Of a stretch of DNA of 64,000 nucleotides, positions 1-64,000 are shown piece by piece; positions within the stretch are counted from its first letter, which is position 1; each line of letters begins with the position of its first letter. Source of the DNA: Candidatus Omnitrophota bacterium (lineage in GTDB: Bacteria > Hinthialibacterota > Hinthialibacteria > Hinthialibacterales > JAKPRU01); the NCBI GenBank assembly GCA_029570205.1, contig JAKQSI010000065.1:124001-188000 (forward strand), read 5' to 3'. Position numbers and translations under genes: made by a program. The notes under the pieces were generated by a model. That model was not told the DNA's origin and made no database searches. It was given only the letters and a program-made list of their open reading frames with translations.

Positions 1-364
1 CGAACGTCGCCGCCACACAAACCCCCCTGCCCCACAGGAAACCGGTTCCCAGAACACGGTCGCCGACAGCCAGTAAAACCGGGTAAACGGGGGGATAGTT
101 GTCCACCAGGTACGGTGGCTCATCCAGTGTCCGATACAGGCCGCCGCCTGATGCCAGACGGTGACCCCCGTAAATCAAAAATCCCTCGCTGTTGTCCACG
201 TCGTAGGGAAACATCAGCAACACATAAGCGTGGTAACCGAACAATCCCGCATAGAGCAGGAATCCTCCCGTAACCAGGACCTTCAGTAACCTCGGCAAGA
301 ACTCGGACTCACCACGACCCGCCGGAAATGGGGGGACTGCATGGCTCTCCGGTCCTACAGACAA
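1..364 (-). CDS. Membrane glycosyltransferase (GT-C type), N-terminal part, cut by window edge
   Basis: The minus strand downstream of the DPM1-like gene stays open to position 1. It encodes a hydrophobic segment (LLKVLVTGGFLLYAGLFGY) followed by a loop with DNSEGFLIYGG and VDNYPPVYPVL. An acidic residue in the first large loop and an NYPP-like stretch are typical of polyprenol-phosphate-sugar dependent GT-C (family 39-like) enzymes. It lies directly behind a DPM1-like synthase, which makes the lipid-linked sugar such enzymes use, so the two probably work together at the membrane. The start is uncertain. A TTG at 364-362 would overlap the previous stop, and a TTG near 316 is another option. 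The C-terminal remainder lies outside the window, so the exact family is inferred. Confidence 0.6.
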   Translation of the reverse strand, partial: MSVGPESHAVPPFPAGRGESEFLPRLLKVLVTGGFLLYAGLFGYHAYVLLMFPYDVDNSEGFLIYGGHRLASGGGLYRTLDEPPYLVDNYPPVYPVLLAVGDRVLGTGFLWGRGVCVAATF

Positions 365-1074
365 TGACGGTTCAACCGAATTCGAATGAGATTGAAAATC
401 CATTTCAGAATCAACTTTGGAGATATCTTCGACTCTCCGACACGCCGCTCCACAAAGATTATCGGAACCTCGGCGATACGGTATCCTCTTTTACGGAGAG
501 CGTACAGTGTTTCGCCGACGATGGAGGGACCATCGGAAAGGAATCGGTCCCAGGGAAGCGAGGCCAGCGCCTCACGACGAAATGCCCGAAACCCCGACGT
601 CGGATCCGAATACCGCAGTCCCAGCGCCAATCTGGACAACAACCCGGCAACTCGACTGTTCAAACGACGCCGGGGGCCAAATCCTTCCGTCCCGCCGCCC
701 GGCCTATACCGGGACCCCAGTACCACATCAGCATCGTGGATCGCCTCAATGAGCTTCGGAATATCCTCCGGACGGTGCGAAAAATCCGCATCCATTTCCA
801 CGATAATGTCGCAGTCCGTCTCCGAGGCCCGCCGAAGGCCATCCCGACCCGCCAGGCCACGCCCGCGAGGCGGCGCACGATGAATAACCTCCACCCGGCC
901 CGGATGCTCTTTCGCCAGTTGATCGGCAATCTCCCCGGTCCCATCCGGCGACTGGTCATCCACGATCAGCAGCGAATACTCCGGCCCCATCGAAAGAATC
1001 TGCTCTCCCAATCGGTCCAGATTCCCTTTCTCGTTGTATGTCGGCAAAAAAACAAGGATTTTCCGCGAACCCAT
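355..1074 (-). CDS. Polyprenol monophosphomannose synthase-like glycosyltransferase (GT2, DPM1 type)
   Basis: This is a 239-residue GT2 family protein. It would transfer a sugar from a nucleotide sugar to polyprenyl phosphate at the inner face of the membrane. The N-terminus has FLPTYNEKGNL (residues 9-19). The nucleotide-binding acidic pair is in VDDQSPDGT (38-46), and the DxD-like catalytic site is EMDADFSHRPED (93-104). The acceptor-side stretch GSRYRPGG and the conserved SDPTSGFRAF (156-165) follow. The length matches soluble bacterial DPM1 homologues, which lack the C-terminal membrane domains of longer relatives. I chose the ATG at 1074. A longer reading to 1215 would add 47 residues encoded by a repeat-like VDRVDRADRV stretch and would overlap the divergent gene. 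The following gene on the same strand looks like a GT-C enzyme that could use its product. Confidence 0.85.
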   Translation of the reverse strand: MGSRKILVFLPTYNEKGNLDRLGEQILSMGPEYSLLIVDDQSPDGTGEIADQLAKEHPGRVEVIHRAPPRGRGLAGRDGLRRASETDCDIIVEMDADFSHRPEDIPKLIEAIHDADVVLGSRYRPGGGTEGFGPRRRLNSRVAGLLSRLALGLRYSDPTSGFRAFRREALASLPWDRFLSDGPSIVGETLYALRKRGYRIAEVPIIFVERRVGESKISPKLILKWIFNLIRIRLNRHCL

Positions 1075-1080
1075 GTTCAC

Positions 1081-1122
1081 TCTGTCAGCCCTGTCCACCC
1101 TGTCCACTGTGCCCACACCCTT
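1081..1122. repeat. Short degenerate direct repeats (CTGTCCACC-like units)
   Basis: Between the divergent DPM1-like and PpiC-type genes there are about three tandem units of the kind CCCTGTCCA, spaced 9-10 bp apart. They are followed by TTCATCCTGTATAG. A related cluster with GATCCCATT units and TTCATCCTGTGG lies at 13705-13750. The block falls in the 5' region of the DPM1-like gene, so it could be promoter-proximal filler or a small dispersed repeat. Confidence 0.45.
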
Positions 1123-1172
1123 TTCATCCTGTATAGTATTCTTAGAAATCTGTTCCGACGGAGGAATCATAG

Positions 1173-2189
1173 GTGAATCGAACAGTTCGAGCAATCGGCG
1201 TCTATTTCTCAGCATTTATGTTGGCGGGATTCCTGGTCGGCTGCGGAGATAGAACAAAAGACCCTGTAATTATGAAAATCAACGGAGAGAAAGTCCATAA
1301 AAGCGAATTGGATCTCCTGGGCCGCAATGTCCTGGTCAAAGCCGGTATCCAACCCGGTACGGAGGAGGGACGCCGATACCTGAAAGCACATGTTAACAAC
1401 ATGTACGATTCCCTGATTCGCCTCTATCTGATCCAACAGTCCGCCCAGGCCACCGAACCGGAACCTTCTGAAGAGGAGATCGACCGGGCCATCGAAGCGT
1501 TCAAAAACGAATTCCCGGATGCAAAAGAATATGAAAAATTCGTGGAATTGACCGGCCTGCCTGTTCCCGAATACCGCCTGATTTTCAAAAACAAACTTCT
1601 GGCGGAACGGTTTCAGCTCCGGAAACTGGAAGAGGCGCGCAAGAACCTCTCGGAAGAGGCGGTTCGCCAGTGGTATGAGCAGCATCGGGAGCAGTTTCGC
1701 GCCCCGAACGTGCTCCGGATTCGAACGATCCTCTTTGGAGTCCCCCATGGGGCCTCGCCGGAACAGCGCGTCGCCATCAAGGAAAAAGCTGAGCATGTTC
1801 GACAAACCCTGACCGGCGCGGATGAAGAAATATTCGCTACAACCGCCAGGGAAATCTCCGAAGATACTCCGACCGCCCCCAACGGCGGCGATTTGGGTTT
1901 CATCTCATTTGCCGCCGCACAGGAATCGTTTCCCGCCGGGGTCGCCGATTCGATCTTCAGCCTGAAGAAAGGCGAAATCAGCCCGGTTCTTCAAACCACC
2001 ATGGGATATTGGATTTTCATGGTCACCGATGACGAACAGGATTTCGATGAAGCAAGAAAGCAAATCGAGGATCAAATGGTCATCGAAGCCTTCGCCCAAT
2101 GGATGAACGAAGCCCGCCAAAAAGCCACCATTGAAATCCTCATCCGCCCCGAGGACGTATATCCCGAACCGACCCCCGTAGCGCAGTAA
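1173..2189 (+). CDS. PpiC/SurA-type peptidyl-prolyl isomerase lipoprotein
   Basis: This is a 338-residue exported folding catalyst. A GTG start at 1173 follows a GGAGG about 8 nt upstream. The N-terminus is a lipoprotein signal with the lipobox FLVGC (Cys near residue 24), so the protein is probably anchored to a membrane facing the periplasm. Residues about 35-165 resemble the SurA N-terminal chaperone region (KINGEKVHKSELD, then a helical stretch). Residues about 180-300 are a rotamase PpiC domain with SEDTPTAPNGGDLGF, KKGEISPVLQTTMGYW and FMVTD, all in the expected order. The role is isomerisation of prolyl bonds and chaperoning of exported proteins. Its last 50 nt overlap the 3' end of the convergent trpC gene. 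Assignment to the family is firm. Whether it acts like SurA or PrsA cannot be told. Confidence 0.88.
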   Translation: MNRTVRAIGVYFSAFMLAGFLVGCGDRTKDPVIMKINGEKVHKSELDLLGRNVLVKAGIQPGTEEGRRYLKAHVNNMYDSLIRLYLIQQSAQATEPEPSEEEIDRAIEAFKNEFPDAKEYEKFVELTGLPVPEYRLIFKNKLLAERFQLRKLEEARKNLSEEAVRQWYEQHREQFRAPNVLRIRTILFGVPHGASPEQRVAIKEKAEHVRQTLTGADEEIFATTAREISEDTPTAPNGGDLGFISFAAAQESFPAGVADSIFSLKKGEISPVLQTTMGYWIFMVTDDEQDFDEARKQIEDQMVIEAFAQWMNEARQKATIEILIRPEDVYPEPTPVAQ

Positions 2190-2964
2190 GCCTTCCGGCC
2201 GGATCTCCACCCTCCATCAGCGAGGTCCCGACCTGAATGGCGTCCACACCGACCTCAGAAAGCCGTCTGACCTCTGACGGCTTTCTGATCCCACTCTGGC
2301 TCACTACAATCCGGTCGCCCGGAATACGTTGCCGCAGCCGAAGGGTTGTTTCCAGATCCGTTTTCATCGTTCGAAAATCACGGTTGTTGATACCGATCAG
2401 TCGCGCTCCGGTTCTCAGGATTAGTTCGATTTCTTCCGGTTCGTGCCCCTCCACCAGCGCAGTCATACCCAACTCGTGAGCCAGAGACAGGTATTTCTCG
2501 ATTTCCTCCTGCTCCAAAATCTGCGCCATCAATAGAACCGCATCCGCGCCGATTGCGCGGGCCTCCCAAACCTGATATTCGTGAATGGTGAAATCCTTGC
2601 GCAGTGTCGGAAGAGTCGTCGCGGCGCGTGCCTGAATCAGATGCGCATCCGTGCCGGAGAAGTATTTCCAGTCGGTCAGGACGGACAGAGCCGATGCGCC
2701 CGATGATTCATAATCTCGCGCAATCGCGGCAGGGTCGATCTCCCCTTGAATGGTCCCGCGTGAGGGCGAGGCCGATTTGATTTCCGCCAACACCCGCACC
2801 GGCTCTCCGGGTCCCCGTCGCAGCGCGGTCAGGAAATCACGCGGAGGCAGGCCGCATTCCACTTTGGCTTGCAACATAGTGAGCGGACAGGAGGCCATTC
2901 GCTCCTTCAGTTCCTGCTCTTTGTGCGCTACTATTTCGTCCAGGATACTCTGATGCCGTTTCAT
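2140..2964 (-). CDS. trpC: Indole-3-glycerol-phosphate synthase
   Basis: This is a 274-residue (beta/alpha)8 enzyme of tryptophan synthesis. It closes the ring of carboxyphenylamino-deoxyribulose phosphate to indole-3-glycerol phosphate. Family landmarks appear in order: EIKSASPSRG (substrate Lys and Glu), LRKDF (general acid Lys), LLMAQIL, ALVEGHEPEE (general base Glu), IGINNRDFRT (Asn), then VVSQSGI and VGTSLM at the phosphate site. The penultimate strand normally reads SESGI. Here the Glu is Gln, which is unusual because that Glu helps position the substrate. The rest looks intact. I chose the ATG at 2964. The longer form to 3003 adds a basic leader without support. No other trp gene is in the window. 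The 3' end overlaps the convergent isomerase gene by 50 nt. Confidence 0.93.
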   Translation of the reverse strand: MKRHQSILDEIVAHKEQELKERMASCPLTMLQAKVECGLPPRDFLTALRRGPGEPVRVLAEIKSASPSRGTIQGEIDPAAIARDYESSGASALSVLTDWKYFSGTDAHLIQARAATTLPTLRKDFTIHEYQVWEARAIGADAVLLMAQILEQEEIEKYLSLAHELGMTALVEGHEPEEIELILRTGARLIGINNRDFRTMKTDLETTLRLRQRIPGDRIVVSQSGIRKPSEVRRLSEVGVDAIQVGTSLMEGGDPAGRLTALRGSVRDIRPRGG

Positions 2965-3026
2965 GGCTCTAAGAATAATGCGACAGGTTCGCTTTTTAAA
3001 CATGCCCTGTCGAAAATCCCATCCGG

Positions 3027-3040
3027 TTCATTCGAATGAA
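3027..3040. promoter_or_regulatory. 14-bp perfect palindrome in the divergent trpC / fumarase-beta intergenic region
   Basis: TTCATTCGAATGAA is self-complementary and sits midway between the divergent starts of trpC (2964) and the fumarase beta gene (3107). Its position suits an operator for one or both genes. I cannot read a convincing promoter around it, so this is a low-confidence regulatory candidate. Confidence 0.25.
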
Positions 3041-3106
3041 GAATGTGCTACCATAACTTCGGATTCCACAAAGACCGGATTGTTCCACGCACGAGAAATA
3101 CAAACC

Positions 3107-3667
3107 ATGTGGCAGGCCAGACGAATCACACCGCCGTTGACCGATGAGGATATCGCGGGACTGCGCGCAGGCGACCGGGTTCTCATCAATGGTGTCATCT
3201 ATACGGGCCGTGATGCCGCGCACAAGCGCATGAGCGAGGCCATCGAACGCGGCGAGAATCTTCCGTTTGACCCGCAGGGCCAGCTGATCTATTACGTCGG
3301 ACCGACTCCCCCCAAGCCGGGGCAGGTGATCGGCTCTGCCGGTCCGACCTCGTCCTATCGCATGGACCCTTACGCTCCCATCCTGCTTTCCAAAGGACTG
3401 AAAGGAATGATCGGCAAGGGATTCATGGGCCGGGACGTTCGAGATGCCCTGGTGAAATACCGGGGAATCTACCTGAGCGCCATCGGCGGAGCGGGGGCGC
3501 TGATCGGCAAACGGATCAAACAGGCTGAAATAATCGCTTACGAGGACCTCGGCCCGGAAGCGGTACGCCGACTGGTTGTTGAGGATTTCTCGGCGGTTGT
3601 GGTGTACGATATGTACGGCGCGGACCTTTTCAAAGAAGGCCAATCGCAATACGCCCGCATGGCATAA
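3107..3667 (+). CDS. Class I fumarate hydratase / tartrate dehydratase beta subunit
   Basis: This is a 186-residue protein matching the C-terminal (beta) domain of iron-sulfur class I hydro-lyases such as FumA and TtdB. Seen in sequence: LTDEDIAGLRAGDRVLINGV, YTGRDAAHKRM, IYYVGPTPPKPGQVIGSAGP, SYRMDPYAP, then MIGKGFMGRDV and YLSAIGGAGAL, all hallmarks of this family. In two-subunit enzymes the alpha subunit carries the [4Fe-4S] cluster, and the pair interconverts fumarate and malate or dehydrates tartrate. No alpha subunit is adjacent or anywhere in the window, so this copy is orphaned here and must pair with one encoded elsewhere. The start is the ATG at 3107, which gives the usual beta-subunit length. 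Upstream in-frame Met codons would add a non-homologous leader reaching into trpC. Confidence 0.88.
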   Translation: MWQARRITPPLTDEDIAGLRAGDRVLINGVIYTGRDAAHKRMSEAIERGENLPFDPQGQLIYYVGPTPPKPGQVIGSAGPTSSYRMDPYAPILLSKGLKGMIGKGFMGRDVRDALVKYRGIYLSAIGGAGALIGKRIKQAEIIAYEDLGPEAVRRLVVEDFSAVVVYDMYGADLFKEGQSQYARMA

Positions 3668-3835
3668 TTGCGGATTGCGGATCATGGAACCGTGCGGTGG
3701 ATGGCTTGTACCCCGCATTTTAGTGCGCACAGACACCCCCCTATTCTTGCCTTAATGATTCGTCATACATATAAATAGATCGGGGCAACTTTCCCGTGGC
3801 TGCCTCAACTACTCGCATTCAGACAGGAGACCGGC

Positions 3836-5212
3836 ATGAGCAACAACAGAAAAAGCGACGTGATGCACGACCTGGTCCTTCCCACGATACTCTTCGCGGC
3901 CCTGGGAGCGATGACATGGGCGATTCGCGGGTGTTCGGGATTCGGCGGATCGGATGGATGCCTTTTTGCGGGGGTGACCTGGGGCGCGGCGTGGTGGTTT
4001 ATCGCGCACGATGCCGGGGCAGCGCAGTCGCGACGATACTCTTCAGGGTGGATCATCCTCGCGCTGGCGGCCGGGATCAGTTATTCCGGCGGCAGGGGCT
4101 GGATGCAATGGCCAAGCTTCTTTGAGGGACGTCTTCAGTTGGACTATTCCGCCGGGAAATTTGTGCCCATATCGCGGGCTTATGGATTCTTGTGGCTGTT
4201 TATCGCCGGTGTGCCGTGGGCCGGTCTGGGCGCCTGCCTGCTCGCCTGGTGCGGCTCCAAACGCACGACAAAAATCTGGCACTGGGCCATCCGCATCGCC
4301 TGCGGAATCGGAATGGCCTATCTGGCTCGGTATATTTACAGGGCCTATCCCCAGTTTTTCCTTCCGCTCTACAGTTCCATGGAAGCGCAATATCAGAATC
4401 TTGACGCGAACCCCAATCTCCGAAGGCTTGTGAGGGATTGCGGAGCCGCCATTTTTCATCTCGGTCTTTTCCTCGGGTTCCTGGCGTACGAAATCGGGCG
4501 CAGAGACTGGAAAAATGTCACTTTGATCTCCACGGTCGGTCTGGTGAATGGAATCGGATGGGCCGCGCTCCAGAACTGGAAATGGGCCGCCGTACTCTGG
4601 CCCGGCGTCAATTTCAACTTTTGGCGTTGCTGGGAGTCGTCCGGCGGGATCAGTATTGGGATCGCATACGGAATCGCCTATTTCCTGGTAAATCGAAGAA
4701 TGTCCGAAGAGGAAATCGCCGCTCGACCGGTCAATCCGTATCCGAATATCGAGCGGTTTGCCGCCTATGTCGGTCTGGTCTGGGGGCTGGGGAGGTCTAT
4801 CCAATATGGATTGAAAGGCTGGGCCAATATCTACATCGGCAATGAGCGCTATTGGGAGGCATTACTCTGGAAAATCTTTACTCCTCTCATCCTGGTATGC
4901 CTGATTGGGCTGGCGATCTATATTTACAAAAAGAAACGTCTTCCGAAAGGCTACGAGGGTGACCTGTTTCCCCATTCGTTCTGGCTGATCTGGATTGTCC
5001 TGATTGTTCAAAACATCATTGCGCAGCTGGTCACCGGGCCGCTTACGAATTGGAATGAGGTGGTATTCGGCATTTATTACATATTGCTTTTCCTGATCAC
5101 CGCGGTGGTTGTGTATCATTTCCGGTATGTGCAACTTCACCGTGCCGAATGCCGAATGTCGCCTTCCACATCGGTATCAGCAGGGTCGGCTTCGAGCCTG
5201 TCGGCGGGCTAG
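3836..5212 (+). CDS. Large polytopic membrane protein of unknown function
   Basis: This is a 458-residue integral membrane protein with roughly ten to twelve hydrophobic segments, starting near residue 12 (LPTILFAALGAMTWAI). Loops are rich in Trp, Gly and Tyr (RGWMQWPSFFEGRLQ, NWKWAAVLWPGVNFNFWRCW). The start ATG follows GGAG 5-8 nt upstream. I do not recognise a named transporter or enzyme family. The glycine/tryptophan pattern recalls uncharacterised membrane proteins of planctomycete-like bacteria. The last ~25 residues (AECRMSPSTSVSAGSASSLSAG) are low in hydrophobicity and run into the repeat-rich block that begins right after the stop, so the original C-terminus may have been replaced. 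It stands alone on its strand, with no operon partners. Confidence 0.75.
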   Translation: MSNNRKSDVMHDLVLPTILFAALGAMTWAIRGCSGFGGSDGCLFAGVTWGAAWWFIAHDAGAAQSRRYSSGWIILALAAGISYSGGRGWMQWPSFFEGRLQLDYSAGKFVPISRAYGFLWLFIAGVPWAGLGACLLAWCGSKRTTKIWHWAIRIACGIGMAYLARYIYRAYPQFFLPLYSSMEAQYQNLDANPNLRRLVRDCGAAIFHLGLFLGFLAYEIGRRDWKNVTLISTVGLVNGIGWAALQNWKWAAVLWPGVNFNFWRCWESSGGISIGIAYGIAYFLVNRRMSEEEIAARPVNPYPNIERFAAYVGLVWGLGRSIQYGLKGWANIYIGNERYWEALLWKIFTPLILVCLIGLAIYIYKKKRLPKGYEGDLFPHSFWLIWIVLIVQNIIAQLVTGPLTNWNEVVFGIYYILLFLITAVVVYHFRYVQLHRAECRMSPSTSVSAGSASSLSAG

Positions 5213-5261
5213 CCCACCAACCGATGAGATTTCTCCCTTCGGTCGAAATGACAGGGTAGAT

Positions 5262-5310
5262 GTCATTCCGAGCATGACTCCGGCGGGGCCGGTGATGGGG
5301 CTAAGAAAGC
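5262..5310. repeat. Left arm of a ~49-bp inverted repeat (partner 5710-5759)
   Basis: The segment matches the reverse complement of 5710-5759 with about six mismatches and one gap. It contains the run CCGGCGGGGCCGGTGAT, shared by both arms, and ends in AAGAAAGC. The two arms enclose about 400 bp. Confidence 0.7.
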
Positions 5311-5329
5311 GCACTTTCCACCCTTTGTT

Positions 5330-5379
5330 GCCAGGCAGAGACGCCTGGCCTACTGGTGGGACAGGCGTCCCTGCCTGTC
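5330..5379. repeat. Two REP-like hairpins
   Basis: There are two successive 7-bp stems. GCCAGGC (5330-5336) pairs with GCCTGGC (5343-5349), and GACAGGC (5360-5366) pairs with GCCTGTC (5373-5379). Each has a 6-nt loop, and the two loops and stems are related to one another in inverted fashion. Neither hairpin is followed by a T-run, so a terminator role is not supported. Confidence 0.6.
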
Positions 5380-5450
5380 GATGGACGAGCTTTCTTAGGA
5401 GGAGCAGCCCGGAGTCTGCGAAGGGCTGCGACGTGGCGATCTCAGCCTGA

Positions 5451-5507
5451 GTCCCGGTTCCTGAGCCTGCCTGTCCTGAGCTTGCCGAAGGATCGAAGGG
5501 CCGGGAC
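5451..5507. repeat. 57-bp palindromic element, possible third member of the family at 31984 and 33333
   Basis: The segment begins GTCCCGGTTCCTGAGCC and ends GGGCCGGGAC, so its ends can pair. Inside is GAGCTTGCCGAAGGATCG, which resembles the inner part of the two clear 57-bp copies read on the opposite strand. The length is the same, but the internal alignment is shifted. Membership is therefore tentative. Confidence 0.35.
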
Positions 5508-5540
5508 GTCGCGTTCGAACGGCAAGATTGCCACGCTTCG

Positions 5541-5784
5541 CTCCTAAGAAAGCTCGCTTGCAGCCGTCCAAGGAGTCTGGTGCTATCCGGTCAACCCCCA
5601 CCTGACCTCCCCCGATCTTCGGGGGAGGAACCTCTCCCCCAAAGTTTGGGGGAGACAGAGAGGGGGTTGTGCGTATCTTCACTCCTTCGCCTACGGTGTG
5701 CGTGGCCATGCTTTCTTCACCCCAATCACCGGCCCCGCCGGAGGGAGGCTCGCAATGACGGTTGCAGGCGAGCTTTCTTAGGAG
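5541..5784. repeat. MITE-like unit with 28-bp terminal inverted repeats
   Basis: Positions 5541-5568 and 5757-5784 are inverted copies matching at 26 of 28 bases. Both contain the core CTAAGAAAGC. The same core flanks a smaller unit just upstream (5301-5310 and, inverted, 5389-5398). The interior holds two G/C hairpins (5606-5628 and 5634-5654) and no reading frame. It looks like a non-autonomous miniature element or a stacked palindromic repeat. No target-site duplication is obvious. Confidence 0.55.
5591..5630. repeat. 40-bp dispersed hairpin repeat, copy 1
   Basis: This copy matches 15629-15668 at 39 of 40 positions. Its core is a 23-nt hairpin with a 10-bp stem, CCTCCCCCGA pairing with TCGGGGGAGG, and a 3-nt loop. 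It is followed at 5634-5654 by a second stem, CTCCCCC pairing with GGGGGAG. Confidence 0.7.
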
Positions 5785-5948
5785 AAGCCTATTGTCCCTC
5801 CGAACAAACATGAGGAATCTCAATAAGTACATGGAGCAGACAGGGGAGTGGCGGCATCTTGCCCCCGGAGGTAATAAACAAACGCAGGGGCGACGCACAA
5901 GTCGCCCCTGCATCCATGGATCATTTTCCTATCGCCGCATTCCGCCCC

Positions 5949-8462
5949 TTAATCCGCCGACCGCCCCGCCCCTTCCGGAGCGCCAGGTGTTGAGGAATCC
6001 GGTTTGGAATTCGGCGTTTCAGAAGACGGAGGACCGCCGGCGCCGGGATCCACCTCGCGCGGCGTATTTTCATCGACCGTCCATCGGTCGATATATTCCT
6101 GCCCCGGCCCACTCACTTTATACCTCACACGATAATCATTAACGGCTGGATCAAGAATCCTCACACAACGATTCTCGTAATCGACTACGTAACCCTCCCC
6201 TTCGGTCAGCATTCTTCCGTTGACAATCACTTGAACAGATCCCTTTTCCAATGTGCCGTGGAATTGAAAAAGATCCCGACGGGGAACGCCCTTGGCAAGG
6301 AGATATAGCCTCTTATCCTGTTGGAACGGCCATTTCTCTCCGAGCAGTCGAATCTCCCCGGTGTCTTCGTTGTATGTATAGTCCCGATCTTTCTTGAGCC
6401 ACTGAAGAACATCAACACCCAGCGACCGGTCGCAAACTCCCAGCATGAAGCCCTTGCTGTATAGTCGGACTCTGTAGACCATCGGGTTATCTCTGTAAGG
6501 AGGCGGAGACTCTTCTATAAACAACTCTTCCGGGATCGTCGGGTCGTAATCCTCACAGGCAGAAAACGCAAGGCCCCGTCGCGCTGGGAGTAATTCTCGA
6601 TGTGATTCATGGGCCTGTGCGTGACCGATCAGCCAATGTCCGACAGTAACTTGGTAGTCGGCATCTTTCTCCAGGATTACAGGATTGGTCACATGAACTC
6701 TTCCGTTTTGATAATCCACAAAATAATCTTTACCCTCTTTCATCTCCTGCCCATTGACCACCACCCGCACATTACCTGGTTTGATCGGTCCTATTTTGAA
6801 CAGGAATAGATCCCGACGAGGGATGCCCTCGACAAGAACATATTCACCGGTTTCCTCTTTGAGCGGCACCATGTTTTCAAGAAGGGTGATTTGGGCTGTC
6901 TCTTCCGAATAAATATAATCACGATCTCGTTTTAGCCATCGCAGGTAATTCGGATCTCCCTGTTTGCCGATGCAAACAAGAAGCCCCCTGGTCTGGAGAA
7001 GCCGGTACAGCGGATACACCGTTCGGTCCGATGTCGCTCTTGGCTTTATTACGACGGATTGGGAGTAGTCGACGTTTGGATCGTAGTCCGTGGAGTCCGC
7101 GATGTTCCGATTGCGCGGTATCCCGCTTGTGTTACCGAACGCCCGATTCCCCGCCTGTACCAGATATTCGGCCTGGGGCCTTTTTATGGCAGGATTTGTT
7201 ACAATAACCTTGCCGTTTTGATAGTCCACCGTGTAGTCTTCCCCCTCTTTCATTTTCTTGCGGTCGATCTCTACCCACACATCGCCCGGCTGAATTGGCG
7301 TGTCAAAGACAAATACACTCTCCCAGAGAACGCCGTTGTAGTTTTCCGATTTCGCAGTTTTCTCTTCCCCCCCCCCGCTCTGCGCCGGCCCCGGCGAGAG
7401 CGACAGAAGAGTTGCGCCAACGATTACGACCAGCCCGATAGCCATACCATCACGAATTTTGCCAAACATGTCTTGCCTCCTGTCCGACAGAATGTGACGC
7501 ACCCGACGTGCGACAGAGGATCGTTTTTCACCGAATGGAACCGCAAATGCTCTCCCCTTCCCGTTCCCCGAAATCCAAATTTGTTTCAGCAGAAACTCGG
7601 CGTAAGATGCTTTCGCCTTCGTGATTTGCGTTACCTGAAAATCACACAGGATCTCCCGTTCCTCACGGATTTTCCGCAGTACCCAATGCACTACCGGATG
7701 GAAGAAATAGACGGCTTTCAGGAGCAATTCCAGCAGGAGCCACCAGCTGTCAAGACGTTTCAGGTGGGCCATTTCGTGCAACAGGGTAAACCGTAGCCCC
7801 TCGCGGTGTTCCATGTGAACTAGATGGCCCGGTACAAGGACGGTTGGGCGGAAGAATCCAATCGCAACCGGAACGCCCAGGTCCTCTCCCACAGCCAGGC
7901 GCGGCAACGCCCGAAGGCCGATCTGTCCGGCACATTCCCGCACAAGAGTCAGCACCTCCGGGTTGAGAACATCGCTTGACCGGCGAAGTGTGCCGCGCAC
8001 CCGCCACATCCCCCATAGAAGCCTGGCAAACAGCACGGCCACCCCCGCCAGCCACAGGCACACGAACAGCGATTTCCAGTCCGGCACACGGAACACGGGC
8101 AGCCTTTGAGGCGGCTCGGGATCGGAAGGCGCAGCAGGAACAGCCGCAGCGGATTCCGAACGCGGCTCATCAGGAAGGAAAATCGCTTTCTCTGCCGAGA
8201 CATACCCGGCATTCGAATCGCCGACCTCCACAGGCTCCGAGTCCACTCCGGCAGGCGGCAGGGCAACCGGGATATTCATCGGCAGGAAAGGCCCGACCGG
8301 GAACAGCAGCGGCAACAGAAGCACCAGGCCGAACATCCAATACGCCGCCCGTCCGCGCACACGCGCCAGCGCAACAATCCCGCCGGCAACCATTCCCAGG
8401 ACCAATAACTGCAATGAGGAAAGCACCAGAAACTCTGACAACCGATCCACCCAATCAGCCAT
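5949..8462 (-). CDS. BlaR1-like M56 membrane metallopeptidase sensor with C-terminal repeated modules
   Basis: This is an 837-residue membrane protein. The N-terminus has hydrophobic segments at about 8-60 and 130-150, then the zinc peptidase motif HEMAH (229-233) with downstream Glu/Asp ligands in REEREILCD (about 267-274), as in BlaR1/MecR1 sensors. Another membrane segment lies near 340-357. Instead of a penicillin-binding domain, the outer part has three copies of a beta-type module (about 390-437, 560-607, 739-784) with the pattern EGxDYxVDYxNGxVxVTNP. These alternate with two copies of a second module (about 480-545 and 660-730) containing RDRDYxYxExTxxIxLL and GIPRRDLF. By family knowledge, the sensor would cleave itself or the BlaI partner on stimulation. 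The ligand is unknown. The start at 8462 overlaps the blaI-like stop by 8 nt, so the pair is translationally coupled. Confidence 0.85.
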   Translation of the reverse strand: MADWVDRLSEFLVLSSLQLLVLGMVAGGIVALARVRGRAAYWMFGLVLLLPLLFPVGPFLPMNIPVALPPAGVDSEPVEVGDSNAGYVSAEKAIFLPDEPRSESAAAVPAAPSDPEPPQRLPVFRVPDWKSLFVCLWLAGVAVLFARLLWGMWRVRGTLRRSSDVLNPEVLTLVRECAGQIGLRALPRLAVGEDLGVPVAIGFFRPTVLVPGHLVHMEHREGLRFTLLHEMAHLKRLDSWWLLLELLLKAVYFFHPVVHWVLRKIREEREILCDFQVTQITKAKASYAEFLLKQIWISGNGKGRAFAVPFGEKRSSVARRVRHILSDRRQDMFGKIRDGMAIGLVVIVGATLLSLSPGPAQSGGGEEKTAKSENYNGVLWESVFVFDTPIQPGDVWVEIDRKKMKEGEDYTVDYQNGKVIVTNPAIKRPQAEYLVQAGNRAFGNTSGIPRNRNIADSTDYDPNVDYSQSVVIKPRATSDRTVYPLYRLLQTRGLLVCIGKQGDPNYLRWLKRDRDYIYSEETAQITLLENMVPLKEETGEYVLVEGIPRRDLFLFKIGPIKPGNVRVVVNGQEMKEGKDYFVDYQNGRVHVTNPVILEKDADYQVTVGHWLIGHAQAHESHRELLPARRGLAFSACEDYDPTIPEELFIEESPPPYRDNPMVYRVRLYSKGFMLGVCDRSLGVDVLQWLKKDRDYTYNEDTGEIRLLGEKWPFQQDKRLYLLAKGVPRRDLFQFHGTLEKGSVQVIVNGRMLTEGEGYVVDYENRCVRILDPAVNDYRVRYKVSGPGQEYIDRWTVDENTPREVDPGAGGPPSSETPNSKPDSSTPGAPEGAGRSAD

Positions 8463-8856
8463 CTTTTTTCTCCTGTTTACGCCAATCCAGAATCTCCCGG
8501 CGAAGTGTCTCAAATTGCTCCATAGACATTCCCTCCTCCTCGAACAGCGCATTGACCATGCGCGCAGGCGACCCTTCAAAAAGGCGATTGAGCAGATCCC
8601 GCACTAATGATCGCGCGACCGTCTCCTGGTCTACCTTCGGAATGTAAACATAACTCCGACCCTCTAACTCGTGATCCAGGAACCCCTTACGTTCCAGATT
8701 CCGCAGCGTGGTCAGTATGGTGGTATAAGCCGGTTTTCTATGGCTGGACAGGCTGTCACGGACCTCATGAACCGTCGCCCGCCCCCGCCGCCACACCTCT
8801 TTCATCACCATCGTCTCCAATTCGCCCTGAAGCGTTGTTTGTTTTCTGCGTTGCAT
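8455..8856 (-). CDS. BlaI/MecI family transcriptional repressor
   Basis: This is a 133-residue winged-helix repressor. LQGELETMVMKEVWRRG, ATVHEVRDSL and YTTILTTLRNLERKGFL (DNA-recognition helix and wing) are followed by a dimerisation helix region, FEGSPARMVNALF. In the family, such proteins bind dyads at their own promoter and are inactivated when the cognate BlaR1-type peptidase is triggered. The start ATG at 8856 has GAGGAG about 8 nt upstream. It is the first gene of a two-gene operon with the BlaR1-like sensor (8-nt overlap). A good sigma70-type promoter overlapped by a 16-bp dyad lies 34-70 nt upstream, consistent with autoregulation. Confidence 0.93.
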   Translation of the reverse strand: MQRRKQTTLQGELETMVMKEVWRRGRATVHEVRDSLSSHRKPAYTTILTTLRNLERKGFLDHELEGRSYVYIPKVDQETVARSLVRDLLNRLFEGSPARMVNALFEEEGMSMEQFETLRREILDWRKQEKKDG

Positions 8857-8889
8857 TCGGCAGTCTCCTCATCAAGATTTCATTGAATC

Positions 8890-8905
8890 TACTATCAGTA
8901 TAGTA
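8890..8905 (-). promoter_or_regulatory. Probable BlaI-type operator dyad
   Basis: TACTAT and ATAGTA form an inverted repeat around a 4-bp spacer. The dyad covers the -10 element of the promoter upstream of the blaI-like gene, the classical position for a repressor site. Confidence 0.6.
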
Positions 8906-8925
8906 CTATCGCCATGGTATATCAA
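8897..8925 (-). promoter_or_regulatory. Sigma70-like promoter of the blaI-blaR1-like operon
   Basis: Read on the minus strand, -35 TTGATA (8925-8920) and -10 TATACT (8902-8897) are separated by exactly 17 bp. They lie about 40 nt before the start codon of the repressor gene. Confidence 0.65.
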
Positions 8926-9432
8926 GCGAACTTCGATCTTTTTTTGAAAAATTTTTATAGAAACGTCTCTCCCAAAACGGGAAAGATACGCAGTGGGTTG
9001 AATTTACTGGATTTAGTAACACCGCAACGCCACAGCGAAACATATTATGAAGAAGACATTTGAACCTTGATTCGCAGAATTAAAGGATTTGCACAATAAA
9101 AAATCATGGTAATCCCATAATCAAGCGAATCATGGAATATCGGCACAGGGAGGCGTCGTAAAGACAAGTCGTTCGCAACAGGGTTGCCGCCCGTGTTAAG
9201 AATCCCCGTTTGGGTCGGTGCGTAGTATGAATGAATAACACCTTATGTGCAGCCTGTTGCCTTCCCTAAAAATGTTTTTGAACAGGGATTCGAATGATTG
9301 ACCCGCCTGGAAAACCGGAGTAACATTCCCCTCGTTCAAATGCTTGAGAATCGCCATCCGACCAAGTCTGCCCATACGGGTTGTCTTCAAGGCGGATATC
9401 AAGCATGGGTGTGTCCAAAAAAGGAGAACATC
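8926..9432. other. Intergenic region without recognised features
   Basis: About 500 bp separates the blaI promoter from the next gene. It is A/T-richer than its surroundings near 8930-8960 (runs of T and A). I see no coding potential, hairpin array or clear promoter apart from the Shine-Dalgarno AAGGAGA just before 9433. Confidence 0.5.
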
Positions 9433-10722
9433 ATGTCAGGTAATACAGAATCAACGCCCCGCCATTCCGGTCTTACCCGCCGAGATTTCCTTGGAACCAC
9501 TGCCGTGGTCTCTGCCGCAGCGACCTTCACCGCACTCTCATCGACACGTGTGCTGGGAGCCAATGAGCGCATTGGAGTGGGTGTGATTGGTACGGGCGGT
9601 CGGGGGAACTCTCACTTGTCCGTGGTCCGCAAGATCCAAGACGAGGCAAATGTGGATGTGGTCGCTGTGTGCGATGTCTACCGGCCACGTGCGCAGAAAG
9701 CGGCGGAAAAGTACAAGGTATCGCAAATCTACATGGACCATCACGAACTTCTCGCCGATCCGAAGGTCGATGTGGTCAGCATTGCGACGCCGGATCATAT
9801 TCACGGGTACCAGGCGCTTGACGCTATTGCAGCCGGGAAGGATATATACTGTGAAAAGCCGGTCACGCATTGGAGACAGTTCAAGCTCACCAAGCGCCTT
9901 GCCCGCGAGGTTGAGAACAGCGACCGGGTATTTCAACTTGGGACCCAGGGGATGTCGGACGATGCCTGGGCCTTGATGAGGCAACTGGTTCGGGACGGCC
10001 TGATCGGTCAGCCCATCCATGCCGAATGCGGATATTTTCGAGTCGGCGACTGGGGTGAGCGGGGAATGCCGATTGACGACCCCAATGCCCAACCAGGCCC
10101 GGACCTGAATTGGAAGGCTTTTCTGGGGGATTCCCCCAAACGGCGTTTCGATGTGAGTCGTTTCTTCCGCTGGCGGATGTACGAAGATTACGCGGGGGGA
10201 CCTGTCACGGACCTGTTTCCGCATTCCCTGACACCGGTGGTGAGCATTCTTGGCGTAGACATGCCGACTTCCGTTGTGGCATCCGGCGGGAAATTCCGCT
10301 ACCAGGAACGGGAGGTCCCCGATTCATTCAATATGCTGATCAGTTATCCCGAAAAGGTCACCGTGGCCGTTCTGGGGACGCAGGGGAACAACTACTGTGC
10401 AACCGGGTCGCGGGGATCCGGCTCCCGAATTCCCGTTGTTCAGGGTTGGGAGGGAACGGTCACGGTTCAAGGCAATGAAGTCGTTTTCACCCCTGCCGAG
10501 GGTTCGAAAAAAGAGGCAAAACAGTTCCCCATTGAACGGAAGGAAGATTTCGCCCGATTTTGGATAACATTCTTCGATTGCTGTCGAAAACGTCAAAAAG
10601 ATACGGTCAGCACGATGAGCCTGGCGTATGCTGTCCAGACTGCTCTGCAGATGGGCATGTTGGCCTACCGCGAAGAGGGGGTTGCCCGATTTGACGCGAA
10701 GAAAGAGAGCATTCGCGTATAG
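9433..10722 (+). CDS. Gfo/Idh/MocA family oxidoreductase with Tat signal
   Basis: This is a 429-residue NAD(P)-dependent sugar or inositol dehydrogenase-type protein. The N-terminus carries a twin-arginine signal (LTRRDFLGTTAVVSAAATF), so it should be exported folded with its cofactor. The Rossmann fold follows: GVGVIGTGGRGNSH, VVAVCDVY and the family hallmark IYCEKPVTH, then the C-terminal alpha/beta substrate domain. The start ATG follows AAGGAGA. Exported Gfo/Idh proteins of this kind are very common in Planctomycetota-like genomes. A glycocin- or sugar-modifying role in the periplasm is usual, but the substrate cannot be told. It stands alone between divergent neighbours. Confidence 0.88.
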   Translation: MSGNTESTPRHSGLTRRDFLGTTAVVSAAATFTALSSTRVLGANERIGVGVIGTGGRGNSHLSVVRKIQDEANVDVVAVCDVYRPRAQKAAEKYKVSQIYMDHHELLADPKVDVVSIATPDHIHGYQALDAIAAGKDIYCEKPVTHWRQFKLTKRLAREVENSDRVFQLGTQGMSDDAWALMRQLVRDGLIGQPIHAECGYFRVGDWGERGMPIDDPNAQPGPDLNWKAFLGDSPKRRFDVSRFFRWRMYEDYAGGPVTDLFPHSLTPVVSILGVDMPTSVVASGGKFRYQEREVPDSFNMLISYPEKVTVAVLGTQGNNYCATGSRGSGSRIPVVQGWEGTVTVQGNEVVFTPAEGSKKEAKQFPIERKEDFARFWITFFDCCRKRQKDTVSTMSLAYAVQTALQMGMLAYREEGVARFDAKKESIRV

Positions 10723-10844
10723 AGTTTTCCCATTCTGGAGAGGGCGTATTTCTTGGGATTGACGCAAATTTCCGGGGCCTGTCAGAAGAATGACCGGCCC
10801 CGGATTCTTGTGGCCGAACCGGGACAAAAACCGATCCGGGCCGA

Positions 10845-12341
10845 TTACGGTCGTACCATTCGTCGATTCGCCCACCCGAACAGAAAAGCAAGCGCCAACA
10901 TGGCAACGGTTCCCATCGGTCCAAGGATGATATCATCTACATTCAGCGCCAACCATTGGAGATGAGAGGGCAAATTGTGTGAAAATGTTCCCCAGATGAT
11001 GACAAGAATACTGACGGTAATAATGGTGATTCCCTGCCATACCCGCAACGGAACATGAAACAACGCCAGCAGAAACAATCCCAGCATTCCTCCGCCGAAA
11101 ATTCCTGCAAAAGTCCACCAGATATCCAACGCGCTGGCGGCCTTGATCATCAACAGGGCGAACCCCGCACCCAGGACACCCCAAAACAAAGTCATTCTTC
11201 GGAGGAACCGCATGCTGTCCTTTTCGCCCATTGCCGGATTGACATACTTTTTCCAGAAATCAATCATCGTAATTGTCGCGGCGCAGTTCAATGAGGAAGA
11301 TATTGTACTCATCGCCGCAGCCAGGATTGCTGCAACAATTAACCCTTTCAGTCCGACAGGTAATTCCGTGGCGATAAAATAGGGAAATACCTGATCTCCC
11401 TTCGTGATGGAGTCCGGAAGAGTATGCCCCCCGCCGGAATAAAAAGCGTAAAGAGCCGTTCCGAGGTAGAGGAAAAGCGCAGTAAGCGGAATGTACACCC
11501 ACATGCCGATCCAGACGGAATGCCGGGCTTCCTTCTCGGTGGCGACCGAGACGTACTTCTGGACATAATTTTGATCGGCAATCAGACTGCGCAGATTCTC
11601 CACCACACCATAAATAATCATCACCCAAATGGTCCGCGTACCGGCCTGTGAAGAGAGAGTAAAATCCCAACTGCCCCAACTGAATTTCCCTTTCTCGATA
11701 GCCGTTCGGATCAGATAGTCCGGCGGGGAAAAGACTGCAACAGTCAACAGATATACACAACATAGTATTCCCACAATCATCACGGCGGATTGAACCACAT
11801 CCGTCCAGATTACCGCTTCCATGCCACCCAGCAACGTGTAGAAAATGGTGATAAAGCCCACCAGAATAATGATCCAGCCGATGCTCAACGGCAGGTAATG
11901 ACTCACCAGCAAACCGCTCAAGTACAGGATGACGGCAGTGCGGCTGGTTTCGTAAAGAAGAAAAGACAGCGAGGAATAAAACCGCGCCCACGACCCCAGC
12001 CGGTCCTCCAAAAAAGCGTAGACGGAGATCAAGCCGGAATTCCGGTACTGGGGAATCACATATTTACACGCGATCCATGCAATCGGAAAAATAGTCAACG
12101 AGAAAATGAACGGGTGCCAGTTGGTATCAAAGGCTTTACCCGGCGTTGCGATGTAAGAGATGCTGCTGGTATAGGCGCCGAAGATCGCCAATCCGGCGGC
12201 CCAGGCAGGAATGCTGCGCCCCGCAACCATATATTCCTCGGCGGTCCGCGTTTTCCTCATGGAATAGATACCTGTCCCGGCCATCAAAATCGCATAAGCA
12301 ATCAGGATGACGCCATCCAACCCGCCCAGTGTTGATTCCAT
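10845..12341 (-). CDS. Sodium:solute symporter (SSS family)
   Basis: This is a 498-residue integral membrane transporter with about 13 hydrophobic segments, beginning at GVILIAYAILMAGTGIY. The SSS landmarks are EEYMVAGRSIPAWAAGLAIFGAYTSS split over helix 2, TLLGGMEAVIWTDVVQS, LIADQNYVQKYVS, and the late-helix signature LIVAAILAAAMSTISSSLN, where the Na+ site residues lie. Family members import sugars, sugar acids, amino acids or vitamins with Na+. The substrate here is not predictable, but the neighbourhood is carbohydrate-oriented. The start ATG at 12341 follows GGGAG. It lies downstream of the leuB-like gene on the same strand with a 159-bp gap. Confidence 0.9.
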   Translation of the reverse strand: MESTLGGLDGVILIAYAILMAGTGIYSMRKTRTAEEYMVAGRSIPAWAAGLAIFGAYTSSISYIATPGKAFDTNWHPFIFSLTIFPIAWIACKYVIPQYRNSGLISVYAFLEDRLGSWARFYSSLSFLLYETSRTAVILYLSGLLVSHYLPLSIGWIIILVGFITIFYTLLGGMEAVIWTDVVQSAVMIVGILCCVYLLTVAVFSPPDYLIRTAIEKGKFSWGSWDFTLSSQAGTRTIWVMIIYGVVENLRSLIADQNYVQKYVSVATEKEARHSVWIGMWVYIPLTALFLYLGTALYAFYSGGGHTLPDSITKGDQVFPYFIATELPVGLKGLIVAAILAAAMSTISSSLNCAATITMIDFWKKYVNPAMGEKDSMRFLRRMTLFWGVLGAGFALLMIKAASALDIWWTFAGIFGGGMLGLFLLALFHVPLRVWQGITIITVSILVIIWGTFSHNLPSHLQWLALNVDDIILGPMGTVAMLALAFLFGWANRRMVRP

Positions 12342-12500
12342 ATTGTTTTCTCCCGATTCCTTTCGGTATCTAATTTGTTTACTTTTCACAAACAATCCGA
12401 TCCACATCTGTACAAGTGGAACGGACTTCCATCGACCCGAAAAAGAAGAGCGATTGCCCGAATCGTCTTTCGGGGACCTTCCTGTTCCTGCCTGGGAAAG

Positions 12501-13583
12501 TCAACTCCTATCGGCTACGCGTTGCGCAATGGCATCGCCGATCTTGCTTGTAGACATTCCCGCCTTCTGAATTTCCGCGACCGACAATCCCGGCAGAATA
12601 CCCGATCCGAGAAAATCCGCGATGGCGCGGTCCAGAATCTCCGCGGCCTTATGCTCACCCAGATGGTCCAGCATCATCTGGGCGGCGCAGATACAGGCTA
12701 TGGGATTGATTACATTTTTGCCGGTGTATTTGGGGGCGGACCCGCCGATCGGCTCGAACATAGAGGTCCCTTCCGGGTTAATGTTTCCACCGGCGGCAAC
12801 CCCCATCCCACCCTGAACCATCGCGCCTAAATCTGTAATGATGTCACCGAACATGTTGCCGGTAACGATCACATCGAACCATTCCGGGTTTTTGACCATC
12901 CACATCGTGATCGCATCCACGTGGGCGTATTCCCGTTTGATTTCCGGGTAATCTTTCTTCCCCATTTCGTGGAAGGCGCGTTCCCACAGGTCGTACACGA
13001 AGGTTAAAACATTCGTTTTGCCGCAGAGAGTGAGGGTATTCTTCTTGTTGCGCCGTCTGGTGTACTCAAAGGCATATCGCAGGCAACGATCGACATCGAA
13101 CCGCGTGTACACCATCTCCTGAATGGCTACTTCCTGCGGTCTGCCTTTCTTGATGATCTGACCGCCACCGGTATACAGCCCGGCGCAGTTTTCGCGCACG
13201 ACAACGAAGTCAATCTCTTCCGGGCCTTTGTCCTTAATGGGGGTCCAGACTCCGGGATAGAGTTTGACCGGACGGAGATTGATGTATTGGTCCAATTCAA
13301 ATCGCAGGCGGAGGAGAATTCCCTTTTCGAGGATTCCGGGTTTGACATCCGGATGCCCGATTGCACCCAGGAAAATGGAGTCATAGCCCCTCAATTCCTC
13401 AATGGCGCCGTCCGGGAGCACTTCGCCCGTCGCCAGAAACCGGTTGCCTCCGAAATCATAACGGTGGAAATCGAATTGAATTCCGACCTTGTTCTTGACG
13501 GCGTTCAGCGCTTTCAATCCCTCGGCAATAACCTCCGGCCCGGTTCCATCCCCGGGCAATACGGCAATTTTGTATGTCTTCAT
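12501..13583 (-). CDS. leuB: 3-isopropylmalate dehydrogenase-like (beta-decarboxylating dehydrogenase)
   Basis: This is a 360-residue NAD-dependent decarboxylating dehydrogenase. It shows [12 protein letters not shown] at the N-terminus, [19 protein letters not shown] with the substrate-binding arginines, [15 protein letters not shown], the signature [18 protein letters not shown] with the metal-binding aspartates, and [15 protein letters not shown]. The sequence type ([13 protein letters not shown]) is like actinobacterial LeuB. Tartrate and homoisocitrate dehydrogenases share this fold, so leucine synthesis is likely but not certain. No leuC or leuD is in the window. The start ATG at 13583 follows GAGG at 7 nt spacing. 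Longer readings are not supported. Confidence 0.85.
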
Positions 13584-13704
13584 TGGCGACCTCATTGTTT
13601 GGTGATCTATACAAACTGATTCCGTTCTCCGTGCCGACAACGGACCAGAGAAAGACTTCATACCATTCAATTCGGTATGGAACAAGGTTTGCGGCGATAC
13701 CGGG

Positions 13705-13750
13705 ATGATCCCATTGAATCCCATTCATCCTGTGGATCCCATTTGTCCTG
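13705..13750. repeat. Short direct repeats (ATCCCATT units)
   Basis: Three ATCCCATT units occur at 13708, 13718 and 13735. They are joined to TTCATCCTGTGG, which recalls the repeat block at 1081-1122. The stretch lies in the gap between the RecD-like and leuB-like genes. Confidence 0.4.
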
Positions 13751-13765
13751 TTCCTTTTTGCAGCC

Positions 13766-15553
13766 TCAGTTCTCCCGCCGACGTTTCTCCCACACCCGGA
13801 TCAGGCGTTGGGTCAAGCCGGTATACCGCGAGCGGATTTTATTGTTGGCGATAGCGATTTCCATCGCACGTGTTGTGCCGACCAGGACAACCAGGTTCCG
13901 TCCCCGGCTCACCGCCGTATAAAGCACATTCCGCTGAAGGAGTGGAAAGTGTTTCGTGACAAGGGGAATGACCACAGCCGGGTATTCGCTTCCCTGGGAT
14001 TTGTGGATAGTGATGGCATAAGCCAGGGTAAGATCGCTCAAGTCCCCACGGTCATACGCAGTTTTCTTGTCGCCGAAATCGACCTCCACAAGGACCGGAT
14101 CGGATTTTACGTGAGTTACAATACCGACATCTCCGTTGAAAACGTCTTTGTCGTAATCGTTCCGGATCTGCATGACCTTGTCGCCGGTGCAGATTCGGTA
14201 TCCAAACTGCTCCACTCCCTCCTTTTGAGGATTGAGTTCCCGTTGCAGAACCATATTCAGATTCTCCACGCCTACATCCCCCTTTATCATCGGCGCGAGA
14301 ACCTGGATCTCCTCCATGGGCGTGAATCCAAATTGATCCGGAATCCGCCTGGTGACCATTTCCACAACCGTTTCGAGCGTGGATTGCAAGGTGGGTTTTC
14401 GAATGAAGAAAAAGTCCTGGCCTTCCTCGACACCGCCGCTGTCAAGAACCGGCAATTCGCCGCGGTTGATGCGAGCGGCGTTATCGCTGATCAGGCTGCC
14501 GGGGCGCTGACGAAAGATCTCACTCAGGGTAATCACGGAAACCAGGCCACTTCGGATAATGTCTCGTAACACAAATCCCGGTCCAACTGAAGGGAGTTGG
14601 TCCACATCGCCGACCAGGAGCAAATGAGCGCTCGGCGGCAAAGCTTCCAACAAGGCCGCCATAAGGGTGGTGTCGATCATCGAGGCCTCATCAACAACCA
14701 TGAGGTCGACTTTGAGGGGCCGGTAGCCATTGCGATTGAAACTCCTCTGTTCGGGATTGTATTCCAGGAGACGATGGATGGTGGATGCATCCCGGGCGGC
14801 GCTTTCGGACAGTCGTTTGGCCGCCCGTCCGGTGGGCGCGGCCAGTTTGATCCGTTTGCCCATTTTGGCCCAGAGGGCAACAGTCGCTTTCAGGATGGTG
14901 GTTTTACCGGTTCCGGGGCCGCCGGTAATGACCAGGATTTTGTCGTCCATGGAAAGACGGATCGCTTCGCGTTGTGTCTCCGCCAGGCAAATGCCAAGAG
15001 ACTGTTCGATCTCCTCGAAATTGATCTCCTGATTTTTCCGGCGATGAGTATTGGAGGGACTATGCGCGAGAAGTCCCATGTAATGGGAGATTCCCGATTC
15101 GGCGGTGTGAAGATTTATCAGATAAACCCAATCCCTCCTGCCCTCCTGCGGATCGAGCGGCTGTTCCTGGACCACCAAACCGCTTTCACGAAGACTTTCC
15201 AGCCCACTCTGCACAAGAATCAGGTCTTCGATTCCCAGGATTTGTGCGCTCTCCGCGAGCAGCGGAATTCGTGGATAGTAGACATGCCCGGATGCGGCCG
15301 CTCGTCTCAGGGCATACAGCACTCCCCCGGTGAGCCGCTCAATTCCCGTGCTTTCCAGCCCCCGCTTTACAGCAAAACGGTCGAGCGCTTTCCAGTCAAT
15401 GTCCTCCTCGTATTTGGCAATGAGCGAATAGGGATTTCGGGTGATTTTGTCCACTGCTTTTCGCCCGAAAGCGGTGTAAGCGGCAAAGGCCAAGTCATCC
15501 GAAAGCCCCAGTTTCTTCAGCTCGGCAACAACATTTCGTTTCGGTGTAGACAT
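13766..15553 (-). CDS. RecD-like superfamily 1 helicase, N-terminally short
   Basis: This is a 595-residue helicase of the RecD/RecD2 (TraA-like) group. The first ~150 residues are a helix-hairpin-helix-type domain (FGRKAVDKITRNPYSLI, LTGGVLYALRRAA). The motor has Walker A GGPGTGKTT, motif Ia LAAPTGRAAKRL, Walker B VVDEASMID, LLLVGDVDQLPSVGPG, and the C-terminal UvrD-like motifs LAYAITIHKSQGSEY and YTAVSRGR. RecD2 proteins usually exceed 700 residues and begin with an OB-like domain. That domain is absent here, and an in-frame stop about 40 nt upstream shows it is not simply misannotated. Repeats start right behind. The helicase motor is complete, so it may still unwind DNA 5'-3'. No RecB or RecC is nearby. 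Confidence 0.85.
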   Translation of the reverse strand: MSTPKRNVVAELKKLGLSDDLAFAAYTAFGRKAVDKITRNPYSLIAKYEEDIDWKALDRFAVKRGLESTGIERLTGGVLYALRRAAASGHVYYPRIPLLAESAQILGIEDLILVQSGLESLRESGLVVQEQPLDPQEGRRDWVYLINLHTAESGISHYMGLLAHSPSNTHRRKNQEINFEEIEQSLGICLAETQREAIRLSMDDKILVITGGPGTGKTTILKATVALWAKMGKRIKLAAPTGRAAKRLSESAARDASTIHRLLEYNPEQRSFNRNGYRPLKVDLMVVDEASMIDTTLMAALLEALPPSAHLLLVGDVDQLPSVGPGFVLRDIIRSGLVSVITLSEIFRQRPGSLISDNAARINRGELPVLDSGGVEEGQDFFFIRKPTLQSTLETVVEMVTRRIPDQFGFTPMEEIQVLAPMIKGDVGVENLNMVLQRELNPQKEGVEQFGYRICTGDKVMQIRNDYDKDVFNGDVGIVTHVKSDPVLVEVDFGDKKTAYDRGDLSDLTLAYAITIHKSQGSEYPAVVIPLVTKHFPLLQRNVLYTAVSRGRNLVVLVGTTRAMEIAIANNKIRSRYTGLTQRLIRVWEKRRREN

Positions 15554-15628
15554 TGAGTGTTTTTGAAGTAATCTATATCGAATTGGTCAGTGCAACAGGC
15601 TCAACCCCCACCTCACCTTTCTCGCCAA

Positions 15629-15703
15629 TCAACCCCCACCTTACCTCCCCCGATCTTCGGGGGAGGAATTTTGGCTGTGACCTTGCCCGATCTTCGGGGG
15701 AGG
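15629..15703. repeat. 40-bp dispersed hairpin repeat, copy 2, with a partial third copy
   Basis: Positions 15629-15668 match 5591-5630 at 39 of 40 bases, including the 10-bp-stem hairpin at 15644-15666. A shorter copy of the hairpin follows at 15681-15703, and a diverged start of the unit lies at 15601. The cluster fills the gap behind the uronate-isomerase-like gene and ahead of the RecD-like gene. Confidence 0.7.
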
Positions 15704-15759
15704 GATTTTTAATAGCCTGGGCGCTTTCTTCTGCCTGTTTTCCCCTGCGTTTTCTTTTT

Positions 15760-17007
15760 TTACAACCTCCCCGCAAACCGCAGAAAATTGTCCCGAAAAA
15801 GATCCCGGACATCCCGCGTCACGGCCTCCTCCGTTATGGACCAGCCGGTCCGCTGTAAATCGGTGTATTTTTCAACAAGGACCTCGGCGATGACTTTCCG
15901 TGAATGTGCCCATTTGTACAGGAGTTGATCGAGAATCCGTGCATCAGAGTGCTGTGGGATAAAGCTGAAGCCTAATAACTCCAGCCGTACCATTGTAACT
16001 TCGCGGATCAGGCTGGGCACATTGAGAAACCACCAGCAACCGAACGGCATCAGGTTTCGAAATTTCCGAGCGGTAACGCACAATAGATGCTGGTCTTCGC
16101 GCGAAAGCATGGTGACCAGAAAGCGATTGTCGGGATAAGCGACGCAAAGGTTTTCAATCGCCTGTGTGCCCGCCTTGCCGACACTGTCTCCGGCTAGTTG
16201 CAGGTGCGGATTCACCTGTCTTTTGACACCGATCATCAATGCCAGCGGCACTTCCCGATCGAGCGCAACCGGTAGAATGCAGGAATCGAGCATCCGTCGC
16301 ACCGGATCCTCCGTGGGGAAACAGAAAGTGGGCGGCAGTGAAACCGCCATATAGAGCGGGTCCATCCGATCGATCCATACACGCAAGAACCGTCGAATCT
16401 GGGCACACGTGACATCGTCCAAATGTGTGGAAACCGCATACCCCAATTCCGACAGAATGGAACAGGCGCGCGGAAGGTCGGTCAGCAGCGGATCGATCCG
16501 CAATGCAGCCCGGAATTGAGGATTCGGAGGGATTTCACGCTCCCAGACTGCCCGTTCCCTCGAATCGAACGGATCGTTGGTCATTACTACAAATTCGACA
16601 TTCGCCTTTTGGAAAACAAGATCTGCATATTCCTGGACAGTCCATTGTTTGAAGTGTTGACGAATTTCTTCCAGATCGGCGCGGGAAATGTCTATCCCCA
16701 CAGTCTGCAAGGCGGTGAGAACGCCCCGTGCCGCCTCGGAAATGGGGGATGACCGCCGATACAGATATTCCCAGATATGATTCGCTTTCTCGCGGGTGGA
16801 CAACGCCCAGAACTCATCATACCCGACAGGGGAACGGCGCATTATTTCCGCCACTAGGTAATGGTAGGTCAGGAGTTCATCCACGCCCCAGAGCAGAAGA
16901 TCCCCGAACGCGGGGGAATACAAATGCGTGTGGATATCGACAATCGGCGTTCTTTCCACAATCTCCGTAACGACCGCTCTTAATTGAGTCGGTGAGATGT
17001 TCGGCAT
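15760..17007 (-). CDS. Uronate isomerase-like (UxaC family) amidohydrolase-fold protein
   Basis: This is a 415-residue TIM-barrel protein of the amidohydrolase superfamily. The metal-binding start is VDIHTHLYSP (His26, His28), followed by LLTYHYLVAEIM, a pattern typical of glucuronate isomerase-like proteins from planctomycete-type bacteria. Later elements are MTNDPFDSRE, ALRIDPLL, the conserved PDNRFLVTMLSRED strand, and GFSFIPQHSDARILDQLLYKW near the C-terminus. True UxaC proteins isomerise glucuronate or galacturonate to fructuronate or tagaturonate. These shorter relatives are uncharacterised. It belongs to a minus-strand carbohydrate group with a Gfo/Idh oxidoreductase, rhaM and a URO-D protein, which supports a uronic or deoxy-sugar role. 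The start ATG is at 17007. Confidence 0.75.
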   Translation of the reverse strand: MPNISPTQLRAVVTEIVERTPIVDIHTHLYSPAFGDLLLWGVDELLTYHYLVAEIMRRSPVGYDEFWALSTREKANHIWEYLYRRSSPISEAARGVLTALQTVGIDISRADLEEIRQHFKQWTVQEYADLVFQKANVEFVVMTNDPFDSRERAVWEREIPPNPQFRAALRIDPLLTDLPRACSILSELGYAVSTHLDDVTCAQIRRFLRVWIDRMDPLYMAVSLPPTFCFPTEDPVRRMLDSCILPVALDREVPLALMIGVKRQVNPHLQLAGDSVGKAGTQAIENLCVAYPDNRFLVTMLSREDQHLLCVTARKFRNLMPFGCWWFLNVPSLIREVTMVRLELLGFSFIPQHSDARILDQLLYKWAHSRKVIAEVLVEKYTDLQRTGWSITEEAVTRDVRDLFRDNFLRFAGRL

Positions 17008-17236
17008 GGTCGATCTCCTCCGAGCCGGATGAAATTACACGCTAATCATTTTCTCCTGTTTTCCAATGACTAAATCCTATCCGCGACACCCCAATTCGAC
17101 TAACGAATGTTTAAGCGAATATGGCAGCCGCGTTGACCGGTACTTTGTCGTGCATACCCGCGTGACCCCAGTCTGTCCAACCGACGCACCGTCCTCACTC
17201 CAAGAAGAAAAAAGGGTGGAAAACCGTTCCCTGCAT

Positions 17237-18298
17237 CTATCGGATCAGTACCTCCCGATTTTTCTGGGACGATTCATAGATGGCGTCGATGATCTTCTGA
17301 ATCTCCAGAGATTCTTCGGGCTTCACGAGGACGGGTTTGTTTTTCTCAACACATTCTGTGAAGTGGCGAATTTCCATCCGGTGACCTTCCTGCTCCGGCA
17401 GCCAGTCGAATCGAGTACTGGTCAGCGCATTGCGACCATAGCCGTATATTGCCGGAGGAACCGTCGTTGCGCCGGCTTTATCACCGAGAATGGTAAGGGA
17501 TTCGACACTTTCGGGAATGTTTGCCGCCCAGGAAACCTGTACCGACATGGTGATGTTGTTCCGGAAGCGGATAAACGCGGCGGCGAAATCCTCTACATCG
17601 AATTCTTTTCTTACATAGTTTTCGCCCCATTCGGCATTGCAGAGGTCGTCGCGATCGCCGAACATCCGGTACACCTTGCCCGATGCCGCCATGGGTTTCG
17701 GGCATCCCATCAGCCAGACCGCCAGGTCGATAACATGCACACCGATATCGATTACCGGGCCGCCGCGCGATTCCTTCTTGATATGGAACTTTGACCAGCC
17801 GGGAATCCCTCGCCGCCGCAGCGCCTGCCCGTGCGCGTAATAGATTTCTCCGAGATCGCCGCGCCGGATTGCCTCTTTGATCTGTTCGGAGCGAGCCTCA
17901 AACCGCTGATGCTGGGCAACCATGAGTTTCCGGTTTGCTTTTTTGGCGGCCTGGATCATTTCACGGCATTCTTTAACGTTCATTGCCATGGGCTTTTCCA
18001 CAAGCACATTTGCGCCCGCTTCGAGGGCTTGGATGGTCAGCGGCGCATGGCCGCGATTCTGGGCGCAAATATCGATGATATCGTAATCGGCGCTTCGCAA
18101 CATCACCGCTGCGCTGCGATATCGCTTCTCCACCTCGAATTTCCTGCCGATCATTTCCACCCGTTCCGGGAGAATATCGCACACCCCGATCACCTCCACA
18201 CGCCCTTCCGCCTCCAGTTCCTTCCAATAGGGAAGGTGGCGGTCATGCGCAATGGCCCCCACACCGATCACGCCAACTTTGAGCCTGTTCTTTGCCAT
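17237..18298 (-). CDS. Gfo/Idh/MocA family oxidoreductase (cytoplasmic)
   Basis: This is a 353-residue NAD(P)-dependent dehydrogenase without a signal peptide. It has KVGVIGVGAIAHDRHLPYW (nucleotide-binding loop), VIGVCDILPERV and the hallmark LVEKPMAMN (catalytic Lys). In the substrate domain, GGPVIDIGVHVIDLAVWLMG carries the Asp and His proposed to act in catalysis (D..H in this family). AAFIRFRNNITMSVQVSWA forms the open sheet. The start ATG follows AAGGA. It sits between rhaM and the UxaC-like gene on the same strand, so oxidation of a sugar or sugar lactone is a reasonable guess. The exact substrate is unknown. Confidence 0.9.
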   Translation of the reverse strand: MAKNRLKVGVIGVGAIAHDRHLPYWKELEAEGRVEVIGVCDILPERVEMIGRKFEVEKRYRSAAVMLRSADYDIIDICAQNRGHAPLTIQALEAGANVLVEKPMAMNVKECREMIQAAKKANRKLMVAQHQRFEARSEQIKEAIRRGDLGEIYYAHGQALRRRGIPGWSKFHIKKESRGGPVIDIGVHVIDLAVWLMGCPKPMAASGKVYRMFGDRDDLCNAEWGENYVRKEFDVEDFAAAFIRFRNNITMSVQVSWAANIPESVESLTILGDKAGATTVPPAIYGYGRNALTSTRFDWLPEQEGHRMEIRHFTECVEKNKPVLVKPEESLEIQKIIDAIYESSQKNREVLIR

Positions 18299-18528
18299 AG
18301 TTATATTCCTTTAAACATATCGGATTGCGATTTCCATGTGAGAATGCAAATAGGATACGCTGGGGGGAGTTCCGGTGGTAGTGAACCGGCTCCAGGGGCG
18401 CACAACCCTATACCCTTGCGGTGCAACTACATGCGTCATTTGTGAGAAAGAACCGGAATATCCTCTCACCCGAAGTTTCTCCCGGCGCCAGAGACAGAAG
18501 AGAAATACCTCCCGTGGGAAAGGGAACA

Positions 18529-18852
18529 CTAATCCCAGTGGAAAATCTCTCTCATCTCGGTCCACCACGCGTTCGGGCCTTTCTGCTCGACGGGAATGAA
18601 ACCGGGGGTGCAGACTTTCCACCATTCCTGCGTTGTGGGATCGTCGGCCATCTTTTTCATATCCGCCTCGTAATCGTCTCCAATGTATTCATAATAGCTG
18701 AACAGTAAATCCCCATAATGATAAATGGAATAGTTGCGGATATTGCAATCCGTAATTTTTTCCAGTACCTTCGGCCACACGTTTGCGTGAAGGCGCACAT
18801 ACTCGTCCAGGAAATCAGGTCGGATTTTAACTACCATTCCATATCGCTGCAT
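18529..18852 (-). CDS. rhaM: L-rhamnose mutarotase
   Basis: This is a 107-residue small ferredoxin-like-fold enzyme that interconverts alpha and beta anomers of L-rhamnose (or a related 6-deoxy sugar) before catabolism. MQRYGMVVKIRPDFLDEYVR, HANVWPKVLEKITDCNIRNY, the short LFSYYEYIGDDYEADM strand-helix and QEWWKVCTPGF match the family end to end, including the conserved His and the WW pair. The length is typical. A strong AAAGGAGAT precedes the ATG. It lies 23 bp downstream of the URO-D-like gene, very likely in one transcript. No rhamnose isomerase or kinase is in the window. Confidence 0.92.
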   Translation of the reverse strand: MQRYGMVVKIRPDFLDEYVRLHANVWPKVLEKITDCNIRNYSIYHYGDLLFSYYEYIGDDYEADMKKMADDPTTQEWWKVCTPGFIPVEQKGPNAWWTEMREIFHWD

Positions 18853-18875
18853 CGGGAATCTCCTTTCCGGTTCCG

Positions 18876-20003
18876 TTACAAGTTCAATGGAAAATAGCCA
18901 TATTTTCGCAGAGTGTCAACAGCAAATCGATACGAGTCAGGGTCCACTTCGCTGCTGACCGAATGATCGGATTGGAATACCCAACCTCCGCCGCGCGCCG
19001 CCTGAAGCTTGTATTGGATTTCCTGTTCGATCCTATTGAAATCCCCGCTCTCCAGCACGCGAACATCGATATTGCCCGCGAAAGCGAGTTTCCCGGCATA
19101 CTCCTTTTTCAATTCAACCGCATCCAAATCCGCTTTCGCTTCCAGCGGATTATAGGCGTCCAGACCCATTTCAACGAAATCGTCAAAAACAGCCCGGGCA
19201 TTTCCACAGCCATGATAAACTACCATCAGATCATTTTCATGGAATAATTCGATCAGGTTCTTTACATGCGGTTTGAATATCTTCCGCCAGTATGTCGGGC
19301 CGAACAGCATTCCGTTTCGATAGGCGACATCGCCCCAAATGTACATCCCCGAAAGTCGTCCTTTCCCGGCCTCGATTTCCGCTTTTGCCAGGGAGAATAG
19401 AAATTCCCCGATGCGATCTACAAAGTCGATGAGCAGTTCGGTTTCACTCGCCATCCAGATCAACGCATTCTCTGTGCCGATGATTCGCCAGAGAAATTCA
19501 AACGGTTCGCAGATGGAACCGAACACAGCGAAATCTTCCAGAAACGGCTCAAGGCGGTCTTTCCAGGACGGAATGTCGCGGACCAGCGTGTCTCCGACAC
19601 AGTTAATCTGATCGTCCCCGCCTTGGAAAAATCTGCGCGAATCTGCCGGATCGTCGAACTCGAACCGGGCCATGTCACCGGGTTCTTTGATGGAAAAGTC
19701 CTCAAACATGGGCATGGGGACAATCCCGCGACGACGAATGGTTGCGCCGAATCCCGTTTGAATGACAATGTCTTCACCCGTCTGCTCGATGATTTTGAAC
19801 GGCTGGATTTTCGGGTCCATGTTCGGATTGATGACCACATAGTCCAGATCGAACTCGCGATAGGGATCGAATCCCTCTCCCCATTTTTCTTTACAGCGGT
19901 TGAGGAATTGGGTCCAGAAGAATTCCCCGGCGGGGACACGATCTCCTTCTTTATGAGACAAGGCATGACGCATTCGTCGGATCTTTTCGTGGGCCTTTCC
20001 CAT
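18876..20003 (-). CDS. Uroporphyrinogen decarboxylase (URO-D) superfamily protein
   Basis: This is a protein of about 375 residues with the URO-D TIM-barrel fold. Seen: HKEGDRVPAGEFFW at the N-terminus, FDPYREFDLDYVVINPNMD, YIWGDVAYRNGMLFGPTYW, then VVYHGCGNARAVFDDFVEMGLDAYNPLEAKAD and LAFAGNIDVRVLESGD. Members of this branch are not haem enzymes. They occur in carbohydrate loci of planctomycete-like bacteria or resemble corrinoid methyltransferases. The H-x-C in VVYHGCGN corresponds to the metal-binding region of the MtaA-type relatives. The ATG at 20003 is preferred (AGGAG 8 nt upstream). A GTG directly before it is an alternative. First gene of the rhaM group. Confidence 0.82.
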   Translation of the reverse strand: MGKAHEKIRRMRHALSHKEGDRVPAGEFFWTQFLNRCKEKWGEGFDPYREFDLDYVVINPNMDPKIQPFKIIEQTGEDIVIQTGFGATIRRRGIVPMPMFEDFSIKEPGDMARFEFDDPADSRRFFQGGDDQINCVGDTLVRDIPSWKDRLEPFLEDFAVFGSICEPFEFLWRIIGTENALIWMASETELLIDFVDRIGEFLFSLAKAEIEAGKGRLSGMYIWGDVAYRNGMLFGPTYWRKIFKPHVKNLIELFHENDLMVVYHGCGNARAVFDDFVEMGLDAYNPLEAKADLDAVELKKEYAGKLAFAGNIDVRVLESGDFNRIEQEIQYKLQAARGGGWVFQSDHSVSSEVDPDSYRFAVDTLRKYGYFPLNL

Positions 20004-20184
20004 CACAGAAACTCCTCAGACACTGTGGTTTTGCCGCAAGTGTAAACCCGTCGACGTCGAAACGCAAGCATTTTCAAATATTCATCGGGCGGGACATTCA
20101 AAACTTCGCGGCGGGTGTCGAACATGATATTGTTTCTGCGAAGTCGCGAAGGAATTTCACAGTTGGGAGGTGTGATCGGCAAGG

Positions 20185-21441
20185 ATGTACAAGGCGATAT
20201 GGGCGGTCATTCTGTGTGGCATTGCTACCCAGATTCCACAGGCGCAGCCGGGACCGGTGATTGAGAACGCCACAGGGCGGGTCCTGACCGGCCTGGAGGT
20301 TCTGCTGACAGAGCGCCTGGAGATGATTAAGGGGAAACGGATTGCGGTCGTGTGCAATCACACAAGCCGGAATGCAGAGAGGCAGCATCTGGTTTCGCTG
20401 CTGTTGCCTCATGCAAGCATAACCGCGATTCTCGGACCGGAACATGGATTTTCAGGGGATCATCCGGCGGGTGAATTGTTTCCTGACCCGAGTGAGCAAT
20501 TCGAAGGATTTCCCGTTTTCAGTCTCTACGGAGAGTTTCGGTCGCCGACCCGGGAGATGCTCAAAGCGGCGGAGATGGTTGTGTTCGATATACAGGATAT
20601 CGGAACGCGGTTTTATACATACATTTCTACTTTGTATCTTACGATGCAGTCATGTGCGCGAAACGGAATACCCCTGCTGGTTTTGGACCGACCCAACCCA
20701 ATTACGGGTGAGGTCGTCGAGGGACCTGTGGCGCATCCCGGTTCATTGAGTTTTGTCGGAATCGCACCGATCTGTATCCGGCATGGAATGACCGTGGGAG
20801 AATTAGCCTTGCTGTTTAATTCCGGCTATTTTCTGGCACATCGAATCGGAGCGCATGTACAAGTAATTCCAATGAAGGGCTGGTCCCGAACTCTCTGGTA
20901 TGACCGGACAGGACTGCCGTGGATCCCCCCTTCGCCCAACATGCCGACTTGCGATACGGCATCCGTGTACCCCGGAACAGGCCTTTTCGAGGGCACAAAT
21001 ATCTCCGAAGGGCGGGGCACGGAACGACCATTTGAGGTAGTCGGTACGCCCTGGATCGACGGTGCGAAATGGGCGGACATGCTGAATCGGTTCCAGTTAC
21101 CCGGCGTGGTGTTCTCCGCCACGACATTCACCCCGATCCATCTTCCCGAAAAAGCGCCGAATCCGAAATACAGGGATCAATTGTGTAACGGCGTTCAGGT
21201 CTCCATTACAGATCGAAAATCCTTCCAGGCGGTTTCTGCCGGAGTAGCCATGCTCTGGAGCGCAAAAGAACTGTGCCCCGATCGGTTCGAATGCACAAAA
21301 TACCTGGATTTCCTCTGGGGAAGCGAACGTCTTCGAGAACAATTGAAAGACCGGACCGACTGGCGTCAGATCCTGTCGGAGGTACAGATTGAAAAAGCGG
21401 ATTTCTTTTCTGTGCGAAACACCTCGCTACTGTATCGCTGA
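20185..21441 (+). CDS. DUF1343 protein, NamZ-type exo-beta-N-acetylmuramidase
   Basis: This is a 418-residue secreted protein with an N-terminal signal peptide (YKAIWAVILCGIATQIPQAQ). It matches the DUF1343/GH171 family throughout: RIAVVCNHTS, ILGPEHGFSGDHPAGE, VFDIQDIGTRFYTYI, LVLDRPNPITGEVVEGP, SFVGIAPICIRHGMTVGELA, and PPSPNMPTCDTASVYPGT followed by EGTNISEGRGTERPFE. By characterised relatives (NamZ of Bacillus), it would remove terminal N-acetylmuramic acid from peptidoglycan fragments, i.e. cell-wall recycling or scavenging. The length is normal. It faces the divergent URO-D group and ends against a convergent DUF1080 gene with no gap. Confidence 0.88.
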   Translation: MYKAIWAVILCGIATQIPQAQPGPVIENATGRVLTGLEVLLTERLEMIKGKRIAVVCNHTSRNAERQHLVSLLLPHASITAILGPEHGFSGDHPAGELFPDPSEQFEGFPVFSLYGEFRSPTREMLKAAEMVVFDIQDIGTRFYTYISTLYLTMQSCARNGIPLLVLDRPNPITGEVVEGPVAHPGSLSFVGIAPICIRHGMTVGELALLFNSGYFLAHRIGAHVQVIPMKGWSRTLWYDRTGLPWIPPSPNMPTCDTASVYPGTGLFEGTNISEGRGTERPFEVVGTPWIDGAKWADMLNRFQLPGVVFSATTFTPIHLPEKAPNPKYRDQLCNGVQVSITDRKSFQAVSAGVAMLWSAKELCPDRFECTKYLDFLWGSERLREQLKDRTDWRQILSEVQIEKADFFSVRNTSLLYR

Positions 21442-22131
21442 TCAGCGCGGTATTTCACGAATGTAGATATTCTTGAAATACAGCGTGTTTCCGTGATTCT
21501 GTAATTCGATCTGGCCGGTCGGATAAATCGGCTTATCGCGCTCCCAGTAATTTTCCATCACGACGTGATCGACGACGAGTTTATCATTCAGATATACGGT
21601 CACTGTTTCACCGACCATGATAATGCGGAAAGTATTCCATTCGCCGATGGGATTATCCGCCTGACAGAGGGGCTTCGAGGGGTGGATTTGGTTGTTGTAA
21701 ATACCGCCTGAACCGATGTGTTCACGGGCCGGGTCCCAGATCTGGACTTGGGGTGAGCCACGAAGATAGATGCCGCTGTCGCCGTTTTCCTTGATTTTCC
21801 AATCCACCAGAAGCTCAAAATCCCCATAGTCTTTCGCGGTGCAAAGGTTGTCGCCCTTGCCGTCGAACACCAGCACGCCGTCCTCAACATTCCAGTGAGC
21901 GCGCATTTTCTCATCGGCCTCTTTTTGCGCCTGGGCCAGTTCCCGCGGGGTCATCTTCGCGCGTTTCACCGGATCGGCCACCAGGCCCTTCCAGCCGGTC
22001 AGGTCCTTTCCATTGAACAGCGCCGTAAATCCCTTCGGTGGTTTGTTATCTTTTTTGCACCAGGGACAATGGGAACAGGCCGCAGTGAAAACGAGGAGGA
22101 TCGAAAGCCAGGTGATTGGGGGATTCTTCAT
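21442..22131 (-). CDS. DUF1080 (3-keto-disaccharide hydrolase-like) lipoprotein
   Basis: This is a 229-residue exported protein with the lipobox TAAC (Cys near 19) after ITWLSILLVF. One jelly-roll/LamG-like DUF1080 domain spans the rest: FTALFNGKDLTGWKG, HWNVEDGVLVFDGKGDNL, YGDFELLVDWKIKENGDSGIYLRG, the IYNNQIHPSKPL loop, and GQIELQNHGNTLYFKNIYIREI at the end. This is the canonical order. Relatives hydrolyse 3-keto-glycosides formed by Gfo/Idh-type oxidation, which fits the oxidoreductases in this window. Its stop abuts the stop of the convergent NamZ gene. Confidence 0.9.
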   Translation of the reverse strand: MKNPPITWLSILLVFTAACSHCPWCKKDNKPPKGFTALFNGKDLTGWKGLVADPVKRAKMTPRELAQAQKEADEKMRAHWNVEDGVLVFDGKGDNLCTAKDYGDFELLVDWKIKENGDSGIYLRGSPQVQIWDPAREHIGSGGIYNNQIHPSKPLCQADNPIGEWNTFRIIMVGETVTVYLNDKLVVDHVVMENYWERDKPIYPTGQIELQNHGNTLYFKNIYIREIPR

Positions 22132-22297
22132 TGTTCACGACTCCATTGTGTGAATTTCTGACGAATCGAATTCTATCGCCTGGGGTTCTTATTTGTCCAG
22201 GATCTTCCTCGCGGTTTCATCGTATCCGTGCTATGCTTCGCCGGTCGATGGCCCGCATTTAAGGCCACATATCCTCTCAACCACGGAGGGCAACGCC

Positions 22298-23056
22298 ATG
22301 CGAACAGCGAACTATCTGATTGTTTTGTCGACGTGTTTCTGCTTGACTGCTGTAGCCCAGGAGCCGATTCGTGTACTGATCGTAACCGGCTGCGACTATC
22401 CGGGACACCATTGGCGGGAAACAACACCGGAGGTGCGCCGGGCACTGGAGGAGAACCCGCGCTTCCAGGTGTTTGTCTGCGAAGACCCGGAGATCATGGC
22501 CACTTCCATTCACGAGCGGTACGACGTAATGGTGCTTCATTACTGCAATTGGGAACAGCCGATGCCCCGGCAGGCCGTGCTGGACGGATTTGCAAATTCG
22601 GTTCGGCAAGGGCTTGGCGTGGTCGCGCTTCATTTCGCTTGCGGCGCGTTCCCGGAGTGGCCGGAATATGTTCACATTATCGGTCGTGTCTGGGATCGGG
22701 ACAAGACACATGATCCCCTTGGCGCTTTTACCGTCCATGTTGCGGATACCAATCACCCCATTCCACGTGGAATGAGCGATTTTGAGGTAACGGACGAACT
22801 CTATTTTTGCCTGAAAGGGACGCCGGAGATTCAGATATTATTAACGGCACATTCAAAAGTGACCGACCGGGACGAAGCAATGGGATTTGTACTTCAGTAT
22901 GGGAAAGGGCGGGTGTTCCACACACCATTGGGTCACGATGTGCGGACCTTTTCAACACCGGCTGTCCGGGATCTCCTGCGGCGCGCGTGCGAATGGGCGG
23001 CCACCGGCGAGGTGACTGCGGCGCCCGCGACCTCCCCGTCCGATGCGAATAAATAG
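22298..23056 (+). CDS. ThuA-like domain protein, secreted
   Basis: This is a 252-residue protein with a signal peptide (TANYLIVLSTCFCLTAVAQ) and a ThuA (class I glutamine amidotransferase-like) domain. It shows IRVLIVTGCDYPGHHW, RYDVMVLHYCNW, QGLGVVALHFACGAF, EYVHIIGRVWDRD, HPIPRGMSDFEVTDELYF, then MGFVLQYGKGRVFHTPLGHD. ThuA relatives are linked to trehalose or other disaccharide use, and many are secreted in planctomycete-type bacteria next to DUF1080 genes, as here. The biochemical activity is not established. The start ATG at 22298 follows GGAGG. The next gene is an SSS symporter 48 bp downstream, so they may be co-transcribed. Confidence 0.88.
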   Translation: MRTANYLIVLSTCFCLTAVAQEPIRVLIVTGCDYPGHHWRETTPEVRRALEENPRFQVFVCEDPEIMATSIHERYDVMVLHYCNWEQPMPRQAVLDGFANSVRQGLGVVALHFACGAFPEWPEYVHIIGRVWDRDKTHDPLGAFTVHVADTNHPIPRGMSDFEVTDELYFCLKGTPEIQILLTAHSKVTDRDEAMGFVLQYGKGRVFHTPLGHDVRTFSTPAVRDLLRRACEWAATGEVTAAPATSPSDANK

Positions 23057-23104
23057 ATTTCCCTGAAACACCGTCTCAATTCCATTGTTTAGAAAGAACG
23101 GGCA

Positions 23105-24733
23105 ATGACCGGAACCCTCAGCGTCCTTGATCTTGTAATCATCGGAGTGTATTTCGCCGCCGTGTTGGGCGTGGGCCTCTATTTTTCGCGTCGGGAGCGC
23201 ACCAGCACAGAGTACTTTCTGGCGGGCCGCCAAGTCGCCTGGTGGGCCATCGGAGCATCCCTGTTTGCGTCGAATATCTCCAGCGAGCATTTTATCGGAC
23301 TGGCCGGGTCCGGCGCGGCTGGCGGATTTGCGGTCGGGAATTTTGAATGGCTGGCCTGTTTTTGTTGTCTGACCTTGGGCTGGCTGTTTGTGCCGTTTTA
23401 TCTTCGATCCGGCGTGTTCACCATGCCGGAGTTTCTGGAAAGGCGGTACGGTCCCGCCTCGCGGTGGTATCTGACGATCGTTTCGATTATCAGCTACGTA
23501 CTCACAAAAATCTCCGTTACACTGGTCGCGGGCAGCCTCTTGCTGGAGGAAGTCGTCGGGTGGGATTTCATAACCTCCTCGATTGTGCTGGTCGTATCCA
23601 CCGGCGTGTATACGATCGCGGGCGGCCTCTCCGCTGTGATTTACACGGAGGTAGTTCAGACCATCGTACTCACCGGCGGCGCAACGCTGCTTACCGTGAT
23701 GGGTCTGCGGGAGGTCGGGGGCTGGTCGGCATTGACCGCGAAATTGGACCCCAGCTATTTCAGCATGTTCCGGCCCATGGACCATCCCGATTTTCCCTGG
23801 ACCGGTATTGTATTCGGCGCTCCCATTCTGGGAATCTGGTACTGGTGCACGGATCAGTTTATCGTTCAACGTGTACTGAGCGCAAAGAATGAGCCGAATG
23901 CGCGAAGCGGCGCGATCTGCGCCGGATTTTTGAAAATCCTTCCGGTATTCATCATGGTTTTGCCGGGGCTGGTCGCGGCCGCATTATATGCGGATGTGAA
24001 CGGGGACAATGCCTATCCGGCAATTGTTTCCCGGTTGCTGCCGTCCGGACTCAAGGGAATTGTCATTGCGGGGCTTCTTGCGGCGATCATGTCTTCTCTT
24101 GCCTCCGTATTCAACTCCTGTTCCTCGCTGATCACCATGGACATTTACAAAAAACTAAGAGAGAACCCGACCGAGCGAGAATTAGTACTGGTGGGGCGGA
24201 TTTCCACCGGTGTGCTGGTTGTTCTCGGAATTGTGTGGGTCCCGTATATTAAAGAAATCAGTTCACAGCTGTTTGTTTACCTGCAAAGTGTGTCCGCCTA
24301 CATCAGCCCGCCGATTACAGCCTGCTTCCTATTCGGCGTATTGTCCGGACGATTAAATGCCGCCGGCGCGATCGTCTCTCTTCTCACAGGATTCATCCTG
24401 GGTGCGGCGCGTCTAATCCTGGAACTGTTACACAAGAACGGGATGGAACTGTCCGGTCCGCCCGAATGGCTTGCCACAGTTAATTTTCTGCATTTCGCGG
24501 TTCTGCTATTTGCTGTGTCGACCGTGGTGCTTTTTCTGGTCAGCGCCCTCACACAGGAACCGTCTCGTGAGAAGATTCGTGGATTGACCTTCCGGACGCT
24601 GGAAGCAGGCACAACGGTCAAGCGGGCGGAGGCTGCTTCACCGGAGAGTCAATATAGATGGGATCGACTGAATCTCCTATTTTCGGTTGTTCTGGTCCTG
24701 ATTTTGATTACTCTATGGTACATTTTCCGTTGA
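23105..24733 (+). CDS. Sodium/sugar symporter (SSS family, SGLT-like)
   Basis: This is a 542-residue membrane protein with about 14 hydrophobic segments. It shows TEYFLAGRQVAWWAIGASLFASN, split by helix 2, and the SGLT-like loop FVPFYLRSGVFTMPEFLERR. Next come GGLSAVIYTEVVQT, WYWCTDQFIVQRVLSAKN (the CTDQ motif of SGLT sugar transporters), and LKGIVIAGLLAAIMSSLAS, where Na+ ligands lie. The CTDQ/IVQR pattern favours a sugar or inositol substrate. The last hydrophobic segment (LLFSVVLVLILITLWYIF) ends at the C-terminus. The ATG at 23105 follows AAAGAACGGGCA, a modest ribosome site. It follows the ThuA gene by 48 bp and likely imports the sugars those secreted proteins release. Confidence 0.92.
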   Translation: MTGTLSVLDLVIIGVYFAAVLGVGLYFSRRERTSTEYFLAGRQVAWWAIGASLFASNISSEHFIGLAGSGAAGGFAVGNFEWLACFCCLTLGWLFVPFYLRSGVFTMPEFLERRYGPASRWYLTIVSIISYVLTKISVTLVAGSLLLEEVVGWDFITSSIVLVVSTGVYTIAGGLSAVIYTEVVQTIVLTGGATLLTVMGLREVGGWSALTAKLDPSYFSMFRPMDHPDFPWTGIVFGAPILGIWYWCTDQFIVQRVLSAKNEPNARSGAICAGFLKILPVFIMVLPGLVAAALYADVNGDNAYPAIVSRLLPSGLKGIVIAGLLAAIMSSLASVFNSCSSLITMDIYKKLRENPTERELVLVGRISTGVLVVLGIVWVPYIKEISSQLFVYLQSVSAYISPPITACFLFGVLSGRLNAAGAIVSLLTGFILGAARLILELLHKNGMELSGPPEWLATVNFLHFAVLLFAVSTVVLFLVSALTQEPSREKIRGLTFRTLEAGTTVKRAEAASPESQYRWDRLNLLFSVVLVLILITLWYIFR

Positions 24734-24849
24734 GAGATCATGCTGCATCGCCCGGGGAGAATAGAATGCCCGACCAAATCGCCGGGGTGGAAAGAGACCT
24801 CGCCATGAACGGAATCCCACCCCTCATGCTGTCGCCGTGCGTATTCGTT

Positions 24850-25050
24850 TTACTGTCCGTTATCCCGGTCGATCGAGGAATCGCTTTGTTTCGGCTCTTT
24901 CGTTTCAGCAGCCGTTTTTCTGTCATTCAATAACTTGAACAGCCACCAGAGATCGCGAATGCCGAACGGGATAATCAAAAGGACCGTGAGGTAAAATATG
25001 CCCAGACTGAGGAAAAACGTTACTGTCCAAAAGATAATCCAATACTTCAC
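24850..25050 (-). CDS. Small membrane protein, probable symporter accessory subunit
   Basis: This is a 66-residue protein with one long hydrophobic stretch (about 3-30, IIFWTVTFFLSLGIFYLTV) and a charged tail, KEPKQSDSSIDRDNGQ. Its GTG start overlaps the stop of the upstream SSS symporter by 4 nt (GTGA), so the two are translationally coupled. Small one- or two-helix partners encoded right behind SSS transporters are known (for example YhdT with PanF, and proteins annotated as symporter small accessory proteins). That role is inferred from position and topology, not from a motif. Confidence 0.65.
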   Translation of the reverse strand: MKYWIIFWTVTFFLSLGIFYLTVLLIIPFGIRDLWWLFKLLNDRKTAAETKEPKQSDSSIDRDNGQ

Positions 25051-26594
25051 AGCTGATTCTCCTGTAACTCGGATTGTTTTCGGTCCGGAAAAAAAAGGGA
25101 AACGACAATGAATAACAGGGCACAGAGGGCGTAATTCCCCAAGCCGAGCAGTTCAGTGGACAGCCAGGGAACGATTCGTTGAATCGGTTCGAGAAATACA
25201 CCGGCGATCGAGAGAAGCCCTGCGCCGAGGGCTGCCAGCGCCCCTGCCTTCGACGCGCGTTTCCAATAGATTCCGCCGATGAGAATCGTTGCGGAACCGC
25301 TCAAATAGATATTTCCGGTAACCGCCATGTAGGTCCACACACTGTCGGGGAGTTTGTACCAGATTCCCCATACCAGGAGAAAAATCGCGATCCAGGTAAT
25401 ATTAAAGCGTGTAATAAGGATCTGGGCTTTATCGGACAACGGGCGCCGTCGAAGCGGTCCGATGACATCTCGGACAATGACCGATGACCAGCAAAGAAAA
25501 TAACTGCTGTGTGTAGACATGAAGGCAGCCATCATGCCGGCGGTCAACACTCCCAAAAGACCCACAGGCACAATCTTACCCATAAATAACGGCATGGCCT
25601 GCTCCGCATGAACAGGGGTCCCCGAAAGCCCATCCGGAAAAAAGTATCGTGCCATTTCCTCATGCTGTGAATAAAAACAGAAAGCGGCAATGGCCCAGAA
25701 GGCCGGAATGCCCGTACGGGCCAGAGCCGACGGGGCCGAGTAAAGGAACGTGCGTTTTGTAGTCTTCTCGTCCTTTGTGGTCAGCGCACGGCTTGCCTCC
25801 GGCCCCCAACAGACCGTTGCTCCCACGGTTACCACCGCCATCCAGGCCATGTAAAGCCAACCATACGAATCGGGGTGAAATGGGTTGAATGCCATTTCCC
25901 CCCGATGCTCGCTCAACGCAGTAATGATCCGGGTCCATCCCAAATCCGGGTGTGTCAGGCAGAAAAGCATTCCCACTCCCATCCCAATCCCCAGGATGAA
26001 AAACTGAATAAAATCGGTAACGATCACGGATACCATCCCCCCCATGGCAGTGTAAATCAGCACCAGCACAATCATCAGCGAAGTTACCCAGTTTACCATT
26101 TCCGCGTTGCCGGTTGCCCCAAGCCCTGTGGCATAGGTGATAAAGGTCGCTCCCATTTTCGGGAAAAGCCCCATATTTAGAATCCCCGCCAGGGCGCAAA
26201 TCGCCCCGGCAACAACCCTGGTCTGTTTATCGAAACGTTTCTCAAAAAATTCCGGGATGGTCAACAGCTGAAGAGATCGCAACGGGCGAACCACAAAGCC
26301 CGTGATGCCGACAAAAAGCCCTACGGGTACACAAAGAAGCCCGATCATCATATACGAAAATCCCTTGCGGAACGATTCAATTGAGGCGTACATGATGGTC
26401 ACCAGGCACAGGCCGGTGGCGATATAATTTGCGATATTCAACGCTGTGCCGGATCCCCGTCCGCCCACCATGTAATCGGAAACATTGCTGATATACCGAT
26501 GGGCCAATATACCGGCCAGGGCTACACCCACCAGGTACATCGCAACAATGAGCCAGTCCTGTATGCTGAAATTGGTCAGAAAGAATTCATTCAT
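25047..26594 (-). CDS. Sodium:solute symporter (SSS family)
   Basis: This is a 515-residue membrane transporter with about 13 hydrophobic segments, starting at WLIVAMYLVGVALAGILA. SSS landmarks are SDYMVGGRGSGTALNIAN, RSLQLLTIPEFFEKRFDKQT, YTAMGGMVSVIVTDFIQ (the typical helix 5 region), and VLTAGMMAAFMSTHSSYFL with sodium-site Ser/Thr residues. It belongs to a different subgroup from the two other SSS proteins here (SMxxHSS instead of SSxxS), so the substrate probably differs. The stop overlaps the GTG of the downstream small membrane protein by 4 nt. Upstream lie a decayed oxidoreductase fragment and then the divergent fucosidase gene. Confidence 0.9.
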   Translation of the reverse strand: MNEFFLTNFSIQDWLIVAMYLVGVALAGILAHRYISNVSDYMVGGRGSGTALNIANYIATGLCLVTIMYASIESFRKGFSYMMIGLLCVPVGLFVGITGFVVRPLRSLQLLTIPEFFEKRFDKQTRVVAGAICALAGILNMGLFPKMGATFITYATGLGATGNAEMVNWVTSLMIVLVLIYTAMGGMVSVIVTDFIQFFILGIGMGVGMLFCLTHPDLGWTRIITALSEHRGEMAFNPFHPDSYGWLYMAWMAVVTVGATVCWGPEASRALTTKDEKTTKRTFLYSAPSALARTGIPAFWAIAAFCFYSQHEEMARYFFPDGLSGTPVHAEQAMPLFMGKIVPVGLLGVLTAGMMAAFMSTHSSYFLCWSSVIVRDVIGPLRRRPLSDKAQILITRFNITWIAIFLLVWGIWYKLPDSVWTYMAVTGNIYLSGSATILIGGIYWKRASKAGALAALGAGLLSIAGVFLEPIQRIVPWLSTELLGLGNYALCALLFIVVSLFFPDRKQSELQENQL

Positions 26595-26727
26595 CTATCG
26601 ACTCTCCGTGTCGGGGCAACATTTATTCGATACGATAGCACAATTGACCGGCAGATTGACTGTTCGTCTCGGTCAAAACATGAGATTGTTCTTTCCGGTC
26701 GGCAGCCTGTGGATGCGGGATGTGGCT

Positions 26728-26892
26728 TCACCGCCTGGTTCCGACTTCGCTTCGATTTTTCGCGATATCCCGGCACAGGCTGTTGCCTCTGCCGCCGCCC
26801 GCGATCACACCGATACGGATGCGGTCGTCGGCAGCAAAAACGCCTGCCGCCGCAATCAAGAGGGTTCGGTGATGGGTGTTTTCCGGAATCAT
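26728..26892 (-). pseudogene. Remnant of a Gfo/Idh/MocA oxidoreductase N-terminus
   Basis: A 54-codon minus-strand segment encodes a hydrophobic leader (RTLLIAAAGVFA) followed by DDRIRIGVIAGGGRGNSL. This is the nucleotide-binding start of Tat-type Gfo/Idh/MocA proteins (compare ANERIGVGVIGTGGRGNSH at 9553-9609). After RDIAKNRSE it stops, and no continuation is visible in other frames before the SSS gene at 26594. It is probably the leftover of a deleted gene. The match is short, so confidence is moderate. Confidence 0.45.
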
Positions 26893-27072
26893 GATGTCAT
26901 CCTTTCCGTTGCCGGCAAGAAACTCAAAATATCGGGAACTATCATGCCGACCGGTTTCATATTGGGCGAATCCTATGATACTATTTGCAGATTGTGTATG
27001 GTGGCGACTTCGGATTGGGTTCGCCATTCCGTGATTACAATTGACAGGACATATATTCCAGGAGATTCCGCA

Positions 27073-28425
27073 ATGAGAAACGTTCTGCTCCTCTCTCTCG
27101 CTATTCCGTGCCTCACCCCTCCCATAACGGCCTCTGCGCAGAAATACGAGGCCCACTGGGAATCCATCGACAGCCGTCCGACACCGCCCTGGTTTGACGA
27201 TGCCAAGTTCGGGATTTTTATCCACTGGGGTGTCTATTCCGTGCCCGCGTGGAGCGCGAAGGGACGATATGCGGAATGGTATTGGCATGACATGAGCCAC
27301 TCAAAAGAGACGGCGGAATTTCATGCGCGCGTGTACGGCAAGGATTTTCAATACCAGGACTTTGCGTCTCAGTTCAAGGCGGAGCTCTATGATCCGGCGC
27401 AGTGGGCCGCAATTTTCCGGAAATCCGGCGCTAAATATATTGTACTGACATCGAAACATCACGACGGATATTGCCTCTGGCCGAGCGCCGAAAGTTGGAA
27501 CTGGAACAGCGTGGATACCGGCCCGCATCGGGACCTGGCAGGGGACCTGGTAAAAGCCGTGCGGGAGGAAGGTCTCCGCATGGGATTCTATTATTCCCTC
27601 TATGAGTGGTATCACCCGCTTTACAAGCAGGATCTTCCGCGCTATGTCGATCAACACATGCTTCCGCAAGTAAAGGATCTCGTGGAACGTTACCAACCGG
27701 ACATTCTCTGGGGAGACGGTGAGTGGGAACATCCCAGCGAGGTTTGGCGAAGCACCGAACTTCTTGCATGGCTGTTTAACGAGTCGCCTTGCCGGGAATA
27801 TGTAGCCGTCAACGACCGCTGGGGGAAAGAGGCACGCGGAGTACATGGCGGCTACTACACGACAGAATACTCCAAGGTCTATAGCGATGAAACGGTTACC
27901 GGCTACCATCACAGCTGGGAAGAATGCCGGGGGATGGGGGCCTCGTTCGGCTTGAATCGGAATGAGGATTTTGCGGAGTACAAAAGCGCAACTGAATTGA
28001 TTCACATATTGATCCAAACAGTATGTAACGGCGGGAACCTCTTACTCGATATCGGGCCGACCGGGGACGGCCGCATTCCGGTAATTATGGAAGAACGTCT
28101 GATCCAGATCGGGGAATGGCTCGCGGTCAATGGAGAGGCCATTTACGGAACCCGACGATGGCGTGTAACAAGCGAAGGCGAATCGGTCCGCTACACGCAA
28201 AAAGGGGACACGGTTTACGCAATCTGTCTGAAATGGCCCGGAAAATCGCTGGTCCTGGAGACTCCGAATTTCAATAAGAATACCACAGTCTCCCTGCTGG
28301 GATATTCGCAAAACTTATCGTGGACCGATGAGAACGGGAAGATGAAAATCGAGGTTCCTTCCCTGTCGGTGGAGGAAGTTCCCTGTCTTCATGCCTGCAC
28401 ATTTCGGCTGAATGGGGTGAAATAA
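27073..28425 (+). CDS. Alpha-L-fucosidase (GH29)
   Basis: This is a 450-residue secreted glycoside hydrolase. A signal peptide (RNVLLLSLAIPCLTPPITASA) precedes PPWFDDAKFGIFIHWGVYSVPAW, the signature of GH29. YIVLTSKHHDGYCLWPS is the substrate-binding strand. PDILWGDGEW contains the catalytic nucleophile Asp (about residue 215), and GNLLLDIGPTGDGRI closes the barrel. A small C-terminal beta domain follows. The enzyme would release L-fucose from glycans in the periplasm or outside the cell. The ATG at 27073 follows AGGAGA. The open frame continues upstream to 26485, but that part overlaps the divergent symporter gene and is not homologous. Position beside SSS symporters suggests uptake of the freed sugar. 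Confidence 0.94.
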   Translation: MRNVLLLSLAIPCLTPPITASAQKYEAHWESIDSRPTPPWFDDAKFGIFIHWGVYSVPAWSAKGRYAEWYWHDMSHSKETAEFHARVYGKDFQYQDFASQFKAELYDPAQWAAIFRKSGAKYIVLTSKHHDGYCLWPSAESWNWNSVDTGPHRDLAGDLVKAVREEGLRMGFYYSLYEWYHPLYKQDLPRYVDQHMLPQVKDLVERYQPDILWGDGEWEHPSEVWRSTELLAWLFNESPCREYVAVNDRWGKEARGVHGGYYTTEYSKVYSDETVTGYHHSWEECRGMGASFGLNRNEDFAEYKSATELIHILIQTVCNGGNLLLDIGPTGDGRIPVIMEERLIQIGEWLAVNGEAIYGTRRWRVTSEGESVRYTQKGDTVYAICLKWPGKSLVLETPNFNKNTTVSLLGYSQNLSWTDENGKMKIEVPSLSVEEVPCLHACTFRLNGVK

Positions 28426-28427
28426 CT

Positions 28428-28448
28428 CCGTCCGTGTTTCCCGGACGG
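28428..28448 (+). terminator. Hairpin behind the fucosidase gene
   Basis: CCGTCCG pairs with CGGACGG around a 7-nt loop, three bases after the fucosidase stop. There is no T-run after it. It could limit read-through or protect the mRNA end, but a true intrinsic terminator is not shown. Confidence 0.35.
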
Positions 28449-28522
28449 TGGACAACTGCGTGAAGAAATATGCGGATCGGATTCGCCTGATTCCGTTTCC
28501 CAAGTATAGTCCCGGGCGGCGG

Positions 28523-28888
28523 TTATTTCGTTTTTTGGGGTGTCGAACCTGCCGTCTGATCTTTTTCGGCGATGGCGTTTTCCACGCTATCGAACAGCGG
28601 GACCATGGGCACAATCCGAAACGCGGCAAGTGATTTCACAATAGCCGCATCATTGGCCACCAGGCGGAGTGTCCGGCCTTCGGGGTGGACCGTGTTATAG
28701 GTCGCCAGCAGCGTCCCCAGGCAGTGACTGTTGATCGCAGTGCATTTCAGCACCACGACGAGGATTTTCCATGGCCCGGCGGCGGAGGTTTTCATCTCTC
28801 GTGCGAATTCAAGCGAATCGCGCATCCCGATTTCCTCTTCCAGGAGAATGATCCGGGTATTGCCTTTTTCCGAAGTGTGGGTCGCCAT
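28523..28888 (-). CDS. STAS-domain protein (anti-sigma factor antagonist-like)
   Basis: This is a 121-residue cytoplasmic protein with a STAS fold. ILVVVLKCTAINSHCLGTLL corresponds to the strand and helix that carry the phospho-site of SpoIIAA-type antagonists (D-S-S-G-L in the family, here N-S-H-C-L, keeping the Ser). It is followed by GRTLRLVANDAAIVKSLAAFRI and MVPLFDSVENAI. A charged tail ends the protein. The altered motif leaves the partner-switch phosphorylation open. No kinase or sigma factor gene is nearby. The start is probably the ATG at 28888. A longer frame to 28972 has no extra support. Confidence 0.75.
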   Translation of the reverse strand: MATHTSEKGNTRIILLEEEIGMRDSLEFAREMKTSAAGPWKILVVVLKCTAINSHCLGTLLATYNTVHPEGRTLRLVANDAAIVKSLAAFRIVPMVPLFDSVENAIAEKDQTAGSTPQKTK

Positions 28889-29212
28889 CAGATCCCGATA
28901 TCCTTTCAATGATATTGCATAATGAACAATCCTATCATGCCGGACCGGGAATTCCGACCCCTCTGCCACCATGCGGACCCAAGCTCATTCGGTTGTCCAC
29001 AGTCTGCGAAAGATAAACAGGGTGGCTGTCCACTACCAGATAGACTTTCAGCGCAACGGAATGCAGCGCCCGCATAGAAAGCCGACAAGCATATCGCAGG
29101 TAACACCGCATCAGTGTGACAGTGAAAAAGGAGGTGCGCAACAGGCTTCTTTGGCCCTCGCATGAGTATTTGCGGTAATCGATTCATCGGACAAAAACAG
29201 GGAGTACAAGAA
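28889..29212. other. Intergenic region upstream of the aprBA locus
   Basis: About 320 bp between the divergent STAS and apr genes show no convincing gene or hairpin. Open frames across it have no recognisable product. Confidence 0.45.
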
Positions 29213-29320
29213 ATGGAAGAAGTATTCAAGAAAGATTCACCGGCTTGGGATATCTTGACGAGCCTGTGGGAAAGAAAGAAAATAATGTTTCTTATTATAG
29301 TGGTCCTTGTACAATCCTGA
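29213..29320 (+). CDS. Possible 35-residue membrane peptide ahead of aprB
   Basis: An ATG with GGAG 8 nt upstream opens a 35-codon frame. It starts MEEVFKKDSPAWDILTSLW and ends in a hydrophobic run (IMFLIIVVLVQS). A single-helix membrane peptide is plausible. The same stretch also contains promoter-like boxes (TTGACG at 29255, TATTAT at 29293), so it may instead be the leader of the apr genes. I do not recognise a family. Confidence 0.3.
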   Translation: MEEVFKKDSPAWDILTSLWERKKIMFLIIVVLVQS

Positions 29321-29434
29321 CAGAAGAGGCAAGGACCGGGGGGAGGTGAGACACTTATACTGATACTCGCGGAGAATTATTGTGTGAATCGGCTTTCCGC
29401 GGCCAAGACGCTAACGCACAAGGTGAAGAAGGCT

Positions 29435-29878
29435 ATGCCAAGTTATGTTATTGTAGAAAAGTGCGATGGCTGCAAAGGACTGGACAAGACAGCGTGTCGG
29501 CATATCTGTCCGAACGACCTGATGGTTCTGGACAAGTCCTGTATGAAGGCTTACAACAGTGAGCCGGAGATGTGCTGGGAATGCTACAATTGCGTGAAGA
29601 TGTGTCCGAAGCGGGCGATCGAAGTCCGGGGGTATGCGGATTTTGTCCCGATGGGCGCCGTGGTGACCCCGATGCGGAACGCAGATTCCATTTTATGGAC
29701 CGTGAAGTTCCGCAACGGCCACGTGAAGCGGTTCAAGTTCCCGACCCGCACAACAGCGGAAGGTTCTGCGGTTCCGGACGGCGGATTCGGTACAGGATCG
29801 GATGATCTCACAAGCGCAACGCTTTTCACCGAACCGGCTTCGTTGGGACTCGCGGAAGTTGAGACGGTCAAAAGATAA
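29435..29878 (+). CDS. aprB: Adenylylsulfate (APS) reductase beta subunit
   Basis: This is a 147-residue iron-sulfur protein. Two ferredoxin-type clusters are encoded: the first by CDGCKGLDKTACRHICP, the second by CWECYNCVKMCP. The spacing of the first (an insertion between the second and third Cys) is characteristic of AprB. The C-terminal tail that wraps around AprA is present (GYADFVPMGAVVTPMRNADS, WTVKFRNGHVKRFKFPTRT). AprB passes electrons to or from the FAD of AprA in APS + 2e- = AMP + sulfite, in the cytoplasm. The ATG at 29435 gives the usual length; a GTG-containing upstream extension is possible. It is followed by aprA after 12 nt. Confidence 0.93.
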   Translation: MPSYVIVEKCDGCKGLDKTACRHICPNDLMVLDKSCMKAYNSEPEMCWECYNCVKMCPKRAIEVRGYADFVPMGAVVTPMRNADSILWTVKFRNGHVKRFKFPTRTTAEGSAVPDGGFGTGSDDLTSATLFTEPASLGLAEVETVKR

Positions 29879-29890
29879 GGAGGCGGTACT

Positions 29891-31765
29891 GTGGTCGATT
29901 TCGAAACCGTAGAAGTTACGACCGATCTGTTGATCGTCGGTGGGGGTATGTCTGCCTGTGGCGCCGCCGTGGAGGCGGCGTATTGGGCGAAGAAGAACGG
30001 CCTGAAAGTAACTCTGGTAGACAAAGCCGTGATGGAGCGCAGCGGCGCGGTGGCTATGGGGTTATCTGCAATCAATCAATACATCGGACTGCGGGATGGG
30101 CAAAACACGGTCTGGGATTATGTCGATTACGTCCGGAAGGATCTGATGGGCATTACTCGTGAGGACCTTGTGTTTAATGTTGCGCGTCACGTGGATTCAT
30201 CGGTTCATCTATTCGAAAAATGGGGCCTTCCGATCTGGAAAGATAAAAAGGGAGCCTATATTCACGAGGGACGATGGCAGCTGATGATTAACGGTGAATC
30301 CTACAAGGTTATTGTAGCGGAAGCGGCCAGGAATGCTCTCGGAATGGAGAATATTTACGAGAGAGTATTCATTGTAGAACCGTTAATGGATGGGGATCGG
30401 GTCGCCGGCGCTGTCGGATTCAGTGTGCGCGAGAACAAGTTTTACGTATTCAAGGCCAAGGCGGTTGTTGTTGCCATGGGCGGGGCGGTGCATATCTTCC
30501 GGCCCCGGTCTATCGGTGAGGGCCTTGGACGAGCCTGGTATCCGCCGTGGAATTCCGGTTCCAGCGCCTATTTCACCCTGAGGGCGGGCGCAGAAATGAC
30601 ATGCCAGGAAGTGCGTTTTATCCCGGTCCGATTCAAAGACGGCTACGGACCGGTCGGAGCGTGGTTTCTTTTGTTCAAATCGCGTGCAACCAACGCCATG
30701 GGCGGCGACTACGTGGTCGAACACAAGGACGAGCTCCAAAAGTGGGGTGAGTACGGCAGCGTCAAGCCGATTCCGACTAACCTTCGCAACCGGCTTGTCA
30801 TGCTGGATGTCATGCAAGGTAAAGGTCCCATCTCCATGAGAACGGAGGAGGCCATCCGGAGGATTGCTTCGGCGGAATCGGACGGGAGAGCCGCGCAGAA
30901 GAAGTGGAAGGCTCTCGAATCCGAAGCCTGGGAGGATTTCCTGGACATGACGATTTCCCAGGCGATTTTGTGGGCCGCTACCAATGTACAGCCCGAAGAG
31001 AAATCGTCGGAAATCGCTGCCGCGGAACCGTACTTTATCGGCTCACACTCCGGCGCCTCCGGAGCCTGGGTCAGCGGCCCAGAAGACGTTGCTCCCCCGG
31101 AATACCGGTGGGGTTATGTCAACATGGCTACCGTCAAGGGGATTTTCTGTGCGGGCGATGCCTCCGGCGCATCCAGCCACAAGTTCTCCTCCGGCTCTCA
31201 TGCTGAAGGAAGAATTGCAGGGAAGTCTGCCGTTCGCTACATTGTAGAGAATCCACAGCAGCCGAAAGTCGATATGGCGCAGGTCGCGAAGCTGAAGGAG
31301 ACGATATTGAGGCCCCTCGATCTCTACCGGCAACATAAGAACGAAACCAGCGATCCGGAAATCAACCCGAATTATATTAAACCCAAAATGTTCATGTTCC
31401 GTCTCCAGAAGATCATGGACGAATATGCGGGCGGTGTCTCGGCGCAGTTCACCACAAACGAGTCCCTGCTCAAGAAAGGATTGGAACTTCTGGCATATCT
31501 CAAAGAAGACTCGGCTAATCTTGCGGCAAAAGACCTGCACGAGCTCCTGCGTTGCTGGGAGAATGTGCAGCGCATGTGGCAGGCGGAGGCTCATGTACGT
31601 GCTGTCCTGTTCCGCGAAGAAACCCGTTGGCCGGGATATTATTTCCGTGCGGATAAACCGGCGCTCGATGAGCAGAATTGGAAATGTTTCGTAAACTGCC
31701 GCGTCGATCCGAACACCGGGGAGTGGGAGATGATGAAACGGGATATCATCCCCCTCAGGTTGTAA
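29891..31765 (+). CDS. aprA: Adenylylsulfate (APS) reductase alpha subunit
   Basis: This is a 624-residue FAD flavoprotein of the fumarate-reductase-like superfamily. The FAD-binding start is DLLIVGGGMSACGAAVEAAY. RSGAVAMGLSAINQYIG, SVHLFEKWGLPIWKDKKG and HEGRWQLMINGESYK follow. AVVVAMGGAVHIFRPRS, EVRFIPVRFKDGYGPVGAW and NAMGGDYVV are typical of AprA, as is GDASGASSHKFSSGSHAEGR near the flavin. The C-terminal helical part contains RCWENVQRMWQAEAH. The GTG start follows AAGGAGG. Together with AprB it forms the cytoplasmic APS reductase, used in sulfate reduction or, in reverse, in sulfite oxidation. No sat, qmo, apt or dsr genes are in the window, so direction is undecided. Confidence 0.95.
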   Translation: MVDFETVEVTTDLLIVGGGMSACGAAVEAAYWAKKNGLKVTLVDKAVMERSGAVAMGLSAINQYIGLRDGQNTVWDYVDYVRKDLMGITREDLVFNVARHVDSSVHLFEKWGLPIWKDKKGAYIHEGRWQLMINGESYKVIVAEAARNALGMENIYERVFIVEPLMDGDRVAGAVGFSVRENKFYVFKAKAVVVAMGGAVHIFRPRSIGEGLGRAWYPPWNSGSSAYFTLRAGAEMTCQEVRFIPVRFKDGYGPVGAWFLLFKSRATNAMGGDYVVEHKDELQKWGEYGSVKPIPTNLRNRLVMLDVMQGKGPISMRTEEAIRRIASAESDGRAAQKKWKALESEAWEDFLDMTISQAILWAATNVQPEEKSSEIAAAEPYFIGSHSGASGAWVSGPEDVAPPEYRWGYVNMATVKGIFCAGDASGASSHKFSSGSHAEGRIAGKSAVRYIVENPQQPKVDMAQVAKLKETILRPLDLYRQHKNETSDPEINPNYIKPKMFMFRLQKIMDEYAGGVSAQFTTNESLLKKGLELLAYLKEDSANLAAKDLHELLRCWENVQRMWQAEAHVRAVLFREETRWPGYYFRADKPALDEQNWKCFVNCRVDPNTGEWEMMKRDIIPLRL

Positions 31766-31983
31766 CACTTCGCTTGATTGCGCGGTTTTCCGGGCGCTTT
31801 ATCGACGCCCAGAGGAATTTACCTATCCACATCAGCGCGGATGTGGTTCTTGTATTTCCCCTATTCCAAGTTTGCTCATTTGATATCCGGGACCATCGCG
31901 ATCAGTCACGCCAGGGTCGGTGACCTGGATTTCTGAAGATTCCTCGTCCAAGGCGGTGTGGGAGGGCGGGAGAATCCTTGCCG

Positions 31984-32040
31984 GGCTGGTTCCTGAACTT
32001 TTCAATCGGCTGAGTTTTCGACAAGATCAAGAGCCGGCCC
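31984..32040. repeat. 57-bp palindromic repeat, copy A
   Basis: The element is 57 bp and aligns without gaps to 33333-33389. Both start GGC(T/C)GGTTCCTGAACTT and end with CCGGCCC. Shared inner words are TTTCGACAA and TCAAGA. The ends are partly self-complementary. It overlaps the 3' end of the small minus-strand gene at 32002-32211. Confidence 0.7.
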
Positions 32041-32211
32041 TTCCGCTCGTCGCCTGAGTTGACAATATTCCTGTCGGGTCACCTGTCGAGACATCGTATC
32101 GGTGATATACTTCAGAACGATCGGGTCGATGAATGCCCCTGGACTGTCCGGGGATTCGTCAGGAGGGGGAACGAAACTGGGTTCGATGGAGTCTTTAAAT
32201 GCGTCCAACAT
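32002..32211 (-). CDS. Small protein of unknown function (possible)
   Basis: This is a 69-residue frame with a Pro-rich linker (EPSFVPPPDESPDSP) followed by a plausible helical segment, FIDPIVLKYITDTMSRQVTR. GGAG lies 9 nt before the ATG. Its last ~13 codons are inside the 57-bp repeat copy A. The start overlaps the start of the divergent lipoprotein gene by 13 nt, and both starts have good ribosome sites. I do not recognise a family. It could also be a chance frame. Confidence 0.35.
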   Translation of the reverse strand: MLDAFKDSIEPSFVPPPDESPDSPGAFIDPIVLKYITDTMSRQVTRQEYCQLRRRAEGPALDLVENSAD

Positions 32212-32555
32212 TGCACATTGCTCCGTTTATTGTGCTTTTGTGTGTCGGTCTTTGTCTCGGCTGCTCCGGTGTGAGCAAGAAGGTTGGTGAGGTGGGCGGG
32301 AAGGCCGTTTCGCCGGTAACCAATGTCGTGAAAGGAACGACGAGTCGGGTCAAGGGGGTCGGATCCAATATGGCGGACGATACCCGTAAATACAGCACCC
32401 GGTTCTTCGGCATGGAGCAGAGCAACCTGACACAGAGTCAGAAACAGGCTATTGCAAATTACGAACGAAAAAAGCGCTACGAACAAAACCTGCGTCAGCG
32501 CGATTTGGACTCCCGTCTGGTTCCCGATATGGCAAAAGTGAATGTGATCAAGTAG
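32199..32555 (+). CDS. Small lipoprotein of unknown function
   Basis: This is a 118-residue protein with a lipoprotein signal. HIAPFIVLLCVGLCLGC ends in the lipobox CLGC (Cys about 22). The mature part is Gly/Ser/Val/Lys-rich (SKKVGEVGGKAVSPVTNVVK), then a charged helical tail, NYERKKRYEQNLRQRD. The ATG at 32199 has GGAG at 7 nt spacing. Membrane anchoring is clear, but the function is unknown. A 6-bp-stem hairpin (TCCCCG pairing with CGGGGA) follows the stop. Confidence 0.65.
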   Translation: MRPTLHIAPFIVLLCVGLCLGCSGVSKKVGEVGGKAVSPVTNVVKGTTSRVKGVGSNMADDTRKYSTRFFGMEQSNLTQSQKQAIANYERKKRYEQNLRQRDLDSRLVPDMAKVNVIK

Positions 32556-32614
32556 CCTTGTCCCCGTGTTTCGGGGATCATGGGACAGACGGATATGCGG
32601 GATAATCGGATTTC

Positions 32615-33925
32615 GTGGACGTCACATCAGAACGGCAAGCAAGTCTGCGGGAATTGGCGCGACGGTTGGGGGTGCCCCATGTCGATCTCGGTTTGTTGCA
32701 TGAGGCTCTCTGCCACAGCTCTTTCGCCAATGAGAATGCGAATTGCTCCACGTACGGCAACGAACGCCTGGAGTTTCTGGGAGATTCGGTTGTCGGCCTG
32801 GCAGTGACCGAAGCCCTCTACCTGGAATTCCCCGAAATGAGAGAAGGGGATCTCTCCAAGATCAAATCGATCATCGTATCCAAGCGCATTCTTTCCGAAC
32901 GAACGGAGGAACTGGGACTTGGTGACTATCTTCTGCTCGGCAAAGGAGAAGAGCAAACCGGAGGCCGACGTCGGTTTTCGATCCTGGGGAATCTTTTCGA
33001 GAGTGTGGTGGGCGCAATTTATCTGTCGGAAGGGATTGAAACGGCGAAGCAGTTTGTGCTGAATCAGGTCGGTGAGGAGCTTCACCGCGCCGCTGTCGGG
33101 GAAAGCATCATCGACTATAAATCCGACTTGCAGGAACGGACACAGAAGGAATTCGGAGTCCTCCCGATCTACCGTCTGGTGCATTCGACCGGACCGGACC
33201 ACGACCGCGAATTTGTTGTTCAGGTCTTGATTGGAGAGACCATCCTTTCTGAAGGGGCCGGAAAAAGCAAGAAAAAGGCCGAGAAGGCGGCAGCCCAAAA
33301 CGCTTTGAAAAGGCTGGATTCCGATAGAACCAGGCCGGTTCCTGAACTTACGGAAGAGCCGACCTTTCGACAATCTCAAGAACCGGCCCCTGTCGGTATG
33401 CCGACAGTCCCCACGGAAACACCGCCACCGACGTGCCTGCCCCCAATTCATTTGTCCCAACCGAGAAGAGTCAGGCCGTTGACTGCCGTTCCCAGGGAAG
33501 GGCGGATTCTTGCTATCGACCTGGGAGAAAAGCGAATCGGCATTGCGCTCTCGGATGAACTTCGAACAATTGCTCAGCCCCTGGTCACCATGAAGAGCAA
33601 CCGCGCCTCTGCGCTCGTGAAAGATGTGACCGAGTTGATACGAAAGCATGAGGTTTCTGCGGTTGTGGTGGGGCTGCCGCGCACACTGGATGGGCAGGAG
33701 AGAGAGTCTGCCGCCGCGGCCCGCAAGATCGCCGACCGACTGCAAAAAAGCCTTTCCATGCCTGTGATTCTTTGGGATGAGCGTCTCTCTACAGTCGGTT
33801 CCGAGCGTCATCTGATCGAATCCGGTGTCCGTCGCAGGGACCGCCGGGATGTGATCGACCAGTGCGCCGCAGCATGGATTCTCGAAGGCTACCTGGAATA
33901 TCTCCGGCAGAATGACATCCCGTGA
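32615..33925 (+). CDS. Ribonuclease III - RuvX (YqgF) fusion protein
   Basis: This is a single 436-residue frame carrying two complete rRNA-processing enzymes. Residues about 8-155 are the RNase III endonuclease domain: NERLEFLGDSVVG (49-61) has the catalytic Glu/Asp, and ILGNLFESVVGAIYL (123-137) has the second acidic site, with Asn126 where E. coli has Asp. Residues about 167-234 are the double-stranded-RNA-binding domain, ending GKSKKKAEKAAAQNALKRL. A Pro-rich linker (about 238-290) follows, partly encoded by a 57-bp repeat. Residues about 297-430 are RuvX/YqgF: ILAIDLGEKRIGIALSD, VVGLPRTLDGQ, WDERLSTVGSERHL and DVIDQCAAAWILEGYL, all with intact acidic residues. RNase III cuts 30S pre-rRNA, and YqgF trims the 16S 5' end. 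A GTG start at 32615 is likely. The GTGA stop/start overlap couples the next gene. Confidence 0.92.
   Translation: MDVTSERQASLRELARRLGVPHVDLGLLHEALCHSSFANENANCSTYGNERLEFLGDSVVGLAVTEALYLEFPEMREGDLSKIKSIIVSKRILSERTEELGLGDYLLLGKGEEQTGGRRRFSILGNLFESVVGAIYLSEGIETAKQFVLNQVGEELHRAAVGESIIDYKSDLQERTQKEFGVLPIYRLVHSTGPDHDREFVVQVLIGETILSEGAGKSKKKAEKAAAQNALKRLDSDRTRPVPELTEEPTFRQSQEPAPVGMPTVPTETPPPTCLPPIHLSQPRRVRPLTAVPREGRILAIDLGEKRIGIALSDELRTIAQPLVTMKSNRASALVKDVTELIRKHEVSAVVVGLPRTLDGQERESAAAARKIADRLQKSLSMPVILWDERLSTVGSERHLIESGVRRRDRRDVIDQCAAAWILEGYLEYLRQNDIP
33333..33389. repeat. 57-bp palindromic repeat, copy B, inside the RNase III-RuvX linker
   Basis: This copy aligns without gaps to copy A at 31984-32040. 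It lies in frame within the linker, encoding PVPELTEEPTFRQSQEPAP, and its length (57 = 19 codons) keeps the frame. The ends GGCCGGTTC and GAACCGGCC are complementary. Confidence 0.75.
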
Positions 33926-35961
33926 ATGCTGAAACGGATCATGCACCCTCGCCGCAATCCTCTCCCAAGGGGAGAAGGGGCGATTTTTATCGGCAACCGG
34001 CGCTGGTCCTTGTCCTGATCACCGCCGTTTTTGTTGGTGTGTATCATTCCTCGCCGGTTCTTGTTGTTGCCTGGCGACTGAGGGAGTTCCTCGCGGGTGT
34101 GATTCCATTTGTGATCGGTTGGCCTCTGGGGTGGTTGATCCTTCGTCGAGAAGAATCCTTGACGAAGACGGAGCGAATCATTTTATCTCTCGGACTCGGA
34201 CACGGGATTCTATTCGGATTCACCTTTCTGTTGCTGACCCTGCGCTTATTCTACGCCGAGTTGATTCCGGTTCTGGTCGGCCTGTCAATCCTGCTTACCT
34301 GGAAAATCTGGGTGGATCTTCTCCGCACCCTCTTTGCTGCCGGCGCTAAAAGTCACACAGAACTGCGGGAGAACAATCTCTGGATTTTTTTCCTGGTTCT
34401 CGCCGGGATTTTGGGGCTTGGGTGTTCCCTGCTCCCGCCGCTGAATTATGACGCCCTCGAATACCATTTGGCGGTTCCGGAGGTCTGGATTCGACACCAT
34501 GGCTGGGTGGCATTCCCGCTGAACATTTATGCCTGGTTTCCCATGAATGTGGAGATTCTCTATTCGTGGGCGCTCATCTTGGGAGAGACTGCATCCGCCG
34601 TGGTGGTACATTTTCTTTTCGCAGTGGCCTGCACAGTAGGGATTCTTTGCATTGAGACCCGAAAAAGCGGGCTATTATCCTGTTGGCCGGCTGCGGTCCT
34701 GTTTGTGTCGAGCGGTCTCATTATTCGGCTCGCCATACAGGCGGATATCGACTTGGGTGTTTGTTTTTATGCCCTGCTCGCCCTGATGATGTTTCTTCGC
34801 TGGACGGAGAGCGCACGGCCCTCGGCAGTCATTCTGTCATCGGTTTTTGTGGGACTTGCGCTCGGCTGCAAATATATCGCGGTCATTTCCGTTTGGATTC
34901 CCATGCTGGTTCTGGTCTTGCGATTCGGGCCGTCCGGGCCGCGCCTGCGGGGCTTCTTGTGGATGGCATTCCTGCCGCTGTGTCTCCTTGCGCCCTGGCT
35001 GGTGAGAAATGTGTGCATGGTTGGCAATCCGGTGTTTCCCCTCCTGTATTCCTGGTTTGGTGGGGAGAATTGGACCGATGCTGCTGCCGCTTTCTTCCAG
35101 GCCGCGCATTCTCCCAAGGCTTTGGGACTATCAGGGCATTTGATCGAGCTGATTCGAGCGCCGCTGGATTTGACCATCCTGAATCTCACGGTTTTCTCTC
35201 CCCTGATATTGGCCGGTGCAGCGTTGGCTTTGATCCGTCGGAACGGCAATCGTGACCTGTGTATTCTGTGGATTTATTCCCTGGTGGCTTTCGCATTCTG
35301 GTTTGTTTTTACACAGCGCAATCATCGATTTCTTGTGACCGTCGCCCCGCCGCTGGCTCTGATTGCTGCCTGGGGTATCGCACCCGAAGTTCGAATCCAG
35401 AAAACCGTCCGATGGGCCGTGGTTTTCGTGGCATCCTATTCTCTTTACCTGCTGTTGATGACTCTCTCCCTGGATGGAGGTCTGAAATATCTTGTGCTGG
35501 GGGAAACGGAGGACCAGTATTACGAGCGGCTTCTGCCGCATACGCGAGCCATTCGTTTCCTGAACGAGACGGCGCAACAGCGGCCTGTGCGGACAATGTT
35601 TGTCGGAGAGGCACAGGCGTACGGGCTACGCTGTGAGGCCATTGTGCCCGTTGTGTTCAATGTGCATCCCTGGATTCCACATGATCCGTTCGGCAACGCC
35701 ATCTCGCAGACAACCGAACAGGCGTTGCACCGACTTTGGGAACTGGGGGTGACGCATATTCTGTTCAATCAGTCGGAAATGAATCGTCTCATGCGGGGAT
35801 TTCTGCCACTGGGCTGGCCGGATGGCCGCGAGCTGGCACGACTGGTTCCTCTGATGGAAAAAGATTTTCTTAAACAGGTTTTCGAGACCGAAAACGGGAT
35901 CATTCGGGTTCTGGAGGTTCCGCCACCTCCAGCGGACAAGAAAGCCGATGCGCCTTCCTGA
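33922..35961 (+). CDS. Polytopic membrane glycosyltransferase-like protein (GT-C fold)
   Basis: This is a 679-residue membrane protein with about 12-14 hydrophobic segments and a soluble C-terminal domain (about 540-679). The first large loop contains PPLNYDALEYHLAVPEVW, the acidic motif position of GT-C enzymes that take sugars from polyprenyl phosphate. FPMNVEILYSWALIL follows. The likely role is transfer of a lipid-linked sugar on the outer face of the membrane, but no acceptor can be named. The N-terminal ~20 residues (APSPQSSPKGRRG) come from a common C/G-rich palindromic repeat (near 33950-33980), not from the conserved family. The GTG start overlaps the stop of the RNase III-RuvX gene by 4 nt. 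Confidence 0.75.
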   Translation: MNAETDHAPSPQSSPKGRRGDFYRQPALVLVLITAVFVGVYHSSPVLVVAWRLREFLAGVIPFVIGWPLGWLILRREESLTKTERIILSLGLGHGILFGFTFLLLTLRLFYAELIPVLVGLSILLTWKIWVDLLRTLFAAGAKSHTELRENNLWIFFLVLAGILGLGCSLLPPLNYDALEYHLAVPEVWIRHHGWVAFPLNIYAWFPMNVEILYSWALILGETASAVVVHFLFAVACTVGILCIETRKSGLLSCWPAAVLFVSSGLIIRLAIQADIDLGVCFYALLALMMFLRWTESARPSAVILSSVFVGLALGCKYIAVISVWIPMLVLVLRFGPSGPRLRGFLWMAFLPLCLLAPWLVRNVCMVGNPVFPLLYSWFGGENWTDAAAAFFQAAHSPKALGLSGHLIELIRAPLDLTILNLTVFSPLILAGAALALIRRNGNRDLCILWIYSLVAFAFWFVFTQRNHRFLVTVAPPLALIAAWGIAPEVRIQKTVRWAVVFVASYSLYLLLMTLSLDGGLKYLVLGETEDQYYERLLPHTRAIRFLNETAQQRPVRTMFVGEAQAYGLRCEAIVPVVFNVHPWIPHDPFGNAISQTTEQALHRLWELGVTHILFNQSEMNRLMRGFLPLGWPDGRELARLVPLMEKDFLKQVFETENGIIRVLEVPPPPADKKADAPS

Positions 35962-36002
35962 CAGCGATTTAAGAAGGCGGAGTGAAAAATAAATCGGGAG
36001 AA

Positions 36003-36075
36003 TGGAGCACATGGGATTCGAACCCACGACCTCTGCCTTGCGAAAGCAGCGCTCTCCCAGCTGAGCTAGTGCCCC
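36003..36075 (-). tRNA. tRNA-Ala (anticodon CGC)
   Basis: A full cloverleaf reads on the minus strand: acceptor GGGGCAC pairing with GTGCTCC and including the G3-U70 wobble that marks alanine tRNAs, D arm GCTCAGCTGGGAGAGC, anticodon stem CTGCT / GGCAG with loop TTCGCAA (anticodon CGC), and T arm GTGGGTTCGAATCCCAT. The discriminator base is A, and CCA is not encoded. The tRNA lies between two plus-strand protein genes and faces the opposite way. Confidence 0.95.
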
Positions 36076-36329
36076 GGAAAAATGGAACATGCGGTTCAGG
36101 AACGAGGCAAGTTCCGCATTCCACATACAACATACCGCGCCGCCTTTTCTTGTCAATCCAGGCTTGGAAAACGGCTTTTGGCCTTGGGCCGAAAGACTTC
36201 CTGAATTTCAAAGAACTCATCCCCGAACCGCAGAGAATAGCTGGCCTTCAAACGACGGCACAGGTTTACTACAGTCTCGAAGGTATGTTTTCACAAAGTT
36301 CAGTTTTAACATCCTTTTTGAATTCACGC

Positions 36330-38798
36330 ATGGCGAACGCGAGATTTTTTCTTGTTATCGGCTTCCTCGTTCCTTTCTCCACGACTGTCGTGTGGGGCGC
36401 GGAGATCCTTTTCGAGGAGGGTCCCAGCCGGATTGTCGGCGGCGATTGGGCCGCGCGCATGGCCCGGCAGATTTCTGGTGAACCGCGACCGACCGACATT
36501 TCCGACACGCTGATTCGGGAAATGATCTCTGCCGCCACTCTCGACTTTCTTTTGCCCCACACCGGCAGTCTTGCCCAGGCAATCCGGCGGTATGGCTGGG
36601 CGCAGTTCGAACAGGAACCCGAACAGGTTCCCACGGCGCAGAAAGTCCGTTTCTTTGTCGATTCCGCGACTCCCTCGGTTCTATGCCTGGAGCATCCGGG
36701 CAATACTAATGTTGTCGACATCCGGGCAACGGCGGATATTCGGAGCGGGAAGGTTCAAGTGGAACGATTCCCGATCGTCGGTAACGAAGACCGGACAGTC
36801 TATGCGAGTTTTCTCTCTGTTGAGAATATGGTCCTGTACCAGGAGCATTTTCAACGCCGGTTCTTTGAGGAAATGCTGGATTTGAACCGGCCCGGCCTGG
36901 AACGTGTCCGCGATGCATACCGCGCAAATAAGAAAACCCTTGCGGTCTACGAACTCTCCGAGTACTTTCGGAATAAAACTACCCCGGCGGCGCTCATCCG
37001 AAAACCCACCGCCACTCCCCAGTCGGCTACAACGGAAACCGCCGAGGCGATTTGCCGCCATGAATTCAATATCCAGGGAACTTTGTATCAATTTGGAGCG
37101 CAAATTGACTGGTCCTGTTATCATACCGTACCGGCAGAATGGCTCTGGTCTTTAAATAACTTGACACACCTGATTGTATTACTGAACGGCTACCTGGACA
37201 CCTCGAATGAAAAATATGCGGCCGAGTTTGTTGCTCAGATTACGGATTGGATTATCCGGAATCCCGCTCCTCCGTACACATTAACGCGAGTAGCCGCCTG
37301 GCGGAACCTGGAGGCGGGGAATCGCGGTGTCAATGCGCTTCCGATCACCTTCTATGGATTCCTGTGTTCCGATGCGTTTACACCTCAAGTTATCCAGCTG
37401 ATGCTCGGATCGATTTGGAGCCATGGGGACTATATCCTGAAATATCCCGCCGGATGGCGCCGTCCCAGCAACTGGAGCGTAGTCGATTCCACGGGCCTTG
37501 CGGCAATAGCCGTGTATTTCCCCGAATTCCGCGACGCGGAACAGTGGAAACGGGCCGGGTACGAACGTCTGGCGAAACAATTGCAAATGCAGGTTTACCC
37601 CGATGGAGCGCAGTGGGAACTCGCTCCCTCGTACCATCTCTATTGCCTTGACCGATTTCACCGTGCCTATGATCTGGCCCTCGAAACCGGCGTGCCGATT
37701 CCGGGCGATTTCGGTAAACGTCTCCAGTCCATGTACGACTACCTGATGTGGATCTGCAAACCCGACGGCACGGTCCCGGCTTTCAGCGACTCCACAAGCC
37801 CGTCTGTTCTAGCCGTACTCCAGCAAGGCGCGGAGCGATTCAATCGTCCGGATTTCCGATATGTCGCCACAAGCGGCAAGGATGGGACACCTCCCGCGGA
37901 AACGTCGCACTATCTACCGTATGCCGGAAATGCCGTCATGCGAAGCGGATGGGATGAAGAGGCCCTGTACCTTTGCTTCGATGGCGGCCCTCTCGGCACA
38001 AATCACCAGCATGACGATAAACTCTCATTCGAACTCTCTGCTTACGGAAAGAATTTCATTATCGATCCTGGACCGTACCGGTATGTCTTGAACTCCTGGC
38101 GTTCGTATGCCGTCAGTACACAAGCTCACTCTACGGTTATGATCGACGGCTTCGGTCAGAACCGCCTTTATTTTTCCACAGAGCATGAGGCCCCACAAAA
38201 TCCGACACCTGTCTGGCAATCGAATGATCTATTTGACTATACAATGGCAAGTTATGACTGCGGATACGGGGTAGATTCAATACCGGTCATCCACAAACGT
38301 CATATCTTCTTCAAAAAGAATGAGTATTGGATTCTTCTGGATGAGATTGTGGGCGAAGGAAAGCGCCGCATGGAATCTCTATTTCATTTCGGCCCGGAAT
38401 TCGAGCTGAAGAGACGGGATAATCTTTCCGTATATACACAACAGGAAACGGGACCGAATTGTGCGGTTATTCCGGCAAACACCCCCGGTCTGGAGGTTTC
38501 GATTATCAAAGGCAGGGAAACACCGTCCATACAGGGATGGTATCTTCCCAGCGAAGAAGGCCGGAAGCCCGCACCCGTGGCCTGTTATGAGTTTACCGGA
38601 AATGTTCCTGCGGTTTTTGCTTACCTCTTGTTGCCGTATCGGGATTCGTTCCCCTCCGACTCTCGGCTCGTATTGGATCAAGACAATGATGGTACTGCAA
38701 CTCTGGCCGTCCACATTCCCCCAAAGCAGGTGGATCGTATTCAAATTGATCTCAAGAATCATTCCGCCGAATGGCCGACAACATCCGACAGAGACTGA
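36330..38798 (+). CDS. Heparinase II/III family polysaccharide lyase-like protein
   Basis: This is an 822-residue secreted protein. A signal peptide (RFFLVIGFLVPFSTTVVWG) is followed by an N-terminal alpha/alpha toroid (WLWSLNNLTHLIVLLNGYL; PSNWSVVDSTGLAAIAVYFPE; GAQWELAPSYHLYCLDRFHR). Then comes the heparinase II/III beta-sandwich domain with GPLGTNHQHDDKLSFELSAY, FIIDPGPYRY, and STQAHSTVMIDGFGQ carrying the catalytic/metal His and Tyr region. Enzymes of this fold cleave uronic-acid polysaccharides (heparin, alginate and others) by beta-elimination. The specificity is open. The start is the ATG at 36330, giving a clean signal peptide. The frame itself runs back through the tRNA to 35982, which is not coding. 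It heads an operon with a binding protein and two permeases (29-bp gap). Confidence 0.88.
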   Translation: MANARFFLVIGFLVPFSTTVVWGAEILFEEGPSRIVGGDWAARMARQISGEPRPTDISDTLIREMISAATLDFLLPHTGSLAQAIRRYGWAQFEQEPEQVPTAQKVRFFVDSATPSVLCLEHPGNTNVVDIRATADIRSGKVQVERFPIVGNEDRTVYASFLSVENMVLYQEHFQRRFFEEMLDLNRPGLERVRDAYRANKKTLAVYELSEYFRNKTTPAALIRKPTATPQSATTETAEAICRHEFNIQGTLYQFGAQIDWSCYHTVPAEWLWSLNNLTHLIVLLNGYLDTSNEKYAAEFVAQITDWIIRNPAPPYTLTRVAAWRNLEAGNRGVNALPITFYGFLCSDAFTPQVIQLMLGSIWSHGDYILKYPAGWRRPSNWSVVDSTGLAAIAVYFPEFRDAEQWKRAGYERLAKQLQMQVYPDGAQWELAPSYHLYCLDRFHRAYDLALETGVPIPGDFGKRLQSMYDYLMWICKPDGTVPAFSDSTSPSVLAVLQQGAERFNRPDFRYVATSGKDGTPPAETSHYLPYAGNAVMRSGWDEEALYLCFDGGPLGTNHQHDDKLSFELSAYGKNFIIDPGPYRYVLNSWRSYAVSTQAHSTVMIDGFGQNRLYFSTEHEAPQNPTPVWQSNDLFDYTMASYDCGYGVDSIPVIHKRHIFFKKNEYWILLDEIVGEGKRRMESLFHFGPEFELKRRDNLSVYTQQETGPNCAVIPANTPGLEVSIIKGRETPSIQGWYLPSEEGRKPAPVACYEFTGNVPAVFAYLLLPYRDSFPSDSRLVLDQDNDGTATLAVHIPPKQVDRIQIDLKNHSAEWPTTSDRD

Positions 38799-38827
38799 CG
38801 GACAACGCATTTTGAGGAGAAACGCTT

Positions 38828-40621
38828 ATGCGAGATCATTTACTATTCAGAACAGTGAATTGGCTATTCGGAAACATACCGGCTGACCGGTTCCTTCGGA
38901 TCCTTCTTTCCTTCTCATGTTTCTGCGTGGGTATGGGATGCGGGAAAGCGCAGCAGTCCTACGATCCGAAAAAGGATCCCCTGGTGAATGTTTCTTCGCT
39001 CATGGAACCGGAGCCGGAAGACAAAAGCCGGATCGATACGAACGATACGCTTTATATCAACCTCGATGGAAGCCCGCAGAATCTGAATCCGATTTTCGCC
39101 TCCTCAATGTATGAATTCATGGTTGCCGAGCAGCTATTCGGCGGCCCGTTTACTTTTGACCGCAATATGGAATGGAAAACGGATCCTGACTGGGTTGCAG
39201 ACTACCAGGAAGCCGAAGATCATCTCTCAGCAGTACTTAAGTTGAAACCGGGGCTTAAGTGGCATGACGGCGCACCAATTACCGCGCACGATATTGTTTA
39301 TTCGTGGAAAGCAATTATTGACGACCGCGTTCCCTGCCCGGCGGTTAAAACCGGGACGATCGACATTATTGACTGTATCGCCCTGGATGACTTGACCGTT
39401 CGCTATGTCCACAAGGCCGCGGTCTCCACAACAAAGTGGAATGTCAGCTTTCCGATTATCCCAAAACACCTGTATGAAACACAACAGGAACAGTACCCTG
39501 ACCTGAAAACGGGAGACTATTATTCGCAGCTGAATCGCAACCCGGTCGGCTCCGGCCCTTACATTATCGAAGAATGGATCCCGAATGATCGAATCACACT
39601 TCGTCGCTGGGAGGAATATCCAGGGGACAAACCGAACTATGCTACACTTATTTTTCGCCTCATTCCGGATGAAAACGCAAGGTTGTTGACATTTGAAAAG
39701 GGCGACCTCGACTGTATTGTTCTCAGTGGAGAGCAGTTTGCAAAGCAGACCAATTCGCCGCGCTTTTCCCAGACCGGCTATAAACTCGCTTCCCCCGAAT
39801 GGGCCTTCGGCTATATCGGCTGGAACATGGACGGAAGTAACCCGTTTTTCACCGATCGCCGGGTTCGAACGGCGATGGCGCATTCGCTGAATGTTCCGCT
39901 GATTATTGAGAAAGTGTACTACAATCTCGCTGAGCCTTGTCTCGGGATTTATCACCCGGATTCCTGGATGTTTTGTCCGGATATTCAACCGATTCCGTTT
40001 GATTTGAACCGGGCGGCGGCCCTGTTGGATGAGGCGGGATGGGTAGTCGATCCGCAGGACGGATGGCGCTACAAAACAGTCGACGGAAACCGCGTCAAGT
40101 TTGAGTTCACTTTACAGATCCCGCAGGGCGCGGCGGCATCCTTAAAACTCGCGAACTTCTTCCAGGAGGACCTTCGCAGCATTGGTGTGGACATGAAAAC
40201 ACGGACGATTGAGTGGGCAACTTTCATGGAAATGAGCCGAAAGCACGAATTTCAGGCGAACATCGCCGCCTGGGGGACCGGTACGGACCCGGATACGGGA
40301 TGGAATCTCTGGCGGACAGAAGAGTATGAGACCGGCCGAAACTACGGCGGTTACTCGAATCCTCGTGTAGATGAGCTGTTTGAACTTGGGAGAAAAGAAT
40401 TCGATTTCGAGAAACGAAAACAGATTTACCGGGAGATCCACAAAATTATTTACGAGGATCAACCGTATACCTTTATTACGTATCGACAGAGCCTGTACGG
40501 GATTCAGAAGCGGATCCACGGAATTCAGACCAGCCCGCGCGGAATATTCAATTTCGACCCGTCCATCCATGCCTGGTGGACGAGGGCGGGGGAGGGCCGC
40601 CAGACGATGCGGGCACAATAA
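38828..40621 (+). CDS. ABC transporter substrate-binding protein (family 5, peptide/oligosaccharide type)
   Basis: This is a 597-residue exported binding protein. The N-terminus has a hydrophobic stretch, FLRILLSFSCFCVGMGC, that may be lipidated at Cys38, though the lipobox is weak. The SBP_bac_5 fold is clear: LNPIFASSMYEFMVAEQLF, LKLKPGLKWHDGAPITAHDIVYSW, PVGSGPYIIEEW, FTDRRVRTAMAHSLNVPLI and the closing YRQSLYGIQKRIHGIQ. Such proteins bind oligopeptides, and in some lineages oligosaccharides such as alginate or pectin fragments. Position right after a lyase favours the latter. The ATG has GAGGAG 9 nt upstream. The downstream permease starts 28 bp later. Confidence 0.92.
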   Translation: MRDHLLFRTVNWLFGNIPADRFLRILLSFSCFCVGMGCGKAQQSYDPKKDPLVNVSSLMEPEPEDKSRIDTNDTLYINLDGSPQNLNPIFASSMYEFMVAEQLFGGPFTFDRNMEWKTDPDWVADYQEAEDHLSAVLKLKPGLKWHDGAPITAHDIVYSWKAIIDDRVPCPAVKTGTIDIIDCIALDDLTVRYVHKAAVSTTKWNVSFPIIPKHLYETQQEQYPDLKTGDYYSQLNRNPVGSGPYIIEEWIPNDRITLRRWEEYPGDKPNYATLIFRLIPDENARLLTFEKGDLDCIVLSGEQFAKQTNSPRFSQTGYKLASPEWAFGYIGWNMDGSNPFFTDRRVRTAMAHSLNVPLIIEKVYYNLAEPCLGIYHPDSWMFCPDIQPIPFDLNRAAALLDEAGWVVDPQDGWRYKTVDGNRVKFEFTLQIPQGAAASLKLANFFQEDLRSIGVDMKTRTIEWATFMEMSRKHEFQANIAAWGTGTDPDTGWNLWRTEEYETGRNYGGYSNPRVDELFELGRKEFDFEKRKQIYREIHKIIYEDQPYTFITYRQSLYGIQKRIHGIQTSPRGIFNFDPSIHAWWTRAGEGRQTMRAQ

Positions 40622-40649
40622 CAGGTAGACATCCGGGGAACGGAGAAAC

Positions 40650-41630
40650 ATGCTGTCCTATACTCTTCATCGAATCATTCTTGCCATCCCGACGCTGCTG
40701 GGAATTACGCTGGTGACATTTTTTATCATCAACCTCGCTCCCGGCGACCCCGCGGCATTGCAGGCCCAGGAGGTAATGGACCCAAGAATCTCCAATCGTG
40801 TTTATGAGCAGCTTCGCGAATACTACGGCCTGGACCGACCGATCGTTATCCGCTACCTCGAATGGCTGAAACGAATTGGTACGTTCGATTTCGGCAATTC
40901 CATGACCCCTGATTCACGACGGGTGTCGGTCAAAATCATGGAGCGCTTGCCGGCTACGATCTCACTTTCCGTTTTATCACTTGGGATCGGTTTCGCACTC
41001 GCTATCCCCATCGGGATTCTGTCGGGAGCGCGTCGGAACGGCTGGTTTGATACCGTTTCCAGTACCATCCTCTATATTCTTTATGCGATTCCGAGTTACG
41101 TCATGGCGATTCCGCTGATCCTCTGGGTCAGTATTGAACTGGACCTGCTTCCCTTTCAGGGAATGCGATCCGACAATGTTGCGCAATTGACCCCCACCGG
41201 ACAAATCGTTGACTTGGTAAAACATTTCATTCTAATCACATTTTGTTTCACGTATGGCGCGCTGGCCTATCAATCGCGATTCGTCCGGCAGAATCTACTG
41301 GAGGTATTCCGCCAGGAGTATATTTTGACAGCGCGGGCAAAAGGTCTGTCGGAATTCACCGTAGTATTGAAACATGCCTTTCGAAATACCCTGATTCCTC
41401 TTGTAACTCTGTTCGGTTTGACCTTCCCGCAGATTCTGGGCGGGTCTGTCATATTGGAGGTAATGTTTAACTGGCCGGGTATCGGGAGGCTGTTTTTCGA
41501 GAGTATTCTGCAGCGTGACTATCCGACGGTAATGGCCCTGTCGGTGATCAGCGCGGGGCTTGTGCTGCTGGGCACGTTGCTTGCCGATCTGGCCTATGCG
41601 GTTGTCGATCCGCGGGTACGCTATGACTGA
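40650..41630 (+). CDS. ABC transporter permease (DppB/OppB type)
   Basis: This is a 326-residue inner-membrane permease with about six hydrophobic helices. Seen: LHRIILAIPTLLGITLVTFF at the start, FDFGNSMTPDSRRVSVKIMERLPAT split by the typical loop, and QSRFVRQNLLEVFRQEYI followed by RAKGLSEFTVVLKHAFRNTL (the EAA loop that contacts the ATPase). VMFNWPGIGRLFFESI is near the end. It forms a heterodimer with the following DppC-like permease. The ATG follows GGAG. The stop overlaps the next start by 8 nt. No OppD/OppF-type ATPases are in the window. Confidence 0.94.
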   Translation: MLSYTLHRIILAIPTLLGITLVTFFIINLAPGDPAALQAQEVMDPRISNRVYEQLREYYGLDRPIVIRYLEWLKRIGTFDFGNSMTPDSRRVSVKIMERLPATISLSVLSLGIGFALAIPIGILSGARRNGWFDTVSSTILYILYAIPSYVMAIPLILWVSIELDLLPFQGMRSDNVAQLTPTGQIVDLVKHFILITFCFTYGALAYQSRFVRQNLLEVFRQEYILTARAKGLSEFTVVLKHAFRNTLIPLVTLFGLTFPQILGGSVILEVMFNWPGIGRLFFESILQRDYPTVMALSVISAGLVLLGTLLADLAYAVVDPRVRYD

Positions 41631-42669
41631 GTCAAACATCACAGCAAAGAGCCGTTCGCTGTCGCGTCTTACGTGGGACCGATTTCGTCGCAATCCGCGA
41701 GGGATGGCCGGTTTCTATGTAGTTGTCCTGCTGGTACTCATTGCGTTTTTCAGTCCGCTCATTGCAAACCGTCAACCGATTGTTTGTAAATATCGCGGGA
41801 ATTGGTACTTTCCGGGGATGGTCGATGTGGTTCACCATATTCCTTTCATGGATCGCATGGTTAAGAAATCGCCTCCGTTCGGTATGGCTACGTTTCATGC
41901 GAAACGGGAGCTGTCGAATCAGGACTTCGCCATCTGGCCGCCGATCCCGTACGGTCCCCGCGACACATCGGCGGACACATTCGAGCCGCCGGGCCGGGAG
42001 CATCTCCTTGGGACCGATCAAAATGGCAGGGACCTCGCGGCGCGGATCGTCTACGGAACAATTGTCTCCATTCAGGTGGGGATGGTGTCGATGGGAATTG
42101 CCACGTTGATCGGCATCTTCCTGGGGGCGCTGGCGGGATATCTGGGAGGTTGGGTCGATATAGTCATTTCACGGTTTATTGAAATTATCCAATGTTTCCC
42201 GACGTTTTTTCTGATTCTTGCCGTTCTGGCCTGGCTGGATCCGAGTATCATCAATGTCATGGTCGTGATCGGGCTGACCAGCTGGACGTCTATCGCGCGA
42301 TACACTCGTGGGGAATTTATTCGGTTACAGTCGCAGGAATATGTACTCGCATCCCGTGCGCTGGGTTGCCGTCCGTTACGGATCATGTTCCGTCATCTTC
42401 TTCCGAATGCGATTGCGCCGGTACTGGTGACCGTTACTTTCGGAGTCGCGTCGGCGATTCTGGCAGAGGCAGGATTATCCTGGCTCGGATTTGGGGTCCA
42501 GCAACCGGACCCGTCCTGGGGCAATATCCTTCGTGACGCATACGACCATTTGCGGTCTGCGCCGCATCTGGTCTACCCGCCCTGTGTCGCGATATTTCTT
42601 GCCGTGCTGAGCTACAATCTGGTCGGCGATGCCCTTCGGGACGCCATCGACCCGCGAATCGCCGATTAA
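41623..42669 (+). CDS. ABC transporter permease (DppC/OppC type)
   Basis: This is a 348-residue permease. The N-terminal part WDRFRRNPRGMAGFYVVVLL precedes a periplasmic loop longer than usual (about 45-125, WYFPGMVDVVHHIPFMDRMV), then HLLGTDQNGRDLAARIVYG, the OppC signature. It continues with IGIFLGALAGYLGGWVDI and the EAA loop SQEYVLASRALGCRPLRIM, and ends AEAGLSWLGFGVQQPDPSWG. The start ATG lies 8 nt before the stop of the partner permease. The extended loop after helix 1 is seen in OppC relatives encoded with family 5 binding proteins in similar bacteria. It probably imports the product of the lyase operon. ATP-binding subunits must be encoded elsewhere. Confidence 0.92.
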   Translation: MTESNITAKSRSLSRLTWDRFRRNPRGMAGFYVVVLLVLIAFFSPLIANRQPIVCKYRGNWYFPGMVDVVHHIPFMDRMVKKSPPFGMATFHAKRELSNQDFAIWPPIPYGPRDTSADTFEPPGREHLLGTDQNGRDLAARIVYGTIVSIQVGMVSMGIATLIGIFLGALAGYLGGWVDIVISRFIEIIQCFPTFFLILAVLAWLDPSIINVMVVIGLTSWTSIARYTRGEFIRLQSQEYVLASRALGCRPLRIMFRHLLPNAIAPVLVTVTFGVASAILAEAGLSWLGFGVQQPDPSWGNILRDAYDHLRSAPHLVYPPCVAIFLAVLSYNLVGDALRDAIDPRIAD

Positions 42670-42680
42670 GTTTGATTTGT

Positions 42681-43175
42681 CTACTTGCTTTCCATAAACG
42701 CCCGCGCAATTCTCTCCGCCATCGCGCGAGGCTCGGCGACGAAGGTTCGCACACCGGCAATGATATCCAGAAATCCCAACTCATTCTTATACCGTGGAAC
42801 GATATGCAAATGGAGATGTTCGATGCTCGCGCCGCCGAACGGGCCGAGGTTGTAGCCGATGTTGAATCCGTGCGGATTGTATTCTTTCTCCAGAATGTTC
42901 AGGCACCGGGTTTGCAGAACGTGGAGGTGTGCCGCCTCTTCCCCGGTTAGATCGCGCGGATCGCATATATGGCGGATCGGGACAATCATCACATGGCCGG
43001 GATTGTAAGGGTACAGATTGACCATGACAATGAAGGAGTCATCACGATACACCTCCAATCGCTCAACGACTTCCTCACGCCGAATCACCGAACAGAGAAT
43101 GCAATCCACTTTCGGACGGTCTCCTTTAACATAGGCTAGTTTTCCGGGCACGAACAGATGATCTCGTTTCAGCAT
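42681..43175 (-). CDS. HIT family hydrolase/phosphorylase (Ap4A phosphorylase-like)
   Basis: This is a 164-residue histidine-triad protein. CILCSVI near residue 25 is the usual zinc/cysteine start. VNLYPYNPGHVMIVPIRH forms the nucleotide-binding strand, and SIEHLHLHIVPRY (HxHxH triad) is the active site. NIGYNLGPFGGASI is typical of bacterial Ap4A phosphorylase-like and adenylylsulfate-handling HIT proteins. The substrate is probably a dinucleoside polyphosphate or nucleotidyl-phosphate. The start ATG is at 43175. It is convergent with the permease operon (11-bp gap). Confidence 0.92.
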   Translation of the reverse strand: MLKRDHLFVPGKLAYVKGDRPKVDCILCSVIRREEVVERLEVYRDDSFIVMVNLYPYNPGHVMIVPIRHICDPRDLTGEEAAHLHVLQTRCLNILEKEYNPHGFNIGYNLGPFGGASIEHLHLHIVPRYKNELGFLDIIAGVRTFVAEPRAMAERIARAFMESK

Positions 43176-43214
43176 CGCGTATTCTCAAATTGTTTATGAT
43201 ATCCTCGGTTAATT

Positions 43215-43433
43215 TCATTGGTGTTCCCGAGAACGGAATGAACCCGAAATTGGTCCTCGGAAAAAAACGAAGCCAACTTCGAGGGCGTCATCCTGCAGCG
43301 CCTCGTGAACTCTTCGGTGACGTTCCCGATATTCTTCTTCCGAAACGGCTTTGGACGGATGGACACCGAGTGTCGTTTCGATGATCCGGTTGAGCGTCTT
43401 AAATTCCCGTGAATGCCGGATATTCCGAGGCAT
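43215..43433 (-). pseudogene. Short remnant resembling a creatinase-type (M24 peptidase) N-terminus
   Basis: This is a 72-codon frame with SD-like GGAGAAGG before the ATG. VSEEEYRERHRRVHEALQ followed by EVGFVFF resembles the first helix and strand of creatinase N-terminal domains (ERRRRVREAM...LDALLV). The frame then changes character (RGPISGSFRSREHQ) and stops, leaving out most of any M24 protein. It is either a deletion remnant or an unrelated small protein. The similarity is weak. Confidence 0.3.
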
Positions 43434-43600
43434 GTCCTTCTCCACGTTGATCGGATGAGCGCAACTGCTTGGTCTATGCTGCCTTGTCCACGCGGGTCTG
43501 TCGAGGGATGAATGAGGGGTTTCGCAGAACCGGAGGGAATGTCAAAATAGGTGTATCGGGCAGTCAGGGTCCATTTCGACCGGATGGAGACGGAACCACC

Positions 43601-44611
43601 ATGAAACGTCGTCGGTTTCTCAAAAGGATCTCATCGGCTGGGCTTGTGTTGGCGCTGGGCGCCGGTTCCGCGCGGCGGAAAGCGTTCGGTGAATCGGCGG
43701 CGATTTCGACCGGCGGGAAATCGCGAATTATTGTAGCGCGCCGTCCGGGGAAATTGCTTGTTGACGGAAAACCGAATCCGCCGGAGATTTCCGATTTGCT
43801 GGGCCGGGGAATCTGCGCCCTTCTGGATGAGAAAGATTGCGGCGCCGCATGGAAGAAACTCTTTTCCCCGGAGGATGTTGTGGGAGTCAAGATCAACACC
43901 TTGGGAGGAAAGGGGATCGCCAACCGGCCGGAGACGGTCCGGGCGGTCTGTGAAGCGCTTCAGGCGGCAGGCGTTCCGCCGCAGCAGATTATCGTGTGGG
44001 ACCGGCTTTCCCAGGAGATGCAGCGAGCCGGGTTTGAAATTGTTACGGAGGGGGACCGTCCACGTTGTTATGGAAGCGATGCGCTCGGAGACCGGGCGTA
44101 TCGACGTCAAACGGAGAGTTCAGGAAGCATCGGGTCCTGCTTCTCCAACATTCTGTCCAAACAATGCACGGCGCTGATCAACATGGGTGTTCTTAAAGAC
44201 CATGATCTTTCCGGGATTTCCATTGCCATGAAAAACCTGTTCGGCGTGATTCATAATCCGAATCGGTATCATTTCGATGTGCATAAGGACCCGTATCTGC
44301 CCGATTTGGCAATGCACCCTCCGCTTCGTCAGAAACTGCGATTGAACGTGATTGACGCTCTGACTGCGCAGTACCACAATGGCCCCGCTTACAAGGCAGA
44401 ATACACGTGGCCGTTTGAGGGCATCCTGTTGGGCCTGGATTTGGTTGCGGTGGATCGTGTCGGATGGGATGTGATTGAGGCGCGGCGGAAAGAGGCGGGG
44501 CTTCCCTCTCTGAAAGAATCCGGCCGCGCTCCCGAATACCTGCAAATCGCAGAGGAAAAAGGGCTTGGATTTGCCGATTCGGCAAAGATCGAGACGATTG
44601 AGGTGACCTGA
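43601..44611 (+). CDS. DUF362 protein with Tat signal
   Basis: This is a 336-residue protein. It has a twin-arginine signal (KRRRFLKRISSAGLVLALGA) followed by a DUF362 domain: DVVGVKINTLGGKGIANRPE, LQAAGVPPQQIIVWDR, INMGVLKDHDLSGISIAMKNLFG and the HPPLRQKLRLNVIDAL strand. DUF362 domains often occur alone or with ferredoxins. Their reaction is unknown, but links with Fe-S and radical SAM proteins are frequent. The ATG at 43601 gives a proper Tat signal. Upstream codons do not. The next gene, a radical SAM protein also with a Tat-like signal, starts 24 nt later, so they form an operon and may be co-exported. Confidence 0.88.
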   Translation: MKRRRFLKRISSAGLVLALGAGSARRKAFGESAAISTGGKSRIIVARRPGKLLVDGKPNPPEISDLLGRGICALLDEKDCGAAWKKLFSPEDVVGVKINTLGGKGIANRPETVRAVCEALQAAGVPPQQIIVWDRLSQEMQRAGFEIVTEGDRPRCYGSDALGDRAYRRQTESSGSIGSCFSNILSKQCTALINMGVLKDHDLSGISIAMKNLFGVIHNPNRYHFDVHKDPYLPDLAMHPPLRQKLRLNVIDALTAQYHNGPAYKAEYTWPFEGILLGLDLVAVDRVGWDVIEARRKEAGLPSLKESGRAPEYLQIAEEKGLGFADSAKIETIEVT

Positions 44612-44635
44612 CAAGACATCTCATGGGAGGCTGAT

Positions 44636-45781
44636 ATGAACAGATTCTCACGTCGCGCGTTTCTTTGCACTACCGCTTGTGCCTCTCTGTCCGGCATTGT
44701 CGTCCCGAATGCGCAAGCGCAAAGACGTGTTGAGCCAGGCGAGCCGGACGAGGTGTTTGTCCATGAGGCCCGTCATTTTTCCCGTCTTGAGGATACAAAA
44801 GTCCAATGCCTTCTGTGCCCGAAACAGTGTCGTGTGGCAGACAAGGAACGAGGGTATTGCGGTGTCCGCGAGAACCGGGATGGGACCTATTACACCCTGG
44901 TCTACGGACGGGTTTGCTCCCTGAATGTCGATCCCATTGAAAAGAAACCCCTGTTTCATTATCTGCCCGGCACAAACGCTTTTTCCGTTGCGACAGCGGG
45001 CTGCAACATGGAATGCAAGTTCTGTCAGAATTATGAAATCTCCCAATTTCGTCCCGAGCAGGTTGCAGCTTATGATATGAACCACACGATGACGGCGGAG
45101 ATTGCAAAACAACAGGCTTGCCCGACTATCGCGTACACTTATTCGGAACCGGTAGTGTTTTATGAATACATGTACGATGCCGCGGTAGAGGGTCGCAAAC
45201 TCGGTATCGGCAGCGTAGCGATCTCCAACGGCTACATTCAGGAACAACCGCTTCGCGAGCTCTGCAAAGTCCTGACTGCAATTAAGATCGATTTTAAAGC
45301 GTTTACCGAGAAGTTTTACCGAGAGACATGCAGCGGCGAACTGAAACCGGTATTGCGAACCCTGGAGATCCTTAAAGAAGAAAGAATCTGGTTTGAATTA
45401 GTTGTTCTAATTGTTCCGACCCTCAACGACAGCGACGAGGAAAACAAGCAGATGGCGAAATGGATTCACGACAATCTCGGCGACAGCGTGCCGGTCCATT
45501 TTTCTCGATATCATCCCACATACAAAATCCGGGATATCCCGCCCACCCCTGTTGCCACATTAGAGCGGATTCGAAATCACGCGCTGGATGCCGGGCTGAA
45601 ATATGTCTACCTGGGGAATCTGCCGGGACATCCGGGAGAAGACACCTGCTGCCCGAACTGCCGCGAGGTTTTAATCAATCGTACCGGATACCAGATCAAC
45701 AGCAATCAACTGGTTAACGGAAAGTGCCCCAAGTGCGCCACGGCCATTCCGGGAGTCTGGAAAGATCCGCTGAAGACGTGA
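44636..45781 (+). CDS. AmmeMemoRadiSam-type radical SAM enzyme with Tat-like signal
   Basis: This is a 381-residue radical SAM protein of the group linked to AMMECR1/Memo genes (PflA-like). The N-terminus is unusual for this class: NRFSRRAFLCTTACASLSG followed by a cleavage-like AQA resembles a Tat signal. After it come a Cys-rich zinc/Fe-S segment, CLLCPKQCRVADKERGYCGV, then the SAM cluster motif CNMECKFCQNYEIS. YTYSEPVVFYEYM, AIKIDFKAFTEKFYR and RYHPTYKIRDIPPTP follow in family order, and a C-terminal four-cysteine ribbon (CCPNC...CPKC) ends it. The target is unknown. ATG start with GGGAGG. It is coupled to the DUF362 gene (24-nt gap). Confidence 0.88.
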   Translation: MNRFSRRAFLCTTACASLSGIVVPNAQAQRRVEPGEPDEVFVHEARHFSRLEDTKVQCLLCPKQCRVADKERGYCGVRENRDGTYYTLVYGRVCSLNVDPIEKKPLFHYLPGTNAFSVATAGCNMECKFCQNYEISQFRPEQVAAYDMNHTMTAEIAKQQACPTIAYTYSEPVVFYEYMYDAAVEGRKLGIGSVAISNGYIQEQPLRELCKVLTAIKIDFKAFTEKFYRETCSGELKPVLRTLEILKEERIWFELVVLIVPTLNDSDEENKQMAKWIHDNLGDSVPVHFSRYHPTYKIRDIPPTPVATLERIRNHALDAGLKYVYLGNLPGHPGEDTCCPNCREVLINRTGYQINSNQLVNGKCPKCATAIPGVWKDPLKT

Positions 45782-45914
45782 GTTCGAATCAACAGGTACT
45801 GTTCCCGGCCCACGCGGGAGGCCGTGAGCCGCCCCCCGAAGGATCCGCGCAAGATCAGAAGGCCCTTCGTGTCGTGTAAACGAATGGTCCTGACACAGGG
45901 GTCCCCGAAAAGCC

Positions 45915-45942
45915 TTGCACTTTTGTTTTCCGAAGGTATGTT
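45915..45942 (+). promoter_or_regulatory. Candidate promoter of purL
   Basis: TTGCAC (45915-45920) and TATGTT (45937-45942) are spaced by 16 bp and end 33 nt before the purL start. No riboswitch-like structure is apparent in the 194-bp gap. Confidence 0.35.
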
Positions 45943-45975
45943 CTTTGCATCTTTCTGAACGACCGGGAACTGAAT

Positions 45976-48333
45976 ATGGACACCTTGGCACAAGAAATCT
46001 TCGACAATGAAAAACGGCTGGCGGAAACCCTCCGATCTTATGGACTCGCATTGACTCCGGCGGAGGCGCAGCGCATCCGGCAACGCCTGAACCGTCCGCC
46101 CACATTGCCGGAACTGTTTATTTTCGATATCGAATGGAGCGAACACTGTTCGTATAAAAGCAGCAAAGCGCTTCTCAAGAAATACCTCCCGACCACCGGC
46201 AGCAAGGTCATCCAAGGCCCCGAAGAGGACGCCGGTATCCTGGAATTGACTGAATTCAACGGCGACCGGTACGGCATTGTGATCGCCCATGAAAGCCACA
46301 ACCACCCCTCGCAGGTGCTTCCGTTCGAGGGAGCGGCGACCGGTATCGGCGGGATTGTGCGGGATGTGGACTGTATGGGGGCACAGGTGATCGGCTCCGC
46401 GGACCCGCTGCGGTTCGGCGATCCCAACGGCAAACACGCCGAGCGCACACGCGCCATCGCCCAGGGTGTCATTGAGGGAATCTGGCATTACGGAAACGCG
46501 CTGGGGATTCCCAATCTGGGCGGGGATGTTGTGTTCGATTCCGGCTATGATGACAACTGCCTGGTAAATGTCGTGGCGGTGGGCCTGGTTAAAGAGAACG
46601 AAATTATCCATAGCCGCGTGCCCGCGTGTGGGGTCGGCTATGACCTGATCCTGGTCGGTAAACCGACCGATTACACCGGCCTGGGCGGCGCATCGTTCGC
46701 ATCCGGCACGTTGGACCAGAACGCCGACGAGGCCAATAAGGGCGCGGTACAGGTTCCCGACCCGTTCCTGAAAAATGTGCTTCTTCACCGGAAGGCGAAC
46801 GAGGCGGTCTGGCGCCGGGCACGGGAACTTGGCCTTGAAATCGGTATGAAAGATCTTGGCGCGGGCGGAATTGCCTGTGCCTCCTCGGAAATGGGCGCAT
46901 CTGCCGGATTCGGCGTGGAGATCAATCTGGACCGTATCCATGTCGCGTTCCCGGATATCCCCAGCCAGGTCATTCTTTGCGCCGAGACACAGGAACGGTA
47001 TCTGTTTGCTGTACCGCCGGAGTTCACGCCGGAAGTGCTGAAAATCTACAATGAGGACTGGGACCTTCCGCGCATCTGCTCCGGTGCGGGGGCGTCCCGG
47101 ATTGGGACGGCCCTCAAAGAGCCGGTGATGCGCGTCCTTCGGGGCGGCGAGGTAGTCTGCGATCTGCCCATTGATTTTGTAGTAGAGGGTATTGCGTATA
47201 ATCGGGAGAGTCGCAAGCCTGTCGTAGAGTTCCCTCCTGCATCTATTCCCAGACCTTCGGATATCGGAGAGATCACATTACGGCTTCTGGGAAGCCCGAA
47301 TATCGGATCGAAGCATCCCGTCTATCATCATTATGATACCGAAATTCAGGGCAATGCAATTCTCCGTCCCGGCGAGGCGGATGCGGGGGTAATCGCTCCG
47401 CTGGATGGATGTTCTGCAGGTATGGCGCTTTCGGTAGACGGGAATCCGTCTTACGGTAAAATTTCTCCATATTGGGGCGGGGCCACGGCGGTAGCCGAGG
47501 CAATGCGCAATGTCGCCGCCGTTGGAGCGCGGCCTTACGGTCTGACCGACTGTCTCAATTACGGGAATCCTGAAGTCCCCGAAGATTTCTGGGCGCTGGA
47601 AGAGGGAATCAAGGGAATCTCCGATGCCGCGCGGAATCTGTACGATCCCAAGGGTGTTCCCGAAGCGATTCCGTTTGTCTCCGGCAATGTGTCTCTTTAC
47701 AACCGCTCGGTGACCGGCGTCTCGGTTCCTCCCTCGCCGATTATTTGCTGTGTGGGGGTTTTGGACGATTATTCCAAAGCCATCACGCAGGGTCTCAAAC
47801 GGAGCGGCAATCGCATTCTGTTAGCCGGTGACCGCTTTGCGGAATTGGGCGGGTCCGCCTACGAACAGATTCTGGGATTGCCGGTCAGTCGGGAGATCCC
47901 CATCGTTCGCTACGAGCTGGAACGCGGACTCATTTACGGAACCGTGGAGGCTATTCACCGCGGCCTTATTTGCGCTGCGCATGACATCTCGAACGGAGGG
48001 CTGTTGATTTCCCTGGCGGAAATGATTCTAACCGCTCACCGCTCCGGTAATTTTGGATTACAGATCGACCTGGGAGAAATAAAGACCGATCTTCGTCCCG
48101 ACTATTTTCTGTTCAGCGAATCCAGCGGGTTTGTATTGGAGGTTCGGGATGAGGATGTCGCCGCCGTGAAGAGCCTGTTCCAGGAATATCAGGTAGACAT
48201 TCATACAATCGGTCGTGTAACCGATACTCGTCGGCTATCCGTAACCTGGACCGACAGGAAAGACATCTGTACGCTGCCGGTTCTTGTAATGCGTGACACC
48301 TGGGAAAATGCCTTGACAGGGGTGTTTATTTGA
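45976..48333 (+). CDS. purL: Phosphoribosylformylglycinamidine synthase subunit II
   Basis: This is a 785-residue small-type PurL of purine synthesis. It uses ammonia delivered by PurQ (with PurS) and ATP to turn FGAR into FGAM. Seen: WSEHCSYKSSK with the catalytic His, ESHNHPSQVLPFEGAATGIG, DPNGKHAERTRAI, GMKDLGAGGIACASSEMG, GPTxxG-like Gly-rich loops, and a second AIRS-like half with CSAGMALSVDG and GDRFAELGGSAYEQILG. HDISNGGLLISLAEM is near the end. The length is normal for the two-subunit form. purQ and purS are not in the window. The ATG at 45976 follows GGGA at about 10 nt. Confidence 0.97.
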   Translation: MDTLAQEIFDNEKRLAETLRSYGLALTPAEAQRIRQRLNRPPTLPELFIFDIEWSEHCSYKSSKALLKKYLPTTGSKVIQGPEEDAGILELTEFNGDRYGIVIAHESHNHPSQVLPFEGAATGIGGIVRDVDCMGAQVIGSADPLRFGDPNGKHAERTRAIAQGVIEGIWHYGNALGIPNLGGDVVFDSGYDDNCLVNVVAVGLVKENEIIHSRVPACGVGYDLILVGKPTDYTGLGGASFASGTLDQNADEANKGAVQVPDPFLKNVLLHRKANEAVWRRARELGLEIGMKDLGAGGIACASSEMGASAGFGVEINLDRIHVAFPDIPSQVILCAETQERYLFAVPPEFTPEVLKIYNEDWDLPRICSGAGASRIGTALKEPVMRVLRGGEVVCDLPIDFVVEGIAYNRESRKPVVEFPPASIPRPSDIGEITLRLLGSPNIGSKHPVYHHYDTEIQGNAILRPGEADAGVIAPLDGCSAGMALSVDGNPSYGKISPYWGGATAVAEAMRNVAAVGARPYGLTDCLNYGNPEVPEDFWALEEGIKGISDAARNLYDPKGVPEAIPFVSGNVSLYNRSVTGVSVPPSPIICCVGVLDDYSKAITQGLKRSGNRILLAGDRFAELGGSAYEQILGLPVSREIPIVRYELERGLIYGTVEAIHRGLICAAHDISNGGLLISLAEMILTAHRSGNFGLQIDLGEIKTDLRPDYFLFSESSGFVLEVRDEDVAAVKSLFQEYQVDIHTIGRVTDTRRLSVTWTDRKDICTLPVLVMRDTWENALTGVFI

Positions 48334-48339
48334 ATTGAC

Positions 48340-48460
48340 TTCCCTTCCCCCAATCCCCTTCCCCACGTATGGAGAAGGGAAGAGCGGCCTGGATTCCGGC
48401 TTTCGCCGGAATGACGCTCCTCTCCCTCTCCACCCTTGGAGAGGGGGGCAGGGGGTGAGG
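48340..48460. repeat. Three-hairpin repeat cluster between convergent genes
   Basis: There are three stems: CTTCCCTTC pairing with GAAGGGAAG; ATTCCGGC pairing with GCCGGAAT around TTTC; and CCCTCTCCA pairing with TGGAGAGGG around CCCT. The third (48416-48460) is related to the hairpin at 54615-54654. The cluster lies between the stops of purL and the convergent DUF1080 gene, and may serve as a bidirectional transcription barrier. Confidence 0.55.
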
Positions 48461-48473
48461 AAATAGATCGAAT

Positions 48474-49190
48474 TCACTCCAGCGGCCGGATGCGGATATT
48501 TCGGAACGAGACGCTCCCATGATCGCCCTGCAATACGATCGGCCCGGTTGCCCGTTCCTTTTCATGCACATACGGGCCGCCGGTTGCGCCGCACACATCG
48601 ATATCCTCGAGGATCTTTGTGCCGTTGTGATAGACGGTCAGTCGTGCCTTTTTGGTCATTTTGCCGGAAGAGGCAACAGTCGGCGCGTGGAACACGATAT
48701 CGAAACTCTGCCATTCCCCGGCGGGCTTGGAGGCATTGACTAACGGGGCCACCCGCCCGTAGAGAGATCCGTTTTCCCCCATTCCGGGAGGCCGTCCGAA
48801 CGAATCCAGTAGTTGAATCTCATACTGCCCTTTGAGAAAGATACCGCTGTTGCTGTTTTTCGGCATGTTGAATTCGAGATACAATTCTACGCTGCCGAAT
48901 TCTGCTGTCGTTACCAGATCGGTTCCATGATCCAGAGGAAAGGCCCCGGTTGGAGTCGTGTTCACCATCGCCCCATCTTGAACGCTCCAACTATCTACAC
49001 CATGGCGATGAGCCAATTTCCAGCCGGTCAAATCTTTACCGTTGAACAGTTCGATCCAGCCGTCCTCAGCGGTCCGGTAGAGGGCGGGTGTTGCATATTT
49101 GCAGGTTACGGCCCCGTGCCGTGGCGCGGAAGCACACGCGCCAAACAACAGTGCCATTGTGAAAATCGATCCATGTAAATATCGGGACAT
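48474..49190 (-). CDS. DUF1080 lipoprotein (second copy)
   Basis: This is a 238-residue exported protein with the lipobox LFGAC (Cys near 18). The DUF1080 domain is complete: GWIELFNGKDLTGWKLAHRH, SWSVQDGAMVNTTP, EFGSVELYLEFNMPKNSNSGIFLKG, QYEIQLLDSFGRPPGMG, NASKPAGEWQSFDIVFHAPT and IVLQGDHGSVSFRNIRIRPL. It is a separate subgroup from the DUF1080 at 21442, with a longer loop before the last strand. The proposed role is hydrolysis of keto-sugar glycosides or carbohydrate binding. The ATG at 49190 has AGGAG 6 nt upstream. The longer frame start at 49205 does not. Confidence 0.9.
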   Translation of the reverse strand: MSRYLHGSIFTMALLFGACASAPRHGAVTCKYATPALYRTAEDGWIELFNGKDLTGWKLAHRHGVDSWSVQDGAMVNTTPTGAFPLDHGTDLVTTAEFGSVELYLEFNMPKNSNSGIFLKGQYEIQLLDSFGRPPGMGENGSLYGRVAPLVNASKPAGEWQSFDIVFHAPTVASSGKMTKKARLTVYHNGTKILEDIDVCGATGGPYVHEKERATGPIVLQGDHGSVSFRNIRIRPLE

Positions 49191-49269
49191 TTGTTTCTCC
49201 TGCATAACATTCCCTCACCCCAACCGTCTCCGGAAGTCCGGTAGGGGCACGTGGCAACGTGCCTCTACG

Positions 49270-50745
49270 TTACCGTTCTACCGGAATCGGGCCGAAAGCC
49301 GGGACCGCCATGTCCTTTTCGTCGACAACAGTGCAATACGTATCCGCGCCCCAGCCGTAGTAAAGAATCGAATCCGCCGGGGCTTCGGCCGCAAGATCCA
49401 ATATGACAGCATTCGGGGTACTTTCCTCCAAACGCTGATCGTAAATCAGGTACAAATCAGCCCGGTCTTGATTCCGAATGGAGAACCCGTTTACTCGTCC
49501 CGGCCCGGTCAGTTTTCCGTTCACATTCTGGAATGTCACGATTACCTTGTGTCCGCCATCGTTCACATATTTCGCTGCCGGATCGGACGGTCCGATGAGG
49601 ATATCCGTCTGCCCGAACAGGTCGCGACAGGCCAGGTTCGCCAGCCGTTTGCCGAGTCGTTTGTGCCCTTCCGTCCCGACATGGATCGGATCGTCCAGTT
49701 CCAGATCCATCGCGGGTACTACCCCGCAGTGAGGAATCTCACCGGCCAGACGACGCTGGGCATCCTGAACGATATTCCAATCGTTAATGGAAACCTTGTA
49801 ATGGATAAACCGGCCGATCTGTACATAATAGAACGGCAGATCGGGTTCGTTGAAATCCTGTCGCACGGCCGTGATAAACTCTCGGAATTTCTTCTCGTAC
49901 TCGGGAGCGATGGTCGGGCTTGCATCCGATTCCCCCTGATACCACAGGATACCCTTTACTTTCCCTCCCACAACCTGGAAGCGCCGAACCATGGAGCCGT
50001 ACAGAGAAGCGCCCCCCTCGAATTTCTTGCCGAAATGCCATTGATCCATCGAGGTTCCACCGTGTGCACAGGGCACAAGACCAATCGGAATTCCGGTCCG
50101 CGCCACCATTTCTTTAGCGAACGGAAGCGCCGGCCCGGCCCCTTTCTTTGTGGCGTTTCGCCATTTTTCCGCCTCTTGTTTTCGTTTTGCTTCATCGGTT
50201 AGTTTTCCCCAGTGTACCGGGTCGATGGATTCCAGCAGAGCGTGAAGCGGCTCCTTCGCGATGGTCCATCGTTCCGCATACTCGTAATTGTGAACCAGTG
50301 GCGAGGGTTCCTCCGCATTTGCCAGGTTGCCGTATCCCTGCATATTCGATTGCCCGGCCAAAATCCACAAGTCGCCGACCAGGATGTCCTTTATGGCTAA
50401 CGGCTCGGATTCACTTTTCTTCAGACGGATTTGAATGGTATACGGACCGCCGACCGGAATCTTTTCGATTGTTCCATGCCAGATAGTGTCTTTGCACTCC
50501 GCAAGTGTTTGCCATTGAAGTCCATTAACGTTTTCGTTGTCCTTGAGAACTGTAAACTCAACAACAGCGTCCTTTTCGGATGTGCCTGAGACCTGCACAG
50601 ATGCGGTGTTATCCGCGCCACGTTGCAGAACCTGAAAATCCATTAACCCCTCTGTAATCGCCAATTCCGCAGCCTTCGCCGTCAAAACGAATACACACAG
50701 GAATATCCAACTCCATAGAAAAACAAATCGATGCCGTTGTTTCAT
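49270..50745 (-). CDS. Sialate O-acetylesterase-like (SASA domain) protein
   Basis: This is a 491-residue secreted esterase-like protein with a signal peptide (RFVFLWSWIFLCVFVLTAKA). An N-terminal beta region (about 25-125) precedes the SGNH-hydrolase-like SASA domain: DLWILAGQSNMQGYG (catalytic Ser), CAHGGTSMDQWH (Gly block), ILWYQGESDA, and DDPIHVGTEGHKRLGKRLA (catalytic Asp/His). It would remove acetyl esters from sialic acids or other sugars outside the cytoplasm. A C-terminal beta domain (AVILDLAAEAPADSILYYGWG) is typical of the longer relatives. The ATG at 50745 follows GGAGG. Located behind the sugar ABC transporter on the same strand (62-bp gap), suggesting shared regulation. Confidence 0.9.
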   Translation of the reverse strand: MKQRHRFVFLWSWIFLCVFVLTAKAAELAITEGLMDFQVLQRGADNTASVQVSGTSEKDAVVEFTVLKDNENVNGLQWQTLAECKDTIWHGTIEKIPVGGPYTIQIRLKKSESEPLAIKDILVGDLWILAGQSNMQGYGNLANAEEPSPLVHNYEYAERWTIAKEPLHALLESIDPVHWGKLTDEAKRKQEAEKWRNATKKGAGPALPFAKEMVARTGIPIGLVPCAHGGTSMDQWHFGKKFEGGASLYGSMVRRFQVVGGKVKGILWYQGESDASPTIAPEYEKKFREFITAVRQDFNEPDLPFYYVQIGRFIHYKVSINDWNIVQDAQRRLAGEIPHCGVVPAMDLELDDPIHVGTEGHKRLGKRLANLACRDLFGQTDILIGPSDPAAKYVNDGGHKVIVTFQNVNGKLTGPGRVNGFSIRNQDRADLYLIYDQRLEESTPNAVILDLAAEAPADSILYYGWGADTYCTVVDEKDMAVPAFGPIPVER

Positions 50746-50807
50746 CGAAATACCTCCGGTTCGGATTTCACAATGCACATTATTTTTAGGGCAAATCGCC
50801 GTCGGAT

Positions 50808-51788
50808 TCAAGAAGAGCCGGCAGGGGAACCGGCGACAGAATGACCCGCCGATTGGGATCGCGTTCGTTCTCTCCATAATTCGATATATTGATTGAGAAC
50901 AGCCGTGGCAATCAGGACCACGCCGACCACAATGGTCTGAACCACGGTTTTCACCGCAAGCAGATGCATTCCATAGATCATGGTCCTTACAATCAGCAGC
51001 CCCAGGATGGTTCCCAGAATGGTTCCCTTGCCGCCGGTGATCTGGGTACCGCCGAGCACCACGCAGGTGATGACATCCAGTTCATATCCCGTCCCGGCAT
51101 CGGCCTTTGCGGTGTTGGCATGGGCGGTAAGCGCCACGCCTGCGAGACCCGCCGAGAGTCCGCTAATCGCATATAACCACAATTTTACCTTGTCTACCGG
51201 AACCGCCGCAAACCGTGCCGCTGTCTCATTATCGCCGATCGCGTAGATCATCCTGCCGAATCGGCTCCGATGAAGAAGGATGTATGCGATTACCAGCACA
51301 GCGATCAATAACGGCATTTGCGCAGGAATTCCGGCAAAGTTCCGCTGTCCGAAAAACTGAAACCACTGGGGAAAATTCGTCACCGAGGCGGCTTGACTGA
51401 TCGCGAGCGCAATGCCCCGATACAGCGCCAGCGTCGCCAGTGTTGCAATCAGCGGCGGAATTCGGCCATATACAATACAGATCCCATTCAGCAATCCGGC
51501 TAAGGCTCCCGATAAAACACCAATCAGAACCGCTAACGGCAGCGGAAATCCTGCCTGCCAGGTGAACCCCAGCACAATCCCGGACATGCCCAGGATCGAA
51601 CCGACGGACAGATCAATCCCTCCGGTAATAATCACCGCCGTCATCGCGGCGGACATAACTCCGGTTGTTACCAGGTATCGGCTGGCCTCCCGCAAGTTGT
51701 CTACATCCATAAAGCGCGGCGACAGTATGCTCAGCGCCACGATCAGAACAATCCACACCACAAGGCGTCCGATTTCCGAGAGGGTCAC
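50808..51788 (-). CDS. Sugar ABC transporter permease (RbsC-like)
   Basis: This is a 326-residue permease with about 8-10 hydrophobic segments. ITGGIDLSVGSILGMSG is the RbsC-family signature. RFGRMIYAIGDNETAARFAAV is the cytoplasmic loop that meets the ATPase. VVLGGTQITGGKGTILGTIL is near the end. It forms the second channel half with the permease domain of the upstream fusion protein. GTG start overlapping the fusion stop by 4 nt (GTGA), so the products are made together. No periplasmic binding protein is present in the locus. Confidence 0.93.
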   Translation of the reverse strand: MTLSEIGRLVVWIVLIVALSILSPRFMDVDNLREASRYLVTTGVMSAAMTAVIITGGIDLSVGSILGMSGIVLGFTWQAGFPLPLAVLIGVLSGALAGLLNGICIVYGRIPPLIATLATLALYRGIALAISQAASVTNFPQWFQFFGQRNFAGIPAQMPLLIAVLVIAYILLHRSRFGRMIYAIGDNETAARFAAVPVDKVKLWLYAISGLSAGLAGVALTAHANTAKADAGTGYELDVITCVVLGGTQITGGKGTILGTILGLLIVRTMIYGMHLLAVKTVVQTIVVGVVLIATAVLNQYIELWRERTRSQSAGHSVAGSPAGSS

Positions 51789-54289
51789 AATCCGGTCCCC
51801 CTTTGGCAGCGTGCCGTATCCACGACTACCGCGCCCAGAATGAATACTCCAACCGCCACTCCTTCCCAGTAAGTAGATATATGCAAAAGGACCATTGCGT
51901 TCGACAAAATGCCCAGCAGCAGCGAGCCGAGCAGCGAGCCGAACACCGAACCGCTGCCGCCCATGATATTCGTACCGCCGATCACGGTCGCCGCGATGAC
52001 TTTCAATTCAAACCCGATACCGGTATTGGTTTGTACTTCGCCATACCGTCCCGCGTAAATCACACCGCCCAAGCCGGTCAAGACGCCGCAAAGAGTAAAG
52101 GTCCGAATCAATACCTTACCGGTATGAATCCCGATCAGGCGCGCCACGCGAGGATTACTGCCGGAAGCATACACCATCCGCCCCGATTCCAGGTATCGCA
52201 AGGCCAGTCCGAACAGGATCACTACGATTCCCGCTGTCCATACCGGAATCGGGATCGCCAGAAAATCCCCCTGCCCGAAATCGGTGAGTGTCTCCGGGAC
52301 ATTCATTACCCAACGCCCCCGTGTCCAAAGCACTATCATCCCGCGATAGATCCCCATGGTTCCAAGTGTCACGATGATCGGATGAACTCTGCCGGATACG
52401 CTCACGCTGCCGTTGATAAATCCCAGCACGCCCCCCGCAAGACAGGCTGCAAACAAGACAGGAACGAACTCCCAGCCGCTTTTCGCGAGCAGCGCCGCGC
52501 AGGTAGCCGATGCCGCCAGAATCGCCCCCACCGAGATATCGATGCCGCCCGCAACAATTACCAATGTCATCCCGGTAGCGGCAATAGAGAGCACACTGAT
52601 ATTGGTCAGAATGTCCCGCGCGTTCTGGACTGTGGCGAATCCCGGTGTCAGCCGGGCCAGGATGGGAACCACCGCCAGCAGGAACAGGGTCAAGATGGTC
52701 TCACGCCGATGGCTCAGCGTTCTCAAGAATCGGATTGTGCCTTTCTGTTCCGTAACGGAAGGTCTTTCGATATCTCTGGTAGAGATTTCAGGTACACGAT
52801 CCTCTGGGAATGCGCTGCGGCCGACTTGTTCCTCATTCGTCTCGCCGCGCTGGAACTGCGCGACCAGCCTTCCTTCACGCATTACCCCAATTCGGTCGCT
52901 CATTCCGAGAACTTCCGGCAGTTCCGAGGAGATGAGGAGAATAGCCATGCCTTCGGAGGCCAGGTGACCCATCAACCGATGGATTTCCGCTTTGGCTCCG
53001 ACGTCGACTCCACGAGTCGGTTCATCAAGGATCAGAATACGGGGTTTTGTGAGTAGCCATCGCCCCAGCACTACCTTTTGCTGGTTGCCCCCTGAGAGTG
53101 TAGACACAACCTGTTCCGGCCCCCGTGTGCGGATATCCAGTGATGCAATTTGCTCGGTTACCCGCCTTCGCTCTTCGCTCCGGTCAACAAGGCCATAGTG
53201 CGAGATTTCCCGGAGAATCGCAATGGTCATGTTGTCGCGAACCGTCAGGCCATGAAAAAGTCCCTGTACGAGGCGGTCCTCCGGTACATACACCACTCCG
53301 GCCTCGAGCGCATCGCCCGGCGAGCGGAACATGCGACGAATACCATCCAGTTCGATTTCGCCTGCGGATTTCCGCAGGCCGACGATCGCCTGTGCCAACT
53401 CGGAACGTCCCGCCCCAACCAGCCCATACAGCCCGACGATTTCCCCGCGATGAAGGGTGAGATGAATGCCGTGAAAAGCGCCGTTTGGGTCTGTGAAATC
53501 TCGAACTTGCAGGGCCGGATCTCCCGCTTGGGTCTCTTCTTTCGGGAAGAACGCTGAAACCTCACGTCCCACCATCGCACGGATGATCTCGTCGCGATTC
53601 GTTTCATGCGTCGGAACAGAAAGAACCCGCTGCCCGTCCCGCAAAACGGTTACCCTGTCGGCAATCGCAAACACCTCATTCATTCGGTGGGTGACATAGA
53701 GAATTGCCGCGCCCGAGCGTTTGAGATTCTCGACCTGCTCAAACAGGATGCGGACCTCCCGTTCTGTAAGCGAGGCGGTCGGTTCGTCCATGACGATGAT
53801 TCTTGCCTGCTGGGCGAGTGCAGCAGCAATCTCCACCATTTGCCGCTGCGCGGCGGAGAGGGCGCGGCCAGGAGTTTCCGGCGGGAGTTTTTCACCCAAT
53901 TGCTGAAAAAGATCCCCGGCTCGTTTATGATTCTCTTTCCAGCGAAGGATCGGGCCGGGACCTTTCAGGAGTCCCCGTCCCAGGAAAAGGTTCTCTGTGA
54001 TAGACAGGTCCGGGAACAAGTCCAGTTCCTGGTGAATCACCGCGATCCCGAGCGACCGGGATCGAATGGGGTCTGTGATTCGCACCGGATTTCCGTTCTG
54101 AAAAATCTCACCGGAATCGGGAGAATGAACTCCGGCCAGGATTTTAATCAACGTAGATTTTCCTGCGCCATTCTCCCCGACCAGTGCATGTACTTCCCCC
54201 GGTCGGAGGTCCAGGTCCACTTCCCGTAATGCCTGCACACCGGGAAAGGATTTCGATATACGGTGAAGGGAGAGAAGATTCTGTTCCAT
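51785..54289 (-). CDS. Sugar ABC transporter: ATPase and permease fused in one protein
   Basis: This is an 834-residue fusion. Residues about 1-245 are the first RbsA/XylG-type ATPase half, with Walker A GENGAGKST, LSAAQRQMVEIAAALAQ, and Walker B VMDEPTASL. Residues about 255-495 are the second half, with the degenerate GLVGAGRSEL and the intact LSGGNQQKVVLGRWL and LDEPTRGVDVGAK. Residues about 530-834 are a complete RbsC-like permease (GGIDISVGAILAASATCA, RMVYASGSNPRVARLIGI, IGGTNIMGGSGSVFGSLL). In most bacteria these are separate proteins. The downstream permease gene overlaps by 4 nt, giving one ATPase and two different permeases, as in rhamnose and AI-2 type importers. The binding protein is missing, so the substrate is unknown. 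Confidence 0.93.
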   Translation of the reverse strand: MEQNLLSLHRISKSFPGVQALREVDLDLRPGEVHALVGENGAGKSTLIKILAGVHSPDSGEIFQNGNPVRITDPIRSRSLGIAVIHQELDLFPDLSITENLFLGRGLLKGPGPILRWKENHKRAGDLFQQLGEKLPPETPGRALSAAQRQMVEIAAALAQQARIIVMDEPTASLTEREVRILFEQVENLKRSGAAILYVTHRMNEVFAIADRVTVLRDGQRVLSVPTHETNRDEIIRAMVGREVSAFFPKEETQAGDPALQVRDFTDPNGAFHGIHLTLHRGEIVGLYGLVGAGRSELAQAIVGLRKSAGEIELDGIRRMFRSPGDALEAGVVYVPEDRLVQGLFHGLTVRDNMTIAILREISHYGLVDRSEERRRVTEQIASLDIRTRGPEQVVSTLSGGNQQKVVLGRWLLTKPRILILDEPTRGVDVGAKAEIHRLMGHLASEGMAILLISSELPEVLGMSDRIGVMREGRLVAQFQRGETNEEQVGRSAFPEDRVPEISTRDIERPSVTEQKGTIRFLRTLSHRRETILTLFLLAVVPILARLTPGFATVQNARDILTNISVLSIAATGMTLVIVAGGIDISVGAILAASATCAALLAKSGWEFVPVLFAACLAGGVLGFINGSVSVSGRVHPIIVTLGTMGIYRGMIVLWTRGRWVMNVPETLTDFGQGDFLAIPIPVWTAGIVVILFGLALRYLESGRMVYASGSNPRVARLIGIHTGKVLIRTFTLCGVLTGLGGVIYAGRYGEVQTNTGIGFELKVIAATVIGGTNIMGGSGSVFGSLLGSLLLGILSNAMVLLHISTYWEGVAVGVFILGAVVVDTARCQRGTGL

Positions 54290-54420
54290 GAGTTCAGTAT
54301 GAATCGATATTGTAAACGCAAGTTTGCGTTGATGAAGGGCTTACTGTGATTGAATAATTCTTCGCAATGGCGCACACTACCGTCGAAACAATTCGCCACA
54401 GGAATCCAAGGGAGCAAGTG

Positions 54421-54603
54421 ATGCGAAACGCCGCTTTTGAATGCCCCGGCTGCACCGCAAAGAATCGAATTTCTGTCGATCCGGAGGAAGGCGAATATCA
54501 GCAGACCGTTGTGACGTGCAGCAATTGCGGGCGGGATGTAGTTGTTGAAATCAGCATCGACCCGGAGACGCTGAAAATCTCCATCTTCGCCGAAACGGAA
54601 TGA
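54421..54603 (+). CDS. CPXCG-motif cysteine-rich small protein
   Basis: This is a 60-residue zinc-ribbon protein with two CxxC-type pairs. FECPGCTAKNRISVDPEEGEY and TCSNCGRDVVVEISID match the CPXCG family (PF14255), whose function is unknown. The ATG at 54421 has GGGAG 8 nt upstream. The frame opens at 54367, but the first 18 codons lack support. It is monocistronic and convergent with ruvB. Confidence 0.8.
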   Translation: MRNAAFECPGCTAKNRISVDPEEGEYQQTVVTCSNCGRDVVVEISIDPETLKISIFAETE

Positions 54604-54614
54604 TGGCACGGGAT

Positions 54615-54654
54615 GCTCCTCTCTCCACCCCTGGAGAGAGAAGCCGGGGGTGAG
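54615..54654. repeat. Hairpin repeat between convergent genes
   Basis: CTCTCTCCA pairs with TGGAGAGAG around CCCC. The flanks (GCTCCTCTC, GGGGGTGAG) match the third hairpin of the cluster at 48416-48460. It sits between the stops of the CPXCG gene and ruvB. Confidence 0.6.
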
Positions 54655-54664
54655 AATTCCTGTC

Positions 54665-55705
54665 TCAAAGTTCCGACAGCAAATCCGACTGGGGGCTGAC
54701 ATGCCCACGCAGGGAAATACCCAGATGGGCATAGGCGTGGGCTGTGGCGACCCGTCCCGCCGGAGTCCGGTTCAGAAAACCGATCTGGATCAGGTACGGC
54801 TCGTAAACCTCTTCGAGAGTCCGCTCATCCTCCCCCAGCGCGGCGCATATTGTTTTGATTCCCACCGGTCCCCCGCCGAACTTCTCGATGAGAGTCCTCA
54901 AGATCAGATGGTCCGTGTGATCGAGACCCATGTTGTCCACTTCCAGCAGATCCAGTGCCTCGCGGGCAACCTCGGCGGTGATCACGCCATCACGTCGGAC
55001 CTGTGCATAATCGCGCACCCGCTTGAGGAGCCGGTTGGCGACGCGCGGGGTTCCACGGGATCGACGAGCCAGTTCCTGAATCCCTTCCTCTTCGCACTCC
55101 ACTTCCAGGATACGGGCGGAGCGCCGAAGAATCTGCGCGATTTCCTTCTCGTTATAGAATCCCAGGCGAAGTTGGATACCGAAGCGGTCACGCAACGGGC
55201 CGGTGAGCAGCCCGGATCGCGTGGTCGCGCCGACTAATGTAAACGGATGCACATCAATTTGAATCGTCTTTGCGTGCGGGCCTTCCCCCAGGACAATATC
55301 AATGAAGAAATCCTCCATCGCCGGATAAAGGCATTCCTCTACGACGCGGTTCAAGCGATGGATTTCGTCGATAAAAAGAACATCGCCCTTCGCAAGGTCC
55401 GCCGTCAGCAGCGCGGCCAGATCATCCTTTCGTTCCAAAACGGGACCGGAGGTGGTACGCAACCCGACTCCCATCTGAGCCGCGATAATATGAGCCAGCG
55501 TGGTTTTTCCCAACCCGGGGGGACCGGCGACCAACACATGATCCAGCGCGTCTCCGCGCGCACGGGCAGCCTCAATACAGATGCTCAGCGTTTTCTTGAT
55601 CTGTTCCTGGCCGATAAACTCATCCAGGGTCCTTGGACGAAGTGTCGCCTGAAAGATCTCTTCGCCTTCTTCTATTCGATTTCCTCCGGTGATTCGCTCG
55701 TTCAT
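54665..55705 (-). CDS. ruvB: Holliday junction branch-migration helicase
   Basis: This is a 346-residue AAA+ motor protein. Seen: [18 protein letters not shown], Walker [37 protein letters not shown] (Walker B), [19 protein letters not shown] with the sensor and arginine finger, then [20 protein letters not shown] and a C-terminal winged helix ending [16 protein letters not shown]. It forms hexamers that pull DNA through RuvA-bound Holliday junctions during recombinational repair. The ATG at 55705 gives the standard start. ruvA and ruvC are not in the window, so ruvB stands alone here. Confidence 0.97.
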
Positions 55706-55808
55706 GTTTTCATCCGATAGATCATTGCCGAAAGGGTATCATGGGGAGCAGGGAACTGCCATGATTCCTCGCGGAACTCATGCTACATTGAGCGATGATA
55801 AGATCGGT

Positions 55809-55831
55809 TGCCTCTCCCTCCGGGAGAGGTT
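55809..55831. repeat. Small C/G hairpin upstream of the Wzt-like gene
   Basis: CCTCTCCC pairs with GGGAGAGG around TCC, followed by TTAGGGTGACGG. It is similar in composition to the other CTCTCC hairpins in the window and lies in the gap after ruvB. Confidence 0.4.
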
Positions 55832-55888
55832 AGGGTGACGGAATAGGAGTGCGGAGTATAGGTTGATACCAAGAGGAAGAGAGTTCCC

Positions 55889-57154
55889 ATGGTTGCCGCT
55901 GTCATCGCATCGGGGCTGGGTAAATGCTACCACCTGTACCGGCGTCCGCTCGACCGGTTTGTGGAACGGTTGCTCAATCGCGCCCATCCGCTCCGCACGG
56001 ATGTCTGGGCGTTGCAGGATTTGTCGTTCGACGTGTTTCCGGGCCAGACATTGGGAATCGTCGGGCCGAACGGTGCGGGGAAATCCACTTTGCTGCGTGT
56101 CCTGTCCGGAGTAACTTTGCCCACGACCGGGTATCTCGAAACCACCGGGCGGGTCTCCGGTATCCTGGAACTGGGAACAGGCTTTCACCCGGAATTTTCC
56201 GGCTGGAGTAATATCTATCTGAACTGTGCCCTCCAGGGACTGTCCCGGAAAGAGATCGAATTGCTCTTGCCGGAAATCCTCGACTTTTCCGGTCTGGCGG
56301 CGGTGATTCATCGTCCCCTCAAGACATTTTCCAGCGGGATGGTGCTGCGACTGGCCTTTTCGATTGCGACAGCGGTCGATCCCGATATCCTTGTGGTCGA
56401 TGAGGCTCTGGCCGTCGGGGATGCCTCGTTTCGCGATCAATGCCTCGATCGGATGAATGATTACAAACGTCGCGGAAAAACCATCATTCTCGTTTCCCAT
56501 GATCTCGCCACGGTCCGGCATTTCTGCTCTCATGTCCTTCTGCTGGATGAGGGGCGGATTGTAGAGCGCGGGTATCCCGATGAGATTCTGGATACCTATC
56601 TCAAAATGGTCCACAAAAAACGGGAAAAACCGGCAGAATTCACCCCGCATCAACAGGGAGTCCACTGGGGTTCCGGTGAGATCCGTATTGAGCGGTGCAG
56701 AGTTTACTCCAATGGAAAGGAAAAATACCGACTGAGAAGCGGTTGCGCCTGTGAGATTCATCTGGAATTCGAAGTGTTGAAGCCCATCGATGGGGCCGTA
56801 TTCGGAGTGGGAATCTACAGCCGGGAAGGCGCGTATATCCACGGCTCCAACCATTTCTGGCATCCGCAGCAGATTCGTTTGCGATTTCCTGAAGCAGGCG
56901 AACGCGGAACCGCCATCTGCCGAATCCCTCGTCTGCCGTTGCTGCCGGGCCCCTACAGCATCTCCGCTCTGTGCTATGCCAATTACGACGCATTTCCACA
57001 GGCCGTGGACCACTGGGAACGCGCGGAGCATTTCATCATTGAAGAAGACGTCGGATATCAACACGGGTTGATTTCTCTGGAGACCGTGTGGGATTTCCGG
57101 GAACAGGCGGAACCTTCCGCTCCGAAAAAAGAATCTTCTGCGGAAGAAATATGA
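55889..57154 (+). CDS. Polysaccharide-export ABC transporter ATP-binding protein (Wzt-like)
   Basis: This is a 421-residue protein. Residues about 1-245 form an ABC ATPase of the O-antigen/teichoic-acid export type: LGIVGPNGAGKSTLLRVLSG (Walker A), GILELGTGFHPEFSGWSNI, TFSSGMVLRLAFSIATAVDP (signature), LVVDEALAVGDASFR (Walker B) and VSHDLATVRHFC. Residues about 265-400 are a beta-sandwich like the C-terminal carbohydrate-binding domain of Wzt, which recognises a modified glycan end. The matching permease (Wzm) is not in the window, although it is normally adjacent. The next genes encode a small membrane protein, radical SAM, methyltransferase and glycosyltransferases, in keeping with a surface-glycan locus. 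The ATG follows GAGGAAGAG. Confidence 0.9.
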   Translation: MVAAVIASGLGKCYHLYRRPLDRFVERLLNRAHPLRTDVWALQDLSFDVFPGQTLGIVGPNGAGKSTLLRVLSGVTLPTTGYLETTGRVSGILELGTGFHPEFSGWSNIYLNCALQGLSRKEIELLLPEILDFSGLAAVIHRPLKTFSSGMVLRLAFSIATAVDPDILVVDEALAVGDASFRDQCLDRMNDYKRRGKTIILVSHDLATVRHFCSHVLLLDEGRIVERGYPDEILDTYLKMVHKKREKPAEFTPHQQGVHWGSGEIRIERCRVYSNGKEKYRLRSGCACEIHLEFEVLKPIDGAVFGVGIYSREGAYIHGSNHFWHPQQIRLRFPEAGERGTAICRIPRLPLLPGPYSISALCYANYDAFPQAVDHWERAEHFIIEEDVGYQHGLISLETVWDFREQAEPSAPKKESSAEEI

Positions 57155-57227
57155 AACTTTGATTCGCTTATTTTTTTGAGCATGGTATACTGCTCCAATC
57201 ATCACAGACATACGAAAGGTGCCGAAT

Positions 57228-57485
57228 ATGGACGCTCGTTTGAAACCGGTGGCGTTGGGACTCGCGGCAGGGGTTTTGTGGGGCTTGTCCATCTTTCTCC
57301 TGACCTTCTTTGTTCTGGTTCATGGCGAAACGATGGAAACAACCGCCAAGTTGGGCCGAGTGTATCTGGGGTATACGCCCAGTGTCCCCGGCGCGTTTAT
57401 CGGGTTGGCGTATGGTTTTGTGCACGGTTTTGTCAGCGGCTGGCTTCTTGGAGTGTTCTACAACAAATTTGCCGGAAAAGCGTGA
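57228..57485 (+). CDS. Small two-to-three helix membrane protein (holin-like / DUF5676-like)
   Basis: This is an 85-residue protein with two hydrophobic helices. KPVALGLAAGVLWGLSIFLL and a second region after YTPSVPGAFIGLAYGFVHGF look like the small proteins often annotated as bacteriophage holin or DUF5676. From memory, that family has the same order of WGLS, YxGYxPSxPG and GxxxGFVxGF motifs. Its real role is unknown. The ATG at 57228 has AAAGG 8 nt upstream. The radical SAM gene follows 79 nt later. Confidence 0.7.
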   Translation: MDARLKPVALGLAAGVLWGLSIFLLTFFVLVHGETMETTAKLGRVYLGYTPSVPGAFIGLAYGFVHGFVSGWLLGVFYNKFAGKA

Positions 57486-57564
57486 GAGGGCGCGGATTCT
57501 CGAGCGGAAGCCGCCGCCCGCTGCCCCCGGCAACAATGGACAGGAAAATCGGCGGTATCAACCC

Positions 57565-58614
57565 ATGATTTTGTCGAACTCGGAGGACTCTTCCAAACCG
57601 TATCCCTTGGCGGAGGATGCTATCGGACAGCCGGCAACCGCCATCCCTCTTATTCAGCCGCCGGAAATCCTTCATTTGCAGGTTACCGAACGGTGCAACT
57701 TCGCCTGTCCAAAATGCTACCTGCCGGAACTGAACTCCACTTCGCCTAAAAGTGAGCTCACGCCGCAAGAAATCCAGGATAAGGTATTTTTCCCCGCCGC
57801 CGAAATCGGGGTCAGGAAAGTGGTGATTACCGGCGGGGAACCGTTCCTGTATCGAAGGCTTTTCGATGTACTGGAGTCGGCCAGGGAGTACTTCTCGGAG
57901 GTATTTGTCGGCACGAGCGGCTTTTTCCTGGATCAGCCCAATATCGACCGCGTTCTGGAGACCGAAGTGGATTTTCTTCAAGTGTCCCTGGATGCGCTGA
58001 GCAATGAATTACTCGAAAAACTGACGGGATGCAGCACAGTAAGGCGGCTCTGGCCGAACCTGGAGAATCTTGTTTCGGAGCGGAATCGGCGCGGAGCGCG
58101 AACTCGTGTCGTCGTTGCCACGATTATTGAACGCGATAATATCCATGAAATCCCGGCCATCTTGGATCGCTGCCGGGCAATCGGCGTGGACAGTATCACC
58201 CTCCAGGCTTATCACGAATACGACACGATCTACCGGGCGGAAAGAGCCGAGTGGCCCGCCTGCCCGGATTACGATGAAACGTTTCTGCAGCGTTTGTCTG
58301 ATCTGATCGAACAGGTGATCGACGCGAAACGAAATGGAAGTCAACTTTTTCCTCATGCGGAGGAATACTTCCGAAACCTGTACACTTTTTTTGCCGACCG
58401 GCCGTCGTTGCGGGTTCGCTGCCGGGCGGATGATTTCCTGTTTGTCGATTCCAGGGGATTCATTCGGGGATGCCTGTTCTCCGAACCATTAGGCCACATC
58501 GATCAGGGACTCTCTGCCTATCTGACTTCCTCTCAATACCACAGATTTGTGGATTTCAAACAAGACTGTCACCTTTGCACCCACGGTTGTGCATACCGTC
58601 CGCCGATGGATTAA
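57565..58614 (+). CDS. Radical SAM/SPASM-type protein
   Basis: This is a 349-residue radical SAM enzyme. QVTERCNFACPKCYLPEL gives the CxxxCxxC cluster site. VVITGGEPFLYRRL (GGE motif), LQVSLDALSNELLEKLTGC and VVATIIERDNIHEIP follow. The C-terminus holds five cysteines, one in GFIRGCLF and others in CHLCTHGC, which suits a SPASM-like auxiliary cluster. Peptide or sugar modification is typical for this group. The substrate is unknown. The ATG at 57565 gives normal length. The frame runs upstream into the holin-like gene without homology. Location between export ATPase and glycan genes suggests a role in surface-glycan synthesis. Confidence 0.88.
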   Translation: MILSNSEDSSKPYPLAEDAIGQPATAIPLIQPPEILHLQVTERCNFACPKCYLPELNSTSPKSELTPQEIQDKVFFPAAEIGVRKVVITGGEPFLYRRLFDVLESAREYFSEVFVGTSGFFLDQPNIDRVLETEVDFLQVSLDALSNELLEKLTGCSTVRRLWPNLENLVSERNRRGARTRVVVATIIERDNIHEIPAILDRCRAIGVDSITLQAYHEYDTIYRAERAEWPACPDYDETFLQRLSDLIEQVIDAKRNGSQLFPHAEEYFRNLYTFFADRPSLRVRCRADDFLFVDSRGFIRGCLFSEPLGHIDQGLSAYLTSSQYHRFVDFKQDCHLCTHGCAYRPPMD

Positions 58615-58697
58615 ATGACACCCGCACGGCGCTTTACCCGGACACATTCTCTGTGTAAAAAGTCACTTTGACTGATCTGGACACGGGAGGACCGGCC

Positions 58698-61265
58698 ATG
58701 AGCCGCACAGCCCAATCGAAAATGCTCTCCAATCGTTACGGGAAAGGATATTTCCACGGGGAAAACAGTGGATACCCACGGGAAGGCTATGCCACGGCGC
58801 ATCCATCCCGGCGGTTCTACCTTCATGCCGCACAGACAGCCCTCGGCGCGAATCTTCAGTGGTTGGATGTCGGCTGCGCCTATGGATATTTAATCGAAGA
58901 AGCCGAAGAACTTGGTATCCGCGCGGTCGGAGCCGATATCAGCGCGTATGCACTTCGGCAACACGCCCCTGTGCGCGGTCGCCTGGTCCAGGCGCAAGCC
59001 GAGACGCTTCCGTTCCCTGATGCTTCTTTGGATGTTGTCTCGGTATTCGATCTGGTGGAGCATCTGGAGAACCCGGTCGAGGCCATTCAGGAATGGAAAC
59101 GCATCCTTCGACCGGATGGGCTTCTCTTTCTGACCACGCCGGACCCCTGTTATTTCCAGCGCGATGAGCCGACGCATCTCTTTGAGCGGCCGCCTGCATT
59201 CTGGGTCAATTGTCTGTGTCGGCTGGGACTGGACCCCGTGATCCGATTCGGCGGCGAGTTTTTTGAATGTGAAATTTGCGCCCGTAAGAGCGAATCCATC
59301 GGAACCTTCGATCTGCCGGAATTCACCGGCCGGACACCGGATGATATTTTCCCTCCCCCCCGACAGGGGGATGTGTTTGTCGCGCCTCGTCTCGGATGGG
59401 GTAATTTGGAGAAAGACGAACGGGGAGCGTTCCGATGGATCGGAAAAACCAGTGCGCTCTATCTGTTGAATGCCGGGCGGCAGCCTGTTCGGTGCAGGCT
59501 TTCCATCCGAGGACGAACCGACAGTCATCCCACGGCAACCCTCGGCGAGCAGCGCCTTCGGCATCTCCCCGCGCAGGATGATGTGACCTGCCATGAATGG
59601 GAACCGTTCGATCTGCCGGTCGGCGGGCAGGTTCTTTATCTCTCCGTGGGGGAGGGAAATGCGCTTGCCGCCGATAAGATCGGAATTCGATTCGAGCCGC
59701 TCGATACCTCTCAGTACCTTGAGGAACTCCCGTTCGACCTGTACCAGAGATACCGGCTTGTGGCGGAAGTGATTGACATTCTGCGTAGTGAATCTTCCGA
59801 GATTCGCATTCTGGAGGTCGGCGGGTTCGGCAGCCCGCTGCCGGATTTTTTGAAAGGGGATGCGGTGACGGTAACCGACTTGATCTGGGAAGATCGTCCG
59901 CAGTTCCTGGCCTGCGATGCCGCGCAATTGCCGTATCGCGATCTCAGTTTTGACTTTGCTGTGGGTTGTGACTTTCTGGAACATGTTCCGCCGCAGCGAC
60001 GCAAGGGGGTTCTGACAGAACTGCGACGTGTGGCACGATACGGCGCAATACTCATGGGTCCCACGGATCGGGAAGATGTTCGCATGGCGGATTCGCTGCT
60101 GCGGCGATTCCTGATCGGCCGATTCGGGCGGGACAACCGTTTCCTCATGGAGCATGAAGAGCACGGTCTTCCCGATGTGGACGCCGTTTCCGAGAGCCTT
60201 TCCGAAGACGGGTGGCACAGCCTGGCTTTGCCCAGCGGACTTCTGGAACGATGGCTTCCCATGCAGTTCTGCATGGCCTACCTGGAGAGTGTGGCCGAAC
60301 TCCTTCCGCTCAAACGGGAAATCAATCGTCTCTACAACCAGAATTACTACCGCCACGACAATGACTCGCCATCCTACCGAACTCTTGTCCTGGCCACATT
60401 CCGCAAGTTGGATTCCGCGAAGCAAAAGAGCCTGGTTCACCTTCTGGGACAGGGTACTCCCTGTTCCGTCCCCTGGAGTTTTGCAGCCTTTCTCACGGAA
60501 CTGTTCAATATCGACTTTCTCCGCGAACGTTCTCAAGAGATCCGTCATCGGGATCGGCATATCCGGGAACTACTGGCCCATGCACAGGCTTTGGAAAAGG
60601 CCCGCACCGAAAGCGCCCGTCACGCGGACAATGTCACCAATCTTCTTACCAACGAACAGGCCGAACGTGACAAACTCCGCCAACATGCGGACAATCTCGC
60701 CAATCTGCTCAACCAGAAAGAGGAACGAATCGGGGAACTGAACCGTCATGTCGCCAACCTGACGGCGCAACTGGAATCCGCCTCAACCGAACGAACACGT
60801 CTCGAAAGTCTGATCGGTGAACAGAACAAGGCCGCCGAGGCGCTCTCGGTACAGGTTCATGACCGCTTCGCGCGTTTTGATGAACGCCTGGCGGGATTAC
60901 TGGCTCATGCGAATAACCTGGAGCATTTACTCCGCGAAAAGGACGAGCGGATTGCCTCGCTTCTGGATCACTGTGCCAATCAGGAAAAACTCCTGGAGCA
61001 GAGTCAGAAGCAAGTCACATCCCTGTTGGAACATTCCGGCAACCTGGAAAAAATTCTTCAGGACAAGGAGTCGCAATTGGCGCATCTCCGGGAGACCGCC
61101 AATCAGTTGGAGGAGTCTGTGCGTCGCTTGCAGGAATCCGAGAGTCGGTTGCAGGAGGAACTGAGAACCATTCAGGCCGGGTTGGCATACCGAATCCTTG
61201 CGAAGGTAGGAGGAGGAAAACGGACCGCCCCGGCCTCGCCGGAGCCTTCCGATTCAGCCAAATGA
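58698..61265 (+). CDS. Double class I methyltransferase with long coiled coil
   Basis: This is an 855-residue protein. The first SAM-dependent methyltransferase domain is at about 40-190 (LQWLDVGCAYGYLIEEAEEL, VVSVFDLVEHLENP). A beta-rich part (about 225-345) includes SALYLLNAGRQPVRCRLSIR. The second methyltransferase domain is at about 365-530 (ILEVGGFGSPLPDFL, FAVGCDFLEHVPP). A coiled coil from about 620 onward has a loose repeat of the type HxxNLxxLLxxKxxRI. Such fusions occur in polysaccharide-capping and length-control systems, where the methylase ends the chain and the coiled coil acts as a ruler. That role is inferred. The ATG at 58698 has GGGAGG at 7 nt. The stop overlaps the next start by 4 nt. 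Confidence 0.85.
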   Translation: MSRTAQSKMLSNRYGKGYFHGENSGYPREGYATAHPSRRFYLHAAQTALGANLQWLDVGCAYGYLIEEAEELGIRAVGADISAYALRQHAPVRGRLVQAQAETLPFPDASLDVVSVFDLVEHLENPVEAIQEWKRILRPDGLLFLTTPDPCYFQRDEPTHLFERPPAFWVNCLCRLGLDPVIRFGGEFFECEICARKSESIGTFDLPEFTGRTPDDIFPPPRQGDVFVAPRLGWGNLEKDERGAFRWIGKTSALYLLNAGRQPVRCRLSIRGRTDSHPTATLGEQRLRHLPAQDDVTCHEWEPFDLPVGGQVLYLSVGEGNALAADKIGIRFEPLDTSQYLEELPFDLYQRYRLVAEVIDILRSESSEIRILEVGGFGSPLPDFLKGDAVTVTDLIWEDRPQFLACDAAQLPYRDLSFDFAVGCDFLEHVPPQRRKGVLTELRRVARYGAILMGPTDREDVRMADSLLRRFLIGRFGRDNRFLMEHEEHGLPDVDAVSESLSEDGWHSLALPSGLLERWLPMQFCMAYLESVAELLPLKREINRLYNQNYYRHDNDSPSYRTLVLATFRKLDSAKQKSLVHLLGQGTPCSVPWSFAAFLTELFNIDFLRERSQEIRHRDRHIRELLAHAQALEKARTESARHADNVTNLLTNEQAERDKLRQHADNLANLLNQKEERIGELNRHVANLTAQLESASTERTRLESLIGEQNKAAEALSVQVHDRFARFDERLAGLLAHANNLEHLLREKDERIASLLDHCANQEKLLEQSQKQVTSLLEHSGNLEKILQDKESQLAHLRETANQLEESVRRLQESESRLQEELRTIQAGLAYRILAKVGGGKRTAPASPEPSDSAK

Positions 61266-63067
61266 AAATTCTGGCCGTGATTCACGATTTCCTTCCCCGT
61301 CACCAGGCCGGTTCGGAACTGTATTGTTATTACCTCTGCAAAGAGATGCAGCGACTTGGCCATGAGGTGCGCGTGCTTTGTACCGAGACCGACCACCGGA
61401 CTGCCGTATATACTGTTCGCGAGCGAATGTTCGACAATCTCCCTGTGACCGAGATTGTCCAGCATTTTCATTATCGCACATTTGAAGAAACCTATCGCAA
61501 TCCTGCGGTCGAGAAAATGTTCGGGGAGGTTGTGGAATCCTGGCGACCGGATGTGGTCCACTTTCATCACCTCCTCGGGCTTTCTTTTGGCTGTCCGCGC
61601 CTGGCCAAAGAGGCTGGGGCGGCGGTAGTTTTCACCCTTCATGATTACTGGCTGCTGTGCCTTCGTGGCGGTGGGCAGCGGTTTCAAGACGATGGGAGAG
61701 TCTGCGAACGGATCGATCCCTCAGAATGTGCAGTTTGCGTGGCAGAATGCGGTTTAACAGGCAAAACATTGGCGCGATGGGCGAAACAATTCCTGGTCCA
61801 CAAAAAGGCATCGGCGGAATTGGATTTGCGGGAAACTCTCGCCCAGGCTCATATTGAGACAGCGGACCCGGCTTATGTGCAGGCCACGCATCTTTCCATT
61901 GGCGGGATCGACTGTCCCGCCATTCTTGCCCATCCACCTTCCAAAATCGCTTATGATCTTCCCGCTTCGGTGGAATCCTCTCTTCTATTCACGTATGCGA
62001 TGGTTCCCTCCACGTATGAAAAAGAAGGGGACGGGGTTCGCTTCCGCGTCCTGTTCAATGATGAGGTTCTTTGGGAGCGCTACCTGGACCCGAAGCGCCA
62101 TTCGAAGGACCGGGGCTGGCATCCGGGAAGCGTGGACCTTCCGGTTTGTTCCGATAAAACGCGGCTCACTTTGGAGACCCAACCCGGCCCTTCGGGCAAC
62201 CGCGATTTCTGTGCGGCGGCTTGGGGGCATCCTCGCGTTGTGAGCAGCCTCGGCGTCCCAAAGGACAGCCAGACAGTCCTCTCCCGCTCCAAATCCGCAG
62301 GCCGGAACCTGCTCTATCGTGTCTTTGGAAAACAATACCGACACGAGGCCCGCAAACGCAGACAGGCCGCATTGGACCTGACTCGATACGTAGACCGATT
62401 TCTCTGCCCGTCACCGTTTTTGAGAACCTCTTTTCTCGACCATGGCTTCCCGGAAGAGAAATTAATCTTCTCCGATTACGGTATCCGACCGATCGGAAAG
62501 TTGGTCCCAGGGGGCGTGGTCCGATACCCCATCCGGTTCACATACATCGGTTCGCTGGTTCGTCATAAGGGCGTACATGTCCTGATTCGCGCATTCAACG
62601 ACCTGGACCCTGAACGAGCCTATTTGCGGATCCACGGGCCGACGGATGAGTTTGTGGACTATGTGGGATTACTGAGAAGCCTGGTTCGGAATCCTTCTAT
62701 TGAGTTGTGCGGACGATTTGAAAACAACGAGATTGCCCAAATTCTGGGTGAGACGGATGTTCTTGTTGTGCCTTCCATCTGGTATGAAAATTCGCCGATC
62801 ACCATCCATGAGGCTTTTTTGGCACAGGTCCCGGTAGTCACATCCCGGTTCGGCGGGATGGCTGACTTGGTGGAGGATGGTGTGAACGGCTTGCTGTTTG
62901 AGGTCGGGAACGCCGAAGACCTCCGGCGCTGTCTGCAAGCATTCCTGGACGACCCCGATCTCGTGATCCGGCTGCGCCCCGATCCCTCCAGTGTGAAGAG
63001 CATAGAGAAGGATGGCCTGGAGATGGAACGGGTGTATCGTTCACTCACACGATGGGATTCCGATTGA
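61262..63067 (+). CDS. Glycosyltransferase family 4 with an inserted beta-sandwich domain
   Basis: This is a 601-residue GT-B glycosyltransferase. The N-terminal half starts MKILAVIHDFLPRHQAGSE and contains PDVVHFHHLLGLSFG and FTLHDYWLLC. Residues about 190-330 form a beta-rich insert, including VRFRVLFNDEVLWERYLD, RGWHPGSVDLPV and LTLETQPGPSG, that splits the two Rossmann halves. The C-terminal half (about 420-600) has FTYIGSLVRHKGVHVLIRAF and the donor-binding motif ENSPITIHEAFLAQVPVV. It would transfer a sugar from a nucleotide donor in the cytoplasm during glycan assembly. The insert is not part of standard GT4 enzymes and may bind the growing chain. The start overlaps the methyltransferase stop (ATGA). 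Confidence 0.9.
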   Translation: MKILAVIHDFLPRHQAGSELYCYYLCKEMQRLGHEVRVLCTETDHRTAVYTVRERMFDNLPVTEIVQHFHYRTFEETYRNPAVEKMFGEVVESWRPDVVHFHHLLGLSFGCPRLAKEAGAAVVFTLHDYWLLCLRGGGQRFQDDGRVCERIDPSECAVCVAECGLTGKTLARWAKQFLVHKKASAELDLRETLAQAHIETADPAYVQATHLSIGGIDCPAILAHPPSKIAYDLPASVESSLLFTYAMVPSTYEKEGDGVRFRVLFNDEVLWERYLDPKRHSKDRGWHPGSVDLPVCSDKTRLTLETQPGPSGNRDFCAAAWGHPRVVSSLGVPKDSQTVLSRSKSAGRNLLYRVFGKQYRHEARKRRQAALDLTRYVDRFLCPSPFLRTSFLDHGFPEEKLIFSDYGIRPIGKLVPGGVVRYPIRFTYIGSLVRHKGVHVLIRAFNDLDPERAYLRIHGPTDEFVDYVGLLRSLVRNPSIELCGRFENNEIAQILGETDVLVVPSIWYENSPITIHEAFLAQVPVVTSRFGGMADLVEDGVNGLLFEVGNAEDLRRCLQAFLDDPDLVIRLRPDPSSVKSIEKDGLEMERVYRSLTRWDSD

Positions 63068-63140
63068 ATTCCGAATGGGTATTCTTCAACATTCGGATTA
63101 TCTTATCCATATAAAATCCGTACAGGACGGAGGAATGTTC

Positions 63141-63626
63141 ATGAGTCCTACTGTGAAAAGCATTCTATTCGCTTTGGTTTGGATCGCGGTGTTTCTCGTC
63201 GGGATTCCCTGGCTGGTTTACTATGCAGGTGAATCGCCGCAGTTTCAGGGCCTTTGGGAAGCGGCCCGTCAGTTGTGCGGAGTGATTCTTTTTGCAGGCG
63301 GTTTGCTGTTGTCCCTGGTATGCGTCGGATTGCTGGCCGTGCGAGGGAAAGGAACGCCCGCACCCTTCGATCCTCCGCAGAGGTTTGTTCCCGTGGGGCC
63401 GTATCGGTGGATAAGGAATCCAATGGTTTTGGGGAATGTGCTTGCCCTGTTGGGCTACTCGCTTTATTTCAATTCTCTGGCGCTGCTGATCTATGCGCTG
63501 TTCTTTTGGCTGGCGGCGCACCTGTTCATTGTGTTCTACGAGGAGCGGGACCTTCAGCGTCGTTTTGGTGAGGAATACGAGCAATACCGAAACAGGACCC
63601 CCCGCTGGTGGCCCCGCTTGGGATGA
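63141..63626 (+). CDS. Isoprenylcysteine/phospholipid methyltransferase-like membrane protein
   Basis: This is a 161-residue membrane protein with about four hydrophobic helices. The C-terminal motif region GPYRWIRNPMVLGNVLALLG with FYEERDLQRRFGEEYEQYRN is typical of the ICMT/PEMT-like methyltransferase family (SAM-binding RNPM...E-x-x-L). The substrate may be a lipid or isoprenoid; in bacteria it is usually unknown. The ATG at 63141 has GGAGG 8 nt upstream. An earlier ATG at 63135 is too close to it. It follows the GT4 gene by 73 bp. Confidence 0.88.
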   Translation: MSPTVKSILFALVWIAVFLVGIPWLVYYAGESPQFQGLWEAARQLCGVILFAGGLLLSLVCVGLLAVRGKGTPAPFDPPQRFVPVGPYRWIRNPMVLGNVLALLGYSLYFNSLALLIYALFFWLAAHLFIVFYEERDLQRRFGEEYEQYRNRTPRWWPRLG

Positions 63627-63630
63627 GCCT

Positions 63631-63891
63631 TCATCCCGCCACGACTTCCACGTGAGCGGTGTATCCGAGTCGATTCAGCAGCGACTCACAATCCTTCCAT
63701 GTCAGGCCGAAAGCCTTCACATCGGCTACCCCCAGCTGCGAAATAACATCCCGTAAAACAGGTGCATCCTGATCGCTGAAATCTCCATCCAGCATGGCGT
63801 TCTCCGCCCAGTCCACCAGTTGGTGAAGCGTAATTTCGTGGTGCAAATACGCGGCAATCTGCTCGGCGGCTGTATGCTTTGTGATTAACAT
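63631..63891 (-). CDS. Small conserved-looking protein, unknown function
   Basis: This is an 86-residue soluble protein. AAEQIAAYLHHEITLHQLVDW followed by AENAMLD and SQLGVADVKAFGLTWKDCES then LLNRLGY recalls small proteins seen in cyanobacteria and environmental bacteria, often in two-gene units. The pattern reads like an antitoxin or adaptor, but I cannot name a family with certainty. It starts 9 nt after the stop of another small minus-strand gene, so the two are likely co-transcribed. Confidence 0.6.
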   Translation of the reverse strand: MLITKHTAAEQIAAYLHHEITLHQLVDWAENAMLDGDFSDQDAPVLRDVISQLGVADVKAFGLTWKDCESLLNRLGYTAHVEVVAG

Positions 63892-63900
63892 GCTTTCATT

Positions 63901-64000
63901 CTACACCTCGCGATGGCCACGGTCCACTGGATACTTCTCGTGAATTTCAACCAGACGGCCTTCATCATCGTTGATTTCCTGCCAAAAACTCACCGTGGTT
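63901..64000 (-). CDS. C-terminal end of a small minus-strand gene, cut by window edge
   Basis: An open frame continues off the right edge and ends at the TAG at 63901. The visible ~32 residues include TVSFWQEINDDEGRLVEIHE and end KYPVDRGHREV. It lies 9 nt upstream of the small gene at 63631-63891. This is possibly the first gene of a toxin-antitoxin-like pair, but the visible part is too short to decide. Confidence 0.5.
   Translation of the reverse strand, partial: TTVSFWQEINDDEGRLVEIHEKYPVDRGHREV

Follow-up and report, generated by a model that had tools for sequence, protein, structure and literature searches.

It was found that RNase III and RuvX (YqgF) are encoded as one polypeptide in a Candidatus Omnitrophota bacterium, and that the joined gene is a conserved single-copy trait of its genus. 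I put the probability at roughly 0.68 that this is a real fusion of two enzymes, employed as a single polypeptide, which arose by the collapse of a gene cluster and serves its genus as the sole RNase III, the sole RuvX/YqgF, and a bifunctional rRNA-maturation nuclease. The features of the locus are compiled in Table 1, with positions counted in the window, that is, the whole 64,000-nucleotide stretch of DNA that was analyzed.

Table 1. Features of the rnc-ruvX fusion locus
Feature	Position	Strand	Basis and remarks
rnc-ruvX fusion gene	32615..33925	+	436 codons, GTG start, TGA stop; ORF and domain matches; full-length in G001 and G002
RNase III catalytic domain, residues 16-160	32660..33094	+	TIGR02191 and PF14622; alignment to 1o0w and 2a11
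dsRNA-binding domain, residues 168-234	33116..33316	+	PF00035, 3e-17
Pro-rich linker, 58 residues (237-294)	33323..33496	+	composition, coding constraint, low pLDDT
In-frame ATG (Met262) in linker	33398..33400	+	conserved in three genomes; weak Shine-Dalgarno
TTG (Leu289) adjoining RuvX domain	33479..33481	+	possible former ruvX start; TTA in G002
RuvX/YqgF RNase H-like domain, residues 297-428	33503..33898	+	PF03652, TIGR00250, D302, E389, D415, model
Downstream membrane-protein gene	33922..35961	+	ORF; overlaps fusion stop by 4 nt; weak NF047510 match, below cut-off

A preliminary description of this DNA had noticed the single open frame, the proline-rich linker, and the main motifs of both enzymes, and each of these was recovered here. 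The 436-residue product matches both domains in full, 15 of the 58 linker residues are proline by composition, and the predicted active-site residues of both enzymes are kept except for one Asn in the RNase III part. With NCBIfam and Pfam profiles used for domain assignment, TIGR02191 matches at full length (residues 16-234) with 240 bits against an equivalog cut-off of 166. Over residues 297-428, PF03652 scores 145 bits (cut-off 29) and TIGR00250 118 bits (cut-off 43). A genome-wide profile search of the same genome (4.39 Mb, 93% complete) found one PF03652 match and one PF14622 match, both in the fusion frame; neither a second rnc nor a separate ruvX was found in this 93%-complete genome.

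The catalytic acids of RNase III are, in E. coli numbering, E38, E41, D45, E65, D114, and E117. In the RNase III alignment (A2), E50, E53, D57, E77, and E129 of the fusion are invariant, and the equivalent of D114 is Asn126 (SILGN126LFES). The preliminary description had pointed out this Asn in place of the usual metal-ligand Asp and had held that it need not mean a loss of activity; the sequence bears out the former. Of 80 related loci covered by a motif search, 10 have Asn at this position and 2 have Gly; in the sister family (f2), all RNase III enzymes have Asn there. Asn126 is thus older than the fusion and not a defect caused by it. Like other bacterial RNase III enzymes (rnc; TIGR02191), the fusion has complete catalytic and dsRNA-binding domains with the catalytic acids apart from the D114 equivalent, but it differs in the C-terminal RuvX extension and in Asn126 for the common Asp.

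The active site of YqgF is marked by three carboxylates, an Asp on β1, a Glu on β5, and an Asp on α3 (PMC9601230), and the RuvX domain of the fusion has all three. These residues, D302, E389, and D415, are invariant in the RuvX alignment (A3) and were aligned to 1vhx, 7ess, and 1nmn. When the whole protein was modeled with AlphaFold2, the RNase III catalytic domain had a pLDDT of mostly 84-96, while the linker fell below 50 at residues 239-295 and RuvX was modeled poorly. The RuvX domain modeled alone (AF2, seven sequences) reached a pLDDT of 84.8. The top PDB matches of this model (7ess, 1vhx, 1nmn, and 7w89) are all RuvX/YqgF proteins; the closest is M. tuberculosis RuvX 7ess, and the TM score of about 0.8 to 7ess and 1vhx indicates an RNase H-like fold. 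The models describe the fold of each domain separately, and the linker is predicted to be disordered or flexible. The RuvX part thus shares the full RNase H-like domain and the three carboxylates with known RuvX/YqgF proteins (PF03652). Elsewhere, however, RuvX is normally a free protein of ~140 amino acids, whereas here it is the C-terminal domain of another nuclease.

Could the joined frame be an assembly error or a frameshift artefact that unites two genes? The relatives are MAG-derived and the sister family has separate genes, as such an artefact might have it. However, a full-length fusion is also present, at one place each, in the separate assemblies G002 (97% identical) and G001 (89% identical), on contigs JAKPRU010001108 and JAKPYU010000061 of this pair. 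All three genomes of the genus have it, always as a single copy, and the same domain order in relatives with neither enzyme encoded apart is what the preliminary description had proposed to look for. The sample comprises three genomes of one uncultured genus, with n=14 genomes for the class. Across the three genome comparisons, the dN/dS ratio is higher for the linker (0.17-0.41) than for either enzyme domain (0.06-0.08), and the linker has a dN of about 0.25 versus 0.03-0.04 in the domains. Each comparison shows more synonymous than nonsynonymous changes per site in the linker (Fisher p values of 0.0011, 0.0015, and 0.012); as they share genomes, the comparisons are not independent. The linker differs in length among the genomes by one in-frame indel of 24 nt (8 codons), and no stop codon occurs in it in any of the three. 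The substitution pattern thus indicates that the linker is under coding constraint. Since a 58-codon linker stays open in 16.5% of shuffles, which makes openness alone not significant, the weight lies on conservation rather than on the mere openness of the frame. The constraint, the in-frame indel, and the lack of stops, seen in three concordant assemblies, rule out the artefact, whose probability is negligible. The species that have kept the fusion differ by about 0.5-0.8 synonymous substitutions per site.

Other open frames surround the fusion. An antisense frame of 439 amino acids (32627-33946, minus strand) mirrors the whole gene, which is probably a codon-phase effect; it was rejected as a gene because it is not conserved in G001 (locus L048), where the longest minus-strand ORF is 6298-7011. 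The 4-nt overlap of the downstream gene with the fusion stop is also found in G001 (L048 7284). About 850 nt upstream of the fusion lies aprA, encoding the adenylyl-sulfate reductase alpha subunit (29891-31765, plus strand; TIGR02061, 931 bits versus a cut-off of 642), which by sequence is a predicted marker of dissimilatory sulfur metabolism in the lineage. Farther downstream, an ORF for a heparinase II/III-type protein, taken at its longest (35982-38798, plus strand), overruns a tRNA-Ala(CGC) gene (36003-36075, minus strand). Since this tRNA lies inside the ORF on the opposite strand, the true start of the protein must lie downstream of it.

The sister family shows how the fusion may have been formed. 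In all six of its genera, the RNase III gene is followed on the same strand, after about 1 kb, by ruvX, and each time a radical-SAM gene occupies the space between them. The same two enzymes in the same order and on the same strand are thus adjacent in an rnc-radical SAM-ruvX cluster (e.g., L010) of three separate genes, in contrast to the one gene of the fusion genus. In the two loci whose ORFs were read, the rnc stop codon directly abuts the radical-SAM start (L010) or the ORFs overlap (L006). The radical-SAM protein of L010 (2212-3222) has PF04055 and PF16199, the latter a Radical_SAM_C domain, and reaches the NCBIfam cut-off of none of the families listed. Both domains of the fusion are closest to the sister family, with 61-67% identity for RNase III and 43-50% for RuvX, and thus were inherited vertically. 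No orthologue of the sister-family radical-SAM protein was found in the fusion genus, where the best matches are distant paralogues of 27-28% identity. When a radical-SAM remnant was sought in the linker by tblastn, all matches were at chance level, with E values of 0.87 or higher. Since the genes are separate and adjacent in the sister family and the radical-SAM gene is gone from the fusion genus, the cluster most likely collapsed by loss of the middle gene and joining of the flanking frames, which is the simplest history. The reverse history, in which the sister family gained the radical-SAM gene by insertion, is less likely but compatible with the outgroups, where rnc and ruvX are unlinked; the class includes more distant families in which they lie on different contigs. 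Under the collapse, the TTG at Leu289 may be the old ruvX start codon; a sister ruvX (L050) starts with ATG-ACT, similar to the Leu289-Thr (TTG ACT) that just precedes the RuvX domain. The preliminary description had regarded close relatives with two genes as evidence against the fusion. The sister family does keep the genes separate, but a third gene stands between them and the genus is uniformly fused; thus, the separate genes point to the origin of the fusion and do not refute it. In genome G011, the catalytic and dsRNA-binding parts of a second RNase III (G011:C46:226518-227200) match in different open frames, possibly as a pseudogene or a contaminant.

What might the fused enzyme do? RNase III is the usual first enzyme of rRNA processing (PMC10582724). 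The function of YqgF is disputed among 16S trimming, Rho antitermination, and Holliday-junction cleavage (PMC9601230). In E. coli, 16S precursors build up when YqgF is lost and are matured by the purified protein (PMC6943124). The fusion suggests, but does not prove, that both enzymes work on the same RNA, and a 16S precursor is a plausible shared substrate. If both domains are active and stay joined, the RNase III part would dimerize and cut double-stranded pre-rRNA stems, carrying two RuvX domains per dimer, each tethered about 58 flexible residues away. The tethered RuvX would trim the single-stranded ends of 16S precursors, either on the same particle or on one close by. More specifically, and only tentatively, RNase III might dock on the processing stem of 16S rRNA and release a single-stranded 5′ end that the tethered YqgF might then cut, so that early and late steps of 30S maturation are coupled in a dedicated pre-rRNA enzyme.

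The fusion might channel successive rRNA steps, but the preliminary description went beyond the evidence in placing two of them on one molecule. E. coli YqgF reportedly processes pre-16S only within 70S ribosomes and shares its cleavage sites with RNase E/G (PMC9601230). The genome encodes two RNase E/G paralogues, and the step that follows RNase III may therefore not be that of YqgF. YbeY is encoded as well (it was not found in the fragmented G002); given this and the RNase E/G paralogues, enzymes other than the fusion may produce the mature 16S 5′ end. The exchange of the usual metal-ligand Asp for Asn126 also counts against the bifunctional reading. A 16S gene was not found in the genome itself (G000). 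Those of G001 and G002 (L143 and L144) are only 86% identical though the genomes are placed in one genus, which suggests that one or both MAGs include a contaminant contig; probably, the two are not both from the fusion genus. For these two 16S genes of doubtful origin, the flanking stems had duplex energies no better than shuffles as RNase III substrates.

The two domains may share a polypeptide for co-expression only, by a neutral gene collapse with no mechanistic coupling on a common RNA. This reading is unlikely but the most probable of the rivals. A long, fast-evolving disordered linker imposes little geometry, the ancestral cluster probably co-expressed both enzymes already, and the fusion is restricted to one genus. 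Nevertheless, the fusion was kept across species, though a single stop and restart would have split it, and ribosome-biogenesis factors fuse elsewhere too, as Era-RNase III and YbeY-Era show (PMC10582724). It is clearly less probable that the frame yields two proteins, the fusion and a free RuvX, by an internal start or proteolysis in the linker. Cleavage in vivo is conceivable because the linker is predicted to be disordered, and ATG262, the only ATG candidate for internal initiation, is present in all three genomes. However, its Shine-Dalgarno energies are only -1.7 to -2.9 kcal/mol in the three genomes. The boundary TTG has a good one in G001 (-9.5 kcal/mol) but is present in two of the three genomes, being TTA in G002. 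Thus, a conserved internal start with a good Shine-Dalgarno was not found in the linker of the three genomes, and the whole linker, including the part upstream of the putative starts, is coding-constrained.

Very improbable is a coupling in repair, in which RNase III would target the dsRNA formed at transcription-replication conflicts and RuvX would act on RNA:DNA hybrids or Holliday junctions. In vitro, cleavage of Holliday junctions or hybrids is known for some YqgF/RuvX proteins (PMC9601230), and the closest match of the RuvX model is the M. tuberculosis protein. On the other hand, a canonical RuvC is encoded elsewhere in the genome, so RuvX is not needed as the main Holliday-junction resolvase. 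The 16S precursors that accumulate on YqgF loss in E. coli (PMC6943124) and the usual place of RNase III in rRNA processing (PMC10582724) also stand against a role in repair. A bifunctional rRNA-maturation nuclease is the reading I prefer.

Is this fusion common? In a sample of about 300 further genomes outside the class, no other RNase III-RuvX fusion was seen among the matches listed. It was missing from one phylum of 59 genomes and from 47 genomes that lie outside the class. In a phylum of 195 genomes, 16 long-frame RuvX matches were checked among those listed, and none had an RNase III within about 1-2.5 kb. Plasmids held no full-length match. The preliminary description had regarded such a fusion as apparently undescribed, in agreement with the open-access literature, in which no description of an RNase III-YqgF/RuvX fusion was found. 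Era and RNase III are fused in some Rickettsia, and YbeY and Era in Clostridia and others (PMC10582724). The former likewise joins RNase III to a ribosome-biogenesis factor, whose gene often adjoins rnc (PMC10582724), but the partner is the GTPase Era and not a nuclease. The latter likewise unites two small-subunit maturation factors (PMC10582724), neither of which is RNase III or YqgF. Fused ribosome-maturation factors are thus already known as a kind, while the RNase III-RuvX pairing is apparently new and, as far as the open-access literature goes, undescribed. The covalent joining of YqgF to RNase III, natural and fixed in genomes that encode RuvC as well, is genomic evidence for a role of YqgF in RNA maturation. 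The fusion offers a concrete, expressible protein for testing whether YqgF works on RNase III products, and the sister cluster points to a radical-SAM gene that was lost in step with the fusion.
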